Of a stretch of 64,000 bases of DNA, positions 1 to 64,000 are shown one piece after another. How positions within the stretch are numbered: position 1 is the stretch's first letter; the number at the start of each line of letters is the position of its first letter. Location of the stretch: the NCBI RefSeq assembly GCF_006385705.1, contig NZ_VFRQ01000004.1:367117-431116 (forward strand), given 5' to 3'. Below the pieces are notes generated by a model. That model was given only the letters and a program-made list of their open reading frames with translations. It was not told the origin of the DNA and made no database searches. The translations under genes were made by a program, and so were the position numbers. Source of the DNA: Pontibacter mangrovi. GTDB taxonomy: Bacteria; Bacteroidota; Bacteroidia; Cytophagales; Hymenobacteraceae.

Positions 1-14
1 TCACACACCTAACG

Positions 15-3000
15 ATGTTCAAATCACCCTTCCCGAAGGCATGTTACCTGCTTATGGTAAGCCTTCTCACCTTGTTTTCCTGTAACGATAAACGGCCGGG
101 AGAACCCAAAGTGCTGGTGTTCAGTAAGACCAGCGGCTTTCACCACAACTCGATTGCAGCAGGCAACGCTGCCCTGATGAAGCTGGGGAAGGAGAACGGC
201 TTTCAGGTGGACACCACCACCAACGCCGCCATGTTCCAGGAGGACTCCCTGAAGCAGTACTCTGCCGTGGTGTTTCTGAACACAACCGGCGATGTGCTCA
301 ACAATTACCAGGAGGCCGACTTTGAGCGCTACATCCAGGCGGGCGGTGGGTTTGTGGGCATACATGCCGCCACAGACACCGAGTATGACTGGGGCTGGTA
401 CGGCAGGCTGGTGGGCGGTTACTTTAACGGCCACCCGGAGCCGCAGGAGGCCGTGCTGCATGTACAAGACAAAGAAAACGAAGCTACCAAACACCTGCCA
501 GCCGAGTGGAAGCGCAAAGACGAGTGGTACAGCTTTAAGAAGCTAAACCCGGACACCAAAGTGCTCCTTACCATTGATGAAAACAGCTACAAAGGAGGCA
601 CCAACGGCGACAACCACCCCATGTCCTGGTACCACGACTACGACGGTGGCCGGGCCTTTTATACGGCCCTGGGGCATACGATGGAGTCTTACGAGGAGCC
701 AAACTTTCTGAAGCATGTGCTGGGCGGCATCAAGTATGCCATCGGCGAGAACAAGGAGCTGGATTACGAGAAGGCAACGGCGCAGCGGGTGCCGGAGGCC
801 GACCGCTTCGTGAAAGTGCAGCTGAACAGCGGGGCATTTTTTGAGCCAACCGAGATGACCATCCTGCCAAACCTGGATATACTGGTGGCGCAGCGCCGCG
901 GCGAACTGATGCTCTATAACCATGATACGGGCAAGGTAACGCAGGTGGGGGAGTTGGATGTATACCATAAAACCACCGTGCCGGATGTGAACGCCGAAGA
1001 AGGACTGATGGGCCTGGCGGCAGACCCTGATTTCGACAAGAATAACTTTGTTTACCTTTTCTACAGCCCGGCCGATACTTCCGTAAACCGCCTCTCCCGG
1101 TTTGTGTTCCGCAACGGAAAGCTGGATAATGCCTCCGAGCAGGTTATCCTGCAGTTTTATTCGCAGCGTAATATCTGCTGCCACACGGGAGGCTCCATAG
1201 CTTTCGGACCAAACAAGACGCTATACTTGTCTACAGGCGATAACTCAACACCGTTTAACGAGAAAGGGCAGCCCTATGTAAACAATGGCTACGCGCCGCT
1301 GGACGACCGCCCGGGGCACGAGCAGTATGACGCACGCCGCACCTCTGCCAATACCAACGACCTGAGAGGCAAGATTATCCGCATACAAGTAAACGATGAC
1401 GGCACCTACACGATTCCGGAGGGCAACCTGTTTGAGGACCAAGACCCGAAGACGCGCCCTGAAATCTATACGATGGGACACCGCAACCCGTACCGCATCT
1501 CCGTGGACCAGAAAAAAGGCGTGCTGTATTGGGGCGAAGTGGGGCCGGATGCGGCCGGCGACAGCCTGGAAGTGCGTGGCCCAAGGGGGTATGACGAGGT
1601 GAACCAGGCGCGCAAGTCGGGTAATTACGGCTGGCCATTGCTTATTGCCGATAACTATGCCTACCATCGCTACGGCTATGCCAAAGGCGAGAGCGGGGCT
1701 GCCTTTGATCCGGCAAAACCCGTGAATGACTCCCGCAACAACACGGGCCTGAAGGAGCTGCCACAGGCGCAGCCGGCCTTTATCTGGTATCCTTACGCAG
1801 AGTCTCCGGATTTTCCGCAGGTGGGCTCCGGAGGGCGCAACGCCATGGCCGGTCCGGTATACTATACCGATATGTTCCCGAAGGAAACCCGCTATGCCTC
1901 TTACTACGACGGCAAGCTGTTTATCTACGACTGGATGCGCAACTGGATAAAAGTGGTGACCATGACGAAAGAGGGTGACTTCGACAAAATGGAGCCCTTT
2001 ATGCCGGACATCAAGCTTACCGGCGCGATAGACATGGAGGTGGGGCCTGATGGCAGGCTGTACGTACTGGAGTATGGCTCCGGCTGGTTCGCCAAAAACG
2101 ATGACTCCGGCCTTGCCCGCATCGACTACCTGGCCGGTAACCGCCCTCCCAAAGTAACAGACCTGACAGTGGATAAAATGAGCGGCAAAACACCGCTGAC
2201 TGTTACGGCCAAAGTAGAGGCAACAGACCCGGAAAACGATAAATTGCGCTACCAATGGCAAGTGGATGGTGCCACAATCGCGACAGACGAGCCTGTGCTG
2301 AAACATACTTTTGCCGATAACGGCGACAAAACCATCAGCGTAACCGTGCTCGACGATAAAAAGGCCTCGGCAAATAGCAGCACCCTTACGCTGTATGCGG
2401 GCAACGAGCAGCCGCAGGTAAATATAGCCTTGCAGGGCAACCGCAGTTTCTGGTTCGAGGGCCAGCCGGTGAAGTATGACGTGAAGGTGCAGGACCCCGA
2501 CGGAGAAGTGGACATGAATAACTTGTTTGTATCGGCAGACTATGTGGAAGGAACCGATATGGCAGGCGCCTCCAGAGGGCACCAGATTGTGTCGGAGGAA
2601 ATGCTGGGCAAGAACCTGATGCTAAGCTCCGACTGCAAAGCCTGCCACGCCATTGACAAGAAATCCATTGGGCCAACCTATAAGCAGGTGGCAGCGCGCT
2701 ACCAGAACGACCGGGAGGCCCTTAACCGATTGTCTGCCAAGATCAGAAAAGGCGGCAGCGGCGTGTGGGGCGAAACGGCCATGCCGGCTCACCCGAATAT
2801 GTCGGAAGCTGATGTCAAGCAGATTGTGAAGTGGGTGCTCTCGTTAAACAACAGCGGGAATGCGCGTAAATCGTTGCCTGCCAGCGGCGAGGTAATGCCT
2901 AAGGTAGGCGAGAAGCAGCAAAGCAATACGGTGCTGAAACTTACGGCCACCTACACAGACCAGGGTGGGCAGAACATTAAGCCACTTGCCGGCACAGGCG

Positions 3001-3440
3001 TGATATACTTGCGCCACAACACCCTGGATGCTGCCGATTTTAAGGCAATGAAAGGCTTCAATGCAGTAGAGTTCGGCGGTGCCTCCTTCCTGATCTTTCC
3101 GGCGGCAGAAGGCTGGGTAAAGGCAGAGCAGCTAGACCTGACAAGCATCGGCAGCATAGAACTGATGGGATTTGCCAACGGCGAGAAAACAACCTTTCAT
3201 GTAGAGGTGCGCCTGGATAGCCCTGAGGGCAGGAAAATAGGGGAGGGCGAGCTGGTGCTGAGTGGCGAGCGCAAACCCGGCTCCGGCTCCGTTCAGCTAC
3301 AGCAGGTGCCCGGCAATAAACTGCACGATGTATACCTGGTGGTAAACATTGCCAACGGTGCCTCCGGCCAAAACCATGTGCTGAAAACGGTGAAGTTCTT
3401 GCCAGCATCGGGTGCAGGCAAAGCGTTGAGTAGGAAGTAA
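15..3440 (+). CDS. ThuA / sorbosone dehydrogenase / PKD / cytochrome c fusion lipoprotein
   Basis: A 1141-residue multidomain exported protein. The N-terminus is a lipoprotein signal ending in LTLFSC (Cys 23). Residues about 32-250 match the ThuA trehalose-utilisation fold (FSKTSGFHH, GGFVGIHAATD). About 270-710 is a glucose/sorbosone dehydrogenase beta-propeller (EEGLMGLAADPDF, GHRNPYRIS). A PKD-like domain follows (about 715-800), then a mono-haem cytochrome c with C874-K-A-C877-H878, and a C-terminal carbohydrate-binding-like beta domain. Inferred role: surface or periplasmic sugar oxidation passing electrons to the attached haem. This domain order is common in Bacteroidota. Only 14 bases precede the ATG, so its promoter is outside the window. 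Substrate unknown. Confidence 0.9.
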   Translation: MFKSPFPKACYLLMVSLLTLFSCNDKRPGEPKVLVFSKTSGFHHNSIAAGNAALMKLGKENGFQVDTTTNAAMFQEDSLKQYSAVVFLNTTGDVLNNYQEADFERYIQAGGGFVGIHAATDTEYDWGWYGRLVGGYFNGHPEPQEAVLHVQDKENEATKHLPAEWKRKDEWYSFKKLNPDTKVLLTIDENSYKGGTNGDNHPMSWYHDYDGGRAFYTALGHTMESYEEPNFLKHVLGGIKYAIGENKELDYEKATAQRVPEADRFVKVQLNSGAFFEPTEMTILPNLDILVAQRRGELMLYNHDTGKVTQVGELDVYHKTTVPDVNAEEGLMGLAADPDFDKNNFVYLFYSPADTSVNRLSRFVFRNGKLDNASEQVILQFYSQRNICCHTGGSIAFGPNKTLYLSTGDNSTPFNEKGQPYVNNGYAPLDDRPGHEQYDARRTSANTNDLRGKIIRIQVNDDGTYTIPEGNLFEDQDPKTRPEIYTMGHRNPYRISVDQKKGVLYWGEVGPDAAGDSLEVRGPRGYDEVNQARKSGNYGWPLLIADNYAYHRYGYAKGESGAAFDPAKPVNDSRNNTGLKELPQAQPAFIWYPYAESPDFPQVGSGGRNAMAGPVYYTDMFPKETRYASYYDGKLFIYDWMRNWIKVVTMTKEGDFDKMEPFMPDIKLTGAIDMEVGPDGRLYVLEYGSGWFAKNDDSGLARIDYLAGNRPPKVTDLTVDKMSGKTPLTVTAKVEATDPENDKLRYQWQVDGATIATDEPVLKHTFADNGDKTISVTVLDDKKASANSSTLTLYAGNEQPQVNIALQGNRSFWFEGQPVKYDVKVQDPDGEVDMNNLFVSADYVEGTDMAGASRGHQIVSEEMLGKNLMLSSDCKACHAIDKKSIGPTYKQVAARYQNDREALNRLSAKIRKGGSGVWGETAMPAHPNMSEADVKQIVKWVLSLNNSGNARKSLPASGEVMPKVGEKQQSNTVLKLTATYTDQGGQNIKPLAGTGVIYLRHNTLDAADFKAMKGFNAVEFGGASFLIFPAAEGWVKAEQLDLTSIGSIELMGFANGEKTTFHVEVRLDSPEGRKIGEGELVLSGERKPGSGSVQLQQVPGNKLHDVYLVVNIANGASGQNHVLKTVKFLPASGAGKALSRK

Positions 3441-3463
3441 CGTTTCTGCAAATATTGGATAGA

Positions 3464-3495
3464 AGAGGCTGCCCCGAATAAGGCAGCCTCTTTGG
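3464..3495 (+). terminator. Rho-independent terminator after the ThuA fusion gene
   Basis: A 10-bp perfect stem, AGAGGCTGCC with GGCAGCCTCT, around an 8-base loop and followed by TTT, lies 24 bases past the stop codon. Confidence 0.75.
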
Positions 3496-3501
3496 GTTAA
3501 A

Positions 3502-3528
3502 GGCGCTGCTTCGGTAGCGCCCTTTTTT
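3502..3528 (+). terminator. Second hairpin with T run
   Basis: GGCGCT/AGCGCC stem with an 8-base loop containing TTCGG, followed by CTTTTTT. It backs up the preceding terminator and separates the convergent gene on the minus strand. Confidence 0.6.
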
Positions 3529-3539
3529 ACTTACGGCCC

Positions 3540-4988
3540 TTACTCAAGTTTCTTCAACTCCTCCTGCACCCGCCAATCGCTGTAATTCCAGGACTGCCAA
3601 TCTCTGGCTGATACCTCATCCAAGAACCAATTCTGCCGGGAGATTAGGCTTTGCTCTTGTATCTCACTGAAAGCATCATTTTCAATTCTGGAGGCTTGTA
3701 TCAGCTCAGGCAGATTCACGTCTGACAAGCGGGTGAGGTAGTGATAGTCTGTGTTACTGGCGATGTGGATGTTAAAATGGGTGATGGCCCTATCCCAGTT
3801 AAACATGGCAAGCAGGAGCAGGACCGTGTAGAGCGCCCAGGCATTTTTGCGGAAAAGGAACCAGTTATTTTTCAGGTGTGCAACTTTCAAGAAGCTGAAA
3901 AAAAGGCCGATGGTGGTTAACGTAAGGTAAGTATAAACGCCGATGCGTTTGTAGGTTAGTCCGTAGTTGAAAACATAAATGCTGTTCTTCGTGAGTGTAA
4001 GCAGCACAAGTATCGCATTGAGCGCTAACCAGGTATATGCCAACTGCTTTAGCCTGTAGTTGTGCGTCATGAAGTTTAAGTTACCACGAAATACACATAC
4101 CAGCACTCCTATGGCAAGCATTATCGAAAGGATAAGTCCGTAAACCCCCTGGTGCAGATAGTCAGACCAAACAACAGAGGGAGGTAAGGTGCCAATAGTC
4201 AGGTAGTAAGCATCTGAAAGTATAAAGAACAGGAGCAGCAGGTTCAGCATTACCAGCAACAAGACGCTGGTGCGGTATTCATACTTTAGGGCCGGCAGCT
4301 TAAACGGCTTAAGCTTTCGTTTTCTCAACCGGATGAGCGTGTTGCCGGTAGCAAGGTCTTTTTCTGTGATGAACGCAATCGTCTTTTGATGGAAAAGTCC
4401 GAACAGCAGTACAAATCCCAGCACCGTAAACCCAATCCAGCCCCACGAAACAAAATCCACCTGAATCTGGCTGAGTACGTAGCGAAAGGCGCTGCTGGCA
4501 CTGGCATAGATCATCAGAAAAACGACTGAAACAGCTATCGGTATGCCTACCATTTGCAGATGTTGCCGCTGCACTCCGGCAAGTATAGCCACGCCCCCTG
4601 TTTGCTCTTTGTTATTGGCTGCCTGTACACAACTGTCCATCAGGGAGTAGACCAGGGAGTAAACAGCGTTTGCAGCCGCCACGAATACAGAAGACTTGGG
4701 CGATACGCTAAAGCCGGCCAACAGCACCAGCGATACCACGTTCATGAACACTGCCAATTCAGAGCCACTCATTAATATGCTGAAGCCCGTAAGCATACTG
4801 GCTCCGGCAGTGGCATACCAACTACTTTGTTTTCGGGTATGCTTATTAGTTTGCCGGTACAGGAGCCAGGTTACCACCGTGGTGAACAACAGAAAGTTTA
4901 CTCCCGGGCTTTGCCGGTAAAACAGGTAACTATAAGCAACCACAGCGGCTAGGAGATACAAGTCGTTCTTTTTTAGAAATGATTTCAT
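3540..4988 (-). CDS. DUF4173-type polytopic membrane protein
   Basis: A 482-residue integral membrane protein with about a dozen hydrophobic segments and a soluble C-terminal tail rich in Trp, Asp and Glu. The overall pattern resembles the DUF4153/DUF4173 family, whose biochemical role is not established. It is the last gene of a leftward cluster (8003 to 3540). An operator-like palindrome 25 bp upstream of the start is shared with two other genes of the cluster, so it is probably co-regulated with the winged-helix regulator at 7064-7372. Start chosen at MKSFLKKND. Confidence 0.75.
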   Translation of the reverse strand: MKSFLKKNDLYLLAAVVAYSYLFYRQSPGVNFLLFTTVVTWLLYRQTNKHTRKQSSWYATAGASMLTGFSILMSGSELAVFMNVVSLVLLAGFSVSPKSSVFVAAANAVYSLVYSLMDSCVQAANNKEQTGGVAILAGVQRQHLQMVGIPIAVSVVFLMIYASASSAFRYVLSQIQVDFVSWGWIGFTVLGFVLLFGLFHQKTIAFITEKDLATGNTLIRLRKRKLKPFKLPALKYEYRTSVLLLVMLNLLLLFFILSDAYYLTIGTLPPSVVWSDYLHQGVYGLILSIMLAIGVLVCVFRGNLNFMTHNYRLKQLAYTWLALNAILVLLTLTKNSIYVFNYGLTYKRIGVYTYLTLTTIGLFFSFLKVAHLKNNWFLFRKNAWALYTVLLLLAMFNWDRAITHFNIHIASNTDYHYLTRLSDVNLPELIQASRIENDAFSEIQEQSLISRQNWFLDEVSARDWQSWNYSDWRVQEELKKLE

Positions 4989-5012
4989 AAGTATGAATAG
5001 AAGTGTTTAAAG

Positions 5013-5031
5013 TACTTTGTCTTTCAAAGTA
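5013..5031. promoter_or_regulatory. Operator palindrome, copy 1 (TACTTTG-N5-CAAAGTA)
   Basis: Perfect 7-bp inverted repeat with a 5-bp spacer, 25 bp upstream of the DUF4173 gene. Copies 2 and 3 lie at 7030-7048 and 8011-8029. Presumed binding site of the winged-helix protein encoded at 7064-7372 (inference). Confidence 0.7.
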
Positions 5032-5060
5032 AGCGTTTAAAAAAATATCTCGAACCCTGA

Positions 5061-5351
5061 TTAACTACCAGCAAAAGGTGTCCCGAAGAGGCCGACTGCC
5101 AGCTCCGCCCAAACGAGGAAAAGTATGAGCAGAATGGCTGCAATAAAAGCAATCCGGTACTCTGGTTTCCGTACTTTTCTTAGCACAAACTCAACCATCA
5201 GGCCGGTGCCAAGCAGCAGGATACCTGCGACAATAAAATCGAATATACCCCAGTTCACTTCGGTCGAAACCAGCGTTCCGATGAATGGGATGAGCAAAAG
5301 AGTGGCTACTGCCAGTAAAATGCCGGTAAGTCTTTTGTTTTGCGTAATCAT
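5061..5351 (-). CDS. Small three-helix membrane protein
   Basis: 96 residues with three predicted membrane segments (about 10-30, 35-55, 68-90) and a basic linker, KVRKPEYR. No family recognised. It lies 37 bp downstream of the DUF4153 gene and 72 bp upstream of the DUF4173 gene, so it is part of the same leftward cluster. Probably co-transcribed from the upstream operator-controlled promoters. Confidence 0.65.
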   Translation of the reverse strand: MITQNKRLTGILLAVATLLLIPFIGTLVSTEVNWGIFDFIVAGILLLGTGLMVEFVLRKVRKPEYRIAFIAAILLILFLVWAELAVGLFGTPFAGS

Positions 5352-5388
5352 AATGGTATCTCCTTATTTATAAAGTTTATGATAGTGA

Positions 5389-6633
5389 TTATTTAAAGTT
5401 GAAAATCAGTGGAAAGAGGAACACCACCACAGCTGCCCAGACAAAGTAGACCGGGATGTAAAGCGCAATGGCTTTCCCGACTTCCGAAATAGCCGCCTTC
5501 CGGGTAACGGTTCTAAAAAGCATCACCGCCACGAGCAGCAAGTGAACGAGCATCAGCACATTAGCCCCAAGTACCGCCACCCGGTTAGGGGTGATGCCCC
5601 AGGCCGAGATCCGGAATGAGATGGCTGACAGCGCAACGCCATTTACCACTACCGTGACAATAGCCAGCAGCAGAAGCACCCACACGCCCGAGGCTGACCT
5701 TCTGAAGGCAGCGCCTTCCGCGACGGAGAAGAAGATAAGGGCCATCACCCCGATCAGCAGCACGTTGAACAGCATCAGAAACTCGCGGTCGTTGTAAGGG
5801 TCTTTGCCCGAGTAAACAATGGCGCCCAGGTACACCACCAGCATGACCAGAACCAGCGGGCTGAACAGCTTTGCAATAACAGGCGATACTTTGTTAACCA
5901 GCTGCGGATTAGTTTGGGTGAGGTAAGTGGCCACAATAGGCACCGCGGGCAGCCCGAATACCACCACATACTCAAAGTAGAAGTTCTCAATCCTGAAACC
6001 GATCAGGGCAAACAGTCCGATGGTGATGGCCGTCATCAGCACCCCGGCAATTACCAGCAGCGCGCACATCACCGCCAGGTCGCCGTTGAAGCGCAGGTAG
6101 CTAAGGCGCTTTCTGTAATCGCTCAGTTCATCGCCCGCAAAGGACAGCCCAAGTATAACCCACAGCAGCAGCGGCAGGTGGATACAAGCGAGCAGCAGGG
6201 TATCGCTCTGCGGGTTGTTTGGCAGGAAGTTGATGTACAGTGCGCAAACAACTGTCGCAAAGCTGATGAAAGAAATGGTGCTGTCGGCTGGTTTGTTTTT
6301 CCAGGCGAAGAAGGCTGTTAGAAACGGGAACACCAAAAAGCTCACATTGCGGGGATAATAGAAATCTTCGCTGATGGGGAAGATGGCCGGCAACTTGGCC
6401 AGTATACCCGCCACCAGCGTTGCCAGCACCACGAACAAAAACTCATTTCTGGAGCCCCAGGAGATCTCCTCGGGTTCATAGTTGAGGCGCTCGTTCCAGA
6501 TATCAGCCAGCAAATTGCCGCTAAGCTGTGGATAAATACCATTGAACTCCTGCCTGAAGCCTGCCTTATTGGCTCGGTACAGCTTTTCCAGTTGCCTCGG
6601 GCTGTTGAGGTGGGAGAGGATCTCGTTTCTCAT
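5389..6633 (-). CDS. DUF4153 domain membrane protein
   Basis: 414 residues. A hydrophilic N-terminal segment of about 65 residues is followed by roughly ten hydrophobic helices, matching DUF4153 in layout. The family has no proven function; in Bacteroidota it often accompanies a small winged-helix regulator, as here. It follows the 6655-6990 gene by 21 bp, indicating an operon. Confidence 0.8.
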   Translation of the reverse strand: MRNEILSHLNSPRQLEKLYRANKAGFRQEFNGIYPQLSGNLLADIWNERLNYEPEEISWGSRNEFLFVVLATLVAGILAKLPAIFPISEDFYYPRNVSFLVFPFLTAFFAWKNKPADSTISFISFATVVCALYINFLPNNPQSDTLLLACIHLPLLLWVILGLSFAGDELSDYRKRLSYLRFNGDLAVMCALLVIAGVLMTAITIGLFALIGFRIENFYFEYVVVFGLPAVPIVATYLTQTNPQLVNKVSPVIAKLFSPLVLVMLVVYLGAIVYSGKDPYNDREFLMLFNVLLIGVMALIFFSVAEGAAFRRSASGVWVLLLLAIVTVVVNGVALSAISFRISAWGITPNRVAVLGANVLMLVHLLLVAVMLFRTVTRKAAISEVGKAIALYIPVYFVWAAVVVFLFPLIFNFK

Positions 6634-6654
6634 AGGTTTATACTTTAAGCCTTC

Positions 6655-6990
6655 TTAATTCCACATGGTGCCGGCCAAGCCCAGCACTGTACCTAGCCAC
6701 AGCCCAACAAAGTATACCACGATGCTCAGGAGTATGGCAATAGTTCTGTTAAAACCGCGCGACGCCTGGTACTCCATGAAAGCGTAAAAGGCGCCACCCA
6801 GTGCACCGGCCAGCGGGGTAATAATCAAAGGCCTGATCATCCAGTATTTTCCCCATTCCGGATGAGGGTTATCCACTCCGAATACAAAAAAGGAGATAGC
6901 GAGCAAGGCAATGCCTGCACCTACTAAAATGGGTTTTACCACTGATGAGGATCGCATTGATTTGTTTTGAGAATGATTTGGCTGTGACAT
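6655..6990 (-). CDS. Small membrane protein, first gene after the second operator
   Basis: 111 residues: a hydrophilic N-terminus rich in Ser, Asn and Lys, then three hydrophobic segments (about 20-40, 50-68, 80-105). Family not recognised. The operator at 7030-7048 is 40 bp upstream of the start, so the promoter for this gene and the downstream DUF4153 gene is probably there. Confidence 0.65.
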   Translation of the reverse strand: MSQPNHSQNKSMRSSSVVKPILVGAGIALLAISFFVFGVDNPHPEWGKYWMIRPLIITPLAGALGGAFYAFMEYQASRGFNRTIAILLSIVVYFVGLWLGTVLGLAGTMWN

Positions 6991-7029
6991 GGCAGTGAAG
7001 TTTACAAGATTTCTACATGGTTATTAAAG

Positions 7030-7048
7030 TACTTTGAGTTGCAAAGTA
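7030..7048. promoter_or_regulatory. Operator palindrome, copy 2 (TACTTTG-N5-CAAAGTA)
   Basis: Identical arms to copy 1, placed between the stop of the regulator gene and the start of the 6655-6990 gene. Confidence 0.7.
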
Positions 7049-7063
7049 TAAGTATAAAAAAAA

Positions 7064-7372
7064 TTACTCGTTTTGCCGGTTATCTAAAATTAGCCGCTCC
7101 AGTGCATCCAAATGCGCTTTAAAAGCTTCGCGTCCGGCGTCCGTTGCCTGGTAGGTTGTATTGGGCTTGCGGCCGACAAACTGTTTCTCTACCTGCAAAT
7201 AACCCGCTTCCTCCAGCGCACGCAGGTGGCTGGCCAGGTTGCCGTCCGTCAGTTGCAGGGTTTCTTTCAGGTTGTTAAAGTCCGTTTTGTCCTCCACCAT
7301 CAGCACCGACATAATGCCCAACCGCGCCCTGCTCTCGAAGGCCTTGTTTATATTTTCAAGGTATGCTCTCAC
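7064..7372 (-). CDS. Winged-helix transcriptional regulator
   Basis: 102 residues of the short winged-helix type (HTH_34/MarR-like). It contains RARLGIMSVLM, a recognition-helix region DGNLASHLRALEEAGYL, and a wing containing KPNTTYQAT. No ligand domain, so it is probably a dimeric repressor. The gene starts 7 bp after the stop of the 7380-8003 membrane protein and is surrounded by three copies of one palindrome. The simplest reading is that it binds them and regulates the cluster and itself. Confidence 0.85.
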   Translation of the reverse strand: MRAYLENINKAFESRARLGIMSVLMVEDKTDFNNLKETLQLTDGNLASHLRALEEAGYLQVEKQFVGRKPNTTYQATDAGREAFKAHLDALERLILDNRQNE

Positions 7373-7379
7373 AGGGCTG

Positions 7380-8003
7380 CTAGCGTTCGTATTTTAAGTA
7401 CATCAACGTGCCGTAAACAATGTGCAGCACGCCAAACCCGATCGTCCACGACAGCAAACCATACCCTATAAAGAAGCTGGATAGCAAACCAAGCACAATT
7501 TCGCTCATGCCCAGGTACCTGATATCGCCCAGCGTATACTTGCTGCCGTTTACCAAGGCCAAACCATAGAAGATAAGCATGGCAGGGGCAACCAGGTACA
7601 CAATGCCGTGGTAGAGAAGCAATGCGCAGAAAACGCCGCCCACCGCCAAAGGGATGGCCAGGTTCAGCAACAGCCGCTGCGATTTGCTGTCCCAGACGCG
7701 GTGGTTGTTGAGGCGCGCCTTCCGGGCCGTAAAGTATACCGCCAGGACAAGCGCAACTACCATCACCGCCGCAGCCACACCAAGCATAAACAGGATCGTG
7801 CCCCAGTTTAAGCTGACGGTATAATCGTTGCGGTACACAATATTGTGCTGGCTAAGGTGCCACTTTACCACAGCCGCGCCGGCAAGTGCCGAAAGGCCCG
7901 CAAACACACCGGACAGACCGCTGAGCGAAATAAAGCGGGAGGAGCGATCCATGATGTTGCGGATCTCGTGCAGGGCTTCTAACTGGTCTTGCTGCTGATT
8001 CAT
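7380..8003 (-). CDS. Membrane protein co-transcribed with the regulator
   Basis: 207 residues with a hydrophilic N-terminal helix and five or six hydrophobic segments. No assigned family. It is the first gene of the leftward cluster. An operator copy begins only 8 bp before its ATG, a position that would block transcription or translation initiation when occupied. Coupling to a regulator gene suggests that the protein senses or responds to an envelope condition, but this is inference. Confidence 0.7.
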   Translation of the reverse strand: MNQQQDQLEALHEIRNIMDRSSRFISLSGLSGVFAGLSALAGAAVVKWHLSQHNIVYRNDYTVSLNWGTILFMLGVAAAVMVVALVLAVYFTARKARLNNHRVWDSKSQRLLLNLAIPLAVGGVFCALLLYHGIVYLVAPAMLIFYGLALVNGSKYTLGDIRYLGMSEIVLGLLSSFFIGYGLLSWTIGFGVLHIVYGTLMYLKYER

Positions 8004-8010
8004 GTTAAAG

Positions 8011-8029
8011 TACTTTGAGTTTCAAAGTT
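8011..8029. promoter_or_regulatory. Operator palindrome, copy 3 (TACTTTG-N5-CAAAGTT)
   Basis: Same palindrome with one mismatch in the last base, immediately upstream of the first gene of the cluster. Confidence 0.65.
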
Positions 8030-8293
8030 AATAGGTGTTTACGCAATTCCAAGAAAGAAGTATAAAAATATTTATGAAGGATGATGAAGAGCATGGAATT
8101 GGCCGGTAGGAGGTGCTGCGGATAAAGAACAGCCTCAGAAGCCGAAAACTAAACAGGGTGGCTCTGAAAGCGCTGCCAGGGCCAGAGCGCCGCTAACCAA
8201 AGCCATTGCCTTACGTTTAAGTGGCAATACCCTCAGGCGGGAAGTATGAAGTATACATCCTGCCTGAACCATACTTGAAAAACAAGACAAACT

Positions 8294-8599
8294 ATGAATT
8301 ACACTGAGCATTTTGAAGGCATAAAACTGGACGTACAGGCCGTAGACATTGAAATCTCTGACGCGATCCAACAGAGCGTGCGCGACGCCATCACCAAAAT
8401 TAAGCGCCACGCCAAGAAAATAGATTCTGTGGATGTATACTTTAAGGAGGAGGCCAGCCAGTCCACCAACCAGAAAAGCGTGCACATGCGCGTGGGCATT
8501 CCCGGCAACGATGTGTTTGCGCAGGACTCGGGCGACAACTGGTACGAGCTCCTCAAAAACGTGGAGGAAAAGCTGAAGCGACAACTGGAGAAACGATAA
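8294..8599 (+). CDS. Ribosome hibernation-promoting factor / RaiA-like
   Basis: 101 residues, the usual length of short HPF/YfiA proteins. It has the beta-alpha-beta-beta-beta-alpha pattern with ISDAIQQSVRDAITKI, SVDVYFKEE and a basic C-terminal helix ending KLKRQLEKR. Family members bind the 30S decoding centre and inactivate or stabilise ribosomes in stationary phase or stress. The gene stands alone with its own terminator. There is no long-form dimerisation domain. Confidence 0.88.
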   Translation: MNYTEHFEGIKLDVQAVDIEISDAIQQSVRDAITKIKRHAKKIDSVDVYFKEEASQSTNQKSVHMRVGIPGNDVFAQDSGDNWYELLKNVEEKLKRQLEKR

Positions 8600-8618
8600 A
8601 GCACGAAGCAAAAAATTG

Positions 8619-8666
8619 GTAACCTGGCTGTACTGATCACAAAGTATAGCCAGGTTACTTTTTTAT
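8619..8666 (+). terminator. Terminator of the hibernation factor gene
   Basis: An 11-bp stem GTAACCTGGCT/AGCCAGGTTAC followed by TTTTTT. The loop carries one copy of the window-wide AAGTATA motif. Confidence 0.8.
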
Positions 8667-8758
8667 TTCTCAGCTTTCCCAGAACCGGTTATTTTAGCTG
8701 GGGCAGGTTAATCTATACTTGCGGCCAAAGCGTTCGGATATTTTTAGCAAATCAGATT

Positions 8759-9541
8759 ATGAGCAACTCCTACTATCAAAACAAAAACATACTGATTACA
8801 GGCGGTGCGCAGGGGATAGGCTTGGGTATGGCGCAGGCGTTTGCCAGGGCTGGGGCACGGGTTATCGTGACGGATGCCGATGCCGAAGCCGGGCAGGAGG
8901 CGCTGCAATGGCTGCAGGAGCAAAAACTAGCGGCCGACTTTATACGCTGCGATGTAAGCTCGGAGCCGGAGGTGAAGGACCTGATGCGGCAGGTAGGGGA
9001 GAAGCACGGGCAGCTGGATGCGCTCCTCAACAACGCCGGCATCGCCGACCCTTTTCAGGGGGCGCTGCAGCAGCTGGACATGGCCGCCTTCGACAAGGTG
9101 ATGGCTGTGAACCTGCGCGGGCCCATGCTATGCGCCAAGTATGCTTTGCCGCTCCTCAAAAAGGCGCAGCAACCGGCTATCCTGAATATTTCCAGCACGC
9201 GCGCGTTTATGTCGGAGCCTGATACGTTTGCCTACTCCGCCTCGAAAGGCGGCCTGGAGGCCTTAACGCACTCGTTGGCTGTTAGCCTGTCAGAAGAACG
9301 GGTACGGGTGAACGCCATCGCGCCCGGCTGGATTGAGGTGCGGGACTGGAAAAAGGAAAGCGAGAAACAAGTGCCGCACCACCGCCAGCAGGATAAAGAG
9401 CAGCACCCAGTGGGGCGGGTGGGCGAGCCGCAGGACATAGCCGAGGCCGCCTTGTTCCTCTGTTCCGATAAAGCTGGGTTCATTACCGGCCAAAGCCTTA
9501 CCATCGACGGCGGCATGACCGTAAAAATGATCTACGCTTGA
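8759..9541 (+). CDS. SDR family oxidoreductase
   Basis: 260 residues, a classical short-chain dehydrogenase. It has a TGGAQGIG dinucleotide loop (residues 14-21), NNAG (91-94), catalytic Ser 145/146, Tyr 159 and Lys 163 (YSASK), and an SLTIDGG C-terminal signature. It uses NAD(P)H to interconvert an alcohol and a carbonyl group. Substrate cannot be told from sequence. Start at MSNSYYQ, placing the Rossmann motif at the normal distance. Confidence 0.9.
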   Translation: MSNSYYQNKNILITGGAQGIGLGMAQAFARAGARVIVTDADAEAGQEALQWLQEQKLAADFIRCDVSSEPEVKDLMRQVGEKHGQLDALLNNAGIADPFQGALQQLDMAAFDKVMAVNLRGPMLCAKYALPLLKKAQQPAILNISSTRAFMSEPDTFAYSASKGGLEALTHSLAVSLSEERVRVNAIAPGWIEVRDWKKESEKQVPHHRQQDKEQHPVGRVGEPQDIAEAALFLCSDKAGFITGQSLTIDGGMTVKMIYA

Positions 9542-9581
9542 AGGTAAAAAAGTAGAAAGGTAGAAAGTTAAGTTACACATC

Positions 9582-9658
9582 AACCAACAACTAACAATCA
9601 ACAATCAGCAATTAACAACCAACAACTAACAATCAGCAATCAATAATTAACAACCAAC
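9582..9658. repeat. Low-complexity tandem repeat, AACAATCA/ACCAACAACTA type
   Basis: About 78 bp of degenerate repeats built from CAACNANTAACAATCAGCA-like units, purely A, C and T with a few G. A shorter stretch of the same kind lies at 25394-25433. The upstream 30 bases repeat GTAGAAAG. Confidence 0.7.
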
Positions 9659-9696
9659 ACCCTTCCGCTCGTAGAAGTATAGGATAGCCTGCAACC

Positions 9697-10329
9697 ATGA
9701 TAACAGACCTGCCTGAAAACCTTTCCCTACTATACGTAACCAACCCCATGTGCGCGTGGTGCTACGGGTTCACGCCGGTGGTGCGCCGCCTGAAGGCCTT
9801 GTGGCAGGGGCAGCTGGACGTGCAGGTGCTTTTCGGTGACTTGCAGGCCCATGAAACAGCGCCTTTGGAGCACCGGCAAAAGGAACAGCTGGCCCTAAGC
9901 TGGCACCGGGTGCAGGAGCGGACGTGCCTGCCTTTTGAGTACCGCTTTTTTATACAGCGCAGCTATGTTTTTAACACCGAACCTGCCTGCCGCGCCATGC
10001 TTTGCGTGCGGTTGCTGCGCCCGGTACTTACCCTGGAGGTGCTGCGCGCCATGCACTCCGCTTTTTTTGTAGATAACATCGACCTGAAAGACACCAAAGA
10101 GTTGGTGCGCCTGGTGGGGCTGTTCGGCATTCCCGAAAACCTGTTCCTGACTTTGTTTGAGTCGGAGGAGATTGTGCAGCAGCTGGAGGATGAGTTTGCT
10201 TACGTGCACCGCCTGGGCGCTACTACCTTCCCAAGTATGTATCTGCTGACGCCTGAGGGGCCGCAGCGTCTTTCCGCGGGTTACGTTAGCCTGCAGGAGC
10301 TGGAGCAGCGCATGCTGCAGCTTTATTAG
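9697..10329 (+). CDS. DsbA-family thioredoxin-fold protein
   Basis: 210 residues. It has a redox motif C19-A-W-C22 right after the first beta strand, a helical insertion, and a cis-proline loop TTFPSMYL near residue 178. No signal peptide, so it is presumably cytoplasmic like the FrnE/2-hydroxychromene isomerase-like branch rather than periplasmic DsbA. Likely a disulfide oxidoreductase or isomerase; partner unknown. Downstream of the low-complexity repeat. Confidence 0.85.
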   Translation: MITDLPENLSLLYVTNPMCAWCYGFTPVVRRLKALWQGQLDVQVLFGDLQAHETAPLEHRQKEQLALSWHRVQERTCLPFEYRFFIQRSYVFNTEPACRAMLCVRLLRPVLTLEVLRAMHSAFFVDNIDLKDTKELVRLVGLFGIPENLFLTLFESEEIVQQLEDEFAYVHRLGATTFPSMYLLTPEGPQRLSAGYVSLQELEQRMLQLY

Positions 10330-10473
10330 TCTGACTTGGTAAAATTTTAATATAAAATTCTCTATATAGCGGATTAATAGCATCTATGACAACCTATGGG
10401 CTGCTTCTGCGTATATTAAAATCTCATTATATTTAATTGTTCTTGATTCCAATCCAGAAAAGAACCTGACTCT

Positions 10474-10833
10474 ATGAGAAGCAAAACAACTACAAACCAA
10501 GTTGATGAGTACGTAGATAAACTGTCGCCTGAAAAGCAGCTGCTGGCCCAGGAAATACGCCGCATCATAAACTCCTCGGTGGCCCATTTAGAGGAATGCG
10601 TGCGTTGGGACTGTGCCTGTTATTTCTTTTACGGCCCGGTTTGCTATTTTTCCTCTTCGCGCAGCGGCCTGCACTTTGGTTTTTTCCGGGGCAAGGAGCT
10701 CTCCGACCCGCACCGCCGCCTGGTGAGCCGCAACGGGCAATACCCGCACATCAAAATCCGCACCCTGGCCGATATTGACGAAGCATATTTTGCTGACCTG
10801 GTGCGCGATGCCGTGCTCCTGAACCAGAACTAA
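10474..10833 (+). CDS. DUF1801 domain protein
   Basis: 119 residues with the DUF1801 pattern: N-terminal helix VDEYVDKLSPEKQLLAQEIRR, a WDCACYFFYGPVCYF strand region and an HFGFFRGKEL strand. The fold is YdhG/frataxin-like; no specific function is known. Four unusual cysteines sit in or near the central sheet. The gene converges on the CDF exporter with 9 bp between stops. Confidence 0.75.
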   Translation: MRSKTTTNQVDEYVDKLSPEKQLLAQEIRRIINSSVAHLEECVRWDCACYFFYGPVCYFSSSRSGLHFGFFRGKELSDPHRRLVSRNGQYPHIKIRTLADIDEAYFADLVRDAVLLNQN

Positions 10834-10842
10834 ATAGAAAGC

Positions 10843-11754
10843 CTACAGGCTTTCTTCGTGGGTGCATTCCTCTCCCGGTTTCTCCAGCTCAATGGTTACA
10901 TGCTGTACATTCATGTCTGCCATGGCGGCGCGTATTTTCTTTTTAAGCTCCTCTTCCTGGCGTGCTGGTAACGATGTGTCCGTTACGGCGTGCATGGTCA
11001 GCACGTTGTAGGTGCCGTCCAGCGTCCATACATGCAGGTCGTGCACAGAGCTGACTTCGGATATCTGCTGCAGCCGGCCAATCACTTCCTCCGGGCGGAT
11101 GTTATCGGGGGCAGCCTGTAACAGGATGTGCATGGTATCGCGCAGGTTACGCACCACATTGTAGAGCACGTACACCGTGATCAGCACAGAGAGCAGCGGG
11201 TCTATCCACGGCACATCAAAAAAGTAGAGGATGATGCCGCCAACCAATACCGCTACCCAGCCCAATACATCCTCCATCAGGTGCAGCCGAACAACGCGCT
11301 CATTTAGCGAGTCGCCTTTCTTTAGGCGCAGCACGGCCGCCCCGTTCACGATAATTCCCAGCACGGCAAAGCCCACCATGCCCGGCGCGTTTACCTCCTC
11401 GGGGTTAAAAATGCGCGGGATGGCCTCCGAAAGTATAAAGAAGGAGCCGACCAGCAGCACCACCGAGTTGATAACTGCGCCCAGCAGCGAAAAACGTTTA
11501 TAGCCAAAGGTATACTTCTGGTTGCGGCCCCGCTTGGCTACATTCTCGAAGTACCAGGCCAGGCCCAGCGAGAGCGAGTCGCCCAGGTCGTGCAGGGCAT
11601 CGGATAGGATAGCGATACTGTTGATCCACAGGCCGCCAAAGATCTCCAACAGCGTGAACGTAAGGTTAAGGAAGAAGGCAACTTTAATGTTGCTTCCGGC
11701 CCCATGGTGATGGTGATGCCCAGGGCCTCCGTGGTGGTGATGTGCGTGTGCCAT
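10843..11754 (-). CDS. CDF family divalent cation exporter
   Basis: 303 residues from the chosen start MAHAHHHH. The frame is open further upstream, but an earlier start would run into the divergent promoter at 11804-11833. The first 20 residues are His-rich. Six membrane helices follow with the HD-type metal sites (ALHDLGDS in helix II, LMEDVLG in helix V) and a C-terminal cytoplasmic domain with HDLHVWT. CDF proteins exchange Zn2+, Co2+ or Fe2+ for protons and export metal from the cytoplasm. It is divergent from a two-component system, so metal control is possible but not shown. Confidence 0.9.
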   Translation of the reverse strand: MAHAHHHHGGPGHHHHHGAGSNIKVAFFLNLTFTLLEIFGGLWINSIAILSDALHDLGDSLSLGLAWYFENVAKRGRNQKYTFGYKRFSLLGAVINSVVLLVGSFFILSEAIPRIFNPEEVNAPGMVGFAVLGIIVNGAAVLRLKKGDSLNERVVRLHLMEDVLGWVAVLVGGIILYFFDVPWIDPLLSVLITVYVLYNVVRNLRDTMHILLQAAPDNIRPEEVIGRLQQISEVSSVHDLHVWTLDGTYNVLTMHAVTDTSLPARQEEELKKKIRAAMADMNVQHVTIELEKPGEECTHEESL

Positions 11755-11803
11755 AGTTCTGAAAACGGCTTTGGGCCAATTAAGATGCCTTTGGGCCGCG
11801 TAG

Positions 11804-11833
11804 TTGCGCTTTTGCGTATTGGTTGTACATTTG
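11804..11833 (+). promoter_or_regulatory. Promoter of the two-component operon
   Basis: TTG at 11804-11806, 19 bp, then TACATTTG at 11826-11833. This is an exact match to the Bacteroidetes TTG/TAnnTTTG promoter with ideal spacing. It implies a short leader before the response-regulator ATG at 11874 and rules out the earlier in-frame ATG at 11823. Confidence 0.75.
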
Positions 11834-11873
11834 TATAAGAAGGTATTCCAGATTTCCACCCCCATACAAACAC

Positions 11874-12545
11874 ATGAAGATACTACTAATAGAGGACGAA
11901 CAAAAGGTGGCCTCCTTTATTAAAAGGGGGTTGGAAGAGCAGAGCTACGAGGTTGACCAGGCCTATGACGGCAGCATGGGCATCAAGCTGGCGCTGCGGC
12001 ATGAGTATGACCTGATCATTCTGGACATTATACTTCCGAACATGAACGGGCTGGAAGTATGCCGTGAAATACGCAGCCACAACACGGGGGTGGCCATTCT
12101 GATGCTAACAGCGCTGGGCACCACAGACGACAAGATCATTGGGCTGGATGCCGGCGCAGACGATTACCTGGCCAAGCCGTTCGAGTTTAAGGAGCTGCTG
12201 GCACGCATCCGGGCGCTTACCCGGCGGGGCACCGAGACCAGCTCAGGCGAAAAGCTGAAAGTGGCCGACCTGGAGATGGACGTGAACCGCAAAACCGTGA
12301 CGCGCGCCGGCAAGCCCATCAACCTGACGGCACGGGAATTCTCGCTGCTCCAGTACCTCCTGCGCCACCAGGGCAGGGTCGTGTCCAGGGTGGATATTAC
12401 GGAGCAGGTATGGGAAACCTCCTTCGACACAGGCAGCAACGTGATTGACGTGTACATCAACTTCCTCAGGAAAAAGATAGATAAAGAACATAGCGTGAAA
12501 CTGATCCATACGTTGGTGGGGATGGGGTACGTACTGAAAGAATAG
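11874..12545 (+). CDS. OmpR-family response regulator
   Basis: 223 residues. Receiver domain 1-118 with acidic pocket E7-D8, phospho-acceptor Asp 51 (DLIILDIILP) and Lys in DYLAKPF. C-terminal OmpR/PhoB winged helix about 125-222 with NVIDVYINFLRKKID. Closest in style to CusR/ArlR-type regulators. It is followed after 8 bp by its kinase. Four 11-bp direct repeats after the kinase gene are the likely binding sites of this or a similar regulator. Confidence 0.92.
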   Translation: MKILLIEDEQKVASFIKRGLEEQSYEVDQAYDGSMGIKLALRHEYDLIILDIILPNMNGLEVCREIRSHNTGVAILMLTALGTTDDKIIGLDAGADDYLAKPFEFKELLARIRALTRRGTETSSGEKLKVADLEMDVNRKTVTRAGKPINLTAREFSLLQYLLRHQGRVVSRVDITEQVWETSFDTGSNVIDVYINFLRKKIDKEHSVKLIHTLVGMGYVLKE

Positions 12546-12553
12546 CCGCTAGC

Positions 12554-13936
12554 ATGAAGATCCGGACCAAACTTACGCTGCAGTTCGCGGGCATTTTTGC
12601 CTTCATACTCATCCTGTTCTCGCTGGTGGTATACTATTTTACGTCGCTTTACCGCCAGGACGACTTCTACAAGCGCATCCTGCGCCGGGCAGAGGTAGCG
12701 GCGCGCTATGTGTTTGAGGCCGATGAGGTGGGCGAGGACTTGCAGCGCCAGAACATGATCGACTTTTATCATGAGCTGCCCTACGAAGCGGTGCGGATAT
12801 TCAACAGCAACGGCGACCTTATTTTTTCTCATGGCGAGGGCAACCTGGGGGCAACCAAGCAAGTGCTGGAGCAGGTGCGGCAACAGGGCGCAGTGGAGTA
12901 CGACAATGCCGAGCGGCAGGTGGTGGGCATCCGTTACCAGGATAACCAGGGCGATTACGTAGTGCTGGCCTCCAGTATAGATGCCTATAGCCTCCGGAAG
13001 CTGCAAAACCTGAAAATCATACTTGTGGTTGGCTTTCTGGGGTCGGTGGTGGTGGTGGTGCTGGCTGGTTGGGCCTTTGCCAAGCAGGCGCTGCGGCCCA
13101 TCACCAAAGTGGTGAGCGAGGTAGAGAAGATCAGCGCCAACGACCTGCACCTGCGGCTCAGCAACGCAGAGGGAAAGGACGAACTGTCTTACCTGGCGCA
13201 GGTCTTTAACAAGATGCTCGACCGCCTGGAGCTGGCGTTTGAGATGCAGAGCACCTTTGTATCGAATGCCTCCCATGAGCTGCGCACGCCCCTGACGGCC
13301 ATGATCGGCGAACTGGAGGTAGCTCTGATGAAGCAGCGCGAGCCGGAGGAGTATAAACGGGTGCTGCAAAGCACGCTGGAAGATGCTCGCCTGCTCACAG
13401 AGCTGTCGAACGGGCTGCTGCAAATTGCCCAGGCAAGTATAGATCCTTCCAAAATCAGGCTGAACCTGGTGCGTTTCGACGAGCTGGTTTGGATGGCCCG
13501 CGACCAGGCCCTGAAGCGGCACCCGCAGGCCCGCATCGACATCGATTTTGCCAACTTTCCGGATGATGAGAACCGCCTGACCGTGCGCGGAAACGAGGCC
13601 CTGCTATTGATAGCCGTGGTAAACGTGCTGGAGAATGCCCTGAAATTTTCCCCGAACGGGCGCGTGGCGGTGGGGCAGATAGAAGTGCAGCGGCACGATG
13701 TGGTGCTGCGCGTGCAGGACCGCGGCCTCGGCATTTCGGAGGAAGACCTGAAGCACGTGTTCGTGCCGTTTTTCCGGGCAGAGAACGTGCGCAACATCAC
13801 GGGGCATGGCATCGGGCTGCCGCTAACAGAGCGTATACTGAAGCTGCACAAAGGCAGTATAGAAGTGCGCTCCCAGATCAACAAAGGCACCGAAGTGACC
13901 ATCAAACTGCCGCAGGCTTATACTATAATCGGGTAG
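12554..13936 (+). CDS. Sensor histidine kinase
   Basis: 460 residues. Membrane helices at about 10-30 and 152-178 enclose a periplasmic sensor of about 120 residues. A HAMP linker follows, then HisKA with phospho-acceptor His 241 (ASHELRTPLT) and an HATPase with NVLENALKF, DRGLGIS and GHGIGLPL boxes. Its partner is the upstream regulator. The stimulus is unknown; neighbours suggest metal or anion/bicarbonate status, both inference. Confidence 0.92.
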   Translation: MKIRTKLTLQFAGIFAFILILFSLVVYYFTSLYRQDDFYKRILRRAEVAARYVFEADEVGEDLQRQNMIDFYHELPYEAVRIFNSNGDLIFSHGEGNLGATKQVLEQVRQQGAVEYDNAERQVVGIRYQDNQGDYVVLASSIDAYSLRKLQNLKIILVVGFLGSVVVVVLAGWAFAKQALRPITKVVSEVEKISANDLHLRLSNAEGKDELSYLAQVFNKMLDRLELAFEMQSTFVSNASHELRTPLTAMIGELEVALMKQREPEEYKRVLQSTLEDARLLTELSNGLLQIAQASIDPSKIRLNLVRFDELVWMARDQALKRHPQARIDIDFANFPDDENRLTVRGNEALLLIAVVNVLENALKFSPNGRVAVGQIEVQRHDVVLRVQDRGLGISEEDLKHVFVPFFRAENVRNITGHGIGLPLTERILKLHKGSIEVRSQINKGTEVTIKLPQAYTIIG

Positions 13937-13945
13937 CGCGGCGCA

Positions 13946-13989
13946 TTTTAATCTCTTTTTAATGTCGTTTTAATTCCACCTTAATCTGG
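13946..13989 (+). promoter_or_regulatory. Four 11-bp tandem boxes, probable OmpR-family binding array
   Basis: TTTTAATCTCT, TTTTAATGTCG, TTTTAATTCCA and CCTTAATCTGG follow each other without a gap at exact 11-bp spacing. The constant core is TTAAT. One-turn direct repeats are typical of OmpR/PhoB regulators. The array ends 7 bp before a TAGGTTTG element, so activation of the SulP/carbonic anhydrase genes is likely. Confidence 0.7.
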
Positions 13990-13995
13990 CCACAG

Positions 13996-14003
13996 TAGGT
14001 TTG
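13996..14003 (+). promoter_or_regulatory. -7 element TAGGTTTG of the SulP operon
   Basis: Perfect TAnnTTTG. The TTG expected 19 bp upstream is only TTC and lies inside the third 11-bp box, fitting an activator-dependent promoter. Confidence 0.6.
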
Positions 14004-14092
14004 TGTCAGTTAGGTGTACAGGGTCTGCTGCGCTTGTATGGGCTTTGGCTCATGCAGGTGCGGCAACTTTTTTTGAATTATTTACGCGACTT

Positions 14093-15664
14093 ATGACAGA
14101 AAGAGGAACTAAAGTAAATTATTTAGCCCATTTGGGAAAAGACATTCCAGCCGGATTGGTGGTGTTTTTCGTGGCCCTGCCACTGTGCCTGGGTATATCA
14201 TTGGCTTCGGGAGCGCCGCTGCTTTCAGGCCTGGTAACCGGCATTGTGGCCGGTATTGTGGTGTCGTGGCTGAGCGGCTCAGAGCTGGCCGTAAGCGGTC
14301 CTGCGGCCGGACTCACGGTGATCGTACTGAACGGAATCGAGACGCTAGGGTCGTTTGAGGCGTTTTTGCTGGCAGTAGTCATCGCGGGCTTTCTGCAGTT
14401 GGTGCTGGGTTTCCTCAAGGCCGGTGTCATCGGTTTATACTTCCCCTCTTCGGTTATCAAAGGCATGCTGGCCGCCATTGGTCTTATCCTGATCCTGAAG
14501 CAAATTCCGCATTTTTTGGGGGCAGATGATGACTTCTTCGGCGCCATGAACTTCTTTCAGTCCAATGGCCGCAACACGTTTTCTGAGCTCGGGCATGCTT
14601 TTTCGAGCATAGAGGTAGGCGCCCTGATTATTGGCGTGATCTCGCTGGCTATTGTGCTGCTGTGGGATAACCCTAAGATTAAAAGCAACAAGGTTTTAAG
14701 TATGGTACCGGGGGCGCTGGTGGCGGTGTTGCTATCGATCGGCCTGAACCTGCTGTTCGTCAACTTTATGCCGGAACTGGCGGTGGCATCCACGCACCTG
14801 GTAAACATTCCGATCATCAGCGGCTTCAGCGACCTGGGTACCGAACTGCAGTTCCTGGACCTGAACGCCCTTACCAACCCCTCGCTATACATCGTGGCCG
14901 TTACCATTGCCATTGTGGCCAGCCTGGAGACACTGCTAAGTATAGAAGCCATCGACAAACTGGACCCGCACAAGCGCCGCAGCAACACCAACCGCGAACT
15001 GAAGGCACAGGGCGTGGGCAATATGGTGGCCGGCCTGTTGGGCGGCTTGCCGATGACAGCCGTGATCGTGCGTGGCTCTACCAACGTGGCGGCCGGTGCC
15101 CAAACCAGGGTGTCCAGCTTTGTGCACGGCTCATTTCTGGCGCTGTCGGTATTTCTGCTGGCCAGCCTCATGAACCAGATTCCGCTATCGGCTCTGGCCG
15201 CCGTGCTGTTGGTGGTGGGCTTTAAGCTAACAAAGCCTGCCCTCTATAAAGCGCAGCTGAAACTTGGAGGCGAGCAGTTCATACCCTTTATCGTTACCAT
15301 TCTGGCCATCCTGTTCACAGACCTGCTGATCGGTATCTGTGTGGGCCTCGCCGTGGGCATCTTCTATATCCTAAAGGCAAACTATAAGTCGCCCTACTTC
15401 TTCCACAAAGAAGAGCACCGCGACCGCGAGCTGATCCGGATAAAGCTAAGCGAGCATGTTTCTTTCCTGAACAAAGCCAGCATTGTGCTGACGCTAGACC
15501 ACCTGCCCAACGACAGCCACGTGGTGATTGACGGCGAAAGCTCCGAGTACATCGATTACGACGTGCTGGAGGCTATTCAGGAGTTTAAGAAAACGGCCCA
15601 CGAGCGCAACATCCATGTAGAACTCATCAACATTGGCGATGTGGCCGTGATGGACATGCACTAG
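14093..15664 (+). CDS. SulP family anion transporter
   Basis: 523 residues from MTERGTKVNY. The longer frame from 14003 would start inside the promoter. About 11-12 membrane helices carry SulP features (GLVTGIVAGIVVSWLSGSELAVSGPAAGLT, LGGLPMTAVIVRGSTNV), and a C-terminal STAS-like domain includes HVVIDGESSEYIDYDVL. SulP proteins carry sulfate, bicarbonate or other anions. The carbonic anhydrase gene 32 bp downstream argues for bicarbonate here (inference). Confidence 0.9.
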   Translation: MTERGTKVNYLAHLGKDIPAGLVVFFVALPLCLGISLASGAPLLSGLVTGIVAGIVVSWLSGSELAVSGPAAGLTVIVLNGIETLGSFEAFLLAVVIAGFLQLVLGFLKAGVIGLYFPSSVIKGMLAAIGLILILKQIPHFLGADDDFFGAMNFFQSNGRNTFSELGHAFSSIEVGALIIGVISLAIVLLWDNPKIKSNKVLSMVPGALVAVLLSIGLNLLFVNFMPELAVASTHLVNIPIISGFSDLGTELQFLDLNALTNPSLYIVAVTIAIVASLETLLSIEAIDKLDPHKRRSNTNRELKAQGVGNMVAGLLGGLPMTAVIVRGSTNVAAGAQTRVSSFVHGSFLALSVFLLASLMNQIPLSALAAVLLVVGFKLTKPALYKAQLKLGGEQFIPFIVTILAILFTDLLIGICVGLAVGIFYILKANYKSPYFFHKEEHRDRELIRIKLSEHVSFLNKASIVLTLDHLPNDSHVVIDGESSEYIDYDVLEAIQEFKKTAHERNIHVELINIGDVAVMDMH

Positions 15665-15696
15665 GGCAATCAATAAGTATAAAACCAAGATTAACC

Positions 15697-16329
15697 ATGG
15701 AGAAGATTTTTGAAAATAACCGCAAGTGGGTAGCCAATAAACTGGCTGAAGACCCGGAGTACTTTAAGAAGATGGCCAACGGGCAGGAGCCGCGCTACCT
15801 GTTTATCGGGTGCGCCGACAGCCGCGTGCCGGCCGGCGAGATCACCGGTCATGGCCCGGGAGAGATGTTTGTGCACCGGAACATAGCCAATATGGTGGTA
15901 CACAGCGATATTAACATGCTGTCGGTGCTGCAGTATGCGGTAGAGGTGCTAAAAGTACGGGATGTTATCGTGTGCGGGCACTATGGCTGCGGTGGTGTGG
16001 CAGCGGCTGCCAGCAACAAGCAGTTTGGCCTGATCGACAACTGGCTGCGAAACATTAAAGACGTTATCCGCCTGCACGATGAGGAAATTACGAGCATAGA
16101 CGGGGAGCACGAGCGCCTGCGCCGCCTTGTAGAGCTGAATGTGGTAGAGCAGGTGCGCAACCTGTACAAGACCTCTATCATTCAGAATGCGCTGCAAACG
16201 GATAACCCGCCAAGGCTCCACGGCTTGGTGTACGACATCAGCGAAGGCCTGCTGCACGACCTGGAGGTAGACATGGATACCATACAGCGGTACGACAGCA
16301 TATACAGGCTGGCAGCTGTAGAGCAATAG
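15697..16329 (+). CDS. Beta-class carbonic anhydrase
   Basis: 210 residues. Zinc ligands Cys 39, His 95 and Cys 98 (GCADSR, HYGCGG) with the Asp 41/Arg 43 dyad are all present. It interconverts CO2 and bicarbonate in the cytoplasm. No signal peptide. It forms a probable operon with the SulP transporter, supplying bicarbonate for carboxylation or pH control. Confidence 0.95.
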   Translation: MEKIFENNRKWVANKLAEDPEYFKKMANGQEPRYLFIGCADSRVPAGEITGHGPGEMFVHRNIANMVVHSDINMLSVLQYAVEVLKVRDVIVCGHYGCGGVAAAASNKQFGLIDNWLRNIKDVIRLHDEEITSIDGEHERLRRLVELNVVEQVRNLYKTSIIQNALQTDNPPRLHGLVYDISEGLLHDLEVDMDTIQRYDSIYRLAAVEQ

Positions 16330-16376
16330 TGTATTACAAGTTAGAGCAATACTGTTTTCCTATTTCTGTTCAATTA

Positions 16377-16409
16377 AAAATAGCCTCCTGCCCTGCAGGA
16401 GGCTATTTT
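16377..16409. terminator. Bidirectional terminator
   Basis: TAGCCTCCTG/CAGGAGGCTA stem with a 5-base loop, A run before and T run after. It serves the carbonic anhydrase gene and the convergent porin-like gene. Confidence 0.8.
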
Positions 16410-16415
16410 ATTGCC

Positions 16416-17024
16416 TTAAAAGCCCGGAACGTAGCTCAGCGTAAGTTGGAAAGATGCGTTTCGCCGCTCTTTGCCCTCAAAAGCACCCTCGTCATCAATG
16501 TCTTTCAGCCCGCCGTTGTAGCGCACTCCTAGCCCAAACCCGCTCGGTGCCCGAAAACCCAGGCCAGCTGCATAGCCAAAATCAATAGGGTATGGGTTAT
16601 CGGTAATAACCGTTTTAGTGATGTTGGTTGTGTTGGACCGGCTAACTTCCGCTATTTGCTTGCCTTTGAGTAGGAAGGAGGCCTGGGGGCCCATCTCGAA
16701 GTATAAGCCGCTTATCTGCAGGTGCAGCAAAACCGGCACATCCAGGTAGTTAAGGCGCAGTTTCTCGGTAGTTTCCACGCCGCTGGCGCTAAATTCCCTT
16801 TTAGCGCCCTTCGAAGTAAACAGAAGCTCCGTCTGCACGCCGATAAGGCTGTTAAAACCGTGCCGTGCCGTAAGACCTACCGTGTAGCCCGGGCGATAGT
16901 CATAGTTTTCGGCATCGTTGCCGGTAAGGGTGGCATAGTTAAGGCCTGCTTTTACGCCCATGGTCTGGGCGCTTGCCGTGCCTGCCAGTAAGGCAAGCCC
17001 AAGGCCAAGTATAAATTTTTTCAT
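16416..17024 (-). CDS. Porin-family outer-membrane beta-barrel
   Basis: 202 residues. A signal peptide ends ...GTASAQ. The mature part is a small beta-barrel of the OMP_b-brl_2 type: MGVKAGLNYATLTG start, alternating strands, terminal LSYVPGF with C-terminal Phe. Function unknown; similar proteins occur at 48631 and 49350. The terminator at 17130 isolates it from the upstream gene, so it has its own promoter. Confidence 0.85.
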   Translation of the reverse strand: MKKFILGLGLALLAGTASAQTMGVKAGLNYATLTGNDAENYDYRPGYTVGLTARHGFNSLIGVQTELLFTSKGAKREFSASGVETTEKLRLNYLDVPVLLHLQISGLYFEMGPQASFLLKGKQIAEVSRSNTTNITKTVITDNPYPIDFGYAAGLGFRAPSGFGLGVRYNGGLKDIDDEGAFEGKERRNASFQLTLSYVPGF

Positions 17025-17129
17025 GTATAGGTATAAGATTGATGCAATAATACAGCGCGTGGCAGCTTAAAACTATGCTGCCTGCCCGCAAAAGTATAAA
17101 AAGGTGCGGATATAGCTATTGCCAAATGC

Positions 17130-17163
17130 AAAAAGCCCTACTACACCGGTAGCAGGGCTTTTG
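17130..17163 (-). terminator. Terminator of the repeat-protein gene
   Basis: AAAAGCCCT...AGGGCTTTT imperfect stem with a second short stem CTAC/GTAG, T run on the minus strand. It lies 70 bp after the stop of the gene at 17232-18173. Confidence 0.65.
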
Positions 17164-17231
17164 TCATATTAATCTTATAGGATAGGCTCGTTGCCTATGG
17201 TGTTACCTAAAAAGGTTACCAGTTGGCGTGC

Positions 17232-18173
17232 CTACCATTCATAATCTCTGCGTGAAGACGATCCGTAAGAGTAGGGAGGTCCGCTATAGGTGTTTCGGTA
17301 GCTGGAGCTGCTCCCATACCGGTCACTGTCACGGTCTCTCATTTCGTCCATTCTTCTACGGCGCTCAGCTTCTTCGTCTCCAAACCAAGACTTTACCTCG
17401 TCGCCGGCACGGTCAAAAAAGCCGCGCTCATGGTCTCTGTCTCTGTCGTGCTCCCGGTCATAGCCAGATGAGTAGCGGTTACGGTCGCTGTAGCCGGATG
17501 TTCTGTAGTTGGAGCTGTCTCTGTCTGAAGATCCGTAGGAAGAGCCATAGCTAGGCGTGTTGTAGTTGCTGGTGGTATAGCCAGTGCCGTAGGTACCGGA
17601 ACCGTAGCTGCTGCCATAGTTGGAGCCGCTGCCATATCCGCTTCCGTAGCTAGAGCCACTACCGTAGTTACTAGAGCCACTGCCGTAGTTACTAGAGCCA
17701 CTGCCGTAGTTACTAGAGCCACTGCCGTAATTGGATGACCCATAGCTTCTGCCGTAACGGTCGCTGTCGCGCATCTCGTCTCTTCTTCTGCGGCGCTCGG
17801 CATCATCATCCCCGAACCAGGATTTTACCTCGTCCTTCGAGCGGTCCCAGGTGTCGCGCTGGTTTCTGTCGCGGTCGCTGTAGTTGGAGCTTGAGCTTGA
17901 GCCATAGCCAGACGAGCCGTAGCCGTAATTAGAGCCGGCTGAGCGGCCATAGGTGGAAGTATTACCATATCCTGATCCTGAATAGGCGTCAGTGCCTGAG
18001 CCAAGGTCGGATCTGTTGCTGCCGTAGCCTGTTGAGGAGGAATCGTAGCCAGTACGGCGGCTGCGATTGCCTAAATCGTAATCGTTAGAATAATAGTTTC
18101 TGGAAGAGCCTCTTGTCTGAGACCTGTCATTGTCGTTGTACGGGTTATAGCCCGCGTTTTCATAGCTTCTCAT
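17232..18173 (-). CDS. Low-complexity Tyr/Gly/Ser protein with two SWFGD repeats
   Basis: 313 residues, almost wholly Ser, Gly, Tyr, Asn, Arg and Asp. Two copies of a charged module of about 30 residues share the cores DEVKSWFGD and AERRRR. They are separated and followed by YGSGSSN-type linkers. No signal peptide or membrane segment. It resembles uncharacterised stress-associated proteins of Hymenobacteraceae; an intrinsically disordered, possibly desiccation- or phase-separation-related role is a guess. Start at MRSYENAGY. Confidence 0.65.
   Translation of the reverse strand: MRSYENAGYNPYNDNDRSQTRGSSRNYYSNDYDLGNRSRRTGYDSSSTGYGSNRSDLGSGTDAYSGSGYGNTSTYGRSAGSNYGYGSSGYGSSSSSNYSDRDRNQRDTWDRSKDEVKSWFGDDDAERRRRRDEMRDSDRYGRSYGSSNYGSGSSNYGSGSSNYGSGSSNYGSGSSYGSGYGSGSNYGSSYGSGTYGTGYTTSNYNTPSYGSSYGSSDRDSSNYRTSGYSDRNRYSSGYDREHDRDRDHERGFFDRAGDEVKSWFGDEEAERRRRMDEMRDRDSDRYGSSSSYRNTYSGPPYSYGSSSRRDYEW
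17662..17724 (-). repeat. Three perfect 21-bp tandem repeats inside the repeat-protein gene
   Basis: The unit CCGTAGTTACTAGAGCCACTG repeats exactly three times, with degenerate copies on both sides. Each encodes YGSGSSN. Copy number could vary between strains by slippage. Confidence 0.9.
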
Positions 18174-18578
18174 AGGTTCTAATTGTTTTAAAGGTTATCT
18201 CAAAAGAATATTGGCAATACCTGATATTGTGGTTGCCAACGTTGTTTTTTTACGGGGCTTAGGTCTGTTATGTTCCGTTTGTCCATTTCTTTCGCTTTCT
18301 GCTAAGCCCCAACTCCCTCTACTACGCCTTTATTTAGGACGAAGTGCAATTTGCCCGCTTTTAAAGTTTAGGTGCGGTACAATATACTTTGTACAAGTAT
18401 GGCATAGGGATGCAAGCTGCAGTTGTGCTTTTTATTGTGTTTTACTGATTGTGTACTATTGGTTTAATTTGGCTTTTGTTGAATAAGTAGTTGATGTGCA
18501 GTGCTTTGTTGAGGCTTTATAAGCGGCTTTCGGGTTGAGGATTATTGAAAATATTTGTGTTGTTTGTGGCTGAAATGC
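18174..18578. other. Gene-free intergenic region
   Basis: About 400 bp, increasingly AT-rich to the right. The only open frames (for example 18211-18486) have no recognisable composition or start context. I see no RNA gene or repeat in it. Confidence 0.5.
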
Positions 18579-18609
18579 TTGGTGTATTGCGTGTGGTTTT
18601 ATAAATTTG
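18579..18609 (+). promoter_or_regulatory. Promoter of the 18711 lipoprotein gene
   Basis: TTG at 18579-18581, 20 bp, TAAATTTG at 18602-18609: a full Bacteroidetes promoter. It implies a leader of about 95 nt. Confidence 0.65.
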
Positions 18610-18710
18610 CGCCATACAGCAATAAAAGAAGACGGCAACCTGTTATTATAAAGTGCAATAAGTTGCAGTATTTTTCTAGAGCTTAAGACAATTTTTAGCC
18701 AAATATTAAA

Positions 18711-19121
18711 ATGAACTTAAAAACCATGCTGGCCTCTATGGCGGCTGTCCTTATGCTGACGGCCTGTGAGGATATCTTTGAAGGGGGAAGCCTGCAGCCT
18801 GACGGTTCTGTGCCAAGCCTGACTGTCAACAACCCCGGTAAAAACCAGAAGATCACGGCCTCGGGCGGCCTGCGCGTTAACATTACTGCGGTAGATAAGG
18901 ATGATGTGGACTACATCGACTTTACACTAAGGGGCGAAACGGCAGAAAAGCCTGTGGTTAGTTTCAGGACAAGCCCTGAAGAGCGGATTGTGGAGTTTGA
19001 CACGACCCTGAACGTGAGCGGCATTGCCCCTGGCGTGTATAAGCTAAAAGTGGCGGCTACCGACAAGCGTACCAACCTGAGCGTGCAGGAAGTAACCGTA
19101 AACGTCACTACTCAAGAATAA
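18711..19121 (+). CDS. Small Ig-like lipoprotein
   Basis: 136 residues. A lipobox LMLTAC gives Cys 19. The mature part is predicted all-beta and resembles bacterial Ig-like/DUF4625 domains (PSLTVNNPGKNQKITASGG ... GVYKLKVAATDKRTN). Probably anchored in the outer membrane. Single-gene unit with promoter and terminator; role unknown. Confidence 0.75.
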   Translation: MNLKTMLASMAAVLMLTACEDIFEGGSLQPDGSVPSLTVNNPGKNQKITASGGLRVNITAVDKDDVDYIDFTLRGETAEKPVVSFRTSPEERIVEFDTTLNVSGIAPGVYKLKVAATDKRTNLSVQEVTVNVTTQE

Positions 19122-19148
19122 CCTGTTCCGAAACATACTTTACCTCAT

Positions 19149-19183
19149 TAAAAGTCAGCTGTGGTTTCATAGCTGACTTTTTT
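19149..19183 (+). terminator. Terminator of the 18711 lipoprotein gene
   Basis: AAAGTCAGCT/AGCTGACTTT stem, 10-base loop, TTT tail. Confidence 0.8.
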
Positions 19184-19196
19184 CATATCATACCGC

Positions 19197-19335
19197 TATC
19201 AGTTAGTTCATGCGCGGTACCTTTTATTAATCTGCGGGCAGATTCCCCTCTCGGCAGGGGCCAGGGGTGGGCTTTGGGCTGTTGGTAAACTATGGAACTG
19301 GTCCATACGCATTATTCAATCGCTATGGGTATCAA
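19197..19335. repeat. Dispersed intergenic repeat, copy 1
   Basis: Shares with copies at 25230-25357 and 42762-43049 the blocks GCAGATTCCCCTCT, AGGGGTGGG, GGCTGTTGGTAAACTATGG, CATTATTCAATCG and GGTAT. It begins TATCAGTTAGT like copy 3. No conserved reading frame between copies, so it is probably non-coding. Confidence 0.75.
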
Positions 19336-19464
19336 GCCAGTATGCTGCAGGGTTCTGAGCAAGCGTGCTTTACTCACAAGAGGTGGACTCAGGCGGCGTG
19401 GCTGGCGCAGGAATCCATTTTAAAGTATAAACACGCTGCTCTTTGTCTGCACTGAGCTTGGCTT

Positions 19465-21912
19465 CTAAAACTGATACACCACCTGCCACTGCTCGTTCAG
19501 GACTAAACTGGCTTCAAAGGGCTCCCCGGTTTTCTGGGAGATAAAGCCTTTGATCTTTGGGGTCTTTCCTTTCAGAAGCAGCGAGGAGATCTGCTTTTCT
19601 GTGAGCTGCTTGCCGCCCATCTCAAATGGCACTACAAACTTACAGCCCTCTCTAAACCTGCTGCAGCCATAAGCGGCCTTTCCCTTCAATAATTTGCCTT
19701 GCTTGCAGCGCGGGCACTGTTCAAACGGATCTTTGGCAGCGGTTTTCTCCACCTGCTCCACCACCAGTTGGTTATTGTTATCGAGTTTCAGGATGGCATC
19801 GAAGCTATCGCCCTGCTCGTTTTTAAAACCTTTGATGGTGGGTGTTTTGCCTTTGCTCAATAGCGCCGTCACCTGTTTCTCGGTCAGTTCCTTGCCGTGC
19901 TGCTCAATAGGTATCAAGAAGCGGCAACCCTCTTTAAAGCGGATGCAGCCATAGGCTTTCGAGCCTTTCAGGATGTGGCCTTCTTTACAGGCAGGGCAGG
20001 AGCCGAGCCCTTTGGTTGGAGTGGCTTCTTTCTTCTCAGCGGATTTTATACTTGCCGGCTTCTTCTTGCCCTTGGCGGCTGGCTTCTCTTCCTGCTGCGG
20101 CTCCAGGGTTACGGTGGCGCGGTCATACTTTACTTCCTGCACCAGGTTTGTCACGAATTCCTGCAGCTCTTTTAAGAAAGCCTCCGCCTGAAACTCGCCG
20201 CCCTCTATCTGCCGCAGCTTGCGCTCCCACTGCCCCGTCATCTCCGCCGACTTCAGCGTCTCGTTCTTGATCACCCCGATCAGGTCGATGCCCATCTGCG
20301 TCGGCACGATCTTCTTTTTCTCCTTGCGGATGTATTGGCGCTTGAACAGCGTTTCGATGATGGCGGCGCGGGTAGAGGGGCGGCCGATGCCGTTCTCCTT
20401 CAGCGCCTCTTTCAGTTCCTCGTCATCCATCTGCTTACCTGCCGTTTCCATGGCGCGCAACAGCGTGGCCTCGGTATACTCCTTGGGCGGGTTGGTCATC
20501 TTCTTCTCCAGCATCGGTTCGTGCGGCCCGTGCTCACCTTTCTCAAAGTTCGGCAGCACGCCAGCGGCTTCCTCTTCCTCTTTGCCGTCTTTACCTGCAG
20601 GCGCATCCGACGATTTTACGTCATCGGCACCATATAGCACACGCCAGCCCGGCTCCAGGATCTGCTTGCCACGCACCCTGAACGTATAACCCGCCGACTC
20701 GGCCATCACCGTGGTGTTGCTCACGATACAGTCCGGGTAAAAGGCGGCAATGAAGCGGCGCGTGATGATGTCGTACACATCGGCCTCCCGGCCATATAGA
20801 TTGCCGGCCGAGGCACCTGTCGGGATGATGGCGTGGTGATCAGTAACCTTGTTGTTGTTGAAGACTTTCTTTGTCTTGCGGATCTTGCTTTGCAGCAGCA
20901 GCGTGACTTCTTGCTTATAGTTGGTCAAACCGCCCAGGATGCTTGGAATTTTCGGGTAAATATCGTCCGGGAGGAAGGTGGTGTCTACGCGCGGGTAGGA
21001 GACAACCTTCTTCTCGTACAGGCTCTGCACCGTCTTCAGCGTCTCGTCGGCCGAGAGGCTGAGCTTGTTGTTGCACTCGATCTGCAGCGAGGTCAGGTCG
21101 AAAAGCTTGGGCGGCGATTCGGTGCCTTTCTTCGTTTCCACGTCCGTGATCGTCAGCTCATCCTGTTTGATGGCCTCCATAATCTTCTGCGCCTCCTCTT
21201 CCTTCTGAAAACGCCCGTTGGTGCTGGAGAAAGTGGTGTCGCGGTATACGGTTTTGAGCTCCCAGAAGGGCTGCGGCACAAAGTTGGCGATCTCGTGGTG
21301 GCGGTTCACCAGCATGGCCAGCGTGGGTGTCTGCACCCGGCCGATGGAAAGCGTCTGGCGGCTGCCGTTGGCATACTTTAAGGTGAACAGGCGCGTGGCG
21401 TTCAGGCCCAGCAGCCAGTCGCCGATGGCGCGGCTCTTGCCCGCCTGGTACAGCGAGTCGAACTCCGAACCCTCCTTTAGCTGCGCAAAGCCCTGGCGTA
21501 TGGCATCCTCGGTAAGCGAGGAGATCCAGAGGCGTTTGAACGGCCTTCTATACTTTGCCTCCGTTAAAACCCAGCGCTGTATCACTTCCCCTTCCTGGCC
21601 GGCGTCCCCGCAGTTTATTACCTCTTCAGCATTATCGAGCAGCTTTTTAATGATCCCGAACTGCTTCTGTACGCCGCTGTCCTTCATCAGCTTGATGCCA
21701 TACTTCTCGGGCAGCATGGGCAAGTCGTAGAGGCTCCAGCGCTTCCACTCGGGGCGGTAGTCGTCGGGCTCGCGCAGGGTGCAGAAGTGGCCGAAGGTCC
21801 AGGTTACCTGGTAGCCGTTGCCCTCAAAGTAGCCATCTTTCTTGGTTTTGGCACCAATCACCATGGCAATCTCGCGGGCTACACTCGGTTTCTCAGCAAT
21901 ACAGACTTTCAA
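19465..21912 (-). CDS. topB: DNA topoisomerase III
   Basis: 815 residues, type IA topoisomerase that relaxes or decatenates DNA through a 5'-phosphotyrosine. An N-terminal Toprim has AEKPSVA (6-12) and the acidic cluster CGDAGQEGE (101-109). The active-site Tyr is 306 in VVSYPRVDT. Two C-terminal repeats of about 75 residues follow (CPxCKxG, a GC-RF-EGC motif, TPxIKGF). This Toprim_Crpt-type tail is common in Bacteroidota TopB. Complete and intact, with the start at MKVCIAEKPS. Confidence 0.93.
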   Translation of the reverse strand: MKVCIAEKPSVAREIAMVIGAKTKKDGYFEGNGYQVTWTFGHFCTLREPDDYRPEWKRWSLYDLPMLPEKYGIKLMKDSGVQKQFGIIKKLLDNAEEVINCGDAGQEGEVIQRWVLTEAKYRRPFKRLWISSLTEDAIRQGFAQLKEGSEFDSLYQAGKSRAIGDWLLGLNATRLFTLKYANGSRQTLSIGRVQTPTLAMLVNRHHEIANFVPQPFWELKTVYRDTTFSSTNGRFQKEEEAQKIMEAIKQDELTITDVETKKGTESPPKLFDLTSLQIECNNKLSLSADETLKTVQSLYEKKVVSYPRVDTTFLPDDIYPKIPSILGGLTNYKQEVTLLLQSKIRKTKKVFNNNKVTDHHAIIPTGASAGNLYGREADVYDIITRRFIAAFYPDCIVSNTTVMAESAGYTFRVRGKQILEPGWRVLYGADDVKSSDAPAGKDGKEEEEAAGVLPNFEKGEHGPHEPMLEKKMTNPPKEYTEATLLRAMETAGKQMDDEELKEALKENGIGRPSTRAAIIETLFKRQYIRKEKKKIVPTQMGIDLIGVIKNETLKSAEMTGQWERKLRQIEGGEFQAEAFLKELQEFVTNLVQEVKYDRATVTLEPQQEEKPAAKGKKKPASIKSAEKKEATPTKGLGSCPACKEGHILKGSKAYGCIRFKEGCRFLIPIEQHGKELTEKQVTALLSKGKTPTIKGFKNEQGDSFDAILKLDNNNQLVVEQVEKTAAKDPFEQCPRCKQGKLLKGKAAYGCSRFREGCKFVVPFEMGGKQLTEKQISSLLLKGKTPKIKGFISQKTGEPFEASLVLNEQWQVVYQF

Positions 21913-22213
21913 GCTTTTATGGGTTTAGTATGGCGTGATACAGATGTCAAATTTAACGCTTTTGCGCCTCATCTGCGAATAAAATCTATACTTATACCTG
22001 CCGCCAAAAAGGCTGGAAGAATAAACCTTAGCCAAAGTGGCCGGTTAAATTATCACCATCGTACATTAAGTATAGTGGCTGCTGCCAAAAAGTATACTTG
22101 TAAAGTTATATTTCGATGATTTAAGGTATAGTGCTAAAGCTGTGGAGATTAATGCTAAACTTTGATGAACTAGATGCTGTAAAAGCGAAGATAGAAGAAC
22201 GACGATAAAGAAA
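21913..22213. other. Intergenic region between divergent topB and phosphoesterase genes
   Basis: About 300 bp. It holds the 10-bp palindrome AAGTATACTT at 22090-22099 and two further AAGTATA/TATACTT copies. A very short open frame at 22152-22208 (MLNFDELDAVKAKIEERR) may be a remnant; not annotated as a gene. Confidence 0.5.
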
Positions 22214-23038
22214 ATGCTTACTATAAAAAAATGGTATAGCCGCGGCTTTTTGGCGGCGGCTATCCTTCTGCTGGGCCTGCTAAGCCAAGCCTGCGAGGAG
22301 TTTGAGTACAGCCCCTACGAGATCAGGCTGGACGAGGACGAGAAGAACATCAACGGCCGGAACATCGCCAAAATTGAGGCGCTCCCCATTTCCGCTTCCG
22401 ATACCCTCCGCTTTATACTTACTGCCGATACCCAAGGCTTTTATGAAGAGAACGAGAAAGTGGTGCAGCACATCAACCAACACCAGAATGTCGCCTTTGT
22501 GCTAATTGGCGGCGACTTGTCGGACTTTGGGCTGGCGAAGGAGTTTAAGCTGGTGCACGAGGACTTTAAAACCCTAAATGTGCCTTATGTGGCTGTGGTT
22601 GGCAACCACGATGCCATCAACAACGGCAAACAGGTCTTCTCGGCTATGTACGGCGACTACGACGTGAGTTTTACGGTGGGCAACTCCCGGTTTATACTTC
22701 TCAACACCAACTACCTGGAGTTTGACAAAAAGGTGCCCGACCTGGAGTGGCTGGAGAAAGAGCTGCAGGCGGCGCAAGGGTACGAGAACATCTTTGTTGT
22801 GTCGCACATCCCGCCGACCAACATGGAGTTCGGAGAGGAAAACACGCAGGCTTACGGCGAGCTGATGAGGAAGTATCATGTCACGTTTTCGCTGCACGGG
22901 CACAACCACAACTACAAGTACCACTTCCCGTTCGGAGAGGAGGTGCCGGTGCTGGAGGCGGATGCCACAGAGCATCTGGAGTACATCGTGTTCACGGTGG
23001 TGGGGGATGAGGTGAGTTTTGAGCGCGTTCAACTTTAA
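22214..23038 (+). CDS. Calcineurin-like metallophosphoesterase, lipoprotein
   Basis: 274 residues with lipobox LLSQAC (Cys 27). Metal-binding motifs: TADTQG, where the usual DxH has Gln in place of His, GGDLSDFG, VVGNHDA, SHIPP and HGHNHNY. Likely an exported phosphohydrolase. The Gln in motif I is known in some subfamilies, so activity is not excluded. It overlaps the promoter region of the beta-barrel gene 13 bp downstream, probably one operon. Confidence 0.85.
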   Translation: MLTIKKWYSRGFLAAAILLLGLLSQACEEFEYSPYEIRLDEDEKNINGRNIAKIEALPISASDTLRFILTADTQGFYEENEKVVQHINQHQNVAFVLIGGDLSDFGLAKEFKLVHEDFKTLNVPYVAVVGNHDAINNGKQVFSAMYGDYDVSFTVGNSRFILLNTNYLEFDKKVPDLEWLEKELQAAQGYENIFVVSHIPPTNMEFGEENTQAYGELMRKYHVTFSLHGHNHNYKYHFPFGEEVPVLEADATEHLEYIVFTVVGDEVSFERVQL

Positions 23039-23051
23039 AAGGGCCGAACAG

Positions 23052-23654
23052 ATGAAAAAGAAGATACTCTTGCCTTTGCTTTTGCTCGCGCTTTGCCTGC
23101 CTTTTTTGAGCTATGCGCAGAACACAACCGAGAACAACCGTAAATGGTACGCCCCGGACGCCCTGACGCTGCAGTTTGCAGGCAACGTGGGGATGCTGGC
23201 CTTTGGGCCTAACTACAGCTTTGCGCATGATAAAGTAAATGCCGAGCTCCTGTATGGCTTTGTGCCTAAATTCGACGCCGAAGAAGTGCTGCACCTGCTC
23301 ACGGTGCGGGGCATCTATAAACCCCTGAAGCGGGTGGACCTGCGCGAGAAGTATAAACTGACGCCACTGCGCATGAACCTGGGGCTGAGCTATTACTTCC
23401 GCGATCAGTTTTCCTCCTCCTGGGATAGCTCATACCCTAAAAACTATTACTGGTGGACGAGCAGCCTGCGCGTAACGGGCGGCCTGGGCGCGGAGCTGCA
23501 CCGGCCTCTTGCGGGCAGCAAACGCTTTAAAGAACTGACGCTGTACGGAGAGGTAGGCACCTATGACCTGATCGTGACCTCTGCCGTAAAGGACCCGACC
23601 CTGAATGCCTGGGATATCATTAGTTTCGCGGTGGGCGTGCGGGCAGGATTCTAG
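23052..23654 (+). CDS. Exported outer-membrane-type protein
   Basis: 200 residues from MKKKILL, where a signal peptide ends FLSYAQ. An ATG 33 bp upstream lies within the previous gene. The mature sequence shows alternating beta strands with aromatic ends (GMLAFGPNYSFAH, LGLSYYFRDQF) and a C-terminal GVRAGF, as in outer-membrane barrels. Function unknown; possibly linked to the upstream phosphoesterase. Confidence 0.75.
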   Translation: MKKKILLPLLLLALCLPFLSYAQNTTENNRKWYAPDALTLQFAGNVGMLAFGPNYSFAHDKVNAELLYGFVPKFDAEEVLHLLTVRGIYKPLKRVDLREKYKLTPLRMNLGLSYYFRDQFSSSWDSSYPKNYYWWTSSLRVTGGLGAELHRPLAGSKRFKELTLYGEVGTYDLIVTSAVKDPTLNAWDIISFAVGVRAGF

Positions 23655-23663
23655 GGAAAACTG

Positions 23664-23671
23664 TATATTTG
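23664..23671 (+). promoter_or_regulatory. -7 element TATATTTG before the DUF2905 gene
   Basis: Exact TAnnTTTG, 24 bp before the ATG at 23695. No clear TTG at the expected distance, so weak or activator dependent. Confidence 0.45.
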
Positions 23672-23694
23672 ATCTGTAGCGAACCAAAAACAGG

Positions 23695-23916
23695 ATGCAG
23701 CCAATCGGGAAAACCATCGTTGTCTTAGGGGTTATACTTGTGGCGGTGGGGTTGATGGTATGGCTGGCCGGCGACAAGTTCAGCTGGTTTGGCCACTTGC
23801 CCGGCGACATCAGAATAGAGAAGAAGAACCTGCGTTTTTACGCGCCCATCACCAGCATGCTTCTGCTCAGCATTTTCTTCTCGCTGGTGCTGTGGCTGCT
23901 GCGTAAGTTTTTTTAG
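23695..23916 (+). CDS. DUF2905 family small membrane protein
   Basis: 73 residues. Two membrane helices flank the conserved hydrophilic loop FSWFGHLPGDIRIE, diagnostic of DUF2905. Function unknown but widespread. Start at MQPIGKTIV. Confidence 0.85.
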   Translation: MQPIGKTIVVLGVILVAVGLMVWLAGDKFSWFGHLPGDIRIEKKNLRFYAPITSMLLLSIFFSLVLWLLRKFF

Positions 23917-23983
23917 GCCGATACGGCTGCTTTATACTTTGGCCATACTTTCCTAACTTGCCGCCGCCAAAGTATAAACCTGC

Positions 23984-24064
23984 ATGAGACTACAATTCCA
24001 CAAAGACCTATACGCTTTGCTGGCGATGGCGCTGGTTTTTCTGCTGCTTTGGCTGATCTTCTGA
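23984..24064 (+). CDS. Possible 26-residue single-helix membrane peptide
   Basis: ATG to TGA encodes a basic N-terminus (MRLQFHKDLY) and one hydrophobic helix (ALLAMALVFLLLWLIF). Its stop is 3 bp before the ATG of the YdcF-like gene, the arrangement of a translationally coupled leader or tiny membrane protein. Conservation in relatives would decide. Confidence 0.4.
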   Translation: MRLQFHKDLYALLAMALVFLLLWLIF

Positions 24065-24067
24065 GCC

Positions 24068-24832
24068 ATGTTCTTTATACTTTCCAAAACCCTGGACTTC
24101 CTTCTGCTGCCCATTGTGTGGGTGCTGCTGCTATTGTTTCTGGCTGTGTTCCTGAAGTCGGCAATCTGGAGGCGCAGGTGCCTGCTTGGTGCCTTGGCAA
24201 TGCTGCTGTTGCTGAGCAACCCTTTTCTGGCAAACCTGGCCTGGCGCGCATGGGAGGCAAGGCCGGTGCCGGTGCGCGAGGTAGGCACGTATGATGTGGC
24301 CGTGCTGCTGACTGGCGTTACGGAATATCACCCGGAGGCGACAGACAGGGTGCACACTAAAAAGGGGGCCGACCGGTTTCTGCACACGCTGCAGCTGTAC
24401 CGGCTGGGCAAAGTAAATAAGATTCTGATTACCGGCGGAAAAGGCTTCCTGATGGACGAGATGGTGCCGGAAGCAGAGCAGCTAAAGCGCATTATGCTGC
24501 AGGCGGGCGTGCCGGAGGAGGATCTGATCGTAGAGACAGGCGCTGTAAACACCCGCGAAAATGCCCTGAACACGGCTAAAATCCTGCAGCAGCACCCGGA
24601 GTGGCAGAAGGTGCTGCTGGTAACGTCTGCTTTCCACATGCGCCGTGCGGCAGGCTGTTTTACTAAAGCAGGGGTCACTTTTGATAGCTATCCCACCGAT
24701 TTTTACTCTTCCGCCCCCATTTACACCCCAGACTATATGATCATCCCCAATGCCGTAGCCTTCGAGGGGTGGCAGCACCTCGTTCATGAAATAGCGGGGT
24801 ATGTGGTGTATAAGGTTTTAGGGTATTGTTAA
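24068..24832 (+). CDS. YdcF/ElyC family (DUF218) membrane protein
   Basis: 254 residues. Two N-terminal membrane helices precede a DUF218 domain with VAVLLTGV, ILITGGKG, VPEEDLIVETGAVNTREN and VTSAFHMRRA. ElyC/SanA relatives act in envelope polysaccharide metabolism, notably undecaprenyl-phosphate-dependent steps. Start follows the tiny ORF by 3 bp. Confidence 0.88.
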   Translation: MFFILSKTLDFLLLPIVWVLLLLFLAVFLKSAIWRRRCLLGALAMLLLLSNPFLANLAWRAWEARPVPVREVGTYDVAVLLTGVTEYHPEATDRVHTKKGADRFLHTLQLYRLGKVNKILITGGKGFLMDEMVPEAEQLKRIMLQAGVPEEDLIVETGAVNTRENALNTAKILQQHPEWQKVLLVTSAFHMRRAAGCFTKAGVTFDSYPTDFYSSAPIYTPDYMIIPNAVAFEGWQHLVHEIAGYVVYKVLGYC

Positions 24833-24959
24833 AGATACTCTGGCGCAAGCGTCCGCCTGTGCCTTTATACTTTTGCCACCGCTTCCTGTAACTGGAGCCA
24901 AGCCATTCTTTCTATCTGCCGTTCATCCTCAGTCTTACAAAGTATAGTTTTACCTCTGG

Positions 24960-25229
24960 CTTTGGAGCCCTCAAGGCCGGGAGGCCTCACCTTCCCGCAT
25001 CGCGCTGTCTACACTTCCTTTGCTCCTGCGTCGCAATGCCCTTATGGGCACCGGAAATCTAGAAGGCGCTCTTGGGGGATACCCCCACGGAAAGAATGGG
25101 AACAGATTCGATAGCCACCGCTGACAGAGCTTGAACGGAGTTCCCCTCCTTAGCTAAGGAGGGGCAGGGGTGGTTGGACCCGGTAATGTAGAGCTCCCTC
25201 TCCTGTTCTTAGGAGAGGGTGAGGTATAA
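24960..25229. repeat. Composite non-coding region with hairpins and partial repeat copy
   Basis: It contains the palindromic string CCCCTCC-TTAGCTAA-GGAGGGG (25143-25164), a TGGGGG-ATA-CCCCCA hairpin near 25072-25086, a GGCC/GGGAGGCC-rich segment near 24970-24990, and a second degenerate start of the dispersed repeat. No gene seen. Confidence 0.5.
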
Positions 25230-25357
25230 TTCCCCTCCTCTGGACTAGCCAAAACGTGAGTTTTGAGCTAGCGAGCGTAGCTCTCTAGGGGTGGGTTTTA
25301 GGCTGTTGTTAAACTGTGGAACCAATCCATGCGAATTGTTCAGTCGATATTAGTATA
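25230..25357. repeat. Dispersed intergenic repeat, copy 2
   Basis: TTCCCCTCCTCTGGACTAG, AGGGGTGGGTTTTAGGCTGT, AAACTGTGGAACCAATCCATG and CAGTCGATATTAGTATAA match copies 1 and 3. The middle carries an extra 40-bp insert with an imperfect hairpin. Confidence 0.75.
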
Positions 25358-25393
25358 AACACGCAAGTTCAAAGGCAGCCACCTGGCTCTGAA

Positions 25394-25433
25394 AAAACAA
25401 CCAACAATTAACAACCACCAACCAACAATCAAA
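25394..25433. repeat. Low-complexity ACCAACAATTAAC tract
   Basis: Same A/C-rich unit type as at 9582-9658, here directly after the stop of the dehydrogenase gene on the minus strand. Confidence 0.6.
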
Positions 25434-25435
25434 AC

Positions 25436-26800
25436 CTACTCCACCCAAATGCTTTTCTGGTTCACAAACTCCCGGATGCCCAGGTAGGAGAGCTCGCGGC
25501 CGTAGCCGGATTTTTTGATGCCGCCGAAAGGCATTTCGGGGGAGGAGGCAACGAGCGCGTTTACGAACATAGCGCCGGTTTCAACTTGGCGCGCCACGCG
25601 CAGGCCGCGCGCTTTGTCCTGCGTCCAGACGGCGCCACCGAGGCCGAAGCGGGAATCGTTTGCTACTTTTATGGCCTCTTCCTCATCTTGCACTATCATT
25701 ACGGCAGCCACGGGACCAAACATTTCCTCCTCGTAGGCAGGCATGCCGGGCTTCACGTTTTTCAGGATCATCGGCTTAAAGTAGGCGCTGTCTTTTCCTT
25801 CGCGGCCGCCGTCCAGCACCACTTCAGCTCCTTTTTTTATCGACTCCTGAACCTGTTTCTCCAGGTCCTCGGCCAGGTCCACGCGTGCCAGCGGACCATA
25901 GTCGATGTCGTCCTGCAGCGGGTCGCCGGTCTTTAGGCTTTGCATCTTCTCCTTAAACTTCTGCAGAAACTGGTCGGCTATACTTTCTACCACAATAAAG
26001 CGCTTGGCCGCGATGCAGCTCTGGCCCACGTTCACCATCCGCGATTTGGCGGCTAACTCAGCGACTTTCTCCAGGTCGGCATCCTCCAGCACAATAAAAG
26101 GGTCGCTGCCGCCCAGTTCCAGCACCGTTTTCTTTATCTCCTGTCCGGCTTTTTCGGCCACTTTCGACCCTGCGCCCTCGCTGCCTGTTAAGGTAACCGC
26201 CTTCACGTAGGGGTGCTCTATTACCGCGTTCACCTCGCCGGAGCCGATCAGCAGCGTCTGGAAAACATCCTCCGGAAAACCAGCCTTGCGCACGATCTCT
26301 TCAATCGCCAGGCCGCACTGCGGCACGTTGGAGGCATGCTTCAGCAGGCCCACGTTGCCGGCCATCAGGGCCGGGGCCAGAAAACGGTAAGCTTGCCAAA
26401 ACGGGAAGTTCCAGGGCATGATAGCCAGCACCACGCCCAGCGGCTCAAAGGCAATGAGGCTGCGCTCTGCCTTGGTGTCTACTTCCTCGTCGGCCAGGAA
26501 ATCAGCGGCATTCTCGGCATAGTAGCGGCAGGCCAGGGCGCACTTCTTTACCTCGGCAATGGCATCTTTCAGGGGCTTGCCCATCTCCAGGGAAATAATG
26601 CGGCCATACTTCTCCGCCTCGTTTTCCAGAATATCGGCCTGCCGGTTCATGTGCCTGGCGCGCTCCTCAAAACTCACGTCGCGCCAACGCTGGAAAGCTT
26701 TCTCGGCTGCCTCTATTTTTTGTTTAACTTCTTCGGATGTATGTGGAGTAAAGGTTTTTACCACCTCGCCAGTGGCTGGGTTCACGGTTTCTATGGCCAT
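25436..26800 (-). CDS. NAD(P)-dependent succinate-semialdehyde dehydrogenase
   Basis: 454 residues from MAIETVNPATG. The upstream in-frame ATG would add 13 residues lying outside the family alignment. Aldehyde dehydrogenase fold with MPWNFPFWQ (128-136), general base Glu 228 (LELGG) and nucleophile Cys 262 (GQSCIAAKRF). Length and motifs fit the short GabD1-like branch that oxidises succinic semialdehyde to succinate. Substrate by family resemblance only. Confidence 0.88.
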   Translation of the reverse strand: MAIETVNPATGEVVKTFTPHTSEEVKQKIEAAEKAFQRWRDVSFEERARHMNRQADILENEAEKYGRIISLEMGKPLKDAIAEVKKCALACRYYAENAADFLADEEVDTKAERSLIAFEPLGVVLAIMPWNFPFWQAYRFLAPALMAGNVGLLKHASNVPQCGLAIEEIVRKAGFPEDVFQTLLIGSGEVNAVIEHPYVKAVTLTGSEGAGSKVAEKAGQEIKKTVLELGGSDPFIVLEDADLEKVAELAAKSRMVNVGQSCIAAKRFIVVESIADQFLQKFKEKMQSLKTGDPLQDDIDYGPLARVDLAEDLEKQVQESIKKGAEVVLDGGREGKDSAYFKPMILKNVKPGMPAYEEEMFGPVAAVMIVQDEEEAIKVANDSRFGLGGAVWTQDKARGLRVARQVETGAMFVNALVASSPEMPFGGIKKSGYGRELSYLGIREFVNQKSIWVE

Positions 26801-26891
26801 AGTTTTGTAGTTTAGGTTCTGAGCTGTAAATATACGCAAGTCGGCTGGGGCAGGCTTACAGGTGCCGGCAGCCCGATGCCGATTTATTGCT

Positions 26892-26899
26892 TATATTTG
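26892..26899 (+). promoter_or_regulatory. -7 element TATATTTG before the rhodanese gene
   Basis: Exact TAnnTTTG. A transcript from about 26906 excludes the ATG at 26887 as the start. No good TTG upstream. Confidence 0.5.
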
Positions 26900-26943
26900 G
26901 CTACGGATTTGCTCCAATAATTGATAAAAGCCTTAGCGGCTGT

Positions 26944-27495
26944 ATGTATAACCTGTGTAGTGGATACTTGTTCATCGTGAAGAAACTCCTGCTTCTAAGC
27001 GCTTCCTGCTGGCTTCTGGTGCTGCAGGCCTGCCATCAGCCCACAGACAAAGCTTACGCACTGATGCTGAAAGGACTATACAAAGGCACGGTGCGGGTGC
27101 TGCAGCCCCGCGAGCTGGAAGCTATACTTGCTGCCGGAGAAGAAAAGCCGCTGCTGCTGGATACGCGGCAGCCGGAAGAGTACCGGGTAAGTCACCTGAC
27201 CGGAGCCCGCTTTATAGATTTTGAGAAGTTTGAGGTGGCGCAGCTGCAGGAGGTGCCCAAAGATACGCCTATTATACTTTACTGCGCCGTGGGCTACCGC
27301 AGCGAGCGGGTGGGGGAGCAGCTGCAGGAGGCAGGCTATACCAATGTGCGGCACCTCTACGGCGGCATTTTTGAATGGGTGAATCAAAGCAAGCCGATAT
27401 ATGATGATCAGGGAGCCACAGACCGGGTGCATGCCTACTCCAAAGCCTGGGGTGTGTGGTTGCAGAAAGGAAACAAAGTATATGGAAAAGAATAA
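26944..27495 (+). CDS. Rhodanese-domain lipoprotein
   Basis: One rhodanese domain after a lipoprotein signal (LLVLQAC). The GTG at 26977 (VKKLLLLSAS) would give a cleaner signal peptide, so the start is uncertain between 26944 and 26977. The active loop is CAVGYRS with catalytic Cys and a basic Arg. Sulfur transfer outside the cytoplasm is likely. Its end overlaps the next gene by 14 bp. Confidence 0.8.
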   Translation: MYNLCSGYLFIVKKLLLLSASCWLLVLQACHQPTDKAYALMLKGLYKGTVRVLQPRELEAILAAGEEKPLLLDTRQPEEYRVSHLTGARFIDFEKFEVAQLQEVPKDTPIILYCAVGYRSERVGEQLQEAGYTNVRHLYGGIFEWVNQSKPIYDDQGATDRVHAYSKAWGVWLQKGNKVYGKE

Positions 27496-28090
27496 GCTGC
27501 TTCTGCTGTTTGTGCGCAACCCCGAGCTGGGCAAGGTAAAAACCAGGCTGGCTGCGGCTGTTGGTCCCGAAAAGGCGCTGGAGGTATACGTGCACCTGTT
27601 GCAGCACACCCGCCAGGTTACGCAGCAACTGCCTGTTGATAAACGGGTATACTATACCGGAACTGTTAACCAGGAGGACCTGTGGCCAAACCAGGTATAC
27701 CAAAAGCGGGTGCAAACGGAGGGCGACCTGGGCAAAAAAATGCAGGCAGCCTTTGCAGAGGCCTTTCTGGAAGGCTATACTTCTGTGGTCATCATCGGGA
27801 GCGACTGCCTGCAACTGACGCCGGAGATTATTGCACGGGCTTACCAGGAGCTGGAAACGCATGAGGTGGTGATCGGACCGGCGCTGGACGGCGGCTATTA
27901 CCTGCTGGGCATGAATTGCCTGTACCCGCGGCTGTTCCAAAACAAGCAGTGGAGCACAGAGCACGTTTTTCAGGAAACCATGCAGGATGTGCAGCAACTG
28001 CAACTGCCTTACGCGCTGCTGCCCCGCCTCTCGGATATAGACGAACTCAGCGACCTGGACGAAGAGACGCAGCAGGATTTTGGGCTGTAG
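27482..28090 (+). CDS. TIGR04282 / DUF2064 glycosyltransferase
   Basis: 202 residues from MEKNKLLLLFVRNPELGKVKTRL, whose N-terminal nucleotide-binding motif fixes the start. Further motifs: VVIIGSDCLQLTPE and GPALDGGYYLLG. The family (formerly DUF2064) is a GT-A-fold transferase found in arsenosugar and other pathways. The overlap with the rhodanese gene indicates translational coupling. Confidence 0.85.
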   Translation: MEKNKLLLLFVRNPELGKVKTRLAAAVGPEKALEVYVHLLQHTRQVTQQLPVDKRVYYTGTVNQEDLWPNQVYQKRVQTEGDLGKKMQAAFAEAFLEGYTSVVIIGSDCLQLTPEIIARAYQELETHEVVIGPALDGGYYLLGMNCLYPRLFQNKQWSTEHVFQETMQDVQQLQLPYALLPRLSDIDELSDLDEETQQDFGL

Positions 28091-28182
28091 TTTATACTTT
28101 CTGGCTTTAATCTCCCAATCCACCTTCATTAATTGAGGGTGTTGGGGAAGTATAATGACGAAAAGTATAGCGTCTCTACAAG

Positions 28183-28233
28183 TATAACCTTCTAACTGTC
28201 TACCTCTTTAACTCTCTACCTCTCTAACTCCTT
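28183..28233. repeat. CT-rich degenerate repeat (TCTAACTCTCTACC type)
   Basis: Four imperfect units of TCTAACTNTCTACCTC. The opposite strand reads GGTAGAGAGTTA, similar to the GTAGAAAGTTA tract at 9550-9575. Confidence 0.55.
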
Positions 28234-29380
28234 ACAGCCCCATCAAGGCATCATAGCCATACACATCGTCCCGGAAGTGGACCTGCATTTGCTCATCTAC
28301 CCAAGCCGTTAAGTATACGATGTGCAGCGGCACCGGCTTTTTTACCCGCACGTAGTGGTTGGCACGGCCCTGCGCCCAAAGTTTGTCTATCTGCTTGGTG
28401 GTGTAGCCGGAGCCGCGCTTCAGGAGGTAATATGCCAGCTCTACAGGCTTTTCCAGGCGGATGCAGCCGTGGCTAAAGGCGCGGTTCGGGTACTGGAACA
28501 GCTGCTTGCCGGGCGTGTCGTGGAGGTACTGCGGCAGGCGGTTCGGGAACGGAAACTTTACCTGTCCCAGCTCGTTTTGCGGACCGCTTAGCTGCACAAT
28601 GCGATAGTTATAGTTGGCGTGGGTTATACTATGCCAGTTCACCCTCCAGGGGCTAACGCGGTGCCAGCTTATGCCGTCAGACCGTTCCAGGATCATGTTC
28701 TTTTTTGCCAGATAGCCGGGGTTTCTGCGCAAGATGGGCACGATCTCGTTTACGGCAATAGAGGTGGGCACCTGCCAGTATGGGTTTAGCACTACCATGT
28801 CGAGCCTGGAATGTGTAGGGTAGGTTTTTAAATTGGGCTTGCCGACGATGACGCGCATTTGCAGAAACGTTCTGCCGCTGTCCACCACCTGCAGCACATA
28901 CTCCGGCAGGTTGATAACAACGTACGGCTCCTGCTGGTTTGTAAAAGTGGAGTCGAGGCGGGAGAGGTTGATGCGGAGCTGCTCCAGGCGCTTGCCGGGC
29001 TTTTGGTTCAGGGCCGCTACGGTGTTGGGTCCTAAAATGCCGTCGGCGGCGAGGCCGTGGCGCCATTGGAAGTGCTGCACGGCAGTACTCAGCTTAGACG
29101 TGTAGCTGGCTTCTTCTAAGGCATGGTCTGCGGGCAGATCGCCGGTGAGCATCAGGTTTTCCTGCAGCTGCGGCACAAACTTGCTGCTGTCGCCGGGGCG
29201 CAGTAGCAAATCCCCCGGAAAAGTATGCCAGTCAGCAGCGTGCGCGATGGACTCGTACTGCAATATGGCCTGCTCCAGGCGCTCTTTGCTGTAAGGGCGA
29301 TAGGGGTGCTCCCGTTCCTGGGCAAACACTCCTGTTACCGATAACATCAAAACAAAAAATATGTGCGGTAAGCGAAGCAT
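28232..29380 (-). CDS. L,D-transpeptidase, YcbB-like
   Basis: 382 residues from MLRLPHIF, which gives a proper signal peptide ending GVFAQ. The longer frame lacks one. A peptidoglycan-binding domain (DGILGPNTVAALNQ) is followed by a YkuD catalytic domain with His 304, Cys 306 in SHGCIRL. It cross-links peptidoglycan 3-3 or attaches proteins in the periplasm. Complete. Confidence 0.9.
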   Translation of the reverse strand: MLRLPHIFFVLMLSVTGVFAQEREHPYRPYSKERLEQAILQYESIAHAADWHTFPGDLLLRPGDSSKFVPQLQENLMLTGDLPADHALEEASYTSKLSTAVQHFQWRHGLAADGILGPNTVAALNQKPGKRLEQLRINLSRLDSTFTNQQEPYVVINLPEYVLQVVDSGRTFLQMRVIVGKPNLKTYPTHSRLDMVVLNPYWQVPTSIAVNEIVPILRRNPGYLAKKNMILERSDGISWHRVSPWRVNWHSITHANYNYRIVQLSGPQNELGQVKFPFPNRLPQYLHDTPGKQLFQYPNRAFSHGCIRLEKPVELAYYLLKRGSGYTTKQIDKLWAQGRANHYVRVKKPVPLHIVYLTAWVDEQMQVHFRDDVYGYDALMGL

Positions 29381-29522
29381 AAGGAACGGAACAGCGTGTA
29401 TTAAAGTATACGTTGCAAAGCAACCGAGCGCCGTTGGCTTGGAGTTTTTCATGTCCGGCTAAGGTAGTAGCTTTGTTCCCTGTAAATAATGACATTTGTC
29501 GCATCCGAAAGAAAACCGAAGT

Positions 29523-30206
29523 ATGGCATCCGAAATTGATAAAAGTACCCTTGCCTTTTTAGCAGAACTGACCCAGAACAACACCCGCGAGTGGTTTAAC
29601 GAGAACAAGCCGCGCTACGAGAAAGCGCGCAAAAACTACATCGGTTTTCTGAACGAGCTGTTGCTGGAGATGCAGCATTTCGAGCCCGCCGCCCGCGGCC
29701 AGCAGGGCAAGGACCTGGTGTTCCGGATCTACCGCGATGTGCGTTTCTCAAAGGACAAGCGGCCTTACAAAGATCATTTCGGGGCGTATGTGGCCGAGGG
29801 AGGGCGCAAATCCATACTTCCGGGCTATTACCTGCACCTGGCCGGCGACAATAAGTCTTTCCTGGCGGGAGGGCTGTGGTACCCACCGGCACCGGAGCTG
29901 AAGGCGGTGCGGCAGGAAATTGACTACAACCTGGATGCGTTTAAGGCGCTGGTGGAGTCGGAGGAGTTTAAGCAGAAGTTTGGAGAAGTTGAGGGCGAGC
30001 AGCTGAAAACCACACCCAAAGGCTACGACAAAGACAACCCGGCCATCCATTACCTGCGCTTCAAGAGCTGGAACGCCGTGATGCCGCTCCCGGATGAAAC
30101 GGTGCTGCGCCCGGACTTCCTGCAGGTGGTGCTGGAGGGGTTTCAGGCCCTGAAGCCGCTCAACGATTTCCTGACGCACCCGCTGAAGGACATGGGGGAG
30201 GAGTAA
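29523..30206 (+). CDS. DUF2461 family protein
   Basis: 227 residues from MASEIDKSTL. Signature motifs: NNTREWFNENKPRYE, RIYRDVRFSKDKRPYK and GGLWYPP. Family function unknown, widespread in Bacteroidota and Actinobacteria. A TAGCTTTG -7 element lies at 29468-29475. Confidence 0.88.
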   Translation: MASEIDKSTLAFLAELTQNNTREWFNENKPRYEKARKNYIGFLNELLLEMQHFEPAARGQQGKDLVFRIYRDVRFSKDKRPYKDHFGAYVAEGGRKSILPGYYLHLAGDNKSFLAGGLWYPPAPELKAVRQEIDYNLDAFKALVESEEFKQKFGEVEGEQLKTTPKGYDKDNPAIHYLRFKSWNAVMPLPDETVLRPDFLQVVLEGFQALKPLNDFLTHPLKDMGEE

Positions 30207-30221
30207 GTATAAACTGCCCGG

Positions 30222-30968
30222 TTATTCCTGCGGCAAGTATAGTTTCATACTTCCTGCCCCGAACTTTACTTTATCCAGGTGCCCCATTTTCGACTTATCC
30301 GAGGTGATGAGGTGGAGGTGCATGTTAGAGTCGTGGTGGGTGAAGATGGCCTTGTGCTCTGTGGAGTAGAAACCAATAATTTCCGCCTCAGCATCCTGAA
30401 AGGTATAGGTTGCCTGCCCCTGATGCGCCTCCTGCGGGGAACTTACTTTTGTGTCCTCCGGCAGGTTTACGATGTGTACGTGCGCCGCCTGCACCGTGCC
30501 TTTCAGCCTGAAAGCGAAAGGACGTGTGGCTGTTTTGGTCGCCTCATCCAGGTATACTTCCAGCTGCGGCATGGTCTGCACTGAGTCGGGTAAAGTATGC
30601 TCTTGCCAGTTAGCAACATTGGCGTACACAAAGAAGGGCGCCTTGGCTGCGAATGTTTCCTCCACCTGCATGGTAGAGTCAGAAAGCACAGTGGATTTGT
30701 AGGCTTTTCCGTCCACGATCAGCAGTTCGCCACGGAGGTATTCCAGCGGCCCCAGTCCGTACAGGTGGGTTTTGTTGGAGATGGTATCGAGATCAATCGT
30801 GCCGAAGAGCTCGCCTTTGCGCATCACATTTTTCATGGCGCCGGTTACCTGCACTTCTGCGTTGGAGGTATTTTCTGTCCGAGATGTGGCGGCATCACAA
30901 CCAGCCAGAAGTATGGAAGCAAGTACCGCGGCGGTGGAGGCTAAACTTTTTATCATCGTTTTGGTCAT
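30222..30968 (-). CDS. Acetolactate decarboxylase-like lipoprotein
   Basis: 248 residues with a lipobox ILLAGC (Cys 24). The rest matches the alpha-acetolactate decarboxylase fold: GELFGTIDLD, HLYGLGPLEYLRGEL, IIGFYSTEHKAIFTHHDSN, then an HLH...GHLD metal motif. The enzyme converts acetolactate to acetoin. The metal His residues and the Glu of RGEL are present, so activity is plausible, but membrane anchoring outside the cytoplasm is unusual and the substrate may differ. Single gene, convergent with DUF2461. Confidence 0.8.
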   Translation of the reverse strand: MTKTMIKSLASTAAVLASILLAGCDAATSRTENTSNAEVQVTGAMKNVMRKGELFGTIDLDTISNKTHLYGLGPLEYLRGELLIVDGKAYKSTVLSDSTMQVEETFAAKAPFFVYANVANWQEHTLPDSVQTMPQLEVYLDEATKTATRPFAFRLKGTVQAAHVHIVNLPEDTKVSSPQEAHQGQATYTFQDAEAEIIGFYSTEHKAIFTHHDSNMHLHLITSDKSKMGHLDKVKFGAGSMKLYLPQE

Positions 30969-30988
30969 TTATACTTTGAAGCGGTGTT

Positions 30989-32287
30989 TTACCTGCGTTT
31001 ATACTTGACCTGCGACAAAGGCAAACCCTTGTGCCGGCCAAACAGCAAATGCTTGGGGCTACCCACGATCTGGGAGGAGTAGATGCCGGTGTGGCCGGAG
31101 AAAAGATAGGCCGTGACGCAGGCAATGGCAATAAACACGCCGCCCTCTATCCCGAAGAGCTCAATGCCCATTACCGTGCAGGCGATAGGCGTGTTGGTTG
31201 CCCCGGAGAACACCGCCACAAAGCCCATACCCGCCAGCAGCGCCACCGGCAGCGGCATGAACCAGGCCAGGGCGTTGCCCAGCGTGGCTCCCACAAAAAA
31301 GAGCGGCGTTACCTCGCCTCCCTTAAAGCCAGCGCCCAAGGTAAAGGTGGTGAACAGTATCTTCAGCAGAAAATCGTAGCTGGGCAGGTTCTGGTTAAAG
31401 GCAGCCACAATGGTAGGGATGCCCAGGCCGATATACTTGGTGGTGCCCATGGCAAACACCAGCGCCGCCAGCACCACACCGCCCAGCACCGGGCGCAGCG
31501 GCGGATAGCCAATCTTGGCCTTAAACAGGTCGGTCCAGAAGTGGACGAGTTTGGAGAAGGTTAGCGCCGCCAGCCCGAAAAGTATACCGGCTAACAGCGC
31601 CCAAAGTAGGTTTACAGCCGTTAGCTCCGGCACCAGATCGATACTGTAAATAGTATGCGGCACCTCCCACAGGTGCCCGACATAGTTGGCCAATATGGCT
31701 GCTAGAAAGCTCGGGATAAGAGCATCCAGCTGAATACGTCCCAATACCAAAACCTCCAACGCAAAGATAGCCCCGGCCAGTGGCGTACCGAACACAGAGG
31801 CAAAGCCGGCGCTGATACCGGCTATCAATAGTACCTTGCGGTCGCGGGGTTTTAGGCGCAGTATTTTGGTAAGCCTGTCGGCGATGGCGCCGCCCACCTG
31901 TACCGCCGTACCCTCGCGGCCTGCCGAGCCGCCAAACAAGTGGGTAAGGATGGTGCCGAACAGCACGAGCGGGGCCATCCGGAACGGGATGATGTCTTTA
32001 GGTTGGTGCAGTTCCTCCAGCAGCAGGTTGTTGCCCTTCACCACCGAGCTGCCCCACAGATGGTAGCTCAGGCCGATGATAAAGCCTCCCAGCGGCAGCA
32101 GGGCTATGATCCAGACGTGGCTTTCGCGGAAGTTAGTAGCCCATTCCAGCGCATACAGGAAAAAGGCAGAGGCCGAGCCTACCAATATGCCCAAACCACT
32201 GCAGATCAGCAGCCACTTGAGCAGGTAAACAAGCGCGGGGATTTGTTCGATGGAGGCGAGATGTCTTTTAATTTCCCTGAAGTTCAT
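30989..32287 (-). CDS. CLC-family chloride or fluoride transporter
   Basis: 432 residues with about ten membrane helices. CLC signatures: GSAGREGTAVQVG, containing the gating Glu of GREG, and GGEVTPLFF at the position of the usual GxFxP motif. The GGEVTP form is, to my knowledge, typical of the CLC-F fluoride/proton branch, so fluoride resistance is a reasonable guess. No CBS domains. Starts at MNFREIKRH. Confidence 0.85.
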   Translation of the reverse strand: MNFREIKRHLASIEQIPALVYLLKWLLICSGLGILVGSASAFFLYALEWATNFRESHVWIIALLPLGGFIIGLSYHLWGSSVVKGNNLLLEELHQPKDIIPFRMAPLVLFGTILTHLFGGSAGREGTAVQVGGAIADRLTKILRLKPRDRKVLLIAGISAGFASVFGTPLAGAIFALEVLVLGRIQLDALIPSFLAAILANYVGHLWEVPHTIYSIDLVPELTAVNLLWALLAGILFGLAALTFSKLVHFWTDLFKAKIGYPPLRPVLGGVVLAALVFAMGTTKYIGLGIPTIVAAFNQNLPSYDFLLKILFTTFTLGAGFKGGEVTPLFFVGATLGNALAWFMPLPVALLAGMGFVAVFSGATNTPIACTVMGIELFGIEGGVFIAIACVTAYLFSGHTGIYSSQIVGSPKHLLFGRHKGLPLSQVKYKRR

Positions 32288-32450
32288 ATAACAAGTATAA
32301 AATGAGTCTACATCAGCCTGTTTTCAGGCTATTTAAGCAGACGTCATCAGCTCTGCGGCAGAGCGGTTCCAGGCAGACATCATTGCCGGTTGTAGCTGCG
32401 AATTTAGTTATTTTTCTGAAAGTGGGGAGAGGCGTAGTTGGTAGCGAACA

Positions 32451-33002
32451 TCAATTTTCATGTATTACCCCAAACTTCGTTAATTGCTCTTGCCTAAAAA
32501 GTTCGTTTATTGTGTTTATCGCCTCATTCGCTTTCTCTTCACAAATATTTATTGAGGTACTGTACAGATAGAAGGGGATACCATTTTCATCTTCCGCGAC
32601 AAATCCAATCCGCCCATAGTTCTGTTTGTTGATTTCCTGTGTCTTATTAAAAATTACAAAAATGTTGTCGAATTTTTCGGCTTTCCATGGCGCATTGAAA
32701 AAACCAAAGTGGTGCTGATAGTTAACAGCCTTTGTGCTGACAATTAACCTTTCCTCGCCTAACAGGTTCCACAAAGTATACTTGCCTAACATCAGGTATA
32801 TTACACCGTAGAAGACCAAGGCTCCTAAGAAGATCAGTCCTTGCTCCCTTTCTTTGGAATAAGCAAGCAATACCATGGGCAGGACTATGGCCAGCATGCA
32901 TAACGTTATCAACACTAACTTTAACGCTAAAGGAGGGCGAGGGACAAATGTCAAATGAACATTTAGTGCGTTCGCTTCGATAACAAGACGATTATTTTCC
33001 AT
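32451..33002 (-). CDS. Hypothetical protein with two membrane helices
   Basis: 183 residues. Hydrophobic segments at about 25-48 and 55-72 are followed by a soluble C-terminal half with beta-rich pattern (LIVSTKAVNYQHHFG, RIGFVAEDENGIPFYLY), resembling bacterial PH-like domains. Not recognised further. AT-richer than its neighbours. The 10-bp palindrome AAGTATACTT lies inside it. Confidence 0.6.
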   Translation of the reverse strand: MENNRLVIEANALNVHLTFVPRPPLALKLVLITLCMLAIVLPMVLLAYSKEREQGLIFLGALVFYGVIYLMLGKYTLWNLLGEERLIVSTKAVNYQHHFGFFNAPWKAEKFDNIFVIFNKTQEINKQNYGRIGFVAEDENGIPFYLYSTSINICEEKANEAINTINELFRQEQLTKFGVIHEN

Positions 33003-33092
33003 GCTCTAGCCCCTCCATTGTGTTTGAATAGCATCCTGACGGCGAATCAGTTTGAAGTTACTGCCAAAATAAAAATATTCCTCTACACCCTC

Positions 33093-34442
33093 CTAAAATA
33101 CCACACTCAGCAACAGCACCATTCCAAAGCCGGTGAGGGCGATGAGGGTGGTCATCACGGTCCAGGAGCGGAGGGTCTGGCGCTCGGTGAGGCCGAAGTA
33201 TTTGCTTACCAGCCAAAAGCCGCTATCGTTTACGTGCGAAAGTATACTTGCCCCGGAGGCGATGGCGATCACCACTAGGGCGCGGTGCATGTCGGTGAAG
33301 GCGGCACCCTCGAGGAAAGCGGCCGTCATGCCGGCTGCCGTGATCATGGCCACCGTGGAAGAGCCCTGCAAGATGCGGATAGCCGCTGCCGTGAGGAAGG
33401 CGAAGAAGAAGGCGGAGAGGCCGTAACTCGTCATCACCTCGGCCAGCATTTGGCCAGCCCCGGTTTCGGTGAGGATCTGCTTGAACACCCCGCCCGCACC
33501 GGTTATAAGTATGATCAAGCCGGCCGGAGCCAGGGAACTGGAGGTGATGGAGAGCAGGTCGTTGCGGCTGAAGCCTCTCCTCAGGCCCAGCAGGTACCAG
33601 GCCAGCAGGTTCGCCAGGATAAGGGCCACAAAGGGGTGCCCCAGCATTTTGATCCAGCTTACAGCTCTCTCTGAAAGGGGGATGCCGGCACCCAAGGGAC
33701 TGTCGAGGTACGTGTTCATCAGGATGAGCACCAGCGGGAGACCCACCAGGCCCAGAATCATACCTGGAGATGGCAGTTTCTGCGGTGTAGCCTCAGCCTC
33801 TACAAAAGAAGCGGGCGTCTCGACATGGATTCTTTTGGTGATGAAGCTGGCAAACATGGGACCGCCCACGATGGTAGCAGGTATGCCGGCCAGCAAGCCC
33901 GCCGCGATCACCAGCCCCAGGTCGGCGCCCAAAATATCGGCTACGGCCACAGGGCCGGGCGTAGGTGGGATAAACGCATGTGTTACGGCCAGGCCGGTAA
34001 GCAGCGGAATGCCGTAAAACAGCAGAGAGCGACCGGTTTTCTTCTGCAAGGCATACACCACCGGCACCAGTATCACAAAGGCCACATCAAAGAATACGGG
34101 AATGCTGACCAGGAAACCTGTAGCCGCCAAGGCCCAGGAAGCACGTTTCTCGCCGGTCTTCTGAAGTATAAAAGCCGCCAGCGACTGCACTCCGCCCGAG
34201 CTCTCCAGGATGGCGCCGAACATGGCCCCCAAACCGATGACAACGGCAATGAACCCAAGCGTGCTGCCCATCCCTTTCTGGATGTTAAGGACTATGTCGG
34301 AGGCCGGCATACCCGCCAGCAAGCCCACAGCAATACTGGAAATGAGCAGCGAAAGGAAAGCCTGCAGCTTAAAGTATAAAATCAGGATCAGCAACAGGGC
34401 TATACCTGCGACAACGGCAAGCAGGAGGGAGTAGTCGATCAT
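33093..34442 (-). CDS. GntP-family gluconate/organic acid permease
   Basis: 449 residues with about 12-14 membrane helices. Family motifs: GLGAMFGAILESSGG, FVILVPVVYALQ, HAFIPPTPGPVAVAD and SHVNDSGFWLVSKYF. GntP proteins are proton symporters for gluconate and related hydroxy acids. No gluconate kinase nearby, so the substrate is open. Confidence 0.9.
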   Translation of the reverse strand: MIDYSLLLAVVAGIALLLILILYFKLQAFLSLLISSIAVGLLAGMPASDIVLNIQKGMGSTLGFIAVVIGLGAMFGAILESSGGVQSLAAFILQKTGEKRASWALAATGFLVSIPVFFDVAFVILVPVVYALQKKTGRSLLFYGIPLLTGLAVTHAFIPPTPGPVAVADILGADLGLVIAAGLLAGIPATIVGGPMFASFITKRIHVETPASFVEAEATPQKLPSPGMILGLVGLPLVLILMNTYLDSPLGAGIPLSERAVSWIKMLGHPFVALILANLLAWYLLGLRRGFSRNDLLSITSSSLAPAGLIILITGAGGVFKQILTETGAGQMLAEVMTSYGLSAFFFAFLTAAAIRILQGSSTVAMITAAGMTAAFLEGAAFTDMHRALVVIAIASGASILSHVNDSGFWLVSKYFGLTERQTLRSWTVMTTLIALTGFGMVLLLSVVF

Positions 34443-34494
34443 GCAAACTTTGTTTTCGGGGTGTAGGGCAGGCTTTTAAACCTTGTTCAGTTTT

Positions 34495-35133
34495 CTATTG
34501 CACACTGACGCTAAACGTCTCCTGTGTGCCATACTTCTGGGGTTTGCCCAGAGAAACCATCCACCTGTCATACGTTGCCTTGGCTAACCACTGCACCAGG
34601 TAATCATCCTTTAGCTCTTTTACAGCGGCAGCCTCGCTGGCCAACTCATGGGCGGTTTTGAAGAGCGAGCTCTTTTTGCCATGATGGAAGATAAAAGCAG
34701 CATGAAACTTGTCTTTAGGCGCTGCGATCTTTTGTTTCTTGCAGAGCCTTTGCACCTGGTTAAGCCGTATGCTGTCCCGCCTAACTAATTCACTCCGGAT
34801 AATATAGGACTTAAGCGTTTTCCTGTCTGCCTGATCGGTTTTGTAGGCATAGGCCAACACCTCGTTCACGCTTCCAGAATGAAGTATGGCAGGTTCCAGG
34901 GGGCGCAGCAAGCCAAACAGTATCCCGACAAGGCAGATGACGCCAACCATGACAGGCACTTTTACCCAGTTGTTGCTCATGTTCCTGCGAAAAACTCTGA
35001 CAATGCTTGTAATCAATAGGATGATGAGGCTTAAAGCAATGACGATAAGCAAGAGAAAGCTTAAAGGAGGGTAATTGTACGACAATATACCCACAGCAAG
35101 CACTGCGAGTAAGGGGATCAAGAATTTTTTCAT
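34495..35133 (-). CDS. Hypothetical membrane-anchored protein
   Basis: 212 residues. Three hydrophobic stretches occupy the first 90 residues; the remainder is a basic soluble domain with many Lys and Arg (RKTLKSYIIRSELVRRD). No family recognised. Moderately AT-rich. It ends 52 bp before the GntP start. Confidence 0.6.
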   Translation of the reverse strand: MKKFLIPLLAVLAVGILSYNYPPLSFLLLIVIALSLIILLITSIVRVFRRNMSNNWVKVPVMVGVICLVGILFGLLRPLEPAILHSGSVNEVLAYAYKTDQADRKTLKSYIIRSELVRRDSIRLNQVQRLCKKQKIAAPKDKFHAAFIFHHGKKSSLFKTAHELASEAAAVKELKDDYLVQWLAKATYDRWMVSLGKPQKYGTQETFSVSVQ

Positions 35134-35212
35134 GAGCTTATTTTGTGCTTTGGCTATAGTTTAACAGGTAGTAGTGTGCGGTGCAGGCCACTGCCGACGG
35201 CTTAACCTACTC

Positions 35213-35272
35213 ACTCCTTTAAATATAACAAATTATATTTATACTTTACCCATACAGGTTCGCGGGGTGGCG
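35213..35272. repeat. Partial duplicate of a gene 3' end, left copy
   Basis: About 60 bp, roughly three-quarters identical to 37662-37721, with 18 bp exact (35236-35253 and 37683-37700). On the minus strand it reads RHPANLYG-stop, echoing RRHHARLNG-stop at the end of the mannosyltransferase gene. The two copies bracket four AT-richer genes. Confidence 0.5.
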
Positions 35273-35317
35273 GTAGTTGTGGTCAAATAAAGTTAAGTTT
35301 ATGGGCAGTTTTAAGCC

Positions 35318-35731
35318 TCAGAAAGTTGCCTGCATGTTCACGAAATAAGTGGCCAGAAAAATGAAGCTTAAATATGACCACAGGAAAGCGAAAAGTACAT
35401 GCACCGTTGTTTCAAACCGCTTGCCTTTCCAGAGGTCTGGAGAGTAACCAAAAAACTGAAAGTAAAGCCGAACTGCCCAAAACAAGCCCAGGCCCAAACA
35501 TACTTTTTGGCCAAGGCCGGATGAAACCAGCTCGTGGGCGGATGTCAGGCAAAGTATACCCATAAGAAAGACGACCAGGGCAATAAAAAAAGTATGAACC
35601 GTCATCATTTGCCTGTTTATCAGACTCAATGATTTCAGTTCTTCGTCCCAATTAAAATACCTTGGAAATACAGCGTGGGCAAGTGCCAACAAAATCAGTA
35701 AAATGCCGATGATCTTAAAGTGTATTTCCAT
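35318..35731 (-). CDS. Four-helix membrane protein
   Basis: 137 residues, four hydrophobic helices with short loops and an LINRQMMTVHTFF segment. No assigned family, though similar small proteins are widespread. It overlaps the preceding methyltransferase-like gene by 17 bp, so it is the last gene of a four-gene operon read leftward. Confidence 0.65.
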   Translation of the reverse strand: MEIHFKIIGILLILLALAHAVFPRYFNWDEELKSLSLINRQMMTVHTFFIALVVFLMGILCLTSAHELVSSGLGQKVCLGLGLFWAVRLYFQFFGYSPDLWKGKRFETTVHVLFAFLWSYLSFIFLATYFVNMQATF

Positions 35732-36473
35732 TTTTACTAAGTATAAAGGTTGAGATGAAGGGCGTGAGTTTTATTTCTTGCCGGACGTTAAGGCTTGCGT
35801 TTCTGAAAGCCTTTAGCCAGGAGCGCCTGGCGTAGAAGTGAAAGAAGCCAATGTTATAGGCTATGAAATTGGGTAAATCTCTCAGGTGTTCAGTGATGTA
35901 GATTTGCCCTTGTGGCTTTAGAATCCTTGCCAACTCTTGAAAAAATAAAGCTCTCTCTTTTTCATCCCTTATCTCATGAGCCGAAAAAATCACAAATATT
36001 CTGTCAGCAGACCCAGTAATTAGCTGCAAATCAGTGGTTTTTACTTGCTTGGTTTTCGGGAAAGGAGGGTAGGATCTTCGTGCCCGCTTAATAGAGATCT
36101 CGGTATGCTTTACCGGATCGTAGAAATCAAGCACTTTCAGTTCGGCATGCCTGAACTTGTCCTGCAGCAGGGTACTTGTCTCGTCAAAGCCTGCGTGGAT
36201 GTTTATGATATGGCCTATTGTGTTTTGTGGATCAACCCAACTCAGGCTGTAAAGCCCCGACAGGTCGTACACGTACAGCGACACCAACAAGGAAATAGCC
36301 GTTGACCCTGAAACCAGTATGCAAAAAGTATAAATGAGTGGCTGTAGTGAATTGTCGGTGTGGTAGGCAATAAGCAACAAAAGTATAACCAGCAACAGTG
36401 CAAGGGCATAAAAATGCCAGTTAAACCTGATGATGTTGGTTACTCCCTGAAAAGGCTTCCTCATCTCACCCAT
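35715..36473 (-). CDS. Membrane-anchored methyltransferase-like protein
   Basis: 252 residues. Two N-terminal helices (about 17-37, 45-68) are followed by a class I methyltransferase-like C-terminal half with IFVIFSAHEIRD and ELARILKPQGQIYITEH. The usual Gly-rich SAM loop is degenerate (NIHAGFDET), so substrate and even activity are uncertain. It overlaps its upstream neighbour by 13 bp. Confidence 0.65.
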   Translation of the reverse strand: MGEMRKPFQGVTNIIRFNWHFYALALLLVILLLLIAYHTDNSLQPLIYTFCILVSGSTAISLLVSLYVYDLSGLYSLSWVDPQNTIGHIINIHAGFDETSTLLQDKFRHAELKVLDFYDPVKHTEISIKRARRSYPPFPKTKQVKTTDLQLITGSADRIFVIFSAHEIRDEKERALFFQELARILKPQGQIYITEHLRDLPNFIAYNIGFFHFYARRSWLKAFRNASLNVRQEIKLTPFISTFILSKNGNTL

Positions 36474-37201
36474 TGCTCAATTCTGCCTTTTTTCCAGTAA
36501 TAGGGGATATTTTCAATCATAAAAGCATTGGCCAGCACGGGGCTTTTGAGGTTAAGAGACTCCAAGAATGGAAAAGTATGTTCCACTACCTTCACTGGCT
36601 TTGGTGTCCAGTTCTGTCTAACGCCCTCAATAATTAATATTTCCCGCGTGGGGGCATTGTATGTGAATGTGAACGGCAGCGGCCCTGCAAAGCGCCTTGC
36701 CTCCTTCCAATCTGCAAAGGGTGATTGGCCTGGTAAAGGAGCGGTTTCGTCAGAGTAGTCTATAGAAACGTTGAAAGCCGAGTGGTTTGAGGATATTTCC
36801 GTTAGATGGCCTAGGCAGGTTTGCTTTATGTCTGTTGTGGTATAGTTGTAGTGGGTAAACATATTCCCCATTATTTCCATTTTCTTCTGATCCGTTTCAG
36901 ACTTAAGAATATACAAACCGCGCAATCTCTTCCCGGCATTGTTCGTGTATCTTACAAATACTCTATAGCCAATCAGGAAAAAGTCATTGCCCATGAATTT
37001 AGGCAGTCCCTTTGGCCGGAGATCCTTTGTCCTAACCATCGCCACGGCTATAAAAGCCCACTCATCGTTAAACGTGTCCAGTTGCAGGCATTTCGGAATA
37101 AGGCCCTGAAGCTGGGTTTTAGGAACCGCGTATGTTAAGACAATTGACTTCTCAAAGAAGGCTTCGACAGCAAACGGATGGTTTTTCAGGAATGAGAGCA
37201 T
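36461..37201 (-). CDS. DUF2071 family protein
   Basis: 246 residues with an acetoacetate-decarboxylase-like beta fold: FIAVAMVRTKDLRPKGLP, FLIGYRVFVRY and GLYILKSETDQ. Function unknown. DUF2071 next to a DoxX-like gene and a methyltransferase suggests a shared, unassigned pathway. The start lies 1 bp after the DoxX-like stop. Confidence 0.8.
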   Translation of the reverse strand: MLSFLKNHPFAVEAFFEKSIVLTYAVPKTQLQGLIPKCLQLDTFNDEWAFIAVAMVRTKDLRPKGLPKFMGNDFFLIGYRVFVRYTNNAGKRLRGLYILKSETDQKKMEIMGNMFTHYNYTTTDIKQTCLGHLTEISSNHSAFNVSIDYSDETAPLPGQSPFADWKEARRFAGPLPFTFTYNAPTREILIIEGVRQNWTPKPVKVVEHTFPFLESLNLKSPVLANAFMIENIPYYWKKGRIEQWVR

Positions 37202-37202
37202 G

Positions 37203-37592
37203 CTAAGCCTTTTGATATATTTCTTTATTCAGCACAAACTCGTTGTAGTACACAGCAAGTATAAAAAAGGAAGCAAAAAGTATGTTAAGCCTACCCCAAA
37301 GCAGTAAGTCGGGCACAAGTATAAATTCCAGTATGTTCATGGTGGCTACTATAAGTATTTGAACTATGGAATTTAGGCGTGACTTTATACCTGTCAGAAT
37401 CCACAGAGCCATACCGATTTCAGAAATACCGATCACTATCGTTAACTCCCTGGAGTAGTCGCTCCCCAGAATCCGGGAAACAATTTGCTCATGACGGGCA
37501 ACCAGGTTAAGCACCTTGCAAAATAAACCGTTAACGAACCAAACGGCTGCAATGCCACAGGCTAGGACTAGTTGTATGTTTCTCTCCGTCAT
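37203..37592 (-). CDS. DoxX-like membrane protein
   Basis: 129 residues with four helices and the DoxX-like pattern (VNGLFCKVLNL, GISEIGMALWILTG). First gene of the tightly packed operon 37592-35318. DoxX relatives associate with oxidoreductases in membranes; specific role unknown. Confidence 0.75.
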   Translation of the reverse strand: MTERNIQLVLACGIAAVWFVNGLFCKVLNLVARHEQIVSRILGSDYSRELTIVIGISEIGMALWILTGIKSRLNSIVQILIVATMNILEFILVPDLLLWGRLNILFASFFILAVYYNEFVLNKEIYQKA

Positions 37593-37661
37593 TAGTTGTG
37601 TATAATGGTTGAGGTTGATAGCCGTAAACGGAAAATAGATTAGTGTTAGGATTCATACTCT

Positions 37662-37721
37662 TCCTCTAAATATAGAAAAATCTATTTATACTTTACCCAT
37701 TCAACCTGGCGTGGTGGCGGC
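37662..37721. repeat. Right copy of the gene-3'-end duplication
   Basis: Spans the last codons and downstream TATTTATACTTTACCCAT region of the mannosyltransferase gene; partner of 35213-35272. Confidence 0.5.
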
Positions 37722-39030
37722 GCTGGCGGTAGAGGTATAGCTCCACCGTCAGCCAGAGCAACACCAGGCTATACTCCAGGGCTACCAGCAGCAGGCCCTC
37801 TTGGTAAGTGGGGGTGCGGTAGGCGGCGTAGGTAAGTATGGCCAGCCCCGACCAAACCACGGCGAAGCGGAAGTGGCTCATGACGGTGAGGGCCAGCAGC
37901 GTGGTGAGGTACCAGGGGTGCACGGTGGTGGAAAGCAGCAGGTATACCGCTAAAGCCGTAGCCATGTAGCCGGCCATCCTCCTTACAGAACCGAGCTTTT
38001 TAACCGAGGCCATACTTAAAACAGCGACCAGCGTAACGAGCGAGAGCAGCGGACCAATTATGGAGATGATGTTGTAGCCTGCCACCCGGAAGCCCAGCCA
38101 GCGCAGCAGGTAATACACGCTGGCGTTAAATTCGAACTTCCGGAAGTATAGGTCCAGGCTCTGGGAAATATGCTGCAGCACCTGCAGGTTCACCAGCGGC
38201 GCAAATTGGGCCACCACCGTGATCAGCACCACCGTGCCGTAAAGTATAAACTGCCGCCAGCCCAGTTTCCGGAGCACGAAGGGCAGGAACATGAGCGGCA
38301 GCAGCTTAGCGCCGATGGCCAGTCCAAACGCCATACCCGACCACACTAGCCGGTGGTAAAACAGTTGGTACAGCGCCAGCAGCAGGAAAAAGATCATCAG
38401 CGCCTCAAAATGCAGGTTGCCCACCAGCTCAACTATAACCAGCGGGTTGAGGGCGTAGAGCAGCACATGCTTTTCGGGGAGGGCCATTTTGCGGAGCAGG
38501 CGCCAGAGCAGCAGTATACTTCCGGCCTCGGCTAGCAAAAGTATAAGCCGCATCACCACCACACTTCCTGGTATACTTTGCGGAGAGAGCTGCACCGCCA
38601 ACCAAAACACCGCCTGCGACACCGGCGGGTACACGCTGTAATAGCCCTGCGAGTTCAGCTGCCCGAACAACTCCTGTGTTAGGCCCGGCACCTGCGGCGC
38701 TTCCGGCTGCAGAAAGAAAGTTGGCAAGTATAAATAAGGGTTCAGTCCCGCCGCCAGCAGCCGCCCGTCCCACACAAACCGGAAGTAATCGTCCGACAGG
38801 GCAGGGGTGGCCAACAGAAAAATAAGCCGGAAAAGGATGGCCGCCGCGATGCCGTGCCACAGGTGTATGCGCTGCCGGCATACATAAAGGTAGGCAATGA
38901 ACACCACGGCGTAGAGCAGCACCAGTTGTGCAAAGCCGGTGCGTGGCGTGGCGTAGGCCAGCGCCGCATAAGCCGCCGCCGAAACAGCCAGAGCTGCGTA
39001 GCTGAGTATGTTGCGCTTTACGGGTGCCAT
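37693..39030 (-). CDS. GT-C fold mannosyltransferase-like membrane protein
   Basis: 445 residues with about 11-12 helices. After helix 2 there is the acidic loop ATPALSDDYFRFVWDGR typical of polyprenol-phosphate-sugar dependent GT-C enzymes (GT87/DUF2029-like). Likely adds a sugar from a lipid donor on the periplasmic side. The GT2 gene lies 58 bp upstream, and such enzymes often make that donor, so the pair may act together. Confidence 0.8.
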   Translation of the reverse strand: MAPVKRNILSYAALAVSAAAYAALAYATPRTGFAQLVLLYAVVFIAYLYVCRQRIHLWHGIAAAILFRLIFLLATPALSDDYFRFVWDGRLLAAGLNPYLYLPTFFLQPEAPQVPGLTQELFGQLNSQGYYSVYPPVSQAVFWLAVQLSPQSIPGSVVVMRLILLLAEAGSILLLWRLLRKMALPEKHVLLYALNPLVIVELVGNLHFEALMIFFLLLALYQLFYHRLVWSGMAFGLAIGAKLLPLMFLPFVLRKLGWRQFILYGTVVLITVVAQFAPLVNLQVLQHISQSLDLYFRKFEFNASVYYLLRWLGFRVAGYNIISIIGPLLSLVTLVAVLSMASVKKLGSVRRMAGYMATALAVYLLLSTTVHPWYLTTLLALTVMSHFRFAVVWSGLAILTYAAYRTPTYQEGLLLVALEYSLVLLWLTVELYLYRQRRHHARLNG

Positions 39031-39088
39031 TCGTGGAGCGGGACTTATGCTGCGTTCATCATCGTTTTACCCGTTACGCAAACTTTGC

Positions 39089-39781
39089 CTACAGGTATTT
39101 AAATATAGTCAGGATGATCTTATATCCCGCCATCACGGAGCCTTTTACCGTACCCGAGACTTTGGAAACGCCGATGCGCCTGCGGTAGGAAACCGGTAGT
39201 TCAGTATACCTTATTCTCTGTTTGGCGGCTTTAGCCTGCATCTCCACCGTCCAGCCGTAGTTGCGGTCGCGCATGCCCAGGGCCAGCAGCGTGTCTAGCT
39301 TTATAGCTCGGAAAGGGCCCAGGTCGGTGAAGCGGGCACCGTACAGCAGCCGGATGAGGGTCGTGGCCAGCCAGTTGCCGAAGACCTGCTGCGGCATCAT
39401 CGAGCCTTTCTCCCGCTGCCCCAAGGCCCTGGAGCCGATCACCATCTCCGCCTGCCCCTGCACAAGGGGCTGCACCAGCCGCACCATCTCCTCCGGGTAA
39501 TCAGAGTAGTCCCCATCCAGGAAAACGATGATGTCGGGCCGTGTTTCGGCGGGTTTGGCGGCGGCATGAGCGATGCCCTTGAGGCAGGCGTTGCCATAGC
39601 CGGGGCTGGGCTGGTGCAGCACGGTGGCCCCGGCGGCGGCGGCTACCTGGGCCGTACGGTCTGTGGAGTTGTTGTTCACCACGATCACCTCCTGCACAAA
39701 ACCGGCAGGTATGGCTTTTACCACCTTGGCAATGGAGGCTTCTTCGTTGTAAGCGGGTATAATAACGTTTATTCGGGGCAT
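39089..39781 (-). CDS. Family 2 glycosyltransferase (polyprenyl-phosphate sugar synthase type)
   Basis: 230 residues from MPRINVIIPAYNEE, which puts the GT-A strand at the N-terminus. VIVVNNNSTDRT and the DXD-like FLDGDYSDYP bind the nucleotide sugar; GSRALGQRE is also present. No membrane tail, as in many dolichyl-phosphate-glucose/mannose synthases. Probable partner of the downstream GT-C enzyme. Confidence 0.85.
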   Translation of the reverse strand: MPRINVIIPAYNEEASIAKVVKAIPAGFVQEVIVVNNNSTDRTAQVAAAAGATVLHQPSPGYGNACLKGIAHAAAKPAETRPDIIVFLDGDYSDYPEEMVRLVQPLVQGQAEMVIGSRALGQREKGSMMPQQVFGNWLATTLIRLLYGARFTDLGPFRAIKLDTLLALGMRDRNYGWTVEMQAKAAKQRIRYTELPVSYRRRIGVSKVSGTVKGSVMAGYKIILTIFKYL

Positions 39782-39835
39782 AGAAGCGGCAAAGATGACC
39801 AAATTCCCGGACAGATTCCATTCCTGCTGTTTTTC

Positions 39836-39868
39836 TTTGATAATCTGCATGCTACGGCATTACCTTTG
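39836..39868 (+). promoter_or_regulatory. Promoter of the peroxiredoxin gene
   Basis: TTTG at 39836-39839, 21 bp, TACCTTTG at 39861-39868. Overlaps the N-terminal end of the divergent GT2 region. Confidence 0.65.
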
Positions 39869-39922
39869 CAGGTAAACCTTTTGCTGAGAGGCAGGTTTTA
39901 ACAGTTACCAAACACAATCATT

Positions 39923-40414
39923 ATGAGAGAGGAAGACATTAAGGTAGGCGACAAAGTGCCTGATTTTGAGCTGGAACGCCAAGACGGCGGTTTTTTTCGC
40001 TTGTACGACCTGGTGGGGGAGAAAAACATTGTGCTTTATTTTTACCCGAAAGATAGCACGCCGGGCTGTACCAAGCAGGCTTGCCAGTTTCGCGACCAGT
40101 ACGAGGTGTTTAAGGAGCAGGGGGCAGAGGTGGTAGGCATCAGCTCCGATAGCGTGGAGTCGCACCAGAAGTTTGAGCAGAGCTACAAGCTGCCTTTTAC
40201 CCTGCTAAGCGACCAGGGCGGCCAAATCCGCAAGCTGTTCGGGGTGCCGCGTAAGCTGGGCCTTCTGCCCGGCCGTGTAACCTACATCATCGACCAGGAG
40301 GGTACTGTGCGCTACATCTTCAACTCCATGACCAAGCCCCTGGAGCACGTAAGCACGGCGCTGGAGGTGCTGCGTGAGATCAACAGCGAAGACAAGCACT
40401 ATAAAAAAGCATAG
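39923..40414 (+). CDS. bcp: Bcp/PrxQ-type peroxiredoxin
   Basis: 163 residues. Peroxidatic Cys 49 (STPGCTKQAC) and resolving Cys 54 five residues later are the PrxQ signature. It reduces hydrogen and organic peroxides with thioredoxin. Cytoplasmic, no signal. Own promoter and strong terminator. Confidence 0.93.
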   Translation: MREEDIKVGDKVPDFELERQDGGFFRLYDLVGEKNIVLYFYPKDSTPGCTKQACQFRDQYEVFKEQGAEVVGISSDSVESHQKFEQSYKLPFTLLSDQGGQIRKLFGVPRKLGLLPGRVTYIIDQEGTVRYIFNSMTKPLEHVSTALEVLREINSEDKHYKKA

Positions 40415-40431
40415 TTTAGAAATTTTCACAT

Positions 40432-40476
40432 CAAAAAAGAAAGGCAGCCCGCACATAGCAGGCTGCCTTTCTTTTT
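40432..40476. terminator. Bidirectional terminator
   Basis: AGAAAGGCAGCC/GGCTGCCTTTCT stem with an A run before and a T run after; serves the peroxiredoxin gene and the convergent lipoprotein gene. Confidence 0.85.
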
Positions 40477-40497
40477 TGCTGAATTATACTTATCGGG

Positions 40498-41061
40498 TTA
40501 ATACACGTTAATCAACTCCAGCGAGTTCTCGTTATCGAACTCCACTTTTACAAAGCCTTTTTCCTTGGTGAAGTATACTTTGGCAGGCCCTTCTGTGGCT
40601 GTGTCCGCTCTCTCCAGAATATAGGCTGTGTATAGGGTGTCATTCAACTTATAGTCTTCGGTAGGGGTGCTGGAGGTGATGTTCCAGGCGGCTTTGTCTC
40701 CCACGCCAATTTTTACAATAAGAGAATCCGGCTTTTTCAGGATGTAAGTGCCCATATAAGGCAGTTTTCGGTCTTTGTCTTCGATGATATTGGTTACCTG
40801 TGTGTTGCGCTGCGAAACGCAGTCATCGGTTACAGAGAATCCGTCCCCGGGTACGTTTTGCGCATAGATGCCGGTGCGCAAATACGTTATCGTGTTACCG
40901 GCCTGGTCTTTAAAAAGGGCAGTGTCGCCGGTGCCGTACACCAGCCACTGGCTGTCTTCAGGGGTAGGCTCGGTAATGCTGATATTCCCGCAATCATCGC
41001 AGGCGGCCAGGGTGGCAGAGGCCAGTATCAGCAGGAAAAACGATTTAACTGTAGTCTTCAT
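40498..41061 (-). CDS. Hypothetical lipoprotein
   Basis: 187 residues from MKTTVKSFF. Lipobox TLAAC (Cys 21) followed by DDCGNISITEP. The mature region is beta-rich and acidic, with two further cysteines. Not recognised. It contains the palindrome AAGTATACTT at 40571-40580. It sits downstream of an alpha/beta-hydrolase gene. Confidence 0.7.
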   Translation of the reverse strand: MKTTVKSFFLLILASATLAACDDCGNISITEPTPEDSQWLVYGTGDTALFKDQAGNTITYLRTGIYAQNVPGDGFSVTDDCVSQRNTQVTNIIEDKDRKLPYMGTYILKKPDSLIVKIGVGDKAAWNITSSTPTEDYKLNDTLYTAYILERADTATEGPAKVYFTKEKGFVKVEFDNENSLELINVY

Positions 41062-41107
41062 GGTATGGGAAACGGAAAAGCTTTCGCGCTGGTAAGTTAC
41101 CAAATTA

Positions 41108-42064
41108 TTAGTTCACTGTATCAGTTAGACCCTTTTCCGGTGAGGGAGGTTGCATGGCTCCGGCATTTTTAAACCACCGCAGCACTTCTAAAAAGTGGTC
41201 GTGCGGTGCATCCGGGTGGGTAAGCATATCGATGTGGCCATAGTTGTGCCTGTTGCCGTTCTGCCTGCTCAGGAGCATTACTCTGCTGCGGCTACAGCCC
41301 GTTTCGTTCTTCAGGTGCTCCACGTCTTGCGGGTGGCCCAGCACGGTATCGTTGGCGCCGGCCAGGTATAGCGTTGGAGGCAAATGCATGTTTTGCAAGG
41401 CGTTGGCGTAGTCAAATTTGTCGTGCCAGTCGAGCCAGCGGCGCTGCACCACCCAGTGGTGCGTCTGCCGGTGCGACAGGCGGGTTTCGCTGTCGGAGCC
41501 CATGCCCAGGCGCTGGGCAAACAGCGCCCCGGTGGTGGCTGCGGCTGTTTTGCCTACCCAGTTCCACATCACATCTACCATAAAGAACTTTTTTAGGCTG
41601 CGGATGCTGATGCGCCGTTTGCTGCCGAAAAAAGCCATGGCCTGCACTTGTACCGGCACCGCGGGCCGCGCCAGGTATGCCAGCATCAGCACACCGCCCC
41701 AGGAGTGGGCACCCCAGTACTGCGGCACATCGCCCTTCAGCTCTATAATTTTGCCGATAAAGGCCGGAAAGTCCTCTTGTAAGGTATGGCTCAGCCCAAA
41801 TTTTGACTTGCCTGAGATAGCAGGTGTGCTTTTGCCGCGCCCGCGCAGATCGGCCACAAACACATCGTAGCCCTGCTGAGCCAGCCAGGGTGCAAAACCT
41901 TTGCCTGAGGCAGAGTAAAAAATCCGCCCGTTCTCGATGGAGCCGTGCACCAGAAATACCGGAGGCCCCTGCCTGTCTTGGCTAAAGCGCTTCAGGTGCA
42001 GCGTGTCGGTAGCCGTAACAGGTATAAAGATGGATTCCTGCAGCAAGTGTTGGTGTTTGGGCAT
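41108..42064 (-). CDS. Alpha/beta hydrolase
   Basis: 318 residues from MPKHQHLLQ. Oxyanion region FLVHGSIENGR, nucleophile elbow GAHSWGG, and catalytic Asp/His candidates in LAGANDTVLG and YGHIDMLTHP. Cytoplasmic esterase or lipase-like enzyme; substrate unknown. The longer frame adds a hydrophobic stretch upstream and is less likely. Confidence 0.82.
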   Translation of the reverse strand: MPKHQHLLQESIFIPVTATDTLHLKRFSQDRQGPPVFLVHGSIENGRIFYSASGKGFAPWLAQQGYDVFVADLRGRGKSTPAISGKSKFGLSHTLQEDFPAFIGKIIELKGDVPQYWGAHSWGGVLMLAYLARPAVPVQVQAMAFFGSKRRISIRSLKKFFMVDVMWNWVGKTAAATTGALFAQRLGMGSDSETRLSHRQTHHWVVQRRWLDWHDKFDYANALQNMHLPPTLYLAGANDTVLGHPQDVEHLKNETGCSRSRVMLLSRQNGNRHNYGHIDMLTHPDAPHDHFLEVLRWFKNAGAMQPPSPEKGLTDTVN

Positions 42065-42100
42065 AGTTGGTAAGCGAGAAGTATAAACAAGCATAAAAAG

Positions 42101-42146
42101 CGGCAGCCGGAAAATAAGTACCAATATACTTATTTTCCGGCTGCCG
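42101..42146 (-). terminator. 20-bp perfect hairpin terminator
   Basis: A perfect 20-bp stem (42101-42120 with 42127-42146) and 6-base loop, T run on the minus strand. It ends the small gene at 42170-42403. The stem contains one AAGTA/TACTT motif pair. Confidence 0.85.
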
Positions 42147-42169
42147 TGCTCGTGTTCTATAAATCGCTT

Positions 42170-42403
42170 TTAGCTCCTGACAGGGATAGGCTGCGGTTTA
42201 AGTTTTGGCCGGAAAGCCAGCCACAGCACGCTTCCAAAGATGGTGCCTGAGAAAAACGCTAGCCCGGCGATCAGCCAGCCGTTCAGCCCACGCATCTCGG
42301 CGTCGAAGTATATGTAGGTCAGTATCATCCCCAGCAGCACCAGGTAAAGCCCGATCATGCTCAGGAAAAGCAAATTGGTTACATCTATCGTTAGTAGTTC
42401 CAT
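42170..42403 (-). CDS. Small two-helix membrane protein
   Basis: 77 residues from MELLTIDVTN; a start seven codons upstream is possible. Two membrane helices enclose TYIYFDAEMRGLNGW, reminiscent of PLDc_N-like small proteins. Function unknown. Confidence 0.6.
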   Translation of the reverse strand: MELLTIDVTNLLFLSMIGLYLVLLGMILTYIYFDAEMRGLNGWLIAGLAFFSGTIFGSVLWLAFRPKLKPQPIPVRS

Positions 42404-42761
42404 GTCTATTCTTCTTAATTGCACATAGCCAGAGGCTTACCAGCCTCATCTCTATATTATTTAACCGCTTTGAGTAAATTATGTTTATAACTTTAAGAAG
42501 AATAAGGTAGGATTACCGGTAAAAATTGAGTGTATAATTGGATTGAAAGGTATAAAGTACAGCAAATACAGGCGCAAAAGGCTTGTAACGCTTTAGGCGA
42601 TGCTTTTTTGGGTGCCGGTATTTTCCACTATATTTTTCAATTGTTGGCAAAGTATGCCTTTGCTATTTTCCTCAAGCCAGAGCAGAAGCTTTTACCGAGT
42701 TTTAAAGTGGAGCCTACGCTAAGAACACAGCGGCTAATGGGAAATAGTATACTTTGATGAA
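42404..42761. other. Gene-free stretch before repeat copy 3
   Basis: About 350 bp, AT-rich. A 75-codon open frame at 42530-42757 has no recognisable features. Nothing else identified. Confidence 0.45.
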
Positions 42762-43049
42762 TATCAGTTAGTCCCTAGGCAGTACGTTTTACCAATCGGC
42801 AGGCAGATTCCCCTCTAGGACTAGAGTCGTTCCATTCTAAATAATAGACCCAATAATACTGTCATTCTGTAAAGAATCTTGGTAGAAAGTTTGATAAGCT
42901 GATACTATTGACTCACAAGATCCTTTCAGGATGACAAAAATGAGAGAGCTTAACGCCCCAACCTCCTGGACGGGGTAGGGGAAGGTTTTAGGCTGTAGGT
43001 AAACTATGGAACCTATCCATGCGCATTATTCAATCAATATTGGTATAAG
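42762..43049. repeat. Dispersed intergenic repeat, copy 3 (interrupted)
   Basis: TATCAGTTAGT start, GGCAGATTCCCCTCTAGGAC, then an insertion, then GGTTTTAGGCTGTAGGTAAAC, TATGGAACCTATCCATGCGC and ATTATTCAATCAATATTGGT. It shares both outer ends with copy 1 and carries the element at 42861-42935. Confidence 0.75.
42861..42935. mobile_element. 75-bp inverted-repeat (MITE/REP-like) element
   Basis: Starts GTCATTCTGTAAAGAATCTTG and ends with the imperfect reverse complement CAAGATCCTTTCAGGATGAC. Non-coding, inserted within repeat copy 3. Similar palindromes are common in Bacteroidota genomes as far as I recall. Confidence 0.6.
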
Positions 43050-43133
43050 AGGAATATCAGATAATCCGCACAAACTCGAAGTATACGAACCGCAGTCCCG
43101 CTAGAGGAAATCAGTCTCCATACTTATACTTCC

Positions 43134-44513
43134 TTACTTTTTCGCCTGGCCATACTGCCGCAACTGGCGCAGCATAATGTCGGTGAGGTAGCTGCCGCTG
43201 TGGGGGCCAAAGAAGTTCATGCTGCGGGTTTCATACTCCTCCAGGTTGTAGTACTTGTCTGGGGTTACATAACCGATATAGCCGCCGTTAAAGCTGGTTA
43301 CAATGGCCTGCAGCCCCTGCGCCTGTGCGTTTTGCCGAAGCCGCGCCACAAACTCGCCGGAGTAGTCGGCCGGGGCGCCAACAAACACCACATTGCCCAA
43401 CTGCAAACTGGTAACATAGGCGGGATGCTGCCCAAAAACACTGTTAAACACAAAAGGCGCGAGCCGTAGGTCCGTTGCGATGCGCCAGCTCGGCTCGGGC
43501 AGGGCCAGCCGGGTGCGGTCGTAGCCTAAGGTATACACATAGTCGCACGTTATCTGCTGCAGCTGCTGCCAGAGTAGCGCTGCCAGTTCCTCCCCGACTT
43601 CCTGCGTACTTTGGTAGGTGTCGCCGTGGGTATACACCACGCTTTGGCTACCCACCGCACCTGCCGAAAAAGCGGCAAAGTCCACGTGCCGCTCCAGCTC
43701 ATCCACCAGCTCGCCAGGATAGTCGCGGGAAAGCTCCGGCGTTTTGGAGGGAAGTATGGTGGCGTGTGCCGAGAGCGCAGAAAGTATGGCAGTTTCTCCA
43801 TTCTGGCCTTCAAACTTTAAAAAGCGGAGGGTGGCGTCACGCGTTTTGTTGCGGTCCGGGTAAAACGGGTTTTCGGGGTCGTCGAGCAGGCGGTTCTTTA
43901 CCAGCCCTTCCGCTTTTACGCTGCCATACCCTATTTTAGCGGGCTGCAGGTTTTGGCGGGCCAGCTGCATACTTTGCACGATCTGCCGCGTCAGTTGCGC
44001 CACCAGCTCCTCCTCATACTCCCCCGACATCAGGCTGACACCCAACTTTTTTCCCCATCCCCCAAAGCTGGTGTGGCTGTGGGTGGCGGTGAGGTATACT
44101 TGCTCCGGCTTCAGGCCCAGTTTTGGGTACACTTGCTCCAGCCTGCGCATCACCTGCATGGGCACGATCAGCATATCCAAGGCCACGTAGTAGGCCTCCG
44201 TTTTGCCGTTGCTGAAGGCAAAGGTGCGGGCCCAGGCCGAGTCGTGCACCGACTCGTAATCCATGCCCAGGCGCTTGCCGTAACCCGCCAGCGGCGTGCC
44301 TGCCGGGGGCGTGATGTTGACTTTGGCCCAACCTACTCGCACGGTATCGCCCTGAGTTACGTAGGCCGGGCGCTGTTGCAGGTTGCGGAGCGTAGTGGCG
44401 TAGTAGTCTGTTTTGGTAAAGGGCGTGCGATCCAGTGGGCGCAGCAGTACTGCGGCCAATCCGAGCAGGAGCAGCACTGTTACCAGCAGAACGTTTATCG
44501 ATTTTTTGCGCAT
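43134..44513 (-). CDS. Neutral/alkaline ceramidase-like protein
   Basis: 459 residues. An N-terminal helix (8-26) anchors or exports it. The ceramidase_alk N-terminal domain follows with VNITPPAGTPLAGYGKR, ALDMLIVP and the zinc motif TATHSHTSFGGWG. Family enzymes hydrolyse the amide of sphingolipids or related lipids, and Bacteroidota make sphingolipids. The C-terminal accessory domain of true ceramidases seems absent, so activity on another lipid is possible. Confidence 0.82.
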   Translation of the reverse strand: MRKKSINVLLVTVLLLLGLAAVLLRPLDRTPFTKTDYYATTLRNLQQRPAYVTQGDTVRVGWAKVNITPPAGTPLAGYGKRLGMDYESVHDSAWARTFAFSNGKTEAYYVALDMLIVPMQVMRRLEQVYPKLGLKPEQVYLTATHSHTSFGGWGKKLGVSLMSGEYEEELVAQLTRQIVQSMQLARQNLQPAKIGYGSVKAEGLVKNRLLDDPENPFYPDRNKTRDATLRFLKFEGQNGETAILSALSAHATILPSKTPELSRDYPGELVDELERHVDFAAFSAGAVGSQSVVYTHGDTYQSTQEVGEELAALLWQQLQQITCDYVYTLGYDRTRLALPEPSWRIATDLRLAPFVFNSVFGQHPAYVTSLQLGNVVFVGAPADYSGEFVARLRQNAQAQGLQAIVTSFNGGYIGYVTPDKYYNLEEYETRSMNFFGPHSGSYLTDIMLRQLRQYGQAKK

Positions 44514-44585
44514 GGGTTGTATTGGGCAGGAGCTGGGTTGTTTTTATGCAGACCCTTGCTGCAGCCTTTCTTCAAAAATCCTGCC

Positions 44586-45911
44586 TTAGTTCTGCATGGC
44601 TTTTACAGCGTTGCGCAAGGTACTGTTATCGGTGCCGGGGCGGCTAAAAAGCTCCCGCATGTCGTCGGCGGCCGGGTACTCAAACACCTCCAGGTCGAAA
44701 TAGCGCACCGCCGCCAGCAGGTGGTCAAAGATATCGGCCATGATGCTTTCGTACTTGTCCCAGCGCACATCGTTTGTAAACACATACAGCTCTATCGGCA
44801 TGCCGGTGGTGGTCGGCTCCAGTTGGCGCACCATCATGGTCATGTGCTTGTGCGTAAACTCGTGCTGGGCAATGTAGGCATCGATGTATCTTCTGAAAAC
44901 ACCCACGTTCGTCAGGCTGCGCCCATTTATCAGGATGCTTTTATCTATTCCTTTGGCCTGGTTGTGCTCGGTAATCTGCTGCTGGCGCTCCTGCAGGTAG
45001 TCCTGTATCAGCTGTATTTTGCTCAGGCGCTCCACATCGTCGGCAGACAAGTACTTTATACTTGATATCTTGATGAGGATAGACCGCTTGATGCGCCGCC
45101 CGCCCGCGTCCTGCATGCCCCGCCAGTTCTTAAACGAGTCGGAGATGAGGTAATAGGTAGGGATGGTGGTGATGGTTTTGTCAAAGTTCTGCACCTTCAC
45201 CGTCGTCAGGTTTATCTCGATCACGTCGCCGTCGGCGCCATACTTTTCCATCGTGATCCAGTCGCCGATGCGCACCATGTCGTTCGTAGAAACCTGAATG
45301 CTGGCCACAAAGCCAAGTATGGTATCCTTAAAGACCAACAAAAGTATGGCTGAGGCCGCACCCATGGCCGTGATAAAGGCCCATACTTCCTTGCCAGTGA
45401 GCAGCGAAAAGATAAGCAGGCCGCCCATAAAGTATAAAAAGATATTCACCACCTGCAGAAAGCTATCCACAGGTTTGTCGCGGAAGAGGGCAGTGGTTTT
45501 CAGGAAATCCTTTACCGTGCGCAGCAGCGCCCGGATTATCCAGATTGAGAGCAGCACCGTGTACACATCCGTGAGCGTGCGCAGGGGCTTTACCCACCCC
45601 GGGAAATCAGCAAAAACGATGGGCAGCGCCTGCACCACAAGTATAAGCGGCACCACTTTGGCCAGGTGCTTGAACACATTGTTGCGGATGAGGAGGTCGT
45701 CGAACTGGGTGGAGGTTCTGGTGGAGAACTTATGCGCAGCGCCCACCATCAGCTTTCTGCTGAAAGAGGCCGTGGCATACACCAGCACCAGCACCAGGCA
45801 AAAAAGCAGCAGCATGTTCAGGTAAATGGCTGTGCCGGCAGGCATGCCCAGGTTTACCAGGTGGTTATAGGTCCAGTGGCTGATGGCGGCGAAATTGTTT
45901 GCAGTTTCCAT
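44586..45911 (-). CDS. MscS-type mechanosensitive channel, YbdG-like
   Basis: 441 residues. Five N-terminal helices, a pore-lining helix (ITAMGAASAILLLVFKDTILGFVAS), then the cytoplasmic MscS domain (DWITMEKYGADGDVIEINLTTVKVQNFDKT). Length and layout match YbdG. Relieves osmotic downshock. Confidence 0.9.
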   Translation of the reverse strand: METANNFAAISHWTYNHLVNLGMPAGTAIYLNMLLLFCLVLVLVYATASFSRKLMVGAAHKFSTRTSTQFDDLLIRNNVFKHLAKVVPLILVVQALPIVFADFPGWVKPLRTLTDVYTVLLSIWIIRALLRTVKDFLKTTALFRDKPVDSFLQVVNIFLYFMGGLLIFSLLTGKEVWAFITAMGAASAILLLVFKDTILGFVASIQVSTNDMVRIGDWITMEKYGADGDVIEINLTTVKVQNFDKTITTIPTYYLISDSFKNWRGMQDAGGRRIKRSILIKISSIKYLSADDVERLSKIQLIQDYLQERQQQITEHNQAKGIDKSILINGRSLTNVGVFRRYIDAYIAQHEFTHKHMTMMVRQLEPTTTGMPIELYVFTNDVRWDKYESIMADIFDHLLAAVRYFDLEVFEYPAADDMRELFSRPGTDNSTLRNAVKAMQN

Positions 45912-46000
45912 GGGGTACTAAAAAGGTTGTAAAACGGATTGCGCTGCAAAGGTACAAAAAATATAAGGGGCACGGGGGCAGGCATTTCGGCAGATAAAAT

Positions 46001-46030
46001 TTTCAGGTTAGGCAATAAGGCTTAAATTTG
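46001..46030 (+). promoter_or_regulatory. Candidate promoter of the Tex gene
   Basis: TAAATTTG at 46023-46030 with TTT at 46001-46003, 19 bp upstream. A leader of about 140 nt would result. Confidence 0.4.
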
Positions 46031-46174
46031 GCGTTTCTAAAGTCCCGCGTTATACTTTAAAGCCCGGGCAAAGGCAATGGCGGCAGGAGGGGGAAGAGCA
46101 ATGCCTTTCGCATCTTTTGTACTTTTCTGCCCTCTCTTGCCGCAGCAAAACCAGAAATTGGCTTAAAGCATTAT

Positions 46175-48433
<2,259 letters not shown>

Positions 48434-48463
48434 GCCTCCTAAGTATAAAGGATGAACCAGAAG

Positions 48464-48492
48464 CCCCTGTTAAAGTATAACAGGGGCCTTTT
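48464..48492 (+). terminator. Terminator of the Tex gene
   Basis: CCCCTGTTA/TAACAGGGG stem, loop AAGTA, T run. Confidence 0.85.
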
Positions 48493-48566
48493 TTATGGCC
48501 GGTAGGCGGGCAAAAACGGGATGTGCTTTGCGCGTCAAAAATTGTACGCAATAAATATATTTATAC

Positions 48567-48596
48567 TTGCATATTTGGAACTTACCATTATTTTTG
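48567..48596 (+). promoter_or_regulatory. Promoter of the first twin beta-barrel gene
   Basis: TTG at 48567-48569, 19 bp, TATTTTTG at 48589-48596. Confidence 0.7.
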
Positions 48597-48630
48597 CTCC
48601 ACATTTTTAACCTTTTAAAACTTAAAGTCT

Positions 48631-49269
48631 ATGAAGACACTCTTACTAACATTAGTTGCAGCCGCAGGCATTGCTTTCGCTGCAGAAGCACAGACTGTGT
48701 CTGTAGGTCCTCGTATCGGGGCTACGTTTGCTAAAATCAACTTTTCCGGAGAAGACGGAGACAGCGACTTTAATGAAGCAATAAAAGCTAACGCAGGACT
48801 TCAGTTTGGTGCTGTCGCGAACTTCGCTGTAAATGACATGTTCTCGGTTCAGCCAGAGCTACTGTATGTGCAGAAAGGCTACAAGATAAGTGAAGAAGGC
48901 ATGACGCTGAAGTTAAAGGCCAATTACCTGGAAGTGCCTGTGCTGGCAAAAGCCTCCTTCGGTTCGGACTCCTACAAGGTGTTTTTTACGGCCGGTCCAT
49001 CTGTAGGGTACTGGATGAGCGGCAAGAGCAGCTTTGAGTATGACGGAGATGAAGTGTCGGAGGATTATGAGTTTGAAGACGGAGACAACAGGACCGAACT
49101 GGGCGCTAACATCGGGGCAGGTATAGCCTATCCGGTGAGTAGCGGTACGGTAAACCTGGATGTAAGGTATGGCTTTGGCCTGTCTAGCCTCTACAGTGAC
49201 GATCAGGGTGATGCTAAGGCAAAAAACCGCGTTTTCGGTGTTTCAGTGGCCTACCTGTTCAGCCTGTAA
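48631..49269 (+). CDS. Outer-membrane beta-barrel, twin 1
   Basis: 212 residues. The signal peptide ends AFAAEAQ. OMP_b-brl_2 barrel: SVGPRIGATFAKI, NDMFSVQPELLYVQKG, NYLEVPVLAKASFG, AGPSVGYWMSGK, C-terminal VSVAYLFSL. An acidic loop (about 145-165) is likely external. Paralogue of the next gene and of 16416-17024. Function unknown. Confidence 0.87.
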   Translation: MKTLLLTLVAAAGIAFAAEAQTVSVGPRIGATFAKINFSGEDGDSDFNEAIKANAGLQFGAVANFAVNDMFSVQPELLYVQKGYKISEEGMTLKLKANYLEVPVLAKASFGSDSYKVFFTAGPSVGYWMSGKSSFEYDGDEVSEDYEFEDGDNRTELGANIGAGIAYPVSSGTVNLDVRYGFGLSSLYSDDQGDAKAKNRVFGVSVAYLFSL

Positions 49270-49293
49270 GCTTACATAAATGAGCATAACAGA

Positions 49294-49326
49294 AGCGGCT
49301 CCTGCACCAGCGGGAGCCGCTTTTTC
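49294..49326 (+). terminator. Terminator of twin 1
   Basis: AGCGGCTCC/GGAGCCGCT stem, 10-base loop, T run. Identical in stem and loop to 50084-50119. Confidence 0.85.
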
Positions 49327-49349
49327 TTGAAATATTTTCCCTTTTTCAG

Positions 49350-50078
49350 ATGAAAAACAAACTTATACTTACTGTAGGGGCAGCACTGGGCATGGTTGCC
49401 ACCGTTAAAGCGCAAAACGTTTCTGTGGGCCCGCGAGTGGGTATTACCATGGCCACTATACATGCTTCAGGCGATACCCCGGAAGGATACGAGTCGAAAA
49501 GCAGTTACCGGGCAGGCCTGCAGTTTGGGGCTGTGGCTAACGTTGCCATTAACGAGCGCCTGTCTGTGCAGCCGGAATTTTTATACCTACAAAAAGGCAC
49601 TAAAAACAAGTCAAAGCAGCTGACGAGTGATTTTACCTTTGAAGGCGATACGCAGCAAAAAAATACCTACCTGGAGCTGCCAATTCTGGCAAAAGTATAC
49701 TTTGGCAACGGCAAGGTGCTCATGTTTGCCACTGCCGGCCCCACCTTTGGCTATTGGATAAAAAGCCGGATAAAAGCAAAACTGGTATTAACCGAACATT
49801 GGGCGGGAGGAGAAGACGAAGTACATCAAAACGAGTTTGATATGGACGTGGACTTTAGCGGCCAGCAGCAGGAGTTAGTGACTTTTCCGGAGTACAATAG
49901 GGTAGAAGCCGGAGGCACGGTTGGCGTGGGGCTCGCAAGCCAGCTCGGTGCAGGGACGATGAACCTGGATCTTCGGTACGGAGCCGGACTTTCAGGTATA
50001 ACCAAGTTGGAGGATGAGGATGGTAAAGCGACAAACAGGCTCTGGGGCCTTTCAGTAGCTTACCTGTTCAGCCTGTAA
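49350..50078 (+). CDS. Outer-membrane beta-barrel, twin 2
   Basis: 242 residues with the same architecture as twin 1: signal to VKAQ, SVGPRVGITMATI, LSVQPEFLYLQKG, TYLELPILAKVYFG, AGPTFGYWIKS, C-terminal LSVAYLFSL. It is longer because of an extended acidic loop near 150-185. The repeat of both gene and terminator shows tandem duplication followed by divergence. Confidence 0.87.
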   Translation: MKNKLILTVGAALGMVATVKAQNVSVGPRVGITMATIHASGDTPEGYESKSSYRAGLQFGAVANVAINERLSVQPEFLYLQKGTKNKSKQLTSDFTFEGDTQQKNTYLELPILAKVYFGNGKVLMFATAGPTFGYWIKSRIKAKLVLTEHWAGGEDEVHQNEFDMDVDFSGQQQELVTFPEYNRVEAGGTVGVGLASQLGAGTMNLDLRYGAGLSGITKLEDEDGKATNRLWGLSVAYLFSL

Positions 50079-50083
50079 AAGAA

Positions 50084-50119
50084 AGCGGCTCCTGCACCAG
50101 CGGGAGCCGCTTTCTTTTT
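50084..50119 (+). terminator. Terminator of twin 2
   Basis: Same 28-base stem-loop as at 49294, followed by TTTCTTTTT. Confidence 0.85.
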
Positions 50120-50136
50120 GCCCGCTTTACGGGCAG

Positions 50137-50568
50137 CTACTTCGCAAAGGTGCCCTGTCCATCCCGGAACCATTCGTACGCATTTTCAACCCGCTCAAAA
50201 AACTGCATTTCGAAAGGAACCGATTCTCTGGCTTTGTCCATCATGCCTTCCAGAATAATGTGGCTCAGTAAATCCTCCGGTTCTATAATGGCCATCTTCG
50301 TGATACAGGATTGCGCGGCCAGCTGCGGCACGGTTACCTCGTTGGCCCATATTTGGTCATTCGGGGTAATGATGCCGCCGGCCCTGTTGTTGATCAGCCA
50401 GAAAGTATAGCGCTTGTTAATTGCTTCGTCGGTGGCGAGCTGCATGCCCTGGCGGTAGGTGTGCGAAGGCACCACGCCGTTTGCCTGCACCACCAGCACC
50501 TGGTTGGCCGGATCCGTATAAATCAGAAGCTCAGGCTCGTTAAAAATTATGGTTCTGGGTTTAGCCAT
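50137..50568 (-). CDS. Hypothetical STAS/SpoIIAA-like protein
   Basis: 143 residues from MAKPRTIIFNE. Alternating strands and helices with TYRQGMQLATDEAINKRYTFWLINNRAGG resemble the SpoIIAA/STAS-like proteins frequent in Hymenobacteraceae. No catalytic motif. Cytoplasmic. Confidence 0.6.
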   Translation of the reverse strand: MAKPRTIIFNEPELLIYTDPANQVLVVQANGVVPSHTYRQGMQLATDEAINKRYTFWLINNRAGGIITPNDQIWANEVTVPQLAAQSCITKMAIIEPEDLLSHIILEGMMDKARESVPFEMQFFERVENAYEWFRDGQGTFAK

Positions 50569-50893
50569 GTACAGCAACGTGATCTCTAAGTATACAATTT
50601 TAAGGCTTACCAAGCAACCATACTTTGTGCACGGGCAAACACCTGCGCCACATGCACAGAGACTAAAGCCGTCAGCCCCGTCCTACTTGGCAGTAGCGTG
50701 CATCCATCCTAAATACACTTTGTTATTGCAGTGCAGCACAAAATTACCAGCACAGGCTTCAGTTTAGTCTTTAAAGTGAGGCGTATGAAAGTATCTTGTG
50801 GAATTGGATATTTTGGCAAAGTACTTGCTTTTATACTAGCAGCCGCTGCCAAAACGTTTTTCAGGAAAAGCAGCGTTAACCATACCATACACG
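50569..50893. other. Intergenic region before the M48 peptidase gene
   Basis: About 325 bp. A 40-codon frame at 50785-50907 (MKVSCGIGYFGKVLAFILAA...) overlaps the next start and could be a leader peptide; support is weak. No repeat or RNA seen. Confidence 0.4.
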
Positions 50894-51793
50894 ATGCCAT
50901 ACTTTAAACCATACTTCAAAAAACTATCCATAGCCCTTGCACTGGCGCTGGCCCCCATGTTGGGGCAAGTAGCCGCCGCTGCGTCGGCTCCCGCTGCTGC
51001 GGAGGTGCGGGCCAGTAGGGGAGCCCGCGATATAGTGCAGGAAATTATTAATGTGGTGGGGCTGAAACCTCGGTTTGAGCTGCGCGCCGCTGATATAGAC
51101 AATGCCGCCGCCGTAGTATACAATGGCAAGCGCTATATTTTGTACAACGAGCGCTTCCTGGCTGCCATCAACAATGCCGTGCATACCGACTGGGCCGGTG
51201 TAAGTATACTTGCCCACGAGATTGGCCATCACCTGAACGGCCATACGTTAAGCCGCAGCGGCAGTAACCCGGCCGATGAGCTGGAAGCGGATGAGTTTTC
51301 CGGCTTTGTGCTGCGTAAGATGGGGGCTAGCATGGCCGAGGCGCAGGCGGCTATCAACCTGCTGTCCGAGGAGGAAACATCGCGCTCGCACCCGGGCCGC
51401 AGTTACCGGCTGGCTGCCATCAGCAAAGGCTGGCGCAGCGCCAACGACCAGCTCTTAGCCAGCGCCTCCGGCCCGCAGCCAGACCAACGCGCCATAGAGC
51501 CGGTGCGCCGCGTGGCACAGCAGCCGCAACAGCAACAAGTAGCGCTCGATAGCAGGATGGTGCTCTCCAGGGTAGTGTTCAGCAACGCTCCCGAAGAGCA
51601 GTTTTACCTGACGTCGCGCCTGCACCTGGTGCACCTCACCAAAGATGGCCCTGTCATTATCGGCAAGCTGGCTAAAACCGGCGACCCTAACTTCCCTTAC
51701 TATTTCGAGAGCAAATACCTGAAAACTGTTTTCGTGACGGGTGAGGGAGTGCTTGTGAACCGGGAAGGGCAGCGCGTGGGGCGCCTCACTTAA
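50894..51793 (+). CDS. Exported M48-like zinc metalloprotease
   Basis: 299 residues with a signal peptide (residues 1-30). HExxH at H108-E109-I-G-H112 and a downstream Glu in ELEADEFSG (about 129-136) complete the zinc site of gluzincins. The C-terminal 90 residues form a beta-rich extension (KDGPVIIGKLAKTGDPNFPYYF) of unknown role. Likely periplasmic quality control. Confidence 0.85.
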   Translation: MPYFKPYFKKLSIALALALAPMLGQVAAAASAPAAAEVRASRGARDIVQEIINVVGLKPRFELRAADIDNAAAVVYNGKRYILYNERFLAAINNAVHTDWAGVSILAHEIGHHLNGHTLSRSGSNPADELEADEFSGFVLRKMGASMAEAQAAINLLSEEETSRSHPGRSYRLAAISKGWRSANDQLLASASGPQPDQRAIEPVRRVAQQPQQQQVALDSRMVLSRVVFSNAPEEQFYLTSRLHLVHLTKDGPVIIGKLAKTGDPNFPYYFESKYLKTVFVTGEGVLVNREGQRVGRLT

Positions 51794-51815
51794 AATACCA
51801 ACCATACTACCAGCT

Positions 51816-51855
51816 AAAGGCCATACCGTAAAAGGCGGTATGGCCTTTATTTTTT
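51816..51855 (+). terminator. Terminator of the M48 gene
   Basis: AAAGGCCATACCG/CGGTATGGCCTTT stem, T run. Confidence 0.85.
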
Positions 51856-51901
51856 CAGAAATTGGTATATTGCAGTGATTCCTACTCCTAAATCTAAAAC
51901 T

Positions 51902-52612
51902 ATGAAACTCCTGAAACTGCCTCTGCCCGTGCTGGTCTTTCTGCTCTTGTTTTCCTCCTGCGACGGGGGCTATTGCCTGGAGGGCGAGGGCGACGTAGAA
52001 AGCCGGACGCTACAACTAGCACCTCTTAGCGGGGTGGAGGTAAGTGGCAGCACCAAAGTATATATTAAGCAGGGCAGCACGCAGCGGGTGGAAGTGCGGG
52101 GCCAGGCCAACGTGCTGGACGAGCTGGAGACGAAGGTAAGAAACGGCGTGTGGGATATTGGCTTTGAGCGCTGCCTGCGCCGGCACGAAACCGTGGAAGT
52201 ATACCTGACGCTACCAGAAATCACGGAAGCCAACATAAACGGATCCGGGGCTATTACGCTGGAGGATGTGTTCAGAAGCCGCAGGTTTAAGTCGAGCGTG
52301 TCCGGCTCCGGAAAGGTGCTGCTGCGCCTGGCTACCGAAAACCTGCAGGTCCGCATCAGCGGGTCTGGCACAATTCGTGCAGCAGGTGTGGCCGATGCCC
52401 AGGAGGTGTCGGTTTCCGGTTCTGGCAAGTATAACGCCCTGGACCTGAACTGCCGGGAGGCGGAGGTGAGTATATCCGGATCAGGCAGCGCCGAAGTAGA
52501 CCCGGAAGAGCTGCTGGAGGCAGAGATAAGCGGGAGCGGCAAAGTATACTATACCGGCAACCCAGAGGTTGTCTCCGAGGTGTCGGGCTCCGGAAAAGTT
52601 GTGAAGATGTAA
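51902..52612 (+). CDS. Head-GIN (DUF2807) lipoprotein
   Basis: 236 residues from MKLLKLPLP; lipobox LLFSSC. DUF2807 beta-helix with repeated SGSG motifs (GVEVSGSTKVYI, INGSGAITLE, SVSGSGKVLL, EVSVSGSGKYNAL). Common in Bacteroidota envelopes, function unknown. The LEA-like gene lies 9 bp downstream. Confidence 0.88.
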   Translation: MKLLKLPLPVLVFLLLFSSCDGGYCLEGEGDVESRTLQLAPLSGVEVSGSTKVYIKQGSTQRVEVRGQANVLDELETKVRNGVWDIGFERCLRRHETVEVYLTLPEITEANINGSGAITLEDVFRSRRFKSSVSGSGKVLLRLATENLQVRISGSGTIRAAGVADAQEVSVSGSGKYNALDLNCREAEVSISGSGSAEVDPEELLEAEISGSGKVYYTGNPEVVSEVSGSGKVVKM

Positions 52613-52621
52613 GTATAAGGT

Positions 52622-53206
52622 ATGATAGGAAAGATAAGAAACTATGCGCTGGTACTGATGCTGTTGGTGTTCAGCTTTGCGTGTAAGACCAAAAACGACG
52701 TGGAGGCCTTTAAAGAGGCGAGCTACGACCTTAAAAGTATAGAGCAGATAGAGCTGAACGGCATCGACCTGATGAAGAAGAAACGCCCCCAGGACTTCTC
52801 GTTCAGCGATGCGGCCACACTCTACACGGCCTTCTCGCAGGATGCGCTGCAGGCAGTCTCCACGATTGGCTTGCAGGTAGATTTGCCCGAGGGCAGCGAA
52901 GACCGCACCATGACCGTGACGCAGCTAAAGTGGCAGCTGCTGGTGGATGACGAGCATACCCTGAACGGCCTGGTAAGCGAGCCGGTGGAGCTGCGCGACG
53001 GGCTGAACAACATTACCATCCGCTCGCCGCTCTCCTTTGCAACGGAGGCGGGCAGCCAGCCGGACCTGAACAAGCTCCTGCGCCTGGCCACGCTCCTGAA
53101 CAGGGACAGCGCCAACCGGCCAAAAGTAACGCTGCAGATAAAGCCCACCATCCAAACCAGCGTGGGACCCTTTGAACTGCCCACCTACATCAATATAAAA
53201 GACTGA
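52622..53206 (+). CDS. LEA14-like lipoprotein
   Basis: 194 residues, lipobox FSFAC (Cys 21). A single Ig-like LEA type 2 domain, with YDLKSIEQIELNGIDL and a C-terminal VTLQIKPTIQTSVGPFELP. LEA14-like proteins are linked to desiccation or envelope stress. Operon with the DUF2807 gene. Confidence 0.7.
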   Translation: MIGKIRNYALVLMLLVFSFACKTKNDVEAFKEASYDLKSIEQIELNGIDLMKKKRPQDFSFSDAATLYTAFSQDALQAVSTIGLQVDLPEGSEDRTMTVTQLKWQLLVDDEHTLNGLVSEPVELRDGLNNITIRSPLSFATEAGSQPDLNKLLRLATLLNRDSANRPKVTLQIKPTIQTSVGPFELPTYINIKD

Positions 53207-53209
53207 AAG

Positions 53210-53237
53210 AAAGCCAGGTATAGTGCCTGGCTTTTTT
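53210..53237 (+). terminator. Terminator after the LEA-like gene
   Basis: AAGCCAGG/CCTGGCTT stem, 7-base loop, T run. Confidence 0.8.
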
Positions 53238-53358
53238 GTTTGGAACCATTTACCCGCCCAAGTGCATTTTAATTGTAACTTTTAAGATGCTGTACCCGTA
53301 GTGGCACGCTATTTGAAAGTTTCAAGCTGAAAATATATCACTTTTAACATTTCTGAAG

Positions 53359-53568
53359 ATGAACCTGGAGCACGAAGTTTTAAAAGATAAGAACTTGGTA
53401 GAACTGGCGGCAACCGTTAAAGCGCACATGCAGCAGGGCTGGAAGCCAAAGGGCAAAATAGTAGAGTACAAGGGCGGCTTTGCCATGGAAATGGAACGCC
53501 CCATGGAAATCCGTTGGAGACGCACCGTAGGCTTGCGTAGCTGGGTTGCCTGGCCAAAGTTCGACTAA
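53359..53568 (+). CDS. Small hypothetical protein
   Basis: 69 residues, one helix then a two-strand motif (GWKPKGKIVEYKGGFAMEM), in the size and style of DUF1737-like proteins. It ends 64 bp before the M28 peptidase gene. Function unknown. Confidence 0.55.
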   Translation: MNLEHEVLKDKNLVELAATVKAHMQQGWKPKGKIVEYKGGFAMEMERPMEIRWRRTVGLRSWVAWPKFD

Positions 53569-53632
53569 CGCGCCGCCTGTTTTTAACTTGCCAGTCTCAC
53601 GCGCAAACCCTATCTTCGGCTTTTCTACTCCC

Positions 53633-54553
53633 ATGAAAAAGGCCTTTCTCCTTGCTACCGTACTTGCCGCCCCGCTGTGGGGCATGGCGCAAAAAAGCAA
53701 CCTCGATGCCGCCCAGCTTCTGCGCGACGTGCAGGTGCTGTCCGCCGACTCGATGCAGGGCCGCCTGAGCGGGTCTGAAGGAAATGCGCTGGCGCAGGAT
53801 TATATTCTGGGGCGCTTTAAGGAGCTTGGCCTGAAGCCGTACAACGGCGATTTTAAACAGCATTTCCGTATTGATGCGAAGCGGGTGCAGGTAGACAAGG
53901 CCACGAACCTGGTGGGCTATATTCCGGGTAAGTCCGGTAAGGCTATTGTGGTGACGGCGCACTACGACCATGTGGGCCAGCGCAACGGCGATATTTACAA
54001 CGGTGCCGACGATAACGCCTCCGGTATAGGTGCTTTGTTGGCGGCTATTGCCCATTTTGCCAAGCATCCCCCCAAACATACGATCGTGTTTGCCGCTTTA
54101 GACGGCGAGGAACTGGGCCTGCAGGGTGCCCGCGCTTTTGTAGAGAACCCGCCGCTGCCGCTGCAGGATATCCTGCTAAACGTGAACATGGACATGCTGG
54201 GAATAAACGACAAGGGTGAGTTGTATGCCAGCGGCACCTACCATTACCCTGCCCTGAAGCCATACTTGCAGCAGGTAAAGCCCCGGCCAAACGCCAAACT
54301 GGTGCTGGGCCACGACCAGCCCGAGCAGGGCCACGACGACTGGACGGGCCAGTCGGACCACTTCCGCTTTCATGAGCGCGGCATCCCGTATGTATACTTT
54401 GGCGTGGAAGACCACCCCTACTACCACAAGCCTACCGATGATTACGAGCAAGTAAACAAAGCTTTTTATCCTGATGCCGCTGCGCTTGTAATCGATTTTC
54501 TGGAGAGGATTGACGGGAAACTGGAGCGCTTGCCGCAGAAAACCCAGCCTTAA
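53633..54553 (+). CDS. M28-family zinc aminopeptidase
   Basis: 306 residues from MKKAFLLATV with signal peptide to GMAQ. Dinuclear zinc ligands in order: VTAHYDHVG (His), GADDNASG (Asp), DGEELGL (Glu pair), NMDMLG (Asp) and a terminal His in HPYYHKPTDD. Exported aminopeptidase. Confidence 0.9.
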   Translation: MKKAFLLATVLAAPLWGMAQKSNLDAAQLLRDVQVLSADSMQGRLSGSEGNALAQDYILGRFKELGLKPYNGDFKQHFRIDAKRVQVDKATNLVGYIPGKSGKAIVVTAHYDHVGQRNGDIYNGADDNASGIGALLAAIAHFAKHPPKHTIVFAALDGEELGLQGARAFVENPPLPLQDILLNVNMDMLGINDKGELYASGTYHYPALKPYLQQVKPRPNAKLVLGHDQPEQGHDDWTGQSDHFRFHERGIPYVYFGVEDHPYYHKPTDDYEQVNKAFYPDAAALVIDFLERIDGKLERLPQKTQP

Positions 54554-54787
54554 CTACTCCATTTTCAGCAGTATAATTCTTGCACTGGCACCGATCAGAA
54601 TATTTGGGTATAATTATTCTTTTATTTCCCTATATTTATTCTGAAATGCTCATCTTTCTTGCGGATACGCCGTAAAGAGGAAAAGCTGAACTTTGCCATT
54701 GCACTACTTTTAAGGACAATTCTCTTTCCGACCAAGTATAAAAGGCACAAGGTCAGCTGCAGCGATTCCCTAAAGCTGTCTGACAAC

Positions 54788-55555
54788 ATGAATAGGAAGC
54801 CATACTTTATACTTATCCTTTTTTCTTTTCTTTTATTTACCCCCTGGGAGGCGCTGGCGCAGCAGTACCGCTATAAACGCAACAGCAAAAGCAGCATGGT
54901 GCGTGAGCGCGGCTGGGTTGTGCTGCTGGGTGCAGGCGTAGCAGCCGTGCGCAGCGACATCTGCGGCAGCTGGGGCTGTAACGAGCTGGGGCCTAATGTA
55001 AGCGTGGGAGGTTTGTACAAGATCTCGCCCTACTTTGGCCTGAGCGGCACCATAGACTATGTGAAGCTGGGGGCGGTGGAGAAGAACCCCGAAGCGCCCC
55101 TGAACCTGGCCTTTGAGTCGCAGGTGCTGGAGTTTTCGGCCTCTGCCGTGGTCAACCTGTTGGATAGCTATGCCGGCTCGAGCAATTACCGCTCCAGCCG
55201 CAAGCGCCTGATTGTGCCCTACATCCGCATTGGCCTGGGGGCGGTATACTATACGCCTACTTCCTATCCGGCTAACAGCGAAAGCCTCGATGACTCGCAA
55301 ACCACGTACGACCCGGCCCGAAAGTATCCTGCCATTGCTGCCGTGGTGCCCGTCGGCGGCGGGTTGCGCTTCTACATTAACGACGAATTCAGCATCGCTC
55401 CCGAACTGACCTACCACGTTACCACCACCGATTACCTCGATAATGTGGGGCCAATGCTGATGAACGGCAGCCGCAGGGACGAGTTTGGCGTGGCCTCCAT
55501 AAAACTGCAGTACACGCCGGTGCTCAAGAACAAGCTTTTCTCTAAAAAGAACTAA
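54788..55555 (+). CDS. Exported outer-membrane barrel-like protein
   Basis: 255 residues from MNRKPYFIL, where the signal ends EALAQ; the longer frame upstream lacks support. The mature part has alternating strands, two cysteines in a DICGSWGCNELGP loop, and ends KLQYTPVLKNKLF. Unknown function. Confidence 0.75.
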   Translation: MNRKPYFILILFSFLLFTPWEALAQQYRYKRNSKSSMVRERGWVVLLGAGVAAVRSDICGSWGCNELGPNVSVGGLYKISPYFGLSGTIDYVKLGAVEKNPEAPLNLAFESQVLEFSASAVVNLLDSYAGSSNYRSSRKRLIVPYIRIGLGAVYYTPTSYPANSESLDDSQTTYDPARKYPAIAAVVPVGGGLRFYINDEFSIAPELTYHVTTTDYLDNVGPMLMNGSRRDEFGVASIKLQYTPVLKNKLFSKKN

Positions 55556-55644
55556 GCCAGGCGATATTTAACCACAAGTATCTGCCACCGTAGAGGTAAA
55601 GGCAGGAGCACACAGCTTCTGCCTTTACTTTTATACTTCATACT

Positions 55645-56664
55645 ATGAAAACGAAAGACAAGAACACACTTTTCTGGGTGGCGGCAGGCGTGGGGGCGCT
55701 GGCAGCGCTGAGAACGGCAGTGCGCAGTTTAACAGCCTACGACTTTAGTGGAAAAACCGTGTTGATAACCGGCGGCAGCCGCGGGCTGGGCCTGGTGCTG
55801 GCGCGGCAGCTGGCAACGGAGGGGGCAAAACTGGTGCTGTGCGCCCGCGACGCCACCGAACTGGAAAATGCCCGTCTGGAGCTGGCCGGCAAAGGAGCCG
55901 AGGTGCTGGTGCAGCAGTGCGACGTAACGGACCGGCAGCAGGTAAACGACATGATCACGAATGTGCAGAATGAGTTCAGCCCGATCGATGTGCTCATTAA
56001 CAATGCAGGCATCATCAGTGTAGGGCCTGTTGCCGAGATGACCGAGCATGAGTTTGAGGAGGCGATGAACGTGCACTTCTGGGGGCCGCTTTATATGACC
56101 TTGGCCGTGCTGCCGAGCATGAAAGCCCGTGGCGGCGGGCGCATCCTCAATATTGCCTCTATCGGCGGTGTGGTTAGCGTGCCGCACCTGGTGCCTTACA
56201 GCGCGAGCAAGTTTGCCTTGGTGGGGCTGTCGGAGGGGCTGCGGGCTGAGCTGAAGAAGTATAACATTACCGTGACCACGGCCACACCCGGCCTGATGCA
56301 GACAGGTAGCCCCGGCCATGCCATCGTGAAAGGCCACCACAAAGAGGAGTATACACTATTTAAGCTGATGGATTCCAGCCCGCTTACCTCCGAGCCGGCA
56401 GAGAAATCGGCCAGGAAGATGCTGAACGCGCTGCGGCACGGCGATGCCGGCGTTACCACCACCGCATTTGCCACGGTGGGAGAGCTGCTGCACCGGCTAT
56501 CTCCGGAGCTAACCACAGACGTACTGGCGTTGGTAAACGCGGCGCTTCCGGGGGAAGGAGGCATCGGCAAAAACAGGGTCTCAGGTCACGAAAGCGAAAC
56601 ACCCTTGTCGGACTCTTGGCTAACGGAGCGAACCAAAAAAGCTGCCATGCGCAACAACGAGTAA
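55645..56664 (+). CDS. SDR oxidoreductase with N-terminal anchor
   Basis: 339 residues. A short hydrophobic segment (9-22) precedes the Rossmann fold: TGGSRGLG (42-49), NNAG (119-122), catalytic Ser 172, Tyr 185 and Lys 189 (YSASK). A C-terminal extension of about 90 residues is beyond the usual SDR length. Substrate unknown, possibly lipid. Confidence 0.87.
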   Translation: MKTKDKNTLFWVAAGVGALAALRTAVRSLTAYDFSGKTVLITGGSRGLGLVLARQLATEGAKLVLCARDATELENARLELAGKGAEVLVQQCDVTDRQQVNDMITNVQNEFSPIDVLINNAGIISVGPVAEMTEHEFEEAMNVHFWGPLYMTLAVLPSMKARGGGRILNIASIGGVVSVPHLVPYSASKFALVGLSEGLRAELKKYNITVTTATPGLMQTGSPGHAIVKGHHKEEYTLFKLMDSSPLTSEPAEKSARKMLNALRHGDAGVTTTAFATVGELLHRLSPELTTDVLALVNAALPGEGGIGKNRVSGHESETPLSDSWLTERTKKAAMRNNE

Positions 56665-56739
56665 AGAACCAGAAATACCGGCTGAAGTTGCAGCCATACT
56701 TTGCGGCTGCTTATCTTCACCAGAACAATTAACCGAAGC

Positions 56740-57255
56740 ATGAAAATCCAAAACAGAGAGAAAGCCTATGATGGCTACTTTAAGATCTATAAGCTGACCG
56801 TTGAACAGCATGGCCAAACCTTTAACCGGGAGCAGTTTGACCGGGGCGATGCCGTGGCCGCGCTGGTGTTTGATACCGAAAAGCAGCAGTATATTTTAAC
56901 CAGGCAGTTTCGGGTGGGCTCGGAGTCGGAGCTGGTGGAGGTAGTGGCAGGCATGGTGGACAAAGGCGAGCAGCCCGAGGAAAGTATAAAGCGCGAGATT
57001 GAGGAAGAAACCGGCTACCATGTGGACAGGCTGCAGCATCTGCATACGTTCTACTCCTCGCCGGGCGGCACCACGGAGCGGGTGATGCTCTACTATGCCG
57101 AGGTAACGCAGCAGAAGGGGACAGGCGGCGGCAACGCCCATGAGCACGAGTTCATCGAGATCCTGCACCTGTCTCCTGCAGAACTGGACGCTTTGAAAAC
57201 GCCTGACGCCAAGACCATTATTGCACAGCAGTGGGCCAGGCTGCAACAAAAGTAG
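56740..57255 (+). CDS. NUDIX hydrolase, ADP-ribose pyrophosphatase type
   Basis: 171 residues from MKIQNREKAY. The complete Nudix box begins GMVDKGE and ends REIEEETGY, and SSPGGTTERVMLYYAEV follows, as in ADP-ribose pyrophosphatases. Cleaves ADP-ribose or GDP-mannose-like substrates. Last conventional gene before the cassette array. Confidence 0.9.
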   Translation: MKIQNREKAYDGYFKIYKLTVEQHGQTFNREQFDRGDAVAALVFDTEKQQYILTRQFRVGSESELVEVVAGMVDKGEQPEESIKREIEEETGYHVDRLQHLHTFYSSPGGTTERVMLYYAEVTQQKGTGGGNAHEHEFIEILHLSPAELDALKTPDAKTIIAQQWARLQQK

Positions 57256-57280
57256 CACATACTTTACCGTGTTTCCTGAG

Positions 57281-57316
57281 ATACCAGTTGTACTTAAAGT
57301 ATAACTGGTATTTTTT
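57281..57316 (+). terminator. Terminator of the NUDIX gene
   Basis: ATACCAGTT/AACTGGTAT stem with an AAAGTATA-containing loop and TTTTTT tail. The cassette array begins about 95 bp downstream. Confidence 0.85.
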
Positions 57317-57409
57317 ATAGTGTTGATAATATATAGTATATTCGGTAGCCCGATTCCGTATAGCCGCTGGATTTGGGCGTATAAACGGAATAACTCCTTG
57401 TACACACTA

Positions 57410-57416
57410 GTTGAGC
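57410..57416 (+). other. Left boundary core box GTTGAGC of the array
   Basis: Matches GTTRRRY and is the exact complement of the R'' box at 58197. No palindromic left half precedes it, so this is either an attI-like site or a secondary insertion point. Confidence 0.65.
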
Positions 57417-57436
57417 TCAATTAAAATTATAAAGAA

Positions 57437-58192
57437 GTGACCGAAGAAGAGCATAAAGCACATGAAGAAGAAACCGAAAGGAAAATTCGGGAAAATGTAC
57501 AGAAGTTTGGGTGCCATATTGTGCTGATTGAGCCTGATAATTATTTGCCAGGTTTTGCTTATTCTATTGGTCTTTATAAAAACTTTGGACACCCAGAGAT
57601 AATCTGCTTCGGCCTAAGTACAGACCTCTTAGGGTCATTTATCAATACAACCCGTGATTTAATTAAAGAAGGTCAGCAGCTCACTACAGGCAAATCATAT
57701 TCAGATTTTCTTGAAGATTTCGATGTGCAATTTTTAAAAGTAGATAAGGACCATCTGCCAGACTACATGGGTTACGCTAAATGGTTTTATAAAAGCTGGG
57801 ACTTTCCTGTTCTTCAACTTGTCTGCCCTGACAAAGAGAGCCATTTTCCGTGGGAAGAAAAGTTTAATAATAAATGGAAATTCAAGCAGCCTTTGCTGGA
57901 CAGGAGTACGGACTTCAAATTCTACGAAGAAAGAAATTTAGGAGTCTTTACCACCAAACAGGTTTTAGAAGGAGCTCCCATACTTTACGTTTATCACAAT
58001 GAAGACGGAGATTGGCAGTTCCACTCTTCATCAGAACCAGACATAAATGACTCTAAGCTCGTCTGCCTGGAAGAAATAGTGAAAATAGACCCAGCTATCA
58101 ACAAGATTTACTATCTTCCATATGGCTGGAGAGCTTGGCGTGAGTCAAAAGAAGCCGATTGGGAAACTGAAGAAGATACAGAAGAAGAATAA
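57437..58192 (+). CDS. Cassette 1: DUF4262 domain protein
   Basis: 251 residues, GTG start 21 bp inside the cassette. The first 25 residues are highly charged. The DUF4262 core follows: FGCHIVLIEPDNYLPGFAYSIGLYKNFGHPEIICFGL in overlapping parts, then a Trp-rich region. An acidic tail closes it. Cytoplasmic. DUF4262 has no known activity and recurs in mobile contexts. AT-rich codon use unlike the core genes. Confidence 0.8.
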   Translation: MTEEEHKAHEEETERKIRENVQKFGCHIVLIEPDNYLPGFAYSIGLYKNFGHPEIICFGLSTDLLGSFINTTRDLIKEGQQLTTGKSYSDFLEDFDVQFLKVDKDHLPDYMGYAKWFYKSWDFPVLQLVCPDKESHFPWEEKFNNKWKFKQPLLDRSTDFKFYEERNLGVFTTKQVLEGAPILYVYHNEDGDWQFHSSSEPDINDSKLVCLEEIVKIDPAINKIYYLPYGWRAWRESKEADWETEEDTEEE

Positions 58193-58196
58193 CAAA

Positions 58197-58262
58197 GCTC
58201 AACACGGCACAGGCTCCAAACTCGGCTATGCCTCGTTCACAGCCTGTCCAAATCCGTTATGC
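58197..58262 (+). other. attC-like site A
   Basis: GCTCAAC, 5-bp spacer, ACAGGCT, central part, AGCCTGT, 8-bp spacer, GTTATGC. Starts 5 bp after the stop codon. Confidence 0.75.
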
Positions 58263-58277
58263 CTCATTTTAAATAAT

Positions 58278-58757
58278 ATGAATTTATTTCCTTCACTGGT
58301 TTACAAAATTGAGTTACCTGACGATTCTACAATAGCTTTAAATCATCTACAACAAAATACAAAGCTTACCGACTTACTTGTTCTGGAGTCGACGGATAAG
58401 GCATTTATTGGGCAGGTAAAGGAAAATAGTTTTAAGGTAATCTCATCTGCAAAGTATGGAGCATTTTGTGTTCTAAGTGGTGACTTTCAAGGAAAAGTGG
58501 GTTCAATTGAAATAAGACTTCATCTTACATACAAAATACTGTCCTCAATTTTGATGTTGCTTCCAATCCTTTCCATTTTGTTGACACTTTTACGAAAAGA
58601 AGTAGAAAAACCTATTGGACTTATTCTTCCTGTATTATTAGGAATCTTGTTTGTGAGGTTTATTATCGTGGAATTAAATTTTAGATTAATTTCAAAAAAA
58701 GTATTGAATAGGCTAACTGGAATAATAAGAATAAGCGCAATAAAGAACGTGGCATAA
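58278..58757 (+). CDS. Cassette 2: hypothetical two-helix membrane protein
   Basis: 159 residues from MNLFPSLVYK; the longer frame crosses the recombination site and is rejected. A soluble N-terminal half of about 80 residues precedes two strongly hydrophobic helices and a basic tail. No family recognised. The stop codon TAA is part of the R'' box of the next site. Confidence 0.7.
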   Translation: MNLFPSLVYKIELPDDSTIALNHLQQNTKLTDLLVLESTDKAFIGQVKENSFKVISSAKYGAFCVLSGDFQGKVGSIEIRLHLTYKILSSILMLLPILSILLTLLRKEVEKPIGLILPVLLGILFVRFIIVELNFRLISKKVLNRLTGIIRISAIKNVA

Positions 58758-58819
58758 CAAGGTGCATGAGCCATGCTACGGCCGACGGCCTAGCACGTCT
58801 CATGCACTAGCCGTTGTGC
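58752..58819 (+). other. attC-like site B
   Basis: GCATAAC, 5 bp, GCATGAG; closing arm CTCATGC, 7 bp, GTTGTGC. The centre folds as TGCTA-c-GGCC-gac-GGCC-TAGCA with one unpaired C, like an extrahelical base. Confidence 0.8.
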
Positions 58820-58835
58820 GGTATACCTAGAATAA

Positions 58836-59561
58836 ATGAAGAAGATTCCGTTCCTCCTTTGGTGGGTAGTTTTGTTAGTGTTTTCTTGTTCGACAGAGCG
58901 AGAGACGAAATCTGGGATTTTCTGGAAAATTACTTCAAACGACGGAAATGAATCTTTTTTGTATGGGACAATGCATGAGTACCCTGAAGGACGAATAGCA
59001 GTAAGCAAGAAAGTTTTATCGGCTCTGAGGACATGCAAGACATTAGCACTTGAGAGAGATTTAAAGAATGTAGAAGACCAGCGAATTTTTCTTCAAAACG
59101 ATAAGCATAAGGTAGACCTAAAGGCAAACCAGGTGATTGCCAGTAGATACAACCTGAAAAGTATGGAGGGTGAGTTGGTAAGTGTTGCCAACAGCAATAA
59201 CATAAAAATAAGAGGGTTGGAAACTGCAAAAGAACTACTAGATGTGTTAGATAAGGTTCCGCATCGATATGAAAGCCAAACGGAGGAACAGACGATAGAA
59301 CATTACGAGCAGCTAATCAATATTTACAACAGCGAACTTATAGATTATTTCGCAGATGAGTTCTTGGTTAAAGAATTTGGTGATGAAACACGGAAGCTAG
59401 TAGTCAACCAGAGGACACTGAACTGGTTAGATGATATTGAAGGCTTAGTAAAAGAAGACAAGACATTCATTGCTGTAGGAATGGGGCACCTAGGAGGTAA
59501 AAACGGGCTATTGAATTTGCTGAAGAATAAAGGCTATAAGCTGGAAAGAATAAGATTATAA
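58836..59561 (+). CDS. Cassette 3: TraB/GumN family lipoprotein
   Basis: 241 residues with lipobox VFSCS (Cys 18). TraB/GumN motifs: SFLYGTMHE near the N-terminus, LALERDL, and terminal AVGMGHLGGKNGLLNLLKNKGY. Relatives are putative metal-dependent peptidase-like erythromycin-esterase-fold proteins of uncertain activity. Complete, in frame, so apparently functional. Confidence 0.82.
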   Translation: MKKIPFLLWWVVLLVFSCSTERETKSGIFWKITSNDGNESFLYGTMHEYPEGRIAVSKKVLSALRTCKTLALERDLKNVEDQRIFLQNDKHKVDLKANQVIASRYNLKSMEGELVSVANSNNIKIRGLETAKELLDVLDKVPHRYESQTEEQTIEHYEQLINIYNSELIDYFADEFLVKEFGDETRKLVVNQRTLNWLDDIEGLVKEDKTFIAVGMGHLGGKNGLLNLLKNKGYKLERIRL

Positions 59562-59569
59562 GTACAGCT

Positions 59570-59623
59570 GCACAACAACACCTAAAAGGCAGCTCCGCCA
59601 CCTTTTAGCCCAACACGTTAGAC
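59570..59623 (+). other. attC-like site C
   Basis: GCACAAC, 5 bp, CTAAAAGG, 11-base centre, CCTTTTAG, 8 bp, GTTAGAC (perfect GTTRRRY). Confidence 0.85.
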
Positions 59624-59637
59624 TAAATTAGTAACTA

Positions 59638-60042
59638 ATGAAAAAAGCTTTAATACTCTTAGGTGTAGTCTTTTCATTAGTGAGTTGTTCGGATGAACAA
59701 TCAAATCAAGATGAGGGAGAACTTTTATTAAGCAAACGTTTAGGTGCCGAAGAGGTGCAAATGTCTTTTAACTATAAGCACTCAGCTGGAAATGATGAAT
59801 TTATACTTCAAGAAAGTTATCTTTCTATTGACGTGTGCAATTCAGCTAAGATTAATAAAATCAAGCACAATGAGAGACTGTTTCAAAGGGAGGCCGAAAA
59901 ACTAAAAAGTTTAGTAGTGGACTCAATGAAGTTCGAGCCTCAAATGGAATATGATGAGTTGAGAATCAACTTTATTGACAGAAAGGATTTCCTGTTCTTC
60001 AAGAAGGAAGATACTAAAACGGTAACTTATCATTCTCTTTAG
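59638..60042 (+). CDS. Cassette 4: hypothetical lipoprotein
   Basis: 134 residues, lipobox SLVSC (Cys 17). Charged mature region with Lys/Glu pairs; no recognised domain. ATG 15 bp inside the cassette. Contains the only AAGTATA-family heptamer of the array. Confidence 0.7.
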   Translation: MKKALILLGVVFSLVSCSDEQSNQDEGELLLSKRLGAEEVQMSFNYKHSAGNDEFILQESYLSIDVCNSAKINKIKHNERLFQREAEKLKSLVVDSMKFEPQMEYDELRINFIDRKDFLFFKKEDTKTVTYHSL

Positions 60043-60070
60043 TATTATTGCGAATTTGAATAACAGCAAA

Positions 60071-60123
60071 GTCTAACAAAGCCTAAAGCACACCAAGGCG
60101 TGCCTTAGCCCAGCACGTTGGCA
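60071..60123 (+). other. attC-like site D
   Basis: GTCTAAC, 5 bp, CTAAAGCA, centre, TGCCTTAG, 8 bp, GTTGGCA. Arms differ by one G-T type mismatch. Confidence 0.8.
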
Positions 60124-60161
60124 GTAAGGCGAATTAAAGAATTCTTGATTAAAGTGACAAA

Positions 60162-60635
60162 ATGAAAGAATGGGCCTTTTTTATAGTGATGATAGCTTTC
60201 CCGCTTTTAGGGTATAGCCAAAAGAAGGTCTTCTTTAAGCCCCACATTTCCTATGATACCGCACAAGTAAAATGTCTTGGTAAAACCGTGCAGGTAGACA
60301 ATTCAGACACCTTAAACAATGTGTTCTTTGACGACTTAGAGTTTTGCATTAAGTTTAAAGGAGGTGAAGAAGCTTTAGTTAAATATTTGGTTGATAGTTT
60401 TCAAGTACCCGTCGATGATAAACATCATAATATTAGCGGTAAAGTACTTGCAAGCTTCACAGTCAATGAAAAGGGAGAAGTCGGGGATATTAAAATTGAA
60501 GAAGGTCTTTGTGAGGAAATAGATAATGAGGTGATAAGAGATATTTCTGAAATGCCTAAATGGATTTGGGACTGTGAAACCAAGCCAAGAAGGTCATATA
60601 AAACCAAGAGATTTGCTCCTTTTATCATACATTAA
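60162..60635 (+). CDS. Cassette 5: exported TonB C-terminal-like protein
   Basis: 157 residues with signal peptide to GYSQ. The second half resembles the TonB C-terminal fold (GKVLASFTVNEKGEVGDIKIEEG, then a helix and KRFAPFIIH), as in the many energy-transducer-like proteins of Bacteroidota. It lacks the membrane anchor and proline linker of true TonB. The central CIKFKGGEEALVKYLVDS motif is typical of that group. Confidence 0.72.
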   Translation: MKEWAFFIVMIAFPLLGYSQKKVFFKPHISYDTAQVKCLGKTVQVDNSDTLNNVFFDDLEFCIKFKGGEEALVKYLVDSFQVPVDDKHHNISGKVLASFTVNEKGEVGDIKIEEGLCEEIDNEVIRDISEMPKWIWDCETKPRRSYKTKRFAPFIIH

Positions 60636-60655
60636 GAGAACAAATAAAGCCCTTC

Positions 60656-60721
60656 TGCCAACAAAGTTCAGCCTTAACCCTTGCTACGCTACGGGCTTCG
60701 GCTGCACGAGTAACGTTGGCA
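60656..60721 (+). other. attC-like site E
   Basis: TGCCAAC, 5 bp, TCAGCC; closing arm GGCTGCA (one extra G), 8 bp CGAGTAAC, GTTGGCA. Confidence 0.85.
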
Positions 60722-60740
60722 CATATTGTAATTAAAAAAA

Positions 60741-61220
60741 ATGAAGAAGGCTTATCTGTCTGTATTCTTACTGGTTGTATTTCAAAGCCTTTGTTTCTCA
60801 CAAACTGTAGGGGAAAAGGAGTATAGAGTTACAATAAAAGAGTGGGCAATGGGTGCAGATAATTATTATGTCATAACTGCTGACTCTATAAAAATACGGA
60901 AGAGTGCATACCCTGAAGATATTAACTATACCTCCGCATTAACAAAAGAAGAGAGCCAGAAGATATTTGCCCCAATTGAAGCCGTTGATTTGAGAAAATT
61001 AGAAGAGCCTGTATATGTTTTTACAGCCCCACTACCTGAAGGTGAACTAAGCGACCATGGCTATCAGTATGATATAATGGTTCTTAATGGTGGAGTTACA
61101 AAAGGCTTCCATGTTGAGAGAGTCAAAGTAGACTTCTTATATGACTTTATCAAAGGGTTAAATCAGTATTTGCCTAACCAATTCAAGGTAGGGTATAATG
61201 ACAATTACCTGAAAAAATAA
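60741..61220 (+). CDS. Cassette 6: hypothetical exported protein
   Basis: 159 residues with signal peptide to CFSQ. Mature region beta-rich (EYRVTIKEWAMGADNYYVITADSIKIRK), no cysteine, no known domain. Similar short secreted proteins are frequent in integron cassettes; function unknown. Confidence 0.68.
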   Translation: MKKAYLSVFLLVVFQSLCFSQTVGEKEYRVTIKEWAMGADNYYVITADSIKIRKSAYPEDINYTSALTKEESQKIFAPIEAVDLRKLEEPVYVFTAPLPEGELSDHGYQYDIMVLNGGVTKGFHVERVKVDFLYDFIKGLNQYLPNQFKVGYNDNYLKK

Positions 61221-61224
61221 CAGG

Positions 61225-61292
61225 TGCCAACAAAATTCATAGTATATGCTACGGCTCCGCCTTGCCCACACTATGCACGAGTAACGTTGTAG
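61225..61292 (+). other. attC-like site F
   Basis: TGCCAAC, 5 bp, TCATAGT; closing arm ACTATGCA (one extra G), 8 bp CGAGTAAC, GTTGTAG. Very close in plan to site E. Confidence 0.82.
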
Positions 61293-61308
61293 AAGATATA
61301 GATAATAA

Positions 61309-61893
61309 ATGAAGAAGGGAATAATTGCGATTGTCTTCGCAGGCTTTTTGTCGCTACTCTTGTTTTACCTTTTAAGACCCAACAGTAATGTAGAGTTCTA
61401 TGATGGTTTATATGAGGAGCTATTGAAAGAAATGATGGCTGACAGTTCTGTGGTTGAGGCTTATGATGAAAATGGAAAACTAATATTTACAAGAAGAGAC
61501 ACTGTAAGCGAATCTGTGGAATTGGTCAACAGCCCATTGAGTGGGGATGTCTTTTACGGGCTTGCCAAAGATGAGGATAGAGGTTATCTAAAGAAGGAAG
61601 TCTTTAAGTATGAATACAGAAAAGAAGACTTGTCAGTGGGATTTAGCAATGATACTGCGTCGGCGTCGGCTCCTTTTGAGGCGGCTATTTACCTGAATAC
61701 AACAGACATAAAAAACGCATCTATAAGCATAAGAAATAATGATGCCTACACAGTTAAGCGGGAAGAGGGAGATTATAGAGTTAGGTATCTTTACAGAGCC
61801 AAAGCAACAAAGAAAGGAGTTAATACTTTCGAAGCAAAGGTAACTCTGCATGGGGAGGTGTACCCAGTTCAGTTCAACTACTTTGTAAAGTAA
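61309..61893 (+). CDS. Cassette 7: membrane-anchored hypothetical protein
   Basis: 194 residues. An N-terminal helix (4-23) anchors an otherwise hydrophilic, beta-rich exterior domain. Ends VYPVQFNYFVK; the C-terminal part resembles GldM-like Ig-type domains only loosely (AAIYLNTTDIKNASISIRNND). No family assigned. Confidence 0.68.
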   Translation: MKKGIIAIVFAGFLSLLLFYLLRPNSNVEFYDGLYEELLKEMMADSSVVEAYDENGKLIFTRRDTVSESVELVNSPLSGDVFYGLAKDEDRGYLKKEVFKYEYRKEDLSVGFSNDTASASAPFEAAIYLNTTDIKNASISIRNNDAYTVKREEGDYRVRYLYRAKATKKGVNTFEAKVTLHGEVYPVQFNYFVK

Positions 61894-61970
61894 AACAAGC
61901 ACCAGCTAACCCTACACAAGCTCTATACTCTACGCCTTGTTCCTATCTCTCAGAACTAACTACAGCATAA
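61894..61970 (+). other. Degenerate end site of cassette 7
   Basis: CTACAC at 61912 is one base short of the CTACAAC expected from the opening box GTTGTAG. ACAAG/CTTGT arms are recognisable, but no GTTnnnn closes it. Confidence 0.35.
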
Positions 61971-61974
61971 AAAA

Positions 61975-62622
61975 ATGATAAAAAAGCTATTTGTATTCTT
62001 TGGACTTGTTATCCTGGCGGTTTTCTTATATTACTTTTCTGTTATCCTGATAGCCAGGGCAAATACTAAGGAAATTGTTAATGAAGCTCTGGCATCTGAC
62101 AAGATGAAGCTGGAGCTTAATGATTTAACCGCAGAACAATTAGATGCCCTCCTAAAGATACAAGACCCCAATTTCTACAATCATAAAGGCGTTGACTTTG
62201 CCACTCCCGGGACAGGAGTTACGACTATAAGCCAGGGATTAGTTAAGATGTACTACTTTGAAAACTTTAAGCCTGGTCCTCAAAAAGTAAAGCAGACCCT
62301 TATTGCCAGATTCGCTTTTGACCCTTTAACCCCTAAAGACACCATCTTAAAGCTGTTCGTCAATGAGGCATACCTTGGGCAGGAAAATGGGAAACCTGTG
62401 AAAGGTTTTGAAGATGCTTCTCAGTATTACTTCCATAAGGAGTTTAAGCAGTTAAATTGGGATGAGTATCTTTCATTGCTGTCCATGATTCGCGCACCGT
62501 TCAAATTTCATTATTTCAATGAGCGAGAAAAGAACCTGGAACGAGTGGGAAGGATAAAAAAAGTATTGGCTGGTGATTATACTCCAGTTGACAATAGTGA
62601 CCTATTCTACGACAGAAGGTAA
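61975..62622 (+). CDS. GT51-like transglycosylase domain protein, catalytic Glu replaced
   Basis: 215 residues, one N-terminal helix and a glycosyltransferase-51 domain. The EDxxFxxHxG motif reads QDPNFYNHKG; GxTTISQGLVK is conserved; the RKxxE motif reads QKVKQT. Both catalytic glutamates therefore appear as Gln. ILKLFVNEAYLG and EYLSLLSMIRAP confirm the fold. Canonical members polymerise lipid II; this one may be inactive or a specialised binder. It lies just right of the cassettes and is also AT-rich. Confidence 0.75.
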   Translation: MIKKLFVFFGLVILAVFLYYFSVILIARANTKEIVNEALASDKMKLELNDLTAEQLDALLKIQDPNFYNHKGVDFATPGTGVTTISQGLVKMYYFENFKPGPQKVKQTLIARFAFDPLTPKDTILKLFVNEAYLGQENGKPVKGFEDASQYYFHKEFKQLNWDEYLSLLSMIRAPFKFHYFNEREKNLERVGRIKKVLAGDYTPVDNSDLFYDRR

Positions 62623-62724
62623 ACTGAAACCTTCCAAGTATGATTAATGCATAGTTTACGAGCTACAACCCCAACAAAAAAATATTTAAAGTATGGAAAC
62701 AACTACACTAAATTTAGGCCTCTT

Positions 62725-63162
62725 ATGTCAAGACAAACAGCCTTACTATTTCTAAGTGCCGTGATAATCACATCATGTGTAGATTATCAGGAGGAGAAGC
62801 CTAGTGCTAAAGATGAGCGCACTAAATTAGAGGTACAAACGGTGCCGGTCCGGCTATCTAAACCGGCAGTTGTAATTTTTGAAATGGACTCCCTGGAAAT
62901 TGAGCAACTGAAGGAGGCTGACGGAGAAGACATCTTTTATACTGCCGCTGATGATCTGATGTGGTACAATTATCAGTTGCAGCAAAAGATGGACTCTCTG
63001 GCTATACCGATGATGTATACAGAAGACGATACTTTGAAGGTGATAACCCCAAACCAAACTTATGAGATTGTTAAGGACTCAACGTTTACCGTTTATACTT
63101 ACTTTTATTATGATGGAGAGGATCTAACCAGGGTAGATCTTTTTGACCTTCTTGATAACTAA
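62725..63162 (+). CDS. Hypothetical lipoprotein
   Basis: 145 residues from MSRQTALLFL; lipobox IITSC (Cys 18). The longer frame would put 26 basic residues before the signal. Acidic mature part, Met-rich (AIPMMYTEDD), no domain recognised. Confidence 0.65.
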   Translation: MSRQTALLFLSAVIITSCVDYQEEKPSAKDERTKLEVQTVPVRLSKPAVVIFEMDSLEIEQLKEADGEDIFYTAADDLMWYNYQLQQKMDSLAIPMMYTEDDTLKVITPNQTYEIVKDSTFTVYTYFYYDGEDLTRVDLFDLLDN

Positions 63163-63414
63163 AAAACAGCATTAACTTCCCCTTTATCAAAGAATTACCA
63201 AACCCTAAATTAACCCTCGCTACTCCTCCACATCCCGGAACATATCCTGGGTATCGGCAGCGCTTTCCAAAATTAGATACTCTGGGGCGTCACGTTAACA
63301 GCATGAAGCAGTAGGCTTGGATGCCAGATAGCCGCAGCTGCGCATTCTATTCGTTCAACAATGTGCTGGCCGGTACGTATGCTTTGCTCAGTATTACCTA
63401 CTCAATGACAAGCC
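63163..63414. other. Intergenic region
   Basis: About 250 bp without recognisable gene, repeat or hairpin. Confidence 0.4.
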
Positions 63415-63642
63415 ATGATCCTTCAGTTAACACCCAGCATCCTCGTAGAAACCCCCTTGGGCACAGGTCAAGCCCTGTTCATCATCGACTACGGCATGCA
63501 TCAGAATACCTGCTGGGTCGTGGCCCTGCAGCGAGATGGGGTCATCAAGCACTTCGACTGCAATGATGTGACCTTGTCGACCAACTACACTTACGGCATG
63601 AATTTGCCCCATAATAAACTCGATGAGCAGGCTACCTCATAA
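63415..63642 (+). CDS. Small hypothetical protein
   Basis: 75 residues: beta-rich with GQALFIIDYGMHQNTCWVVAL and FDCNDVTLSTNYT, resembling small conserved Hymenobacteraceae proteins often found next to signalling genes. No known function. Confidence 0.6.
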   Translation: MILQLTPSILVETPLGTGQALFIIDYGMHQNTCWVVALQRDGVIKHFDCNDVTLSTNYTYGMNLPHNKLDEQATS

Positions 63643-63865
63643 CCGACACCACACACTTCTAAACGCTTTACCGAAATAAGCTTGTGTGGCAAAGCCAAGA
63701 CGCTCACCAGGGTCGTTTGCTCCGGTCTGCCATTGCCAGGGTGTGGAGAAAGGATTAATTCTTAGGAACATCCCCGGCAATATTGCGTTACTTCCCTAGC
63801 AAAGCTCTACCCAAGCCCTGCTATCTTGCCGCAGGGGATATGTTTTTCCTGCGCCTAGTATACTA

Positions 63866-64000
63866 ATGAACCATACCATGAACGCCGCATTATTCAACGA
63901 GAACATCGCCTCCATCTTCATTGACCAGGTCAGAGAGTATGCCATCTTCGCCATGGACACCGAAGGAGTGATCACGACCTGGAACAAGGGCGCCGAGCGG
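63866..64000 (+). CDS. PAS-domain sensor protein, truncated by window edge
   Basis: The first 45 codons are present. IDQVREYAIFAMDTEGVITTWNKGAER is the opening of a PAS domain of the kind found at the N-terminus of Bacteroidota sensor kinases. The kinase part would lie beyond the window. Start ATG at 63866. Confidence 0.75.
   Translation, partial: MNHTMNAALFNENIASIFIDQVREYAIFAMDTEGVITTWNKGAER

What the first reader, a model, noticed from the sequence alone, without database searches (positions are those of the whole stretch)
57410..61970. Integron-style cassette array in a Bacteroidota chromosome
Seven AT-rich, one-gene units are aligned head to tail; six are followed by a 53-68 bp imperfect palindrome bounded by AAC...GTT core boxes. 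In each of cassettes 1-6 the opening 7-mer is the exact reverse complement of the R'' 7-mer that closes the same cassette (GTTGAGC/GCTCAAC, GTTATGC/GCATAAC, GTTGTGC/GCACAAC, GTTAGAC/GTCTAAC, GTTGGCA/TGCCAAC twice). This is the footprint of circular cassettes joined by recombination at the R' box. Chance agreement at six sites with four or five different sequences is negligible. To my knowledge integron arrays are best known in Gammaproteobacteria and scarce in Bacteroidota.
Basis: partly seen in the sequence, partly recalled or inferred. Interest (0 to 1): 0.93.

Follow-up and report, generated by a model that had tools for sequence, protein, structure and literature searches.

The report
Integrase-free landing site for gene cassettes
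Six cassette-like genes stand in a row behind a short, likely landing site that recurs in this Bacteroidota genome without an enzyme gene beside it; they are likely moved in and out by a recombinase encoded elsewhere, of a family that lacks the extra helix thought essential in integrons, so a widespread gene-capture system may have been overlooked.

Summary
The array is real. Six cassettes (57410-61285), each ending in a 53-68 nt attC-like hairpin, show exact 7-8 nt opening/closing complementarity; a seventh gene lacks attC. Covariance models trained only on other genomes hit all six sites and nothing else in the 64 kb (E<=1). In front lies a ~95-bp attI-like element (57318-57412) that recurs in the genome and genus with no integrase beside it: 20 of 22 copies fetched from other genomes are followed by attC hits, all downstream on the same strand. 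Four of the six cassettes recur singly in other species, three of them starting exactly at their GTT and directly behind an attI. The enzyme is not canonical IntI (none over cutoff here; 1 of 198 genomes of the class). A similar attI follows a 484-aa tyrosine recombinase, frameshifted in this genome, intact in relatives, with arrays downstream in the same direction. Its clade lacks the IntI I2 insertion (motif spacing 65-66 residues against 107). That it recombines these sites is inferred from linkage, not shown. Verdict: integron-type array, new variant: I2-less integrase clade plus solo attI platforms.

The parts
57318..57412 (+). solo attI-like element, ending at the GTT of cassette 1
   Evidence: nhmmer profile from 22 copies of other genomes, E 2.1e-24; in the window the only other hit at E<=0.1 is a weak minus-strand one inside it; own-genome copies L156, L157, L158
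57337..57344 (+). predicted promoter -7 box TATATTCG
   Evidence: conserved in the element (alignment); Bacteroidota -7 consensus recalled; not tested
57382..57402 (+). attI dyad, arms TAAACGGA / TCCTTGTA (2 mismatches)
   Evidence: without mismatch in other copies, e.g. L162, L163, L168
57410..58255 (+). cassette 1, DUF4262 gene 57437-58192
58197..58262 (+). attC 1
   Evidence: R1 E 6.2e-11; fold z -2.83
58256..58812 (+). cassette 2, gene about 58278-58757, no Pfam match
   Evidence: 88% copy behind a solo attI in G091
58752..58819 (+). attC 2
   Evidence: R1 E 1.4e-13; z -5.03
58813..59616 (+). cassette 3, TraB/PrgY/GumN-type gene 58836-59561
   Evidence: Pfam 1.9e-30; 82% copy in G071 behind a different attC-like end
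59570..59623 (+). attC 3
   Evidence: R2 E 4e-13
59617..60116 (+). cassette 4, gene 59638-60042, no Pfam match
60071..60123 (+). attC 4
   Evidence: R2 E 1.2e-10
60117..60714 (+). cassette 5, gene 60162-60635, weak TonB_C (below cutoff)
   Evidence: 73% copy behind a solo attI in G680
60656..60721 (+). attC 5
   Evidence: R1 E 3.6e-7
60715..61285 (+). cassette 6, gene 60741-61220, no Pfam match
   Evidence: 93% copy (60715-61288) directly behind an attI-like dyad in G113
61225..61292 (+). attC 6
   Evidence: R1 E 1.3e-9
61286..61974 (+). cassette 7, gene 61309-61893, closing attC absent
   Evidence: no CTACAAC in 61800-62100; no model hit
61975..63162 (+). two further low-GC genes (transglycosylase; unknown) without attC, in the same block
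56701..57255 (+). upstream flank gene (NUDIX-like; name from reading, no search)
   Evidence: conserved flank in relatives
63215..63284 (.). downstream conserved flank
   Evidence: found beyond the flank gene in L147-L150, 4 of the 9 relatives' loci L147-L155

Best explanation
The array is a set of cassette-like genes behind an attI-like site that has no integrase gene beside it, and the cassettes are likely inserted and excised there in trans by an integrase clade of Bacteroidota that lacks the I2 helix of IntI. Shown: the hairpin-ended units, the attI-like element repeated in genome and genus with attC sites behind it, single-cassette recurrence in other species, and linkage of the same kinds of site to an I2-less tyrosine recombinase in relatives. 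Inferred: circular cassettes, folded as single strands, recombine attC x attI at G|TT; the newest cassette sits next to attI and is predicted to be read from a promoter in the element. Inferred too: in this strain the enzyme is inactive or supplied by a copy not seen, since the copies found are frameshifted or truncated.
For: All six attC hit by models without own-genome training; changes on both sides in 6 of 7 pairs. Solo attI: 20 of 22 copies have attC hits, 36 of 36 hits in those loci downstream on the same strand; no integrase match in L156-L181. Recurrence: cassettes 2, 5, 6 directly behind an attI elsewhere, starting at their GTT; cassette 3 behind a different attC-like end. Orthologous locus: attI with other cassettes in L149 and L151; no attC hit in L147, L148, L150, L152 and no attI found there by blastn or seen in the stretches read. 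Integrase loci: chain of >=3 linked sites downstream in 22 of 35, 1 of 350 shuffles, upstream 0 of 20; opening GTT 136-155 nt after the integrase in 9 loci. Motif spacing 65-66 in 27 of 27 measurable (31 examined), IntI 107 in 10 of 10. The 27 array-linked integrases put in the tree lie in one clade, SH-aLRT 96, apart from IntI at 100.
Against: No recombination was observed. The only near full-length integrase of this kind found in this genome is frameshifted (C6), others are truncated (C5, C4), so activity in this strain is doubtful; further tyrosine recombinases (C33, C23, C4) were not examined. 13 of 35 integrase loci show no chain of 3, and a chain can count the attI as its first site; 14 of the 41 rows of the clade come from loci without a detected array, some of which end too soon. 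One named locus (L259) has a chain of 3 upstream too, L248 and L249 chains of 2. Solo copies L170 and L174 have no attC hit. Of 16 further own-genome loci fetched around attC hits, the attI profile hits 2 (L235, weakly L242); 14 have none, 6 of these with the array at a contig edge. Three of the four recurring cassettes diverge inside the closing attC.
Confidence: 0.82

Rival explanations
1. The array is a CALIN left by a canonical IntI that was lost, and the I2-less recombinase beside similar arrays is a passenger.
For: Canonical IntI occurs in other classes of the phylum, over cutoff in 105 of 395 genomes; CALINs by loss of intI are a published route (PMC8618304, passage).
Against: Canonical IntI over cutoff in 1 of 198 genomes of the class, while R1 attC sites are in 50 of 50 genomes of the genus. 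The I2-less integrase is followed by arrays at a fixed offset and strand, and the attI behind the own C6 integrase matches the window's attI at 84% over 38 nt.
Confidence: 0.07
2. Same system, but fossil in this strain: the integrase is broken and the array is frozen. Not exclusive of the best explanation.
For: C6 copy in two frames, C5 and C4 copies truncated; cassette 7 without attC.
Against: Cassettes 1-6 keep exact boxes and hairpins; a draft of 35 contigs can hide an intact copy, and several contigs break at arrays.
Confidence: 0.4
3. The host XerC/XerD recombine the sites, as with IMEX elements.
For: Open XerD-type (over cutoff) and XerC-type (under cutoff) genes are in this genome, and Xer proteins are described as the closest relatives of IntI (PMC7790495, passage).
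Against: A dedicated recombinase sits beside attI and arrays and falls outside the Xer clade at SH-aLRT 100.
Confidence: 0.04
4. Intergenic terminators or REP-like palindromes with chance box matches.
For: A loose chain search gives long chains in shuffles.
Against: Model specificity, covariation, attI linkage, match boundaries at the GTT.
Confidence: 0.01

Closest known systems
Canonical integron (IntI, attI, attC, Pc)
   Same: One-gene cassettes, RYYYAAC/GTTRRRY-like boxes, hairpin attC, attI, cassette-by-cassette exchange (comparative).
   Different: Integrase without the I2 insertion; cassette side at the 3' end of the integrase; stem mostly interrupted by a 1x1 mismatch in predicted folds; attI copies without integrase.
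CALIN (cluster of attC lacking integrase)
   Same: attC cluster with no intI nearby.
   Different: Headed by a conserved attI-like element that recurs with cassettes elsewhere in genome and genus.
Spirochaetota integrons with reversed intI
   Same: Typical Spirochaetota IntI are generally in reverse orientation (PMC9668308, passage).
   Different: Those are IntI; here the enzyme lacks I2 and is another clade.
XerC/XerD/XerA and other simple tyrosine recombinases
   Same: Core-binding plus catalytic fold; model matches XerA, XerH and IntI4 structures; best NCBIfam score is XerA_Arch, 210.2 of a cutoff of 220.
   Different: Clade apart from XerC/XerD, linked to attC arrays, and about 200 extra N-terminal residues in the close relatives of P0001.

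Membership tests
Integron (canonical) | Tandem one-gene cassettes with attC whose R'' mirrors the cassette's opening | tested here: met
   6 of 6, 7-8 nt
Integron (canonical) | attC folds as an imperfect hairpin with conserved structure | tested here: met
   own covariance models, not IntegronFinder's
Integron (canonical) | Extrahelical bases on the attC bottom strand | tested here: inconclusive
   predicted folds show a 1x1 mismatch after the first stem in 28 of 33, 59 of 92 and 19 of 41 sites; one-sided single-base loops are a minority; canonical attC not folded here
Integron (canonical) | attI site at the head of the array | tested here: met
   by comparison; recombination not tested
Integron (canonical) | IntI integrase with the additional (I2) domain | tested here: not met
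   0 over TIGR02249 cutoff in own genome; linked integrase 206.3 of 265 bits; spacing 65-66 against 107
Integron (canonical) | intI adjacent to attI | tested here: not met
   no TIGR02249 or P0001 match on the window's contig C30; met in the C6 locus and relatives by the I2-less enzyme
Integron (canonical) | Promoter Pc reading into the cassettes | not tested
   only a predicted -7 box
Integron (canonical) | Single cassettes gained, lost or moved at G|TT | tested here: met
   comparative only
CALIN | At least two attC without an intI nearby | tested here: met
   six attC, no integrase match on contig C30
Xer | Integrase falls among XerC/XerD | tested here: not met
   Xer rows separated at SH-aLRT 100; XerD 186.6 of 329.6 and XerC 183.7 of 335.15 bits

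The most novel reading that the evidence does not exclude
Bacteroidia run a second kind of integron: a tyrosine recombinase clade without I2 recombines hairpin attC sites that carry symmetric mismatches in place of extrahelical bases, and it loads cassettes in trans onto many promoter-bearing solo attI platforms scattered over the chromosome. Single-strand cassette recombination would then not depend on I2.
Probability: 0.68. Interest if true: 0.92.

Novelty: new variant of a known kind. Interest (0 to 1): 0.86.

Why it matters
The passages I saw hold that the I2 helix solved single-strand recombination (PMC7790495), is needed for it (PMC9668308) and lets IntI be told from other integrases (PMC9024848). 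An I2-less clade linked to attC arrays makes that directly testable, and bears on how integrons arose. Finders keyed to the IntI insertion would likely miss these integrases: in the class sampled, I2-less relatives (P0001 match at E<=1e-50) occur in 102 of 198 genomes and canonical IntI in 1 of 198, although not every relative is array-linked. Solo attI sites suggest that one enzyme may feed many expression platforms.

Tried and rejected
Loose chain detection of GTT/AAC boxes: rejected as a test, since shuffles reach 11; the hairpin rule was added. The first alignment A1 misaligned long sites and was not used; R1 and R2 were built from size classes of other genomes. The 129-135 nt class was not modelled. 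Rfam found no attC family hit in the window. Canonical IntI loci as orientation control: of 10 fetched, chains of 3 or more in L188 and L191 only, both on the 5' side of intI (positions), so my detector is not sensitive on them; in the named set 7 of 27 loci with spacing 107 have chains of 2 or more upstream and 1 of 27 downstream. Tree: the relation of IntI, the array clade and other I2-less recombinases is unresolved, so no claim on which is ancestral; L110 (array, chain of 3) was not in the trees because its protein was not extracted, and two named rows (L244, L246) are identical to L076 and L080. P0001-type hits also include plasmid recombinases of Acinetobacter and rhizobia and archaeal ones; the non-Bacteroidota I2-less loci fetched have no chain above 2, so the count of relatives is not a count of integrons. 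Loci were picked from the best matches with room, not at random. PMC8138268 (passages) says that the insertion is not fully conserved in its integron-like subgroup, which may already include such proteins. Paper searches listed no title or abstract start on I2-less integrases with attC arrays or on dispersed solo attI; the library lacks most subscription journals and preprints.
Full report
Observation. Reading the region and locating the boxes confirms six one-gene units from 57410 to 61285. The GTTNNNN that opens each unit is the exact reverse complement of the NNNNAAC that starts its closing palindrome, over 7-8 nt in 6 of 6. A seventh gene (61309-61893) opens at GTTGTAG but has no closing CTACAAC in 61800-62100 and no model hit. 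GC is 0.379 in the array against 0.530 in 1-57300. Chance: with positions fixed, 2000 shuffles reached at most 2 of 6 agreements. A loose chain search without the hairpin rule is worthless (10 shuffled windows gave longest chains of 4-11); with the hairpin rule 20 shuffles gave chains of at most 2, where the window gave 5 (that chain skips attC5 because cassettes 5 and 6 share one box) and the C6 array of the same genome 7.

attC test. On the bottom strand all six sites fold with one main hairpin, with z-scores from -0.49 to -5.03; only attC2 and attC3 fold better than all 200 shuffles. Models R1 (44 sites, 66-68 nt) and R2 (27 sites, 52-54 nt) were built from other genomes only; R1 shows both-sided changes in 6 of 7 pairs. 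R1 hits all six window sites, E 1.4e-13 to 4.3e-4, and nothing else in 64 kb at E<=1; R2 hits 59570 and 60071 at 4e-13 and 1.2e-10, and weakly 58187 at 0.5.

Linkage. Of 35 integrase loci with at least 4 kb downstream, 22 have chains of three or more linked sites downstream on the same strand (14 of 19 in the family set including own loci, 8 of 16 in other families; the first site can be the attI itself); 1 of 350 shuffles did; upstream, 0 of 20. The first GTT lies 136-155 nt after the integrase in nine loci of the close relatives, C6 included. Named examples: Pontibacter oryzae 5, Rufibacter sp. SYSU D00344 13, Arundinibacter roseus 4, Maribacter ulvicola 4; 8 of 19 Bacteroidota loci with at least 3 kb downstream. 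Against: L259 shows a chain of 3 upstream too, L248 and L249 chains of 2. Loci were chosen by match strength. In the class, P0001-type matches (E<=1e-50) occur in 102 of 198 genomes and canonical IntI in 1 of 198; in the phylum sample IntI is over cutoff in 105 of 395, of which one is in the own class.

Sites. Among 179 sites (173 chained plus the six of the window), 166 fall in three sizes: 52-54 (33), 64-69 (92) and 129-135 nt (41). The base before GTT is C in 173 of 179; after the first stem a 1x1 mismatch follows in 28 of 33, 59 of 92 and 19 of 41. Canonical attC sites carry extrahelical bases that I2 docks (PMC7790495, passages); I did not fold canonical sites, so the contrast is suggestive. 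attI: a dyad ending a few bases before (T)AGTT, e.g. TATAAACGGA-ATAAAC-TCCGTTTATA; scores of 7 or more in 16 of 41 attI against 26 of 2050 shuffles; the window's copy is degenerate.

Solo attI. The stretch just before cassette 1 recurs without integrase. A profile from 22 copies of other genomes hits 57318-57412 at 2.1e-24 and, in the own-genome loci examined, L156, L157, L158, L235, weakly L242, and the C6 attI (8.9e-4). Of 16 own-genome loci fetched around attC hits the profile thus hits 2; 14 have none, 6 of them with the array at a contig edge, so other heads or off-target cassettes exist. Of 22 copies from other genomes (L160-L181, taken from the list), 20 have attC hits at E<=0.1, and 36 of 36 hits in these loci lie downstream on the same strand; no integrase match in L156-L181 at 1e-10. 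R1 sites occur in 50 of 50 genomes of the genus, 10-70 each at E<=0.001, 33 here; 41 here at E<=0.05, on 12 or more contigs.

Movement. At the orthologous place after the flank gene, L149 (G061) and L151 (G064) carry an attI and other cassettes; L147, L148, L150 and L152 gave no attC hit, no attI by blastn and none in the stretches read. Single cassettes recur: cassette 6 in G113 (93%, from its GTT through the attC to the next GTT), cassette 2 in G091 (88%) and cassette 5 in G680 (73%), each match starting at the GTT and lying directly behind an attI, the last two of the solo type; cassette 3 in G071 (82%, match starting 2 nt before the GTT) behind a different attC-like end; the last three diverge inside the closing attC. 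In G013 cassette 6 matches together with part of attC 5. Cassettes 1 and 4 gave no long match in the list.

Mechanism and status. Shown: anatomy, linkage, recurrence. Inferred: single-strand attC folding in vivo, attC x attI recombination by the I2-less enzyme, action in trans on solo sites, promoter. Not settled: activity in this strain. Literature, passages only: I2 solved the single-strand constraints and Xer proteins lack it (PMC7790495; PMC4792948); the additional domain is necessary for integron recombination, and typical Spirochaetota IntI are generally reversed (PMC9668308); the extra domain distinguishes IntI, and only In0 and then one complete integron (Salinibacter) were reported in Bacteroidetes beside Chlorobi and Ignavibacteriae (PMC9024848). 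Membership in canonical integrons fails on the integrase; working like an integron is supported.

Noticed in passing
32331-32396 (-): Fluoride riboswitch, 50.3 bits.
   Followed up: no
L009:7369-7457 (-): tRNA-Ser beside the C6 integrase, with an ORF that reads like a piece of another integrase between them: a likely integration hot spot.
   Followed up: partly
G000 contig ends C2, C4, C30, C31: Several contigs begin or end in or next to attC hits, attI copies or an integrase end, so the assembly likely breaks at them.
   Followed up: partly
61975-63162: Transglycosylase gene and an unknown gene, low GC and without attC, between the array and the conserved downstream flank.
   Followed up: no
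179 attC sites, many loci: attC lengths fall in three narrow classes (52-54, 64-69, 129-135 nt); no explanation found.
   Followed up: partly
P0001 residues 1-200: The N-terminal region looks like two repeats of a small alpha/beta unit in the model; many relatives of 280-400 aa lack much of it.
   Followed up: no
plasmid records: Acinetobacter plasmid recombinases 53.6% identical to P0001 over residues 248-484, annotated TnpF in one of the 15 rows listed.
   Followed up: no
phylum sample: Canonical IntI is common outside the own class: over cutoff in 105 of 395 phylum genomes, one of them in the own class.
   Followed up: partly
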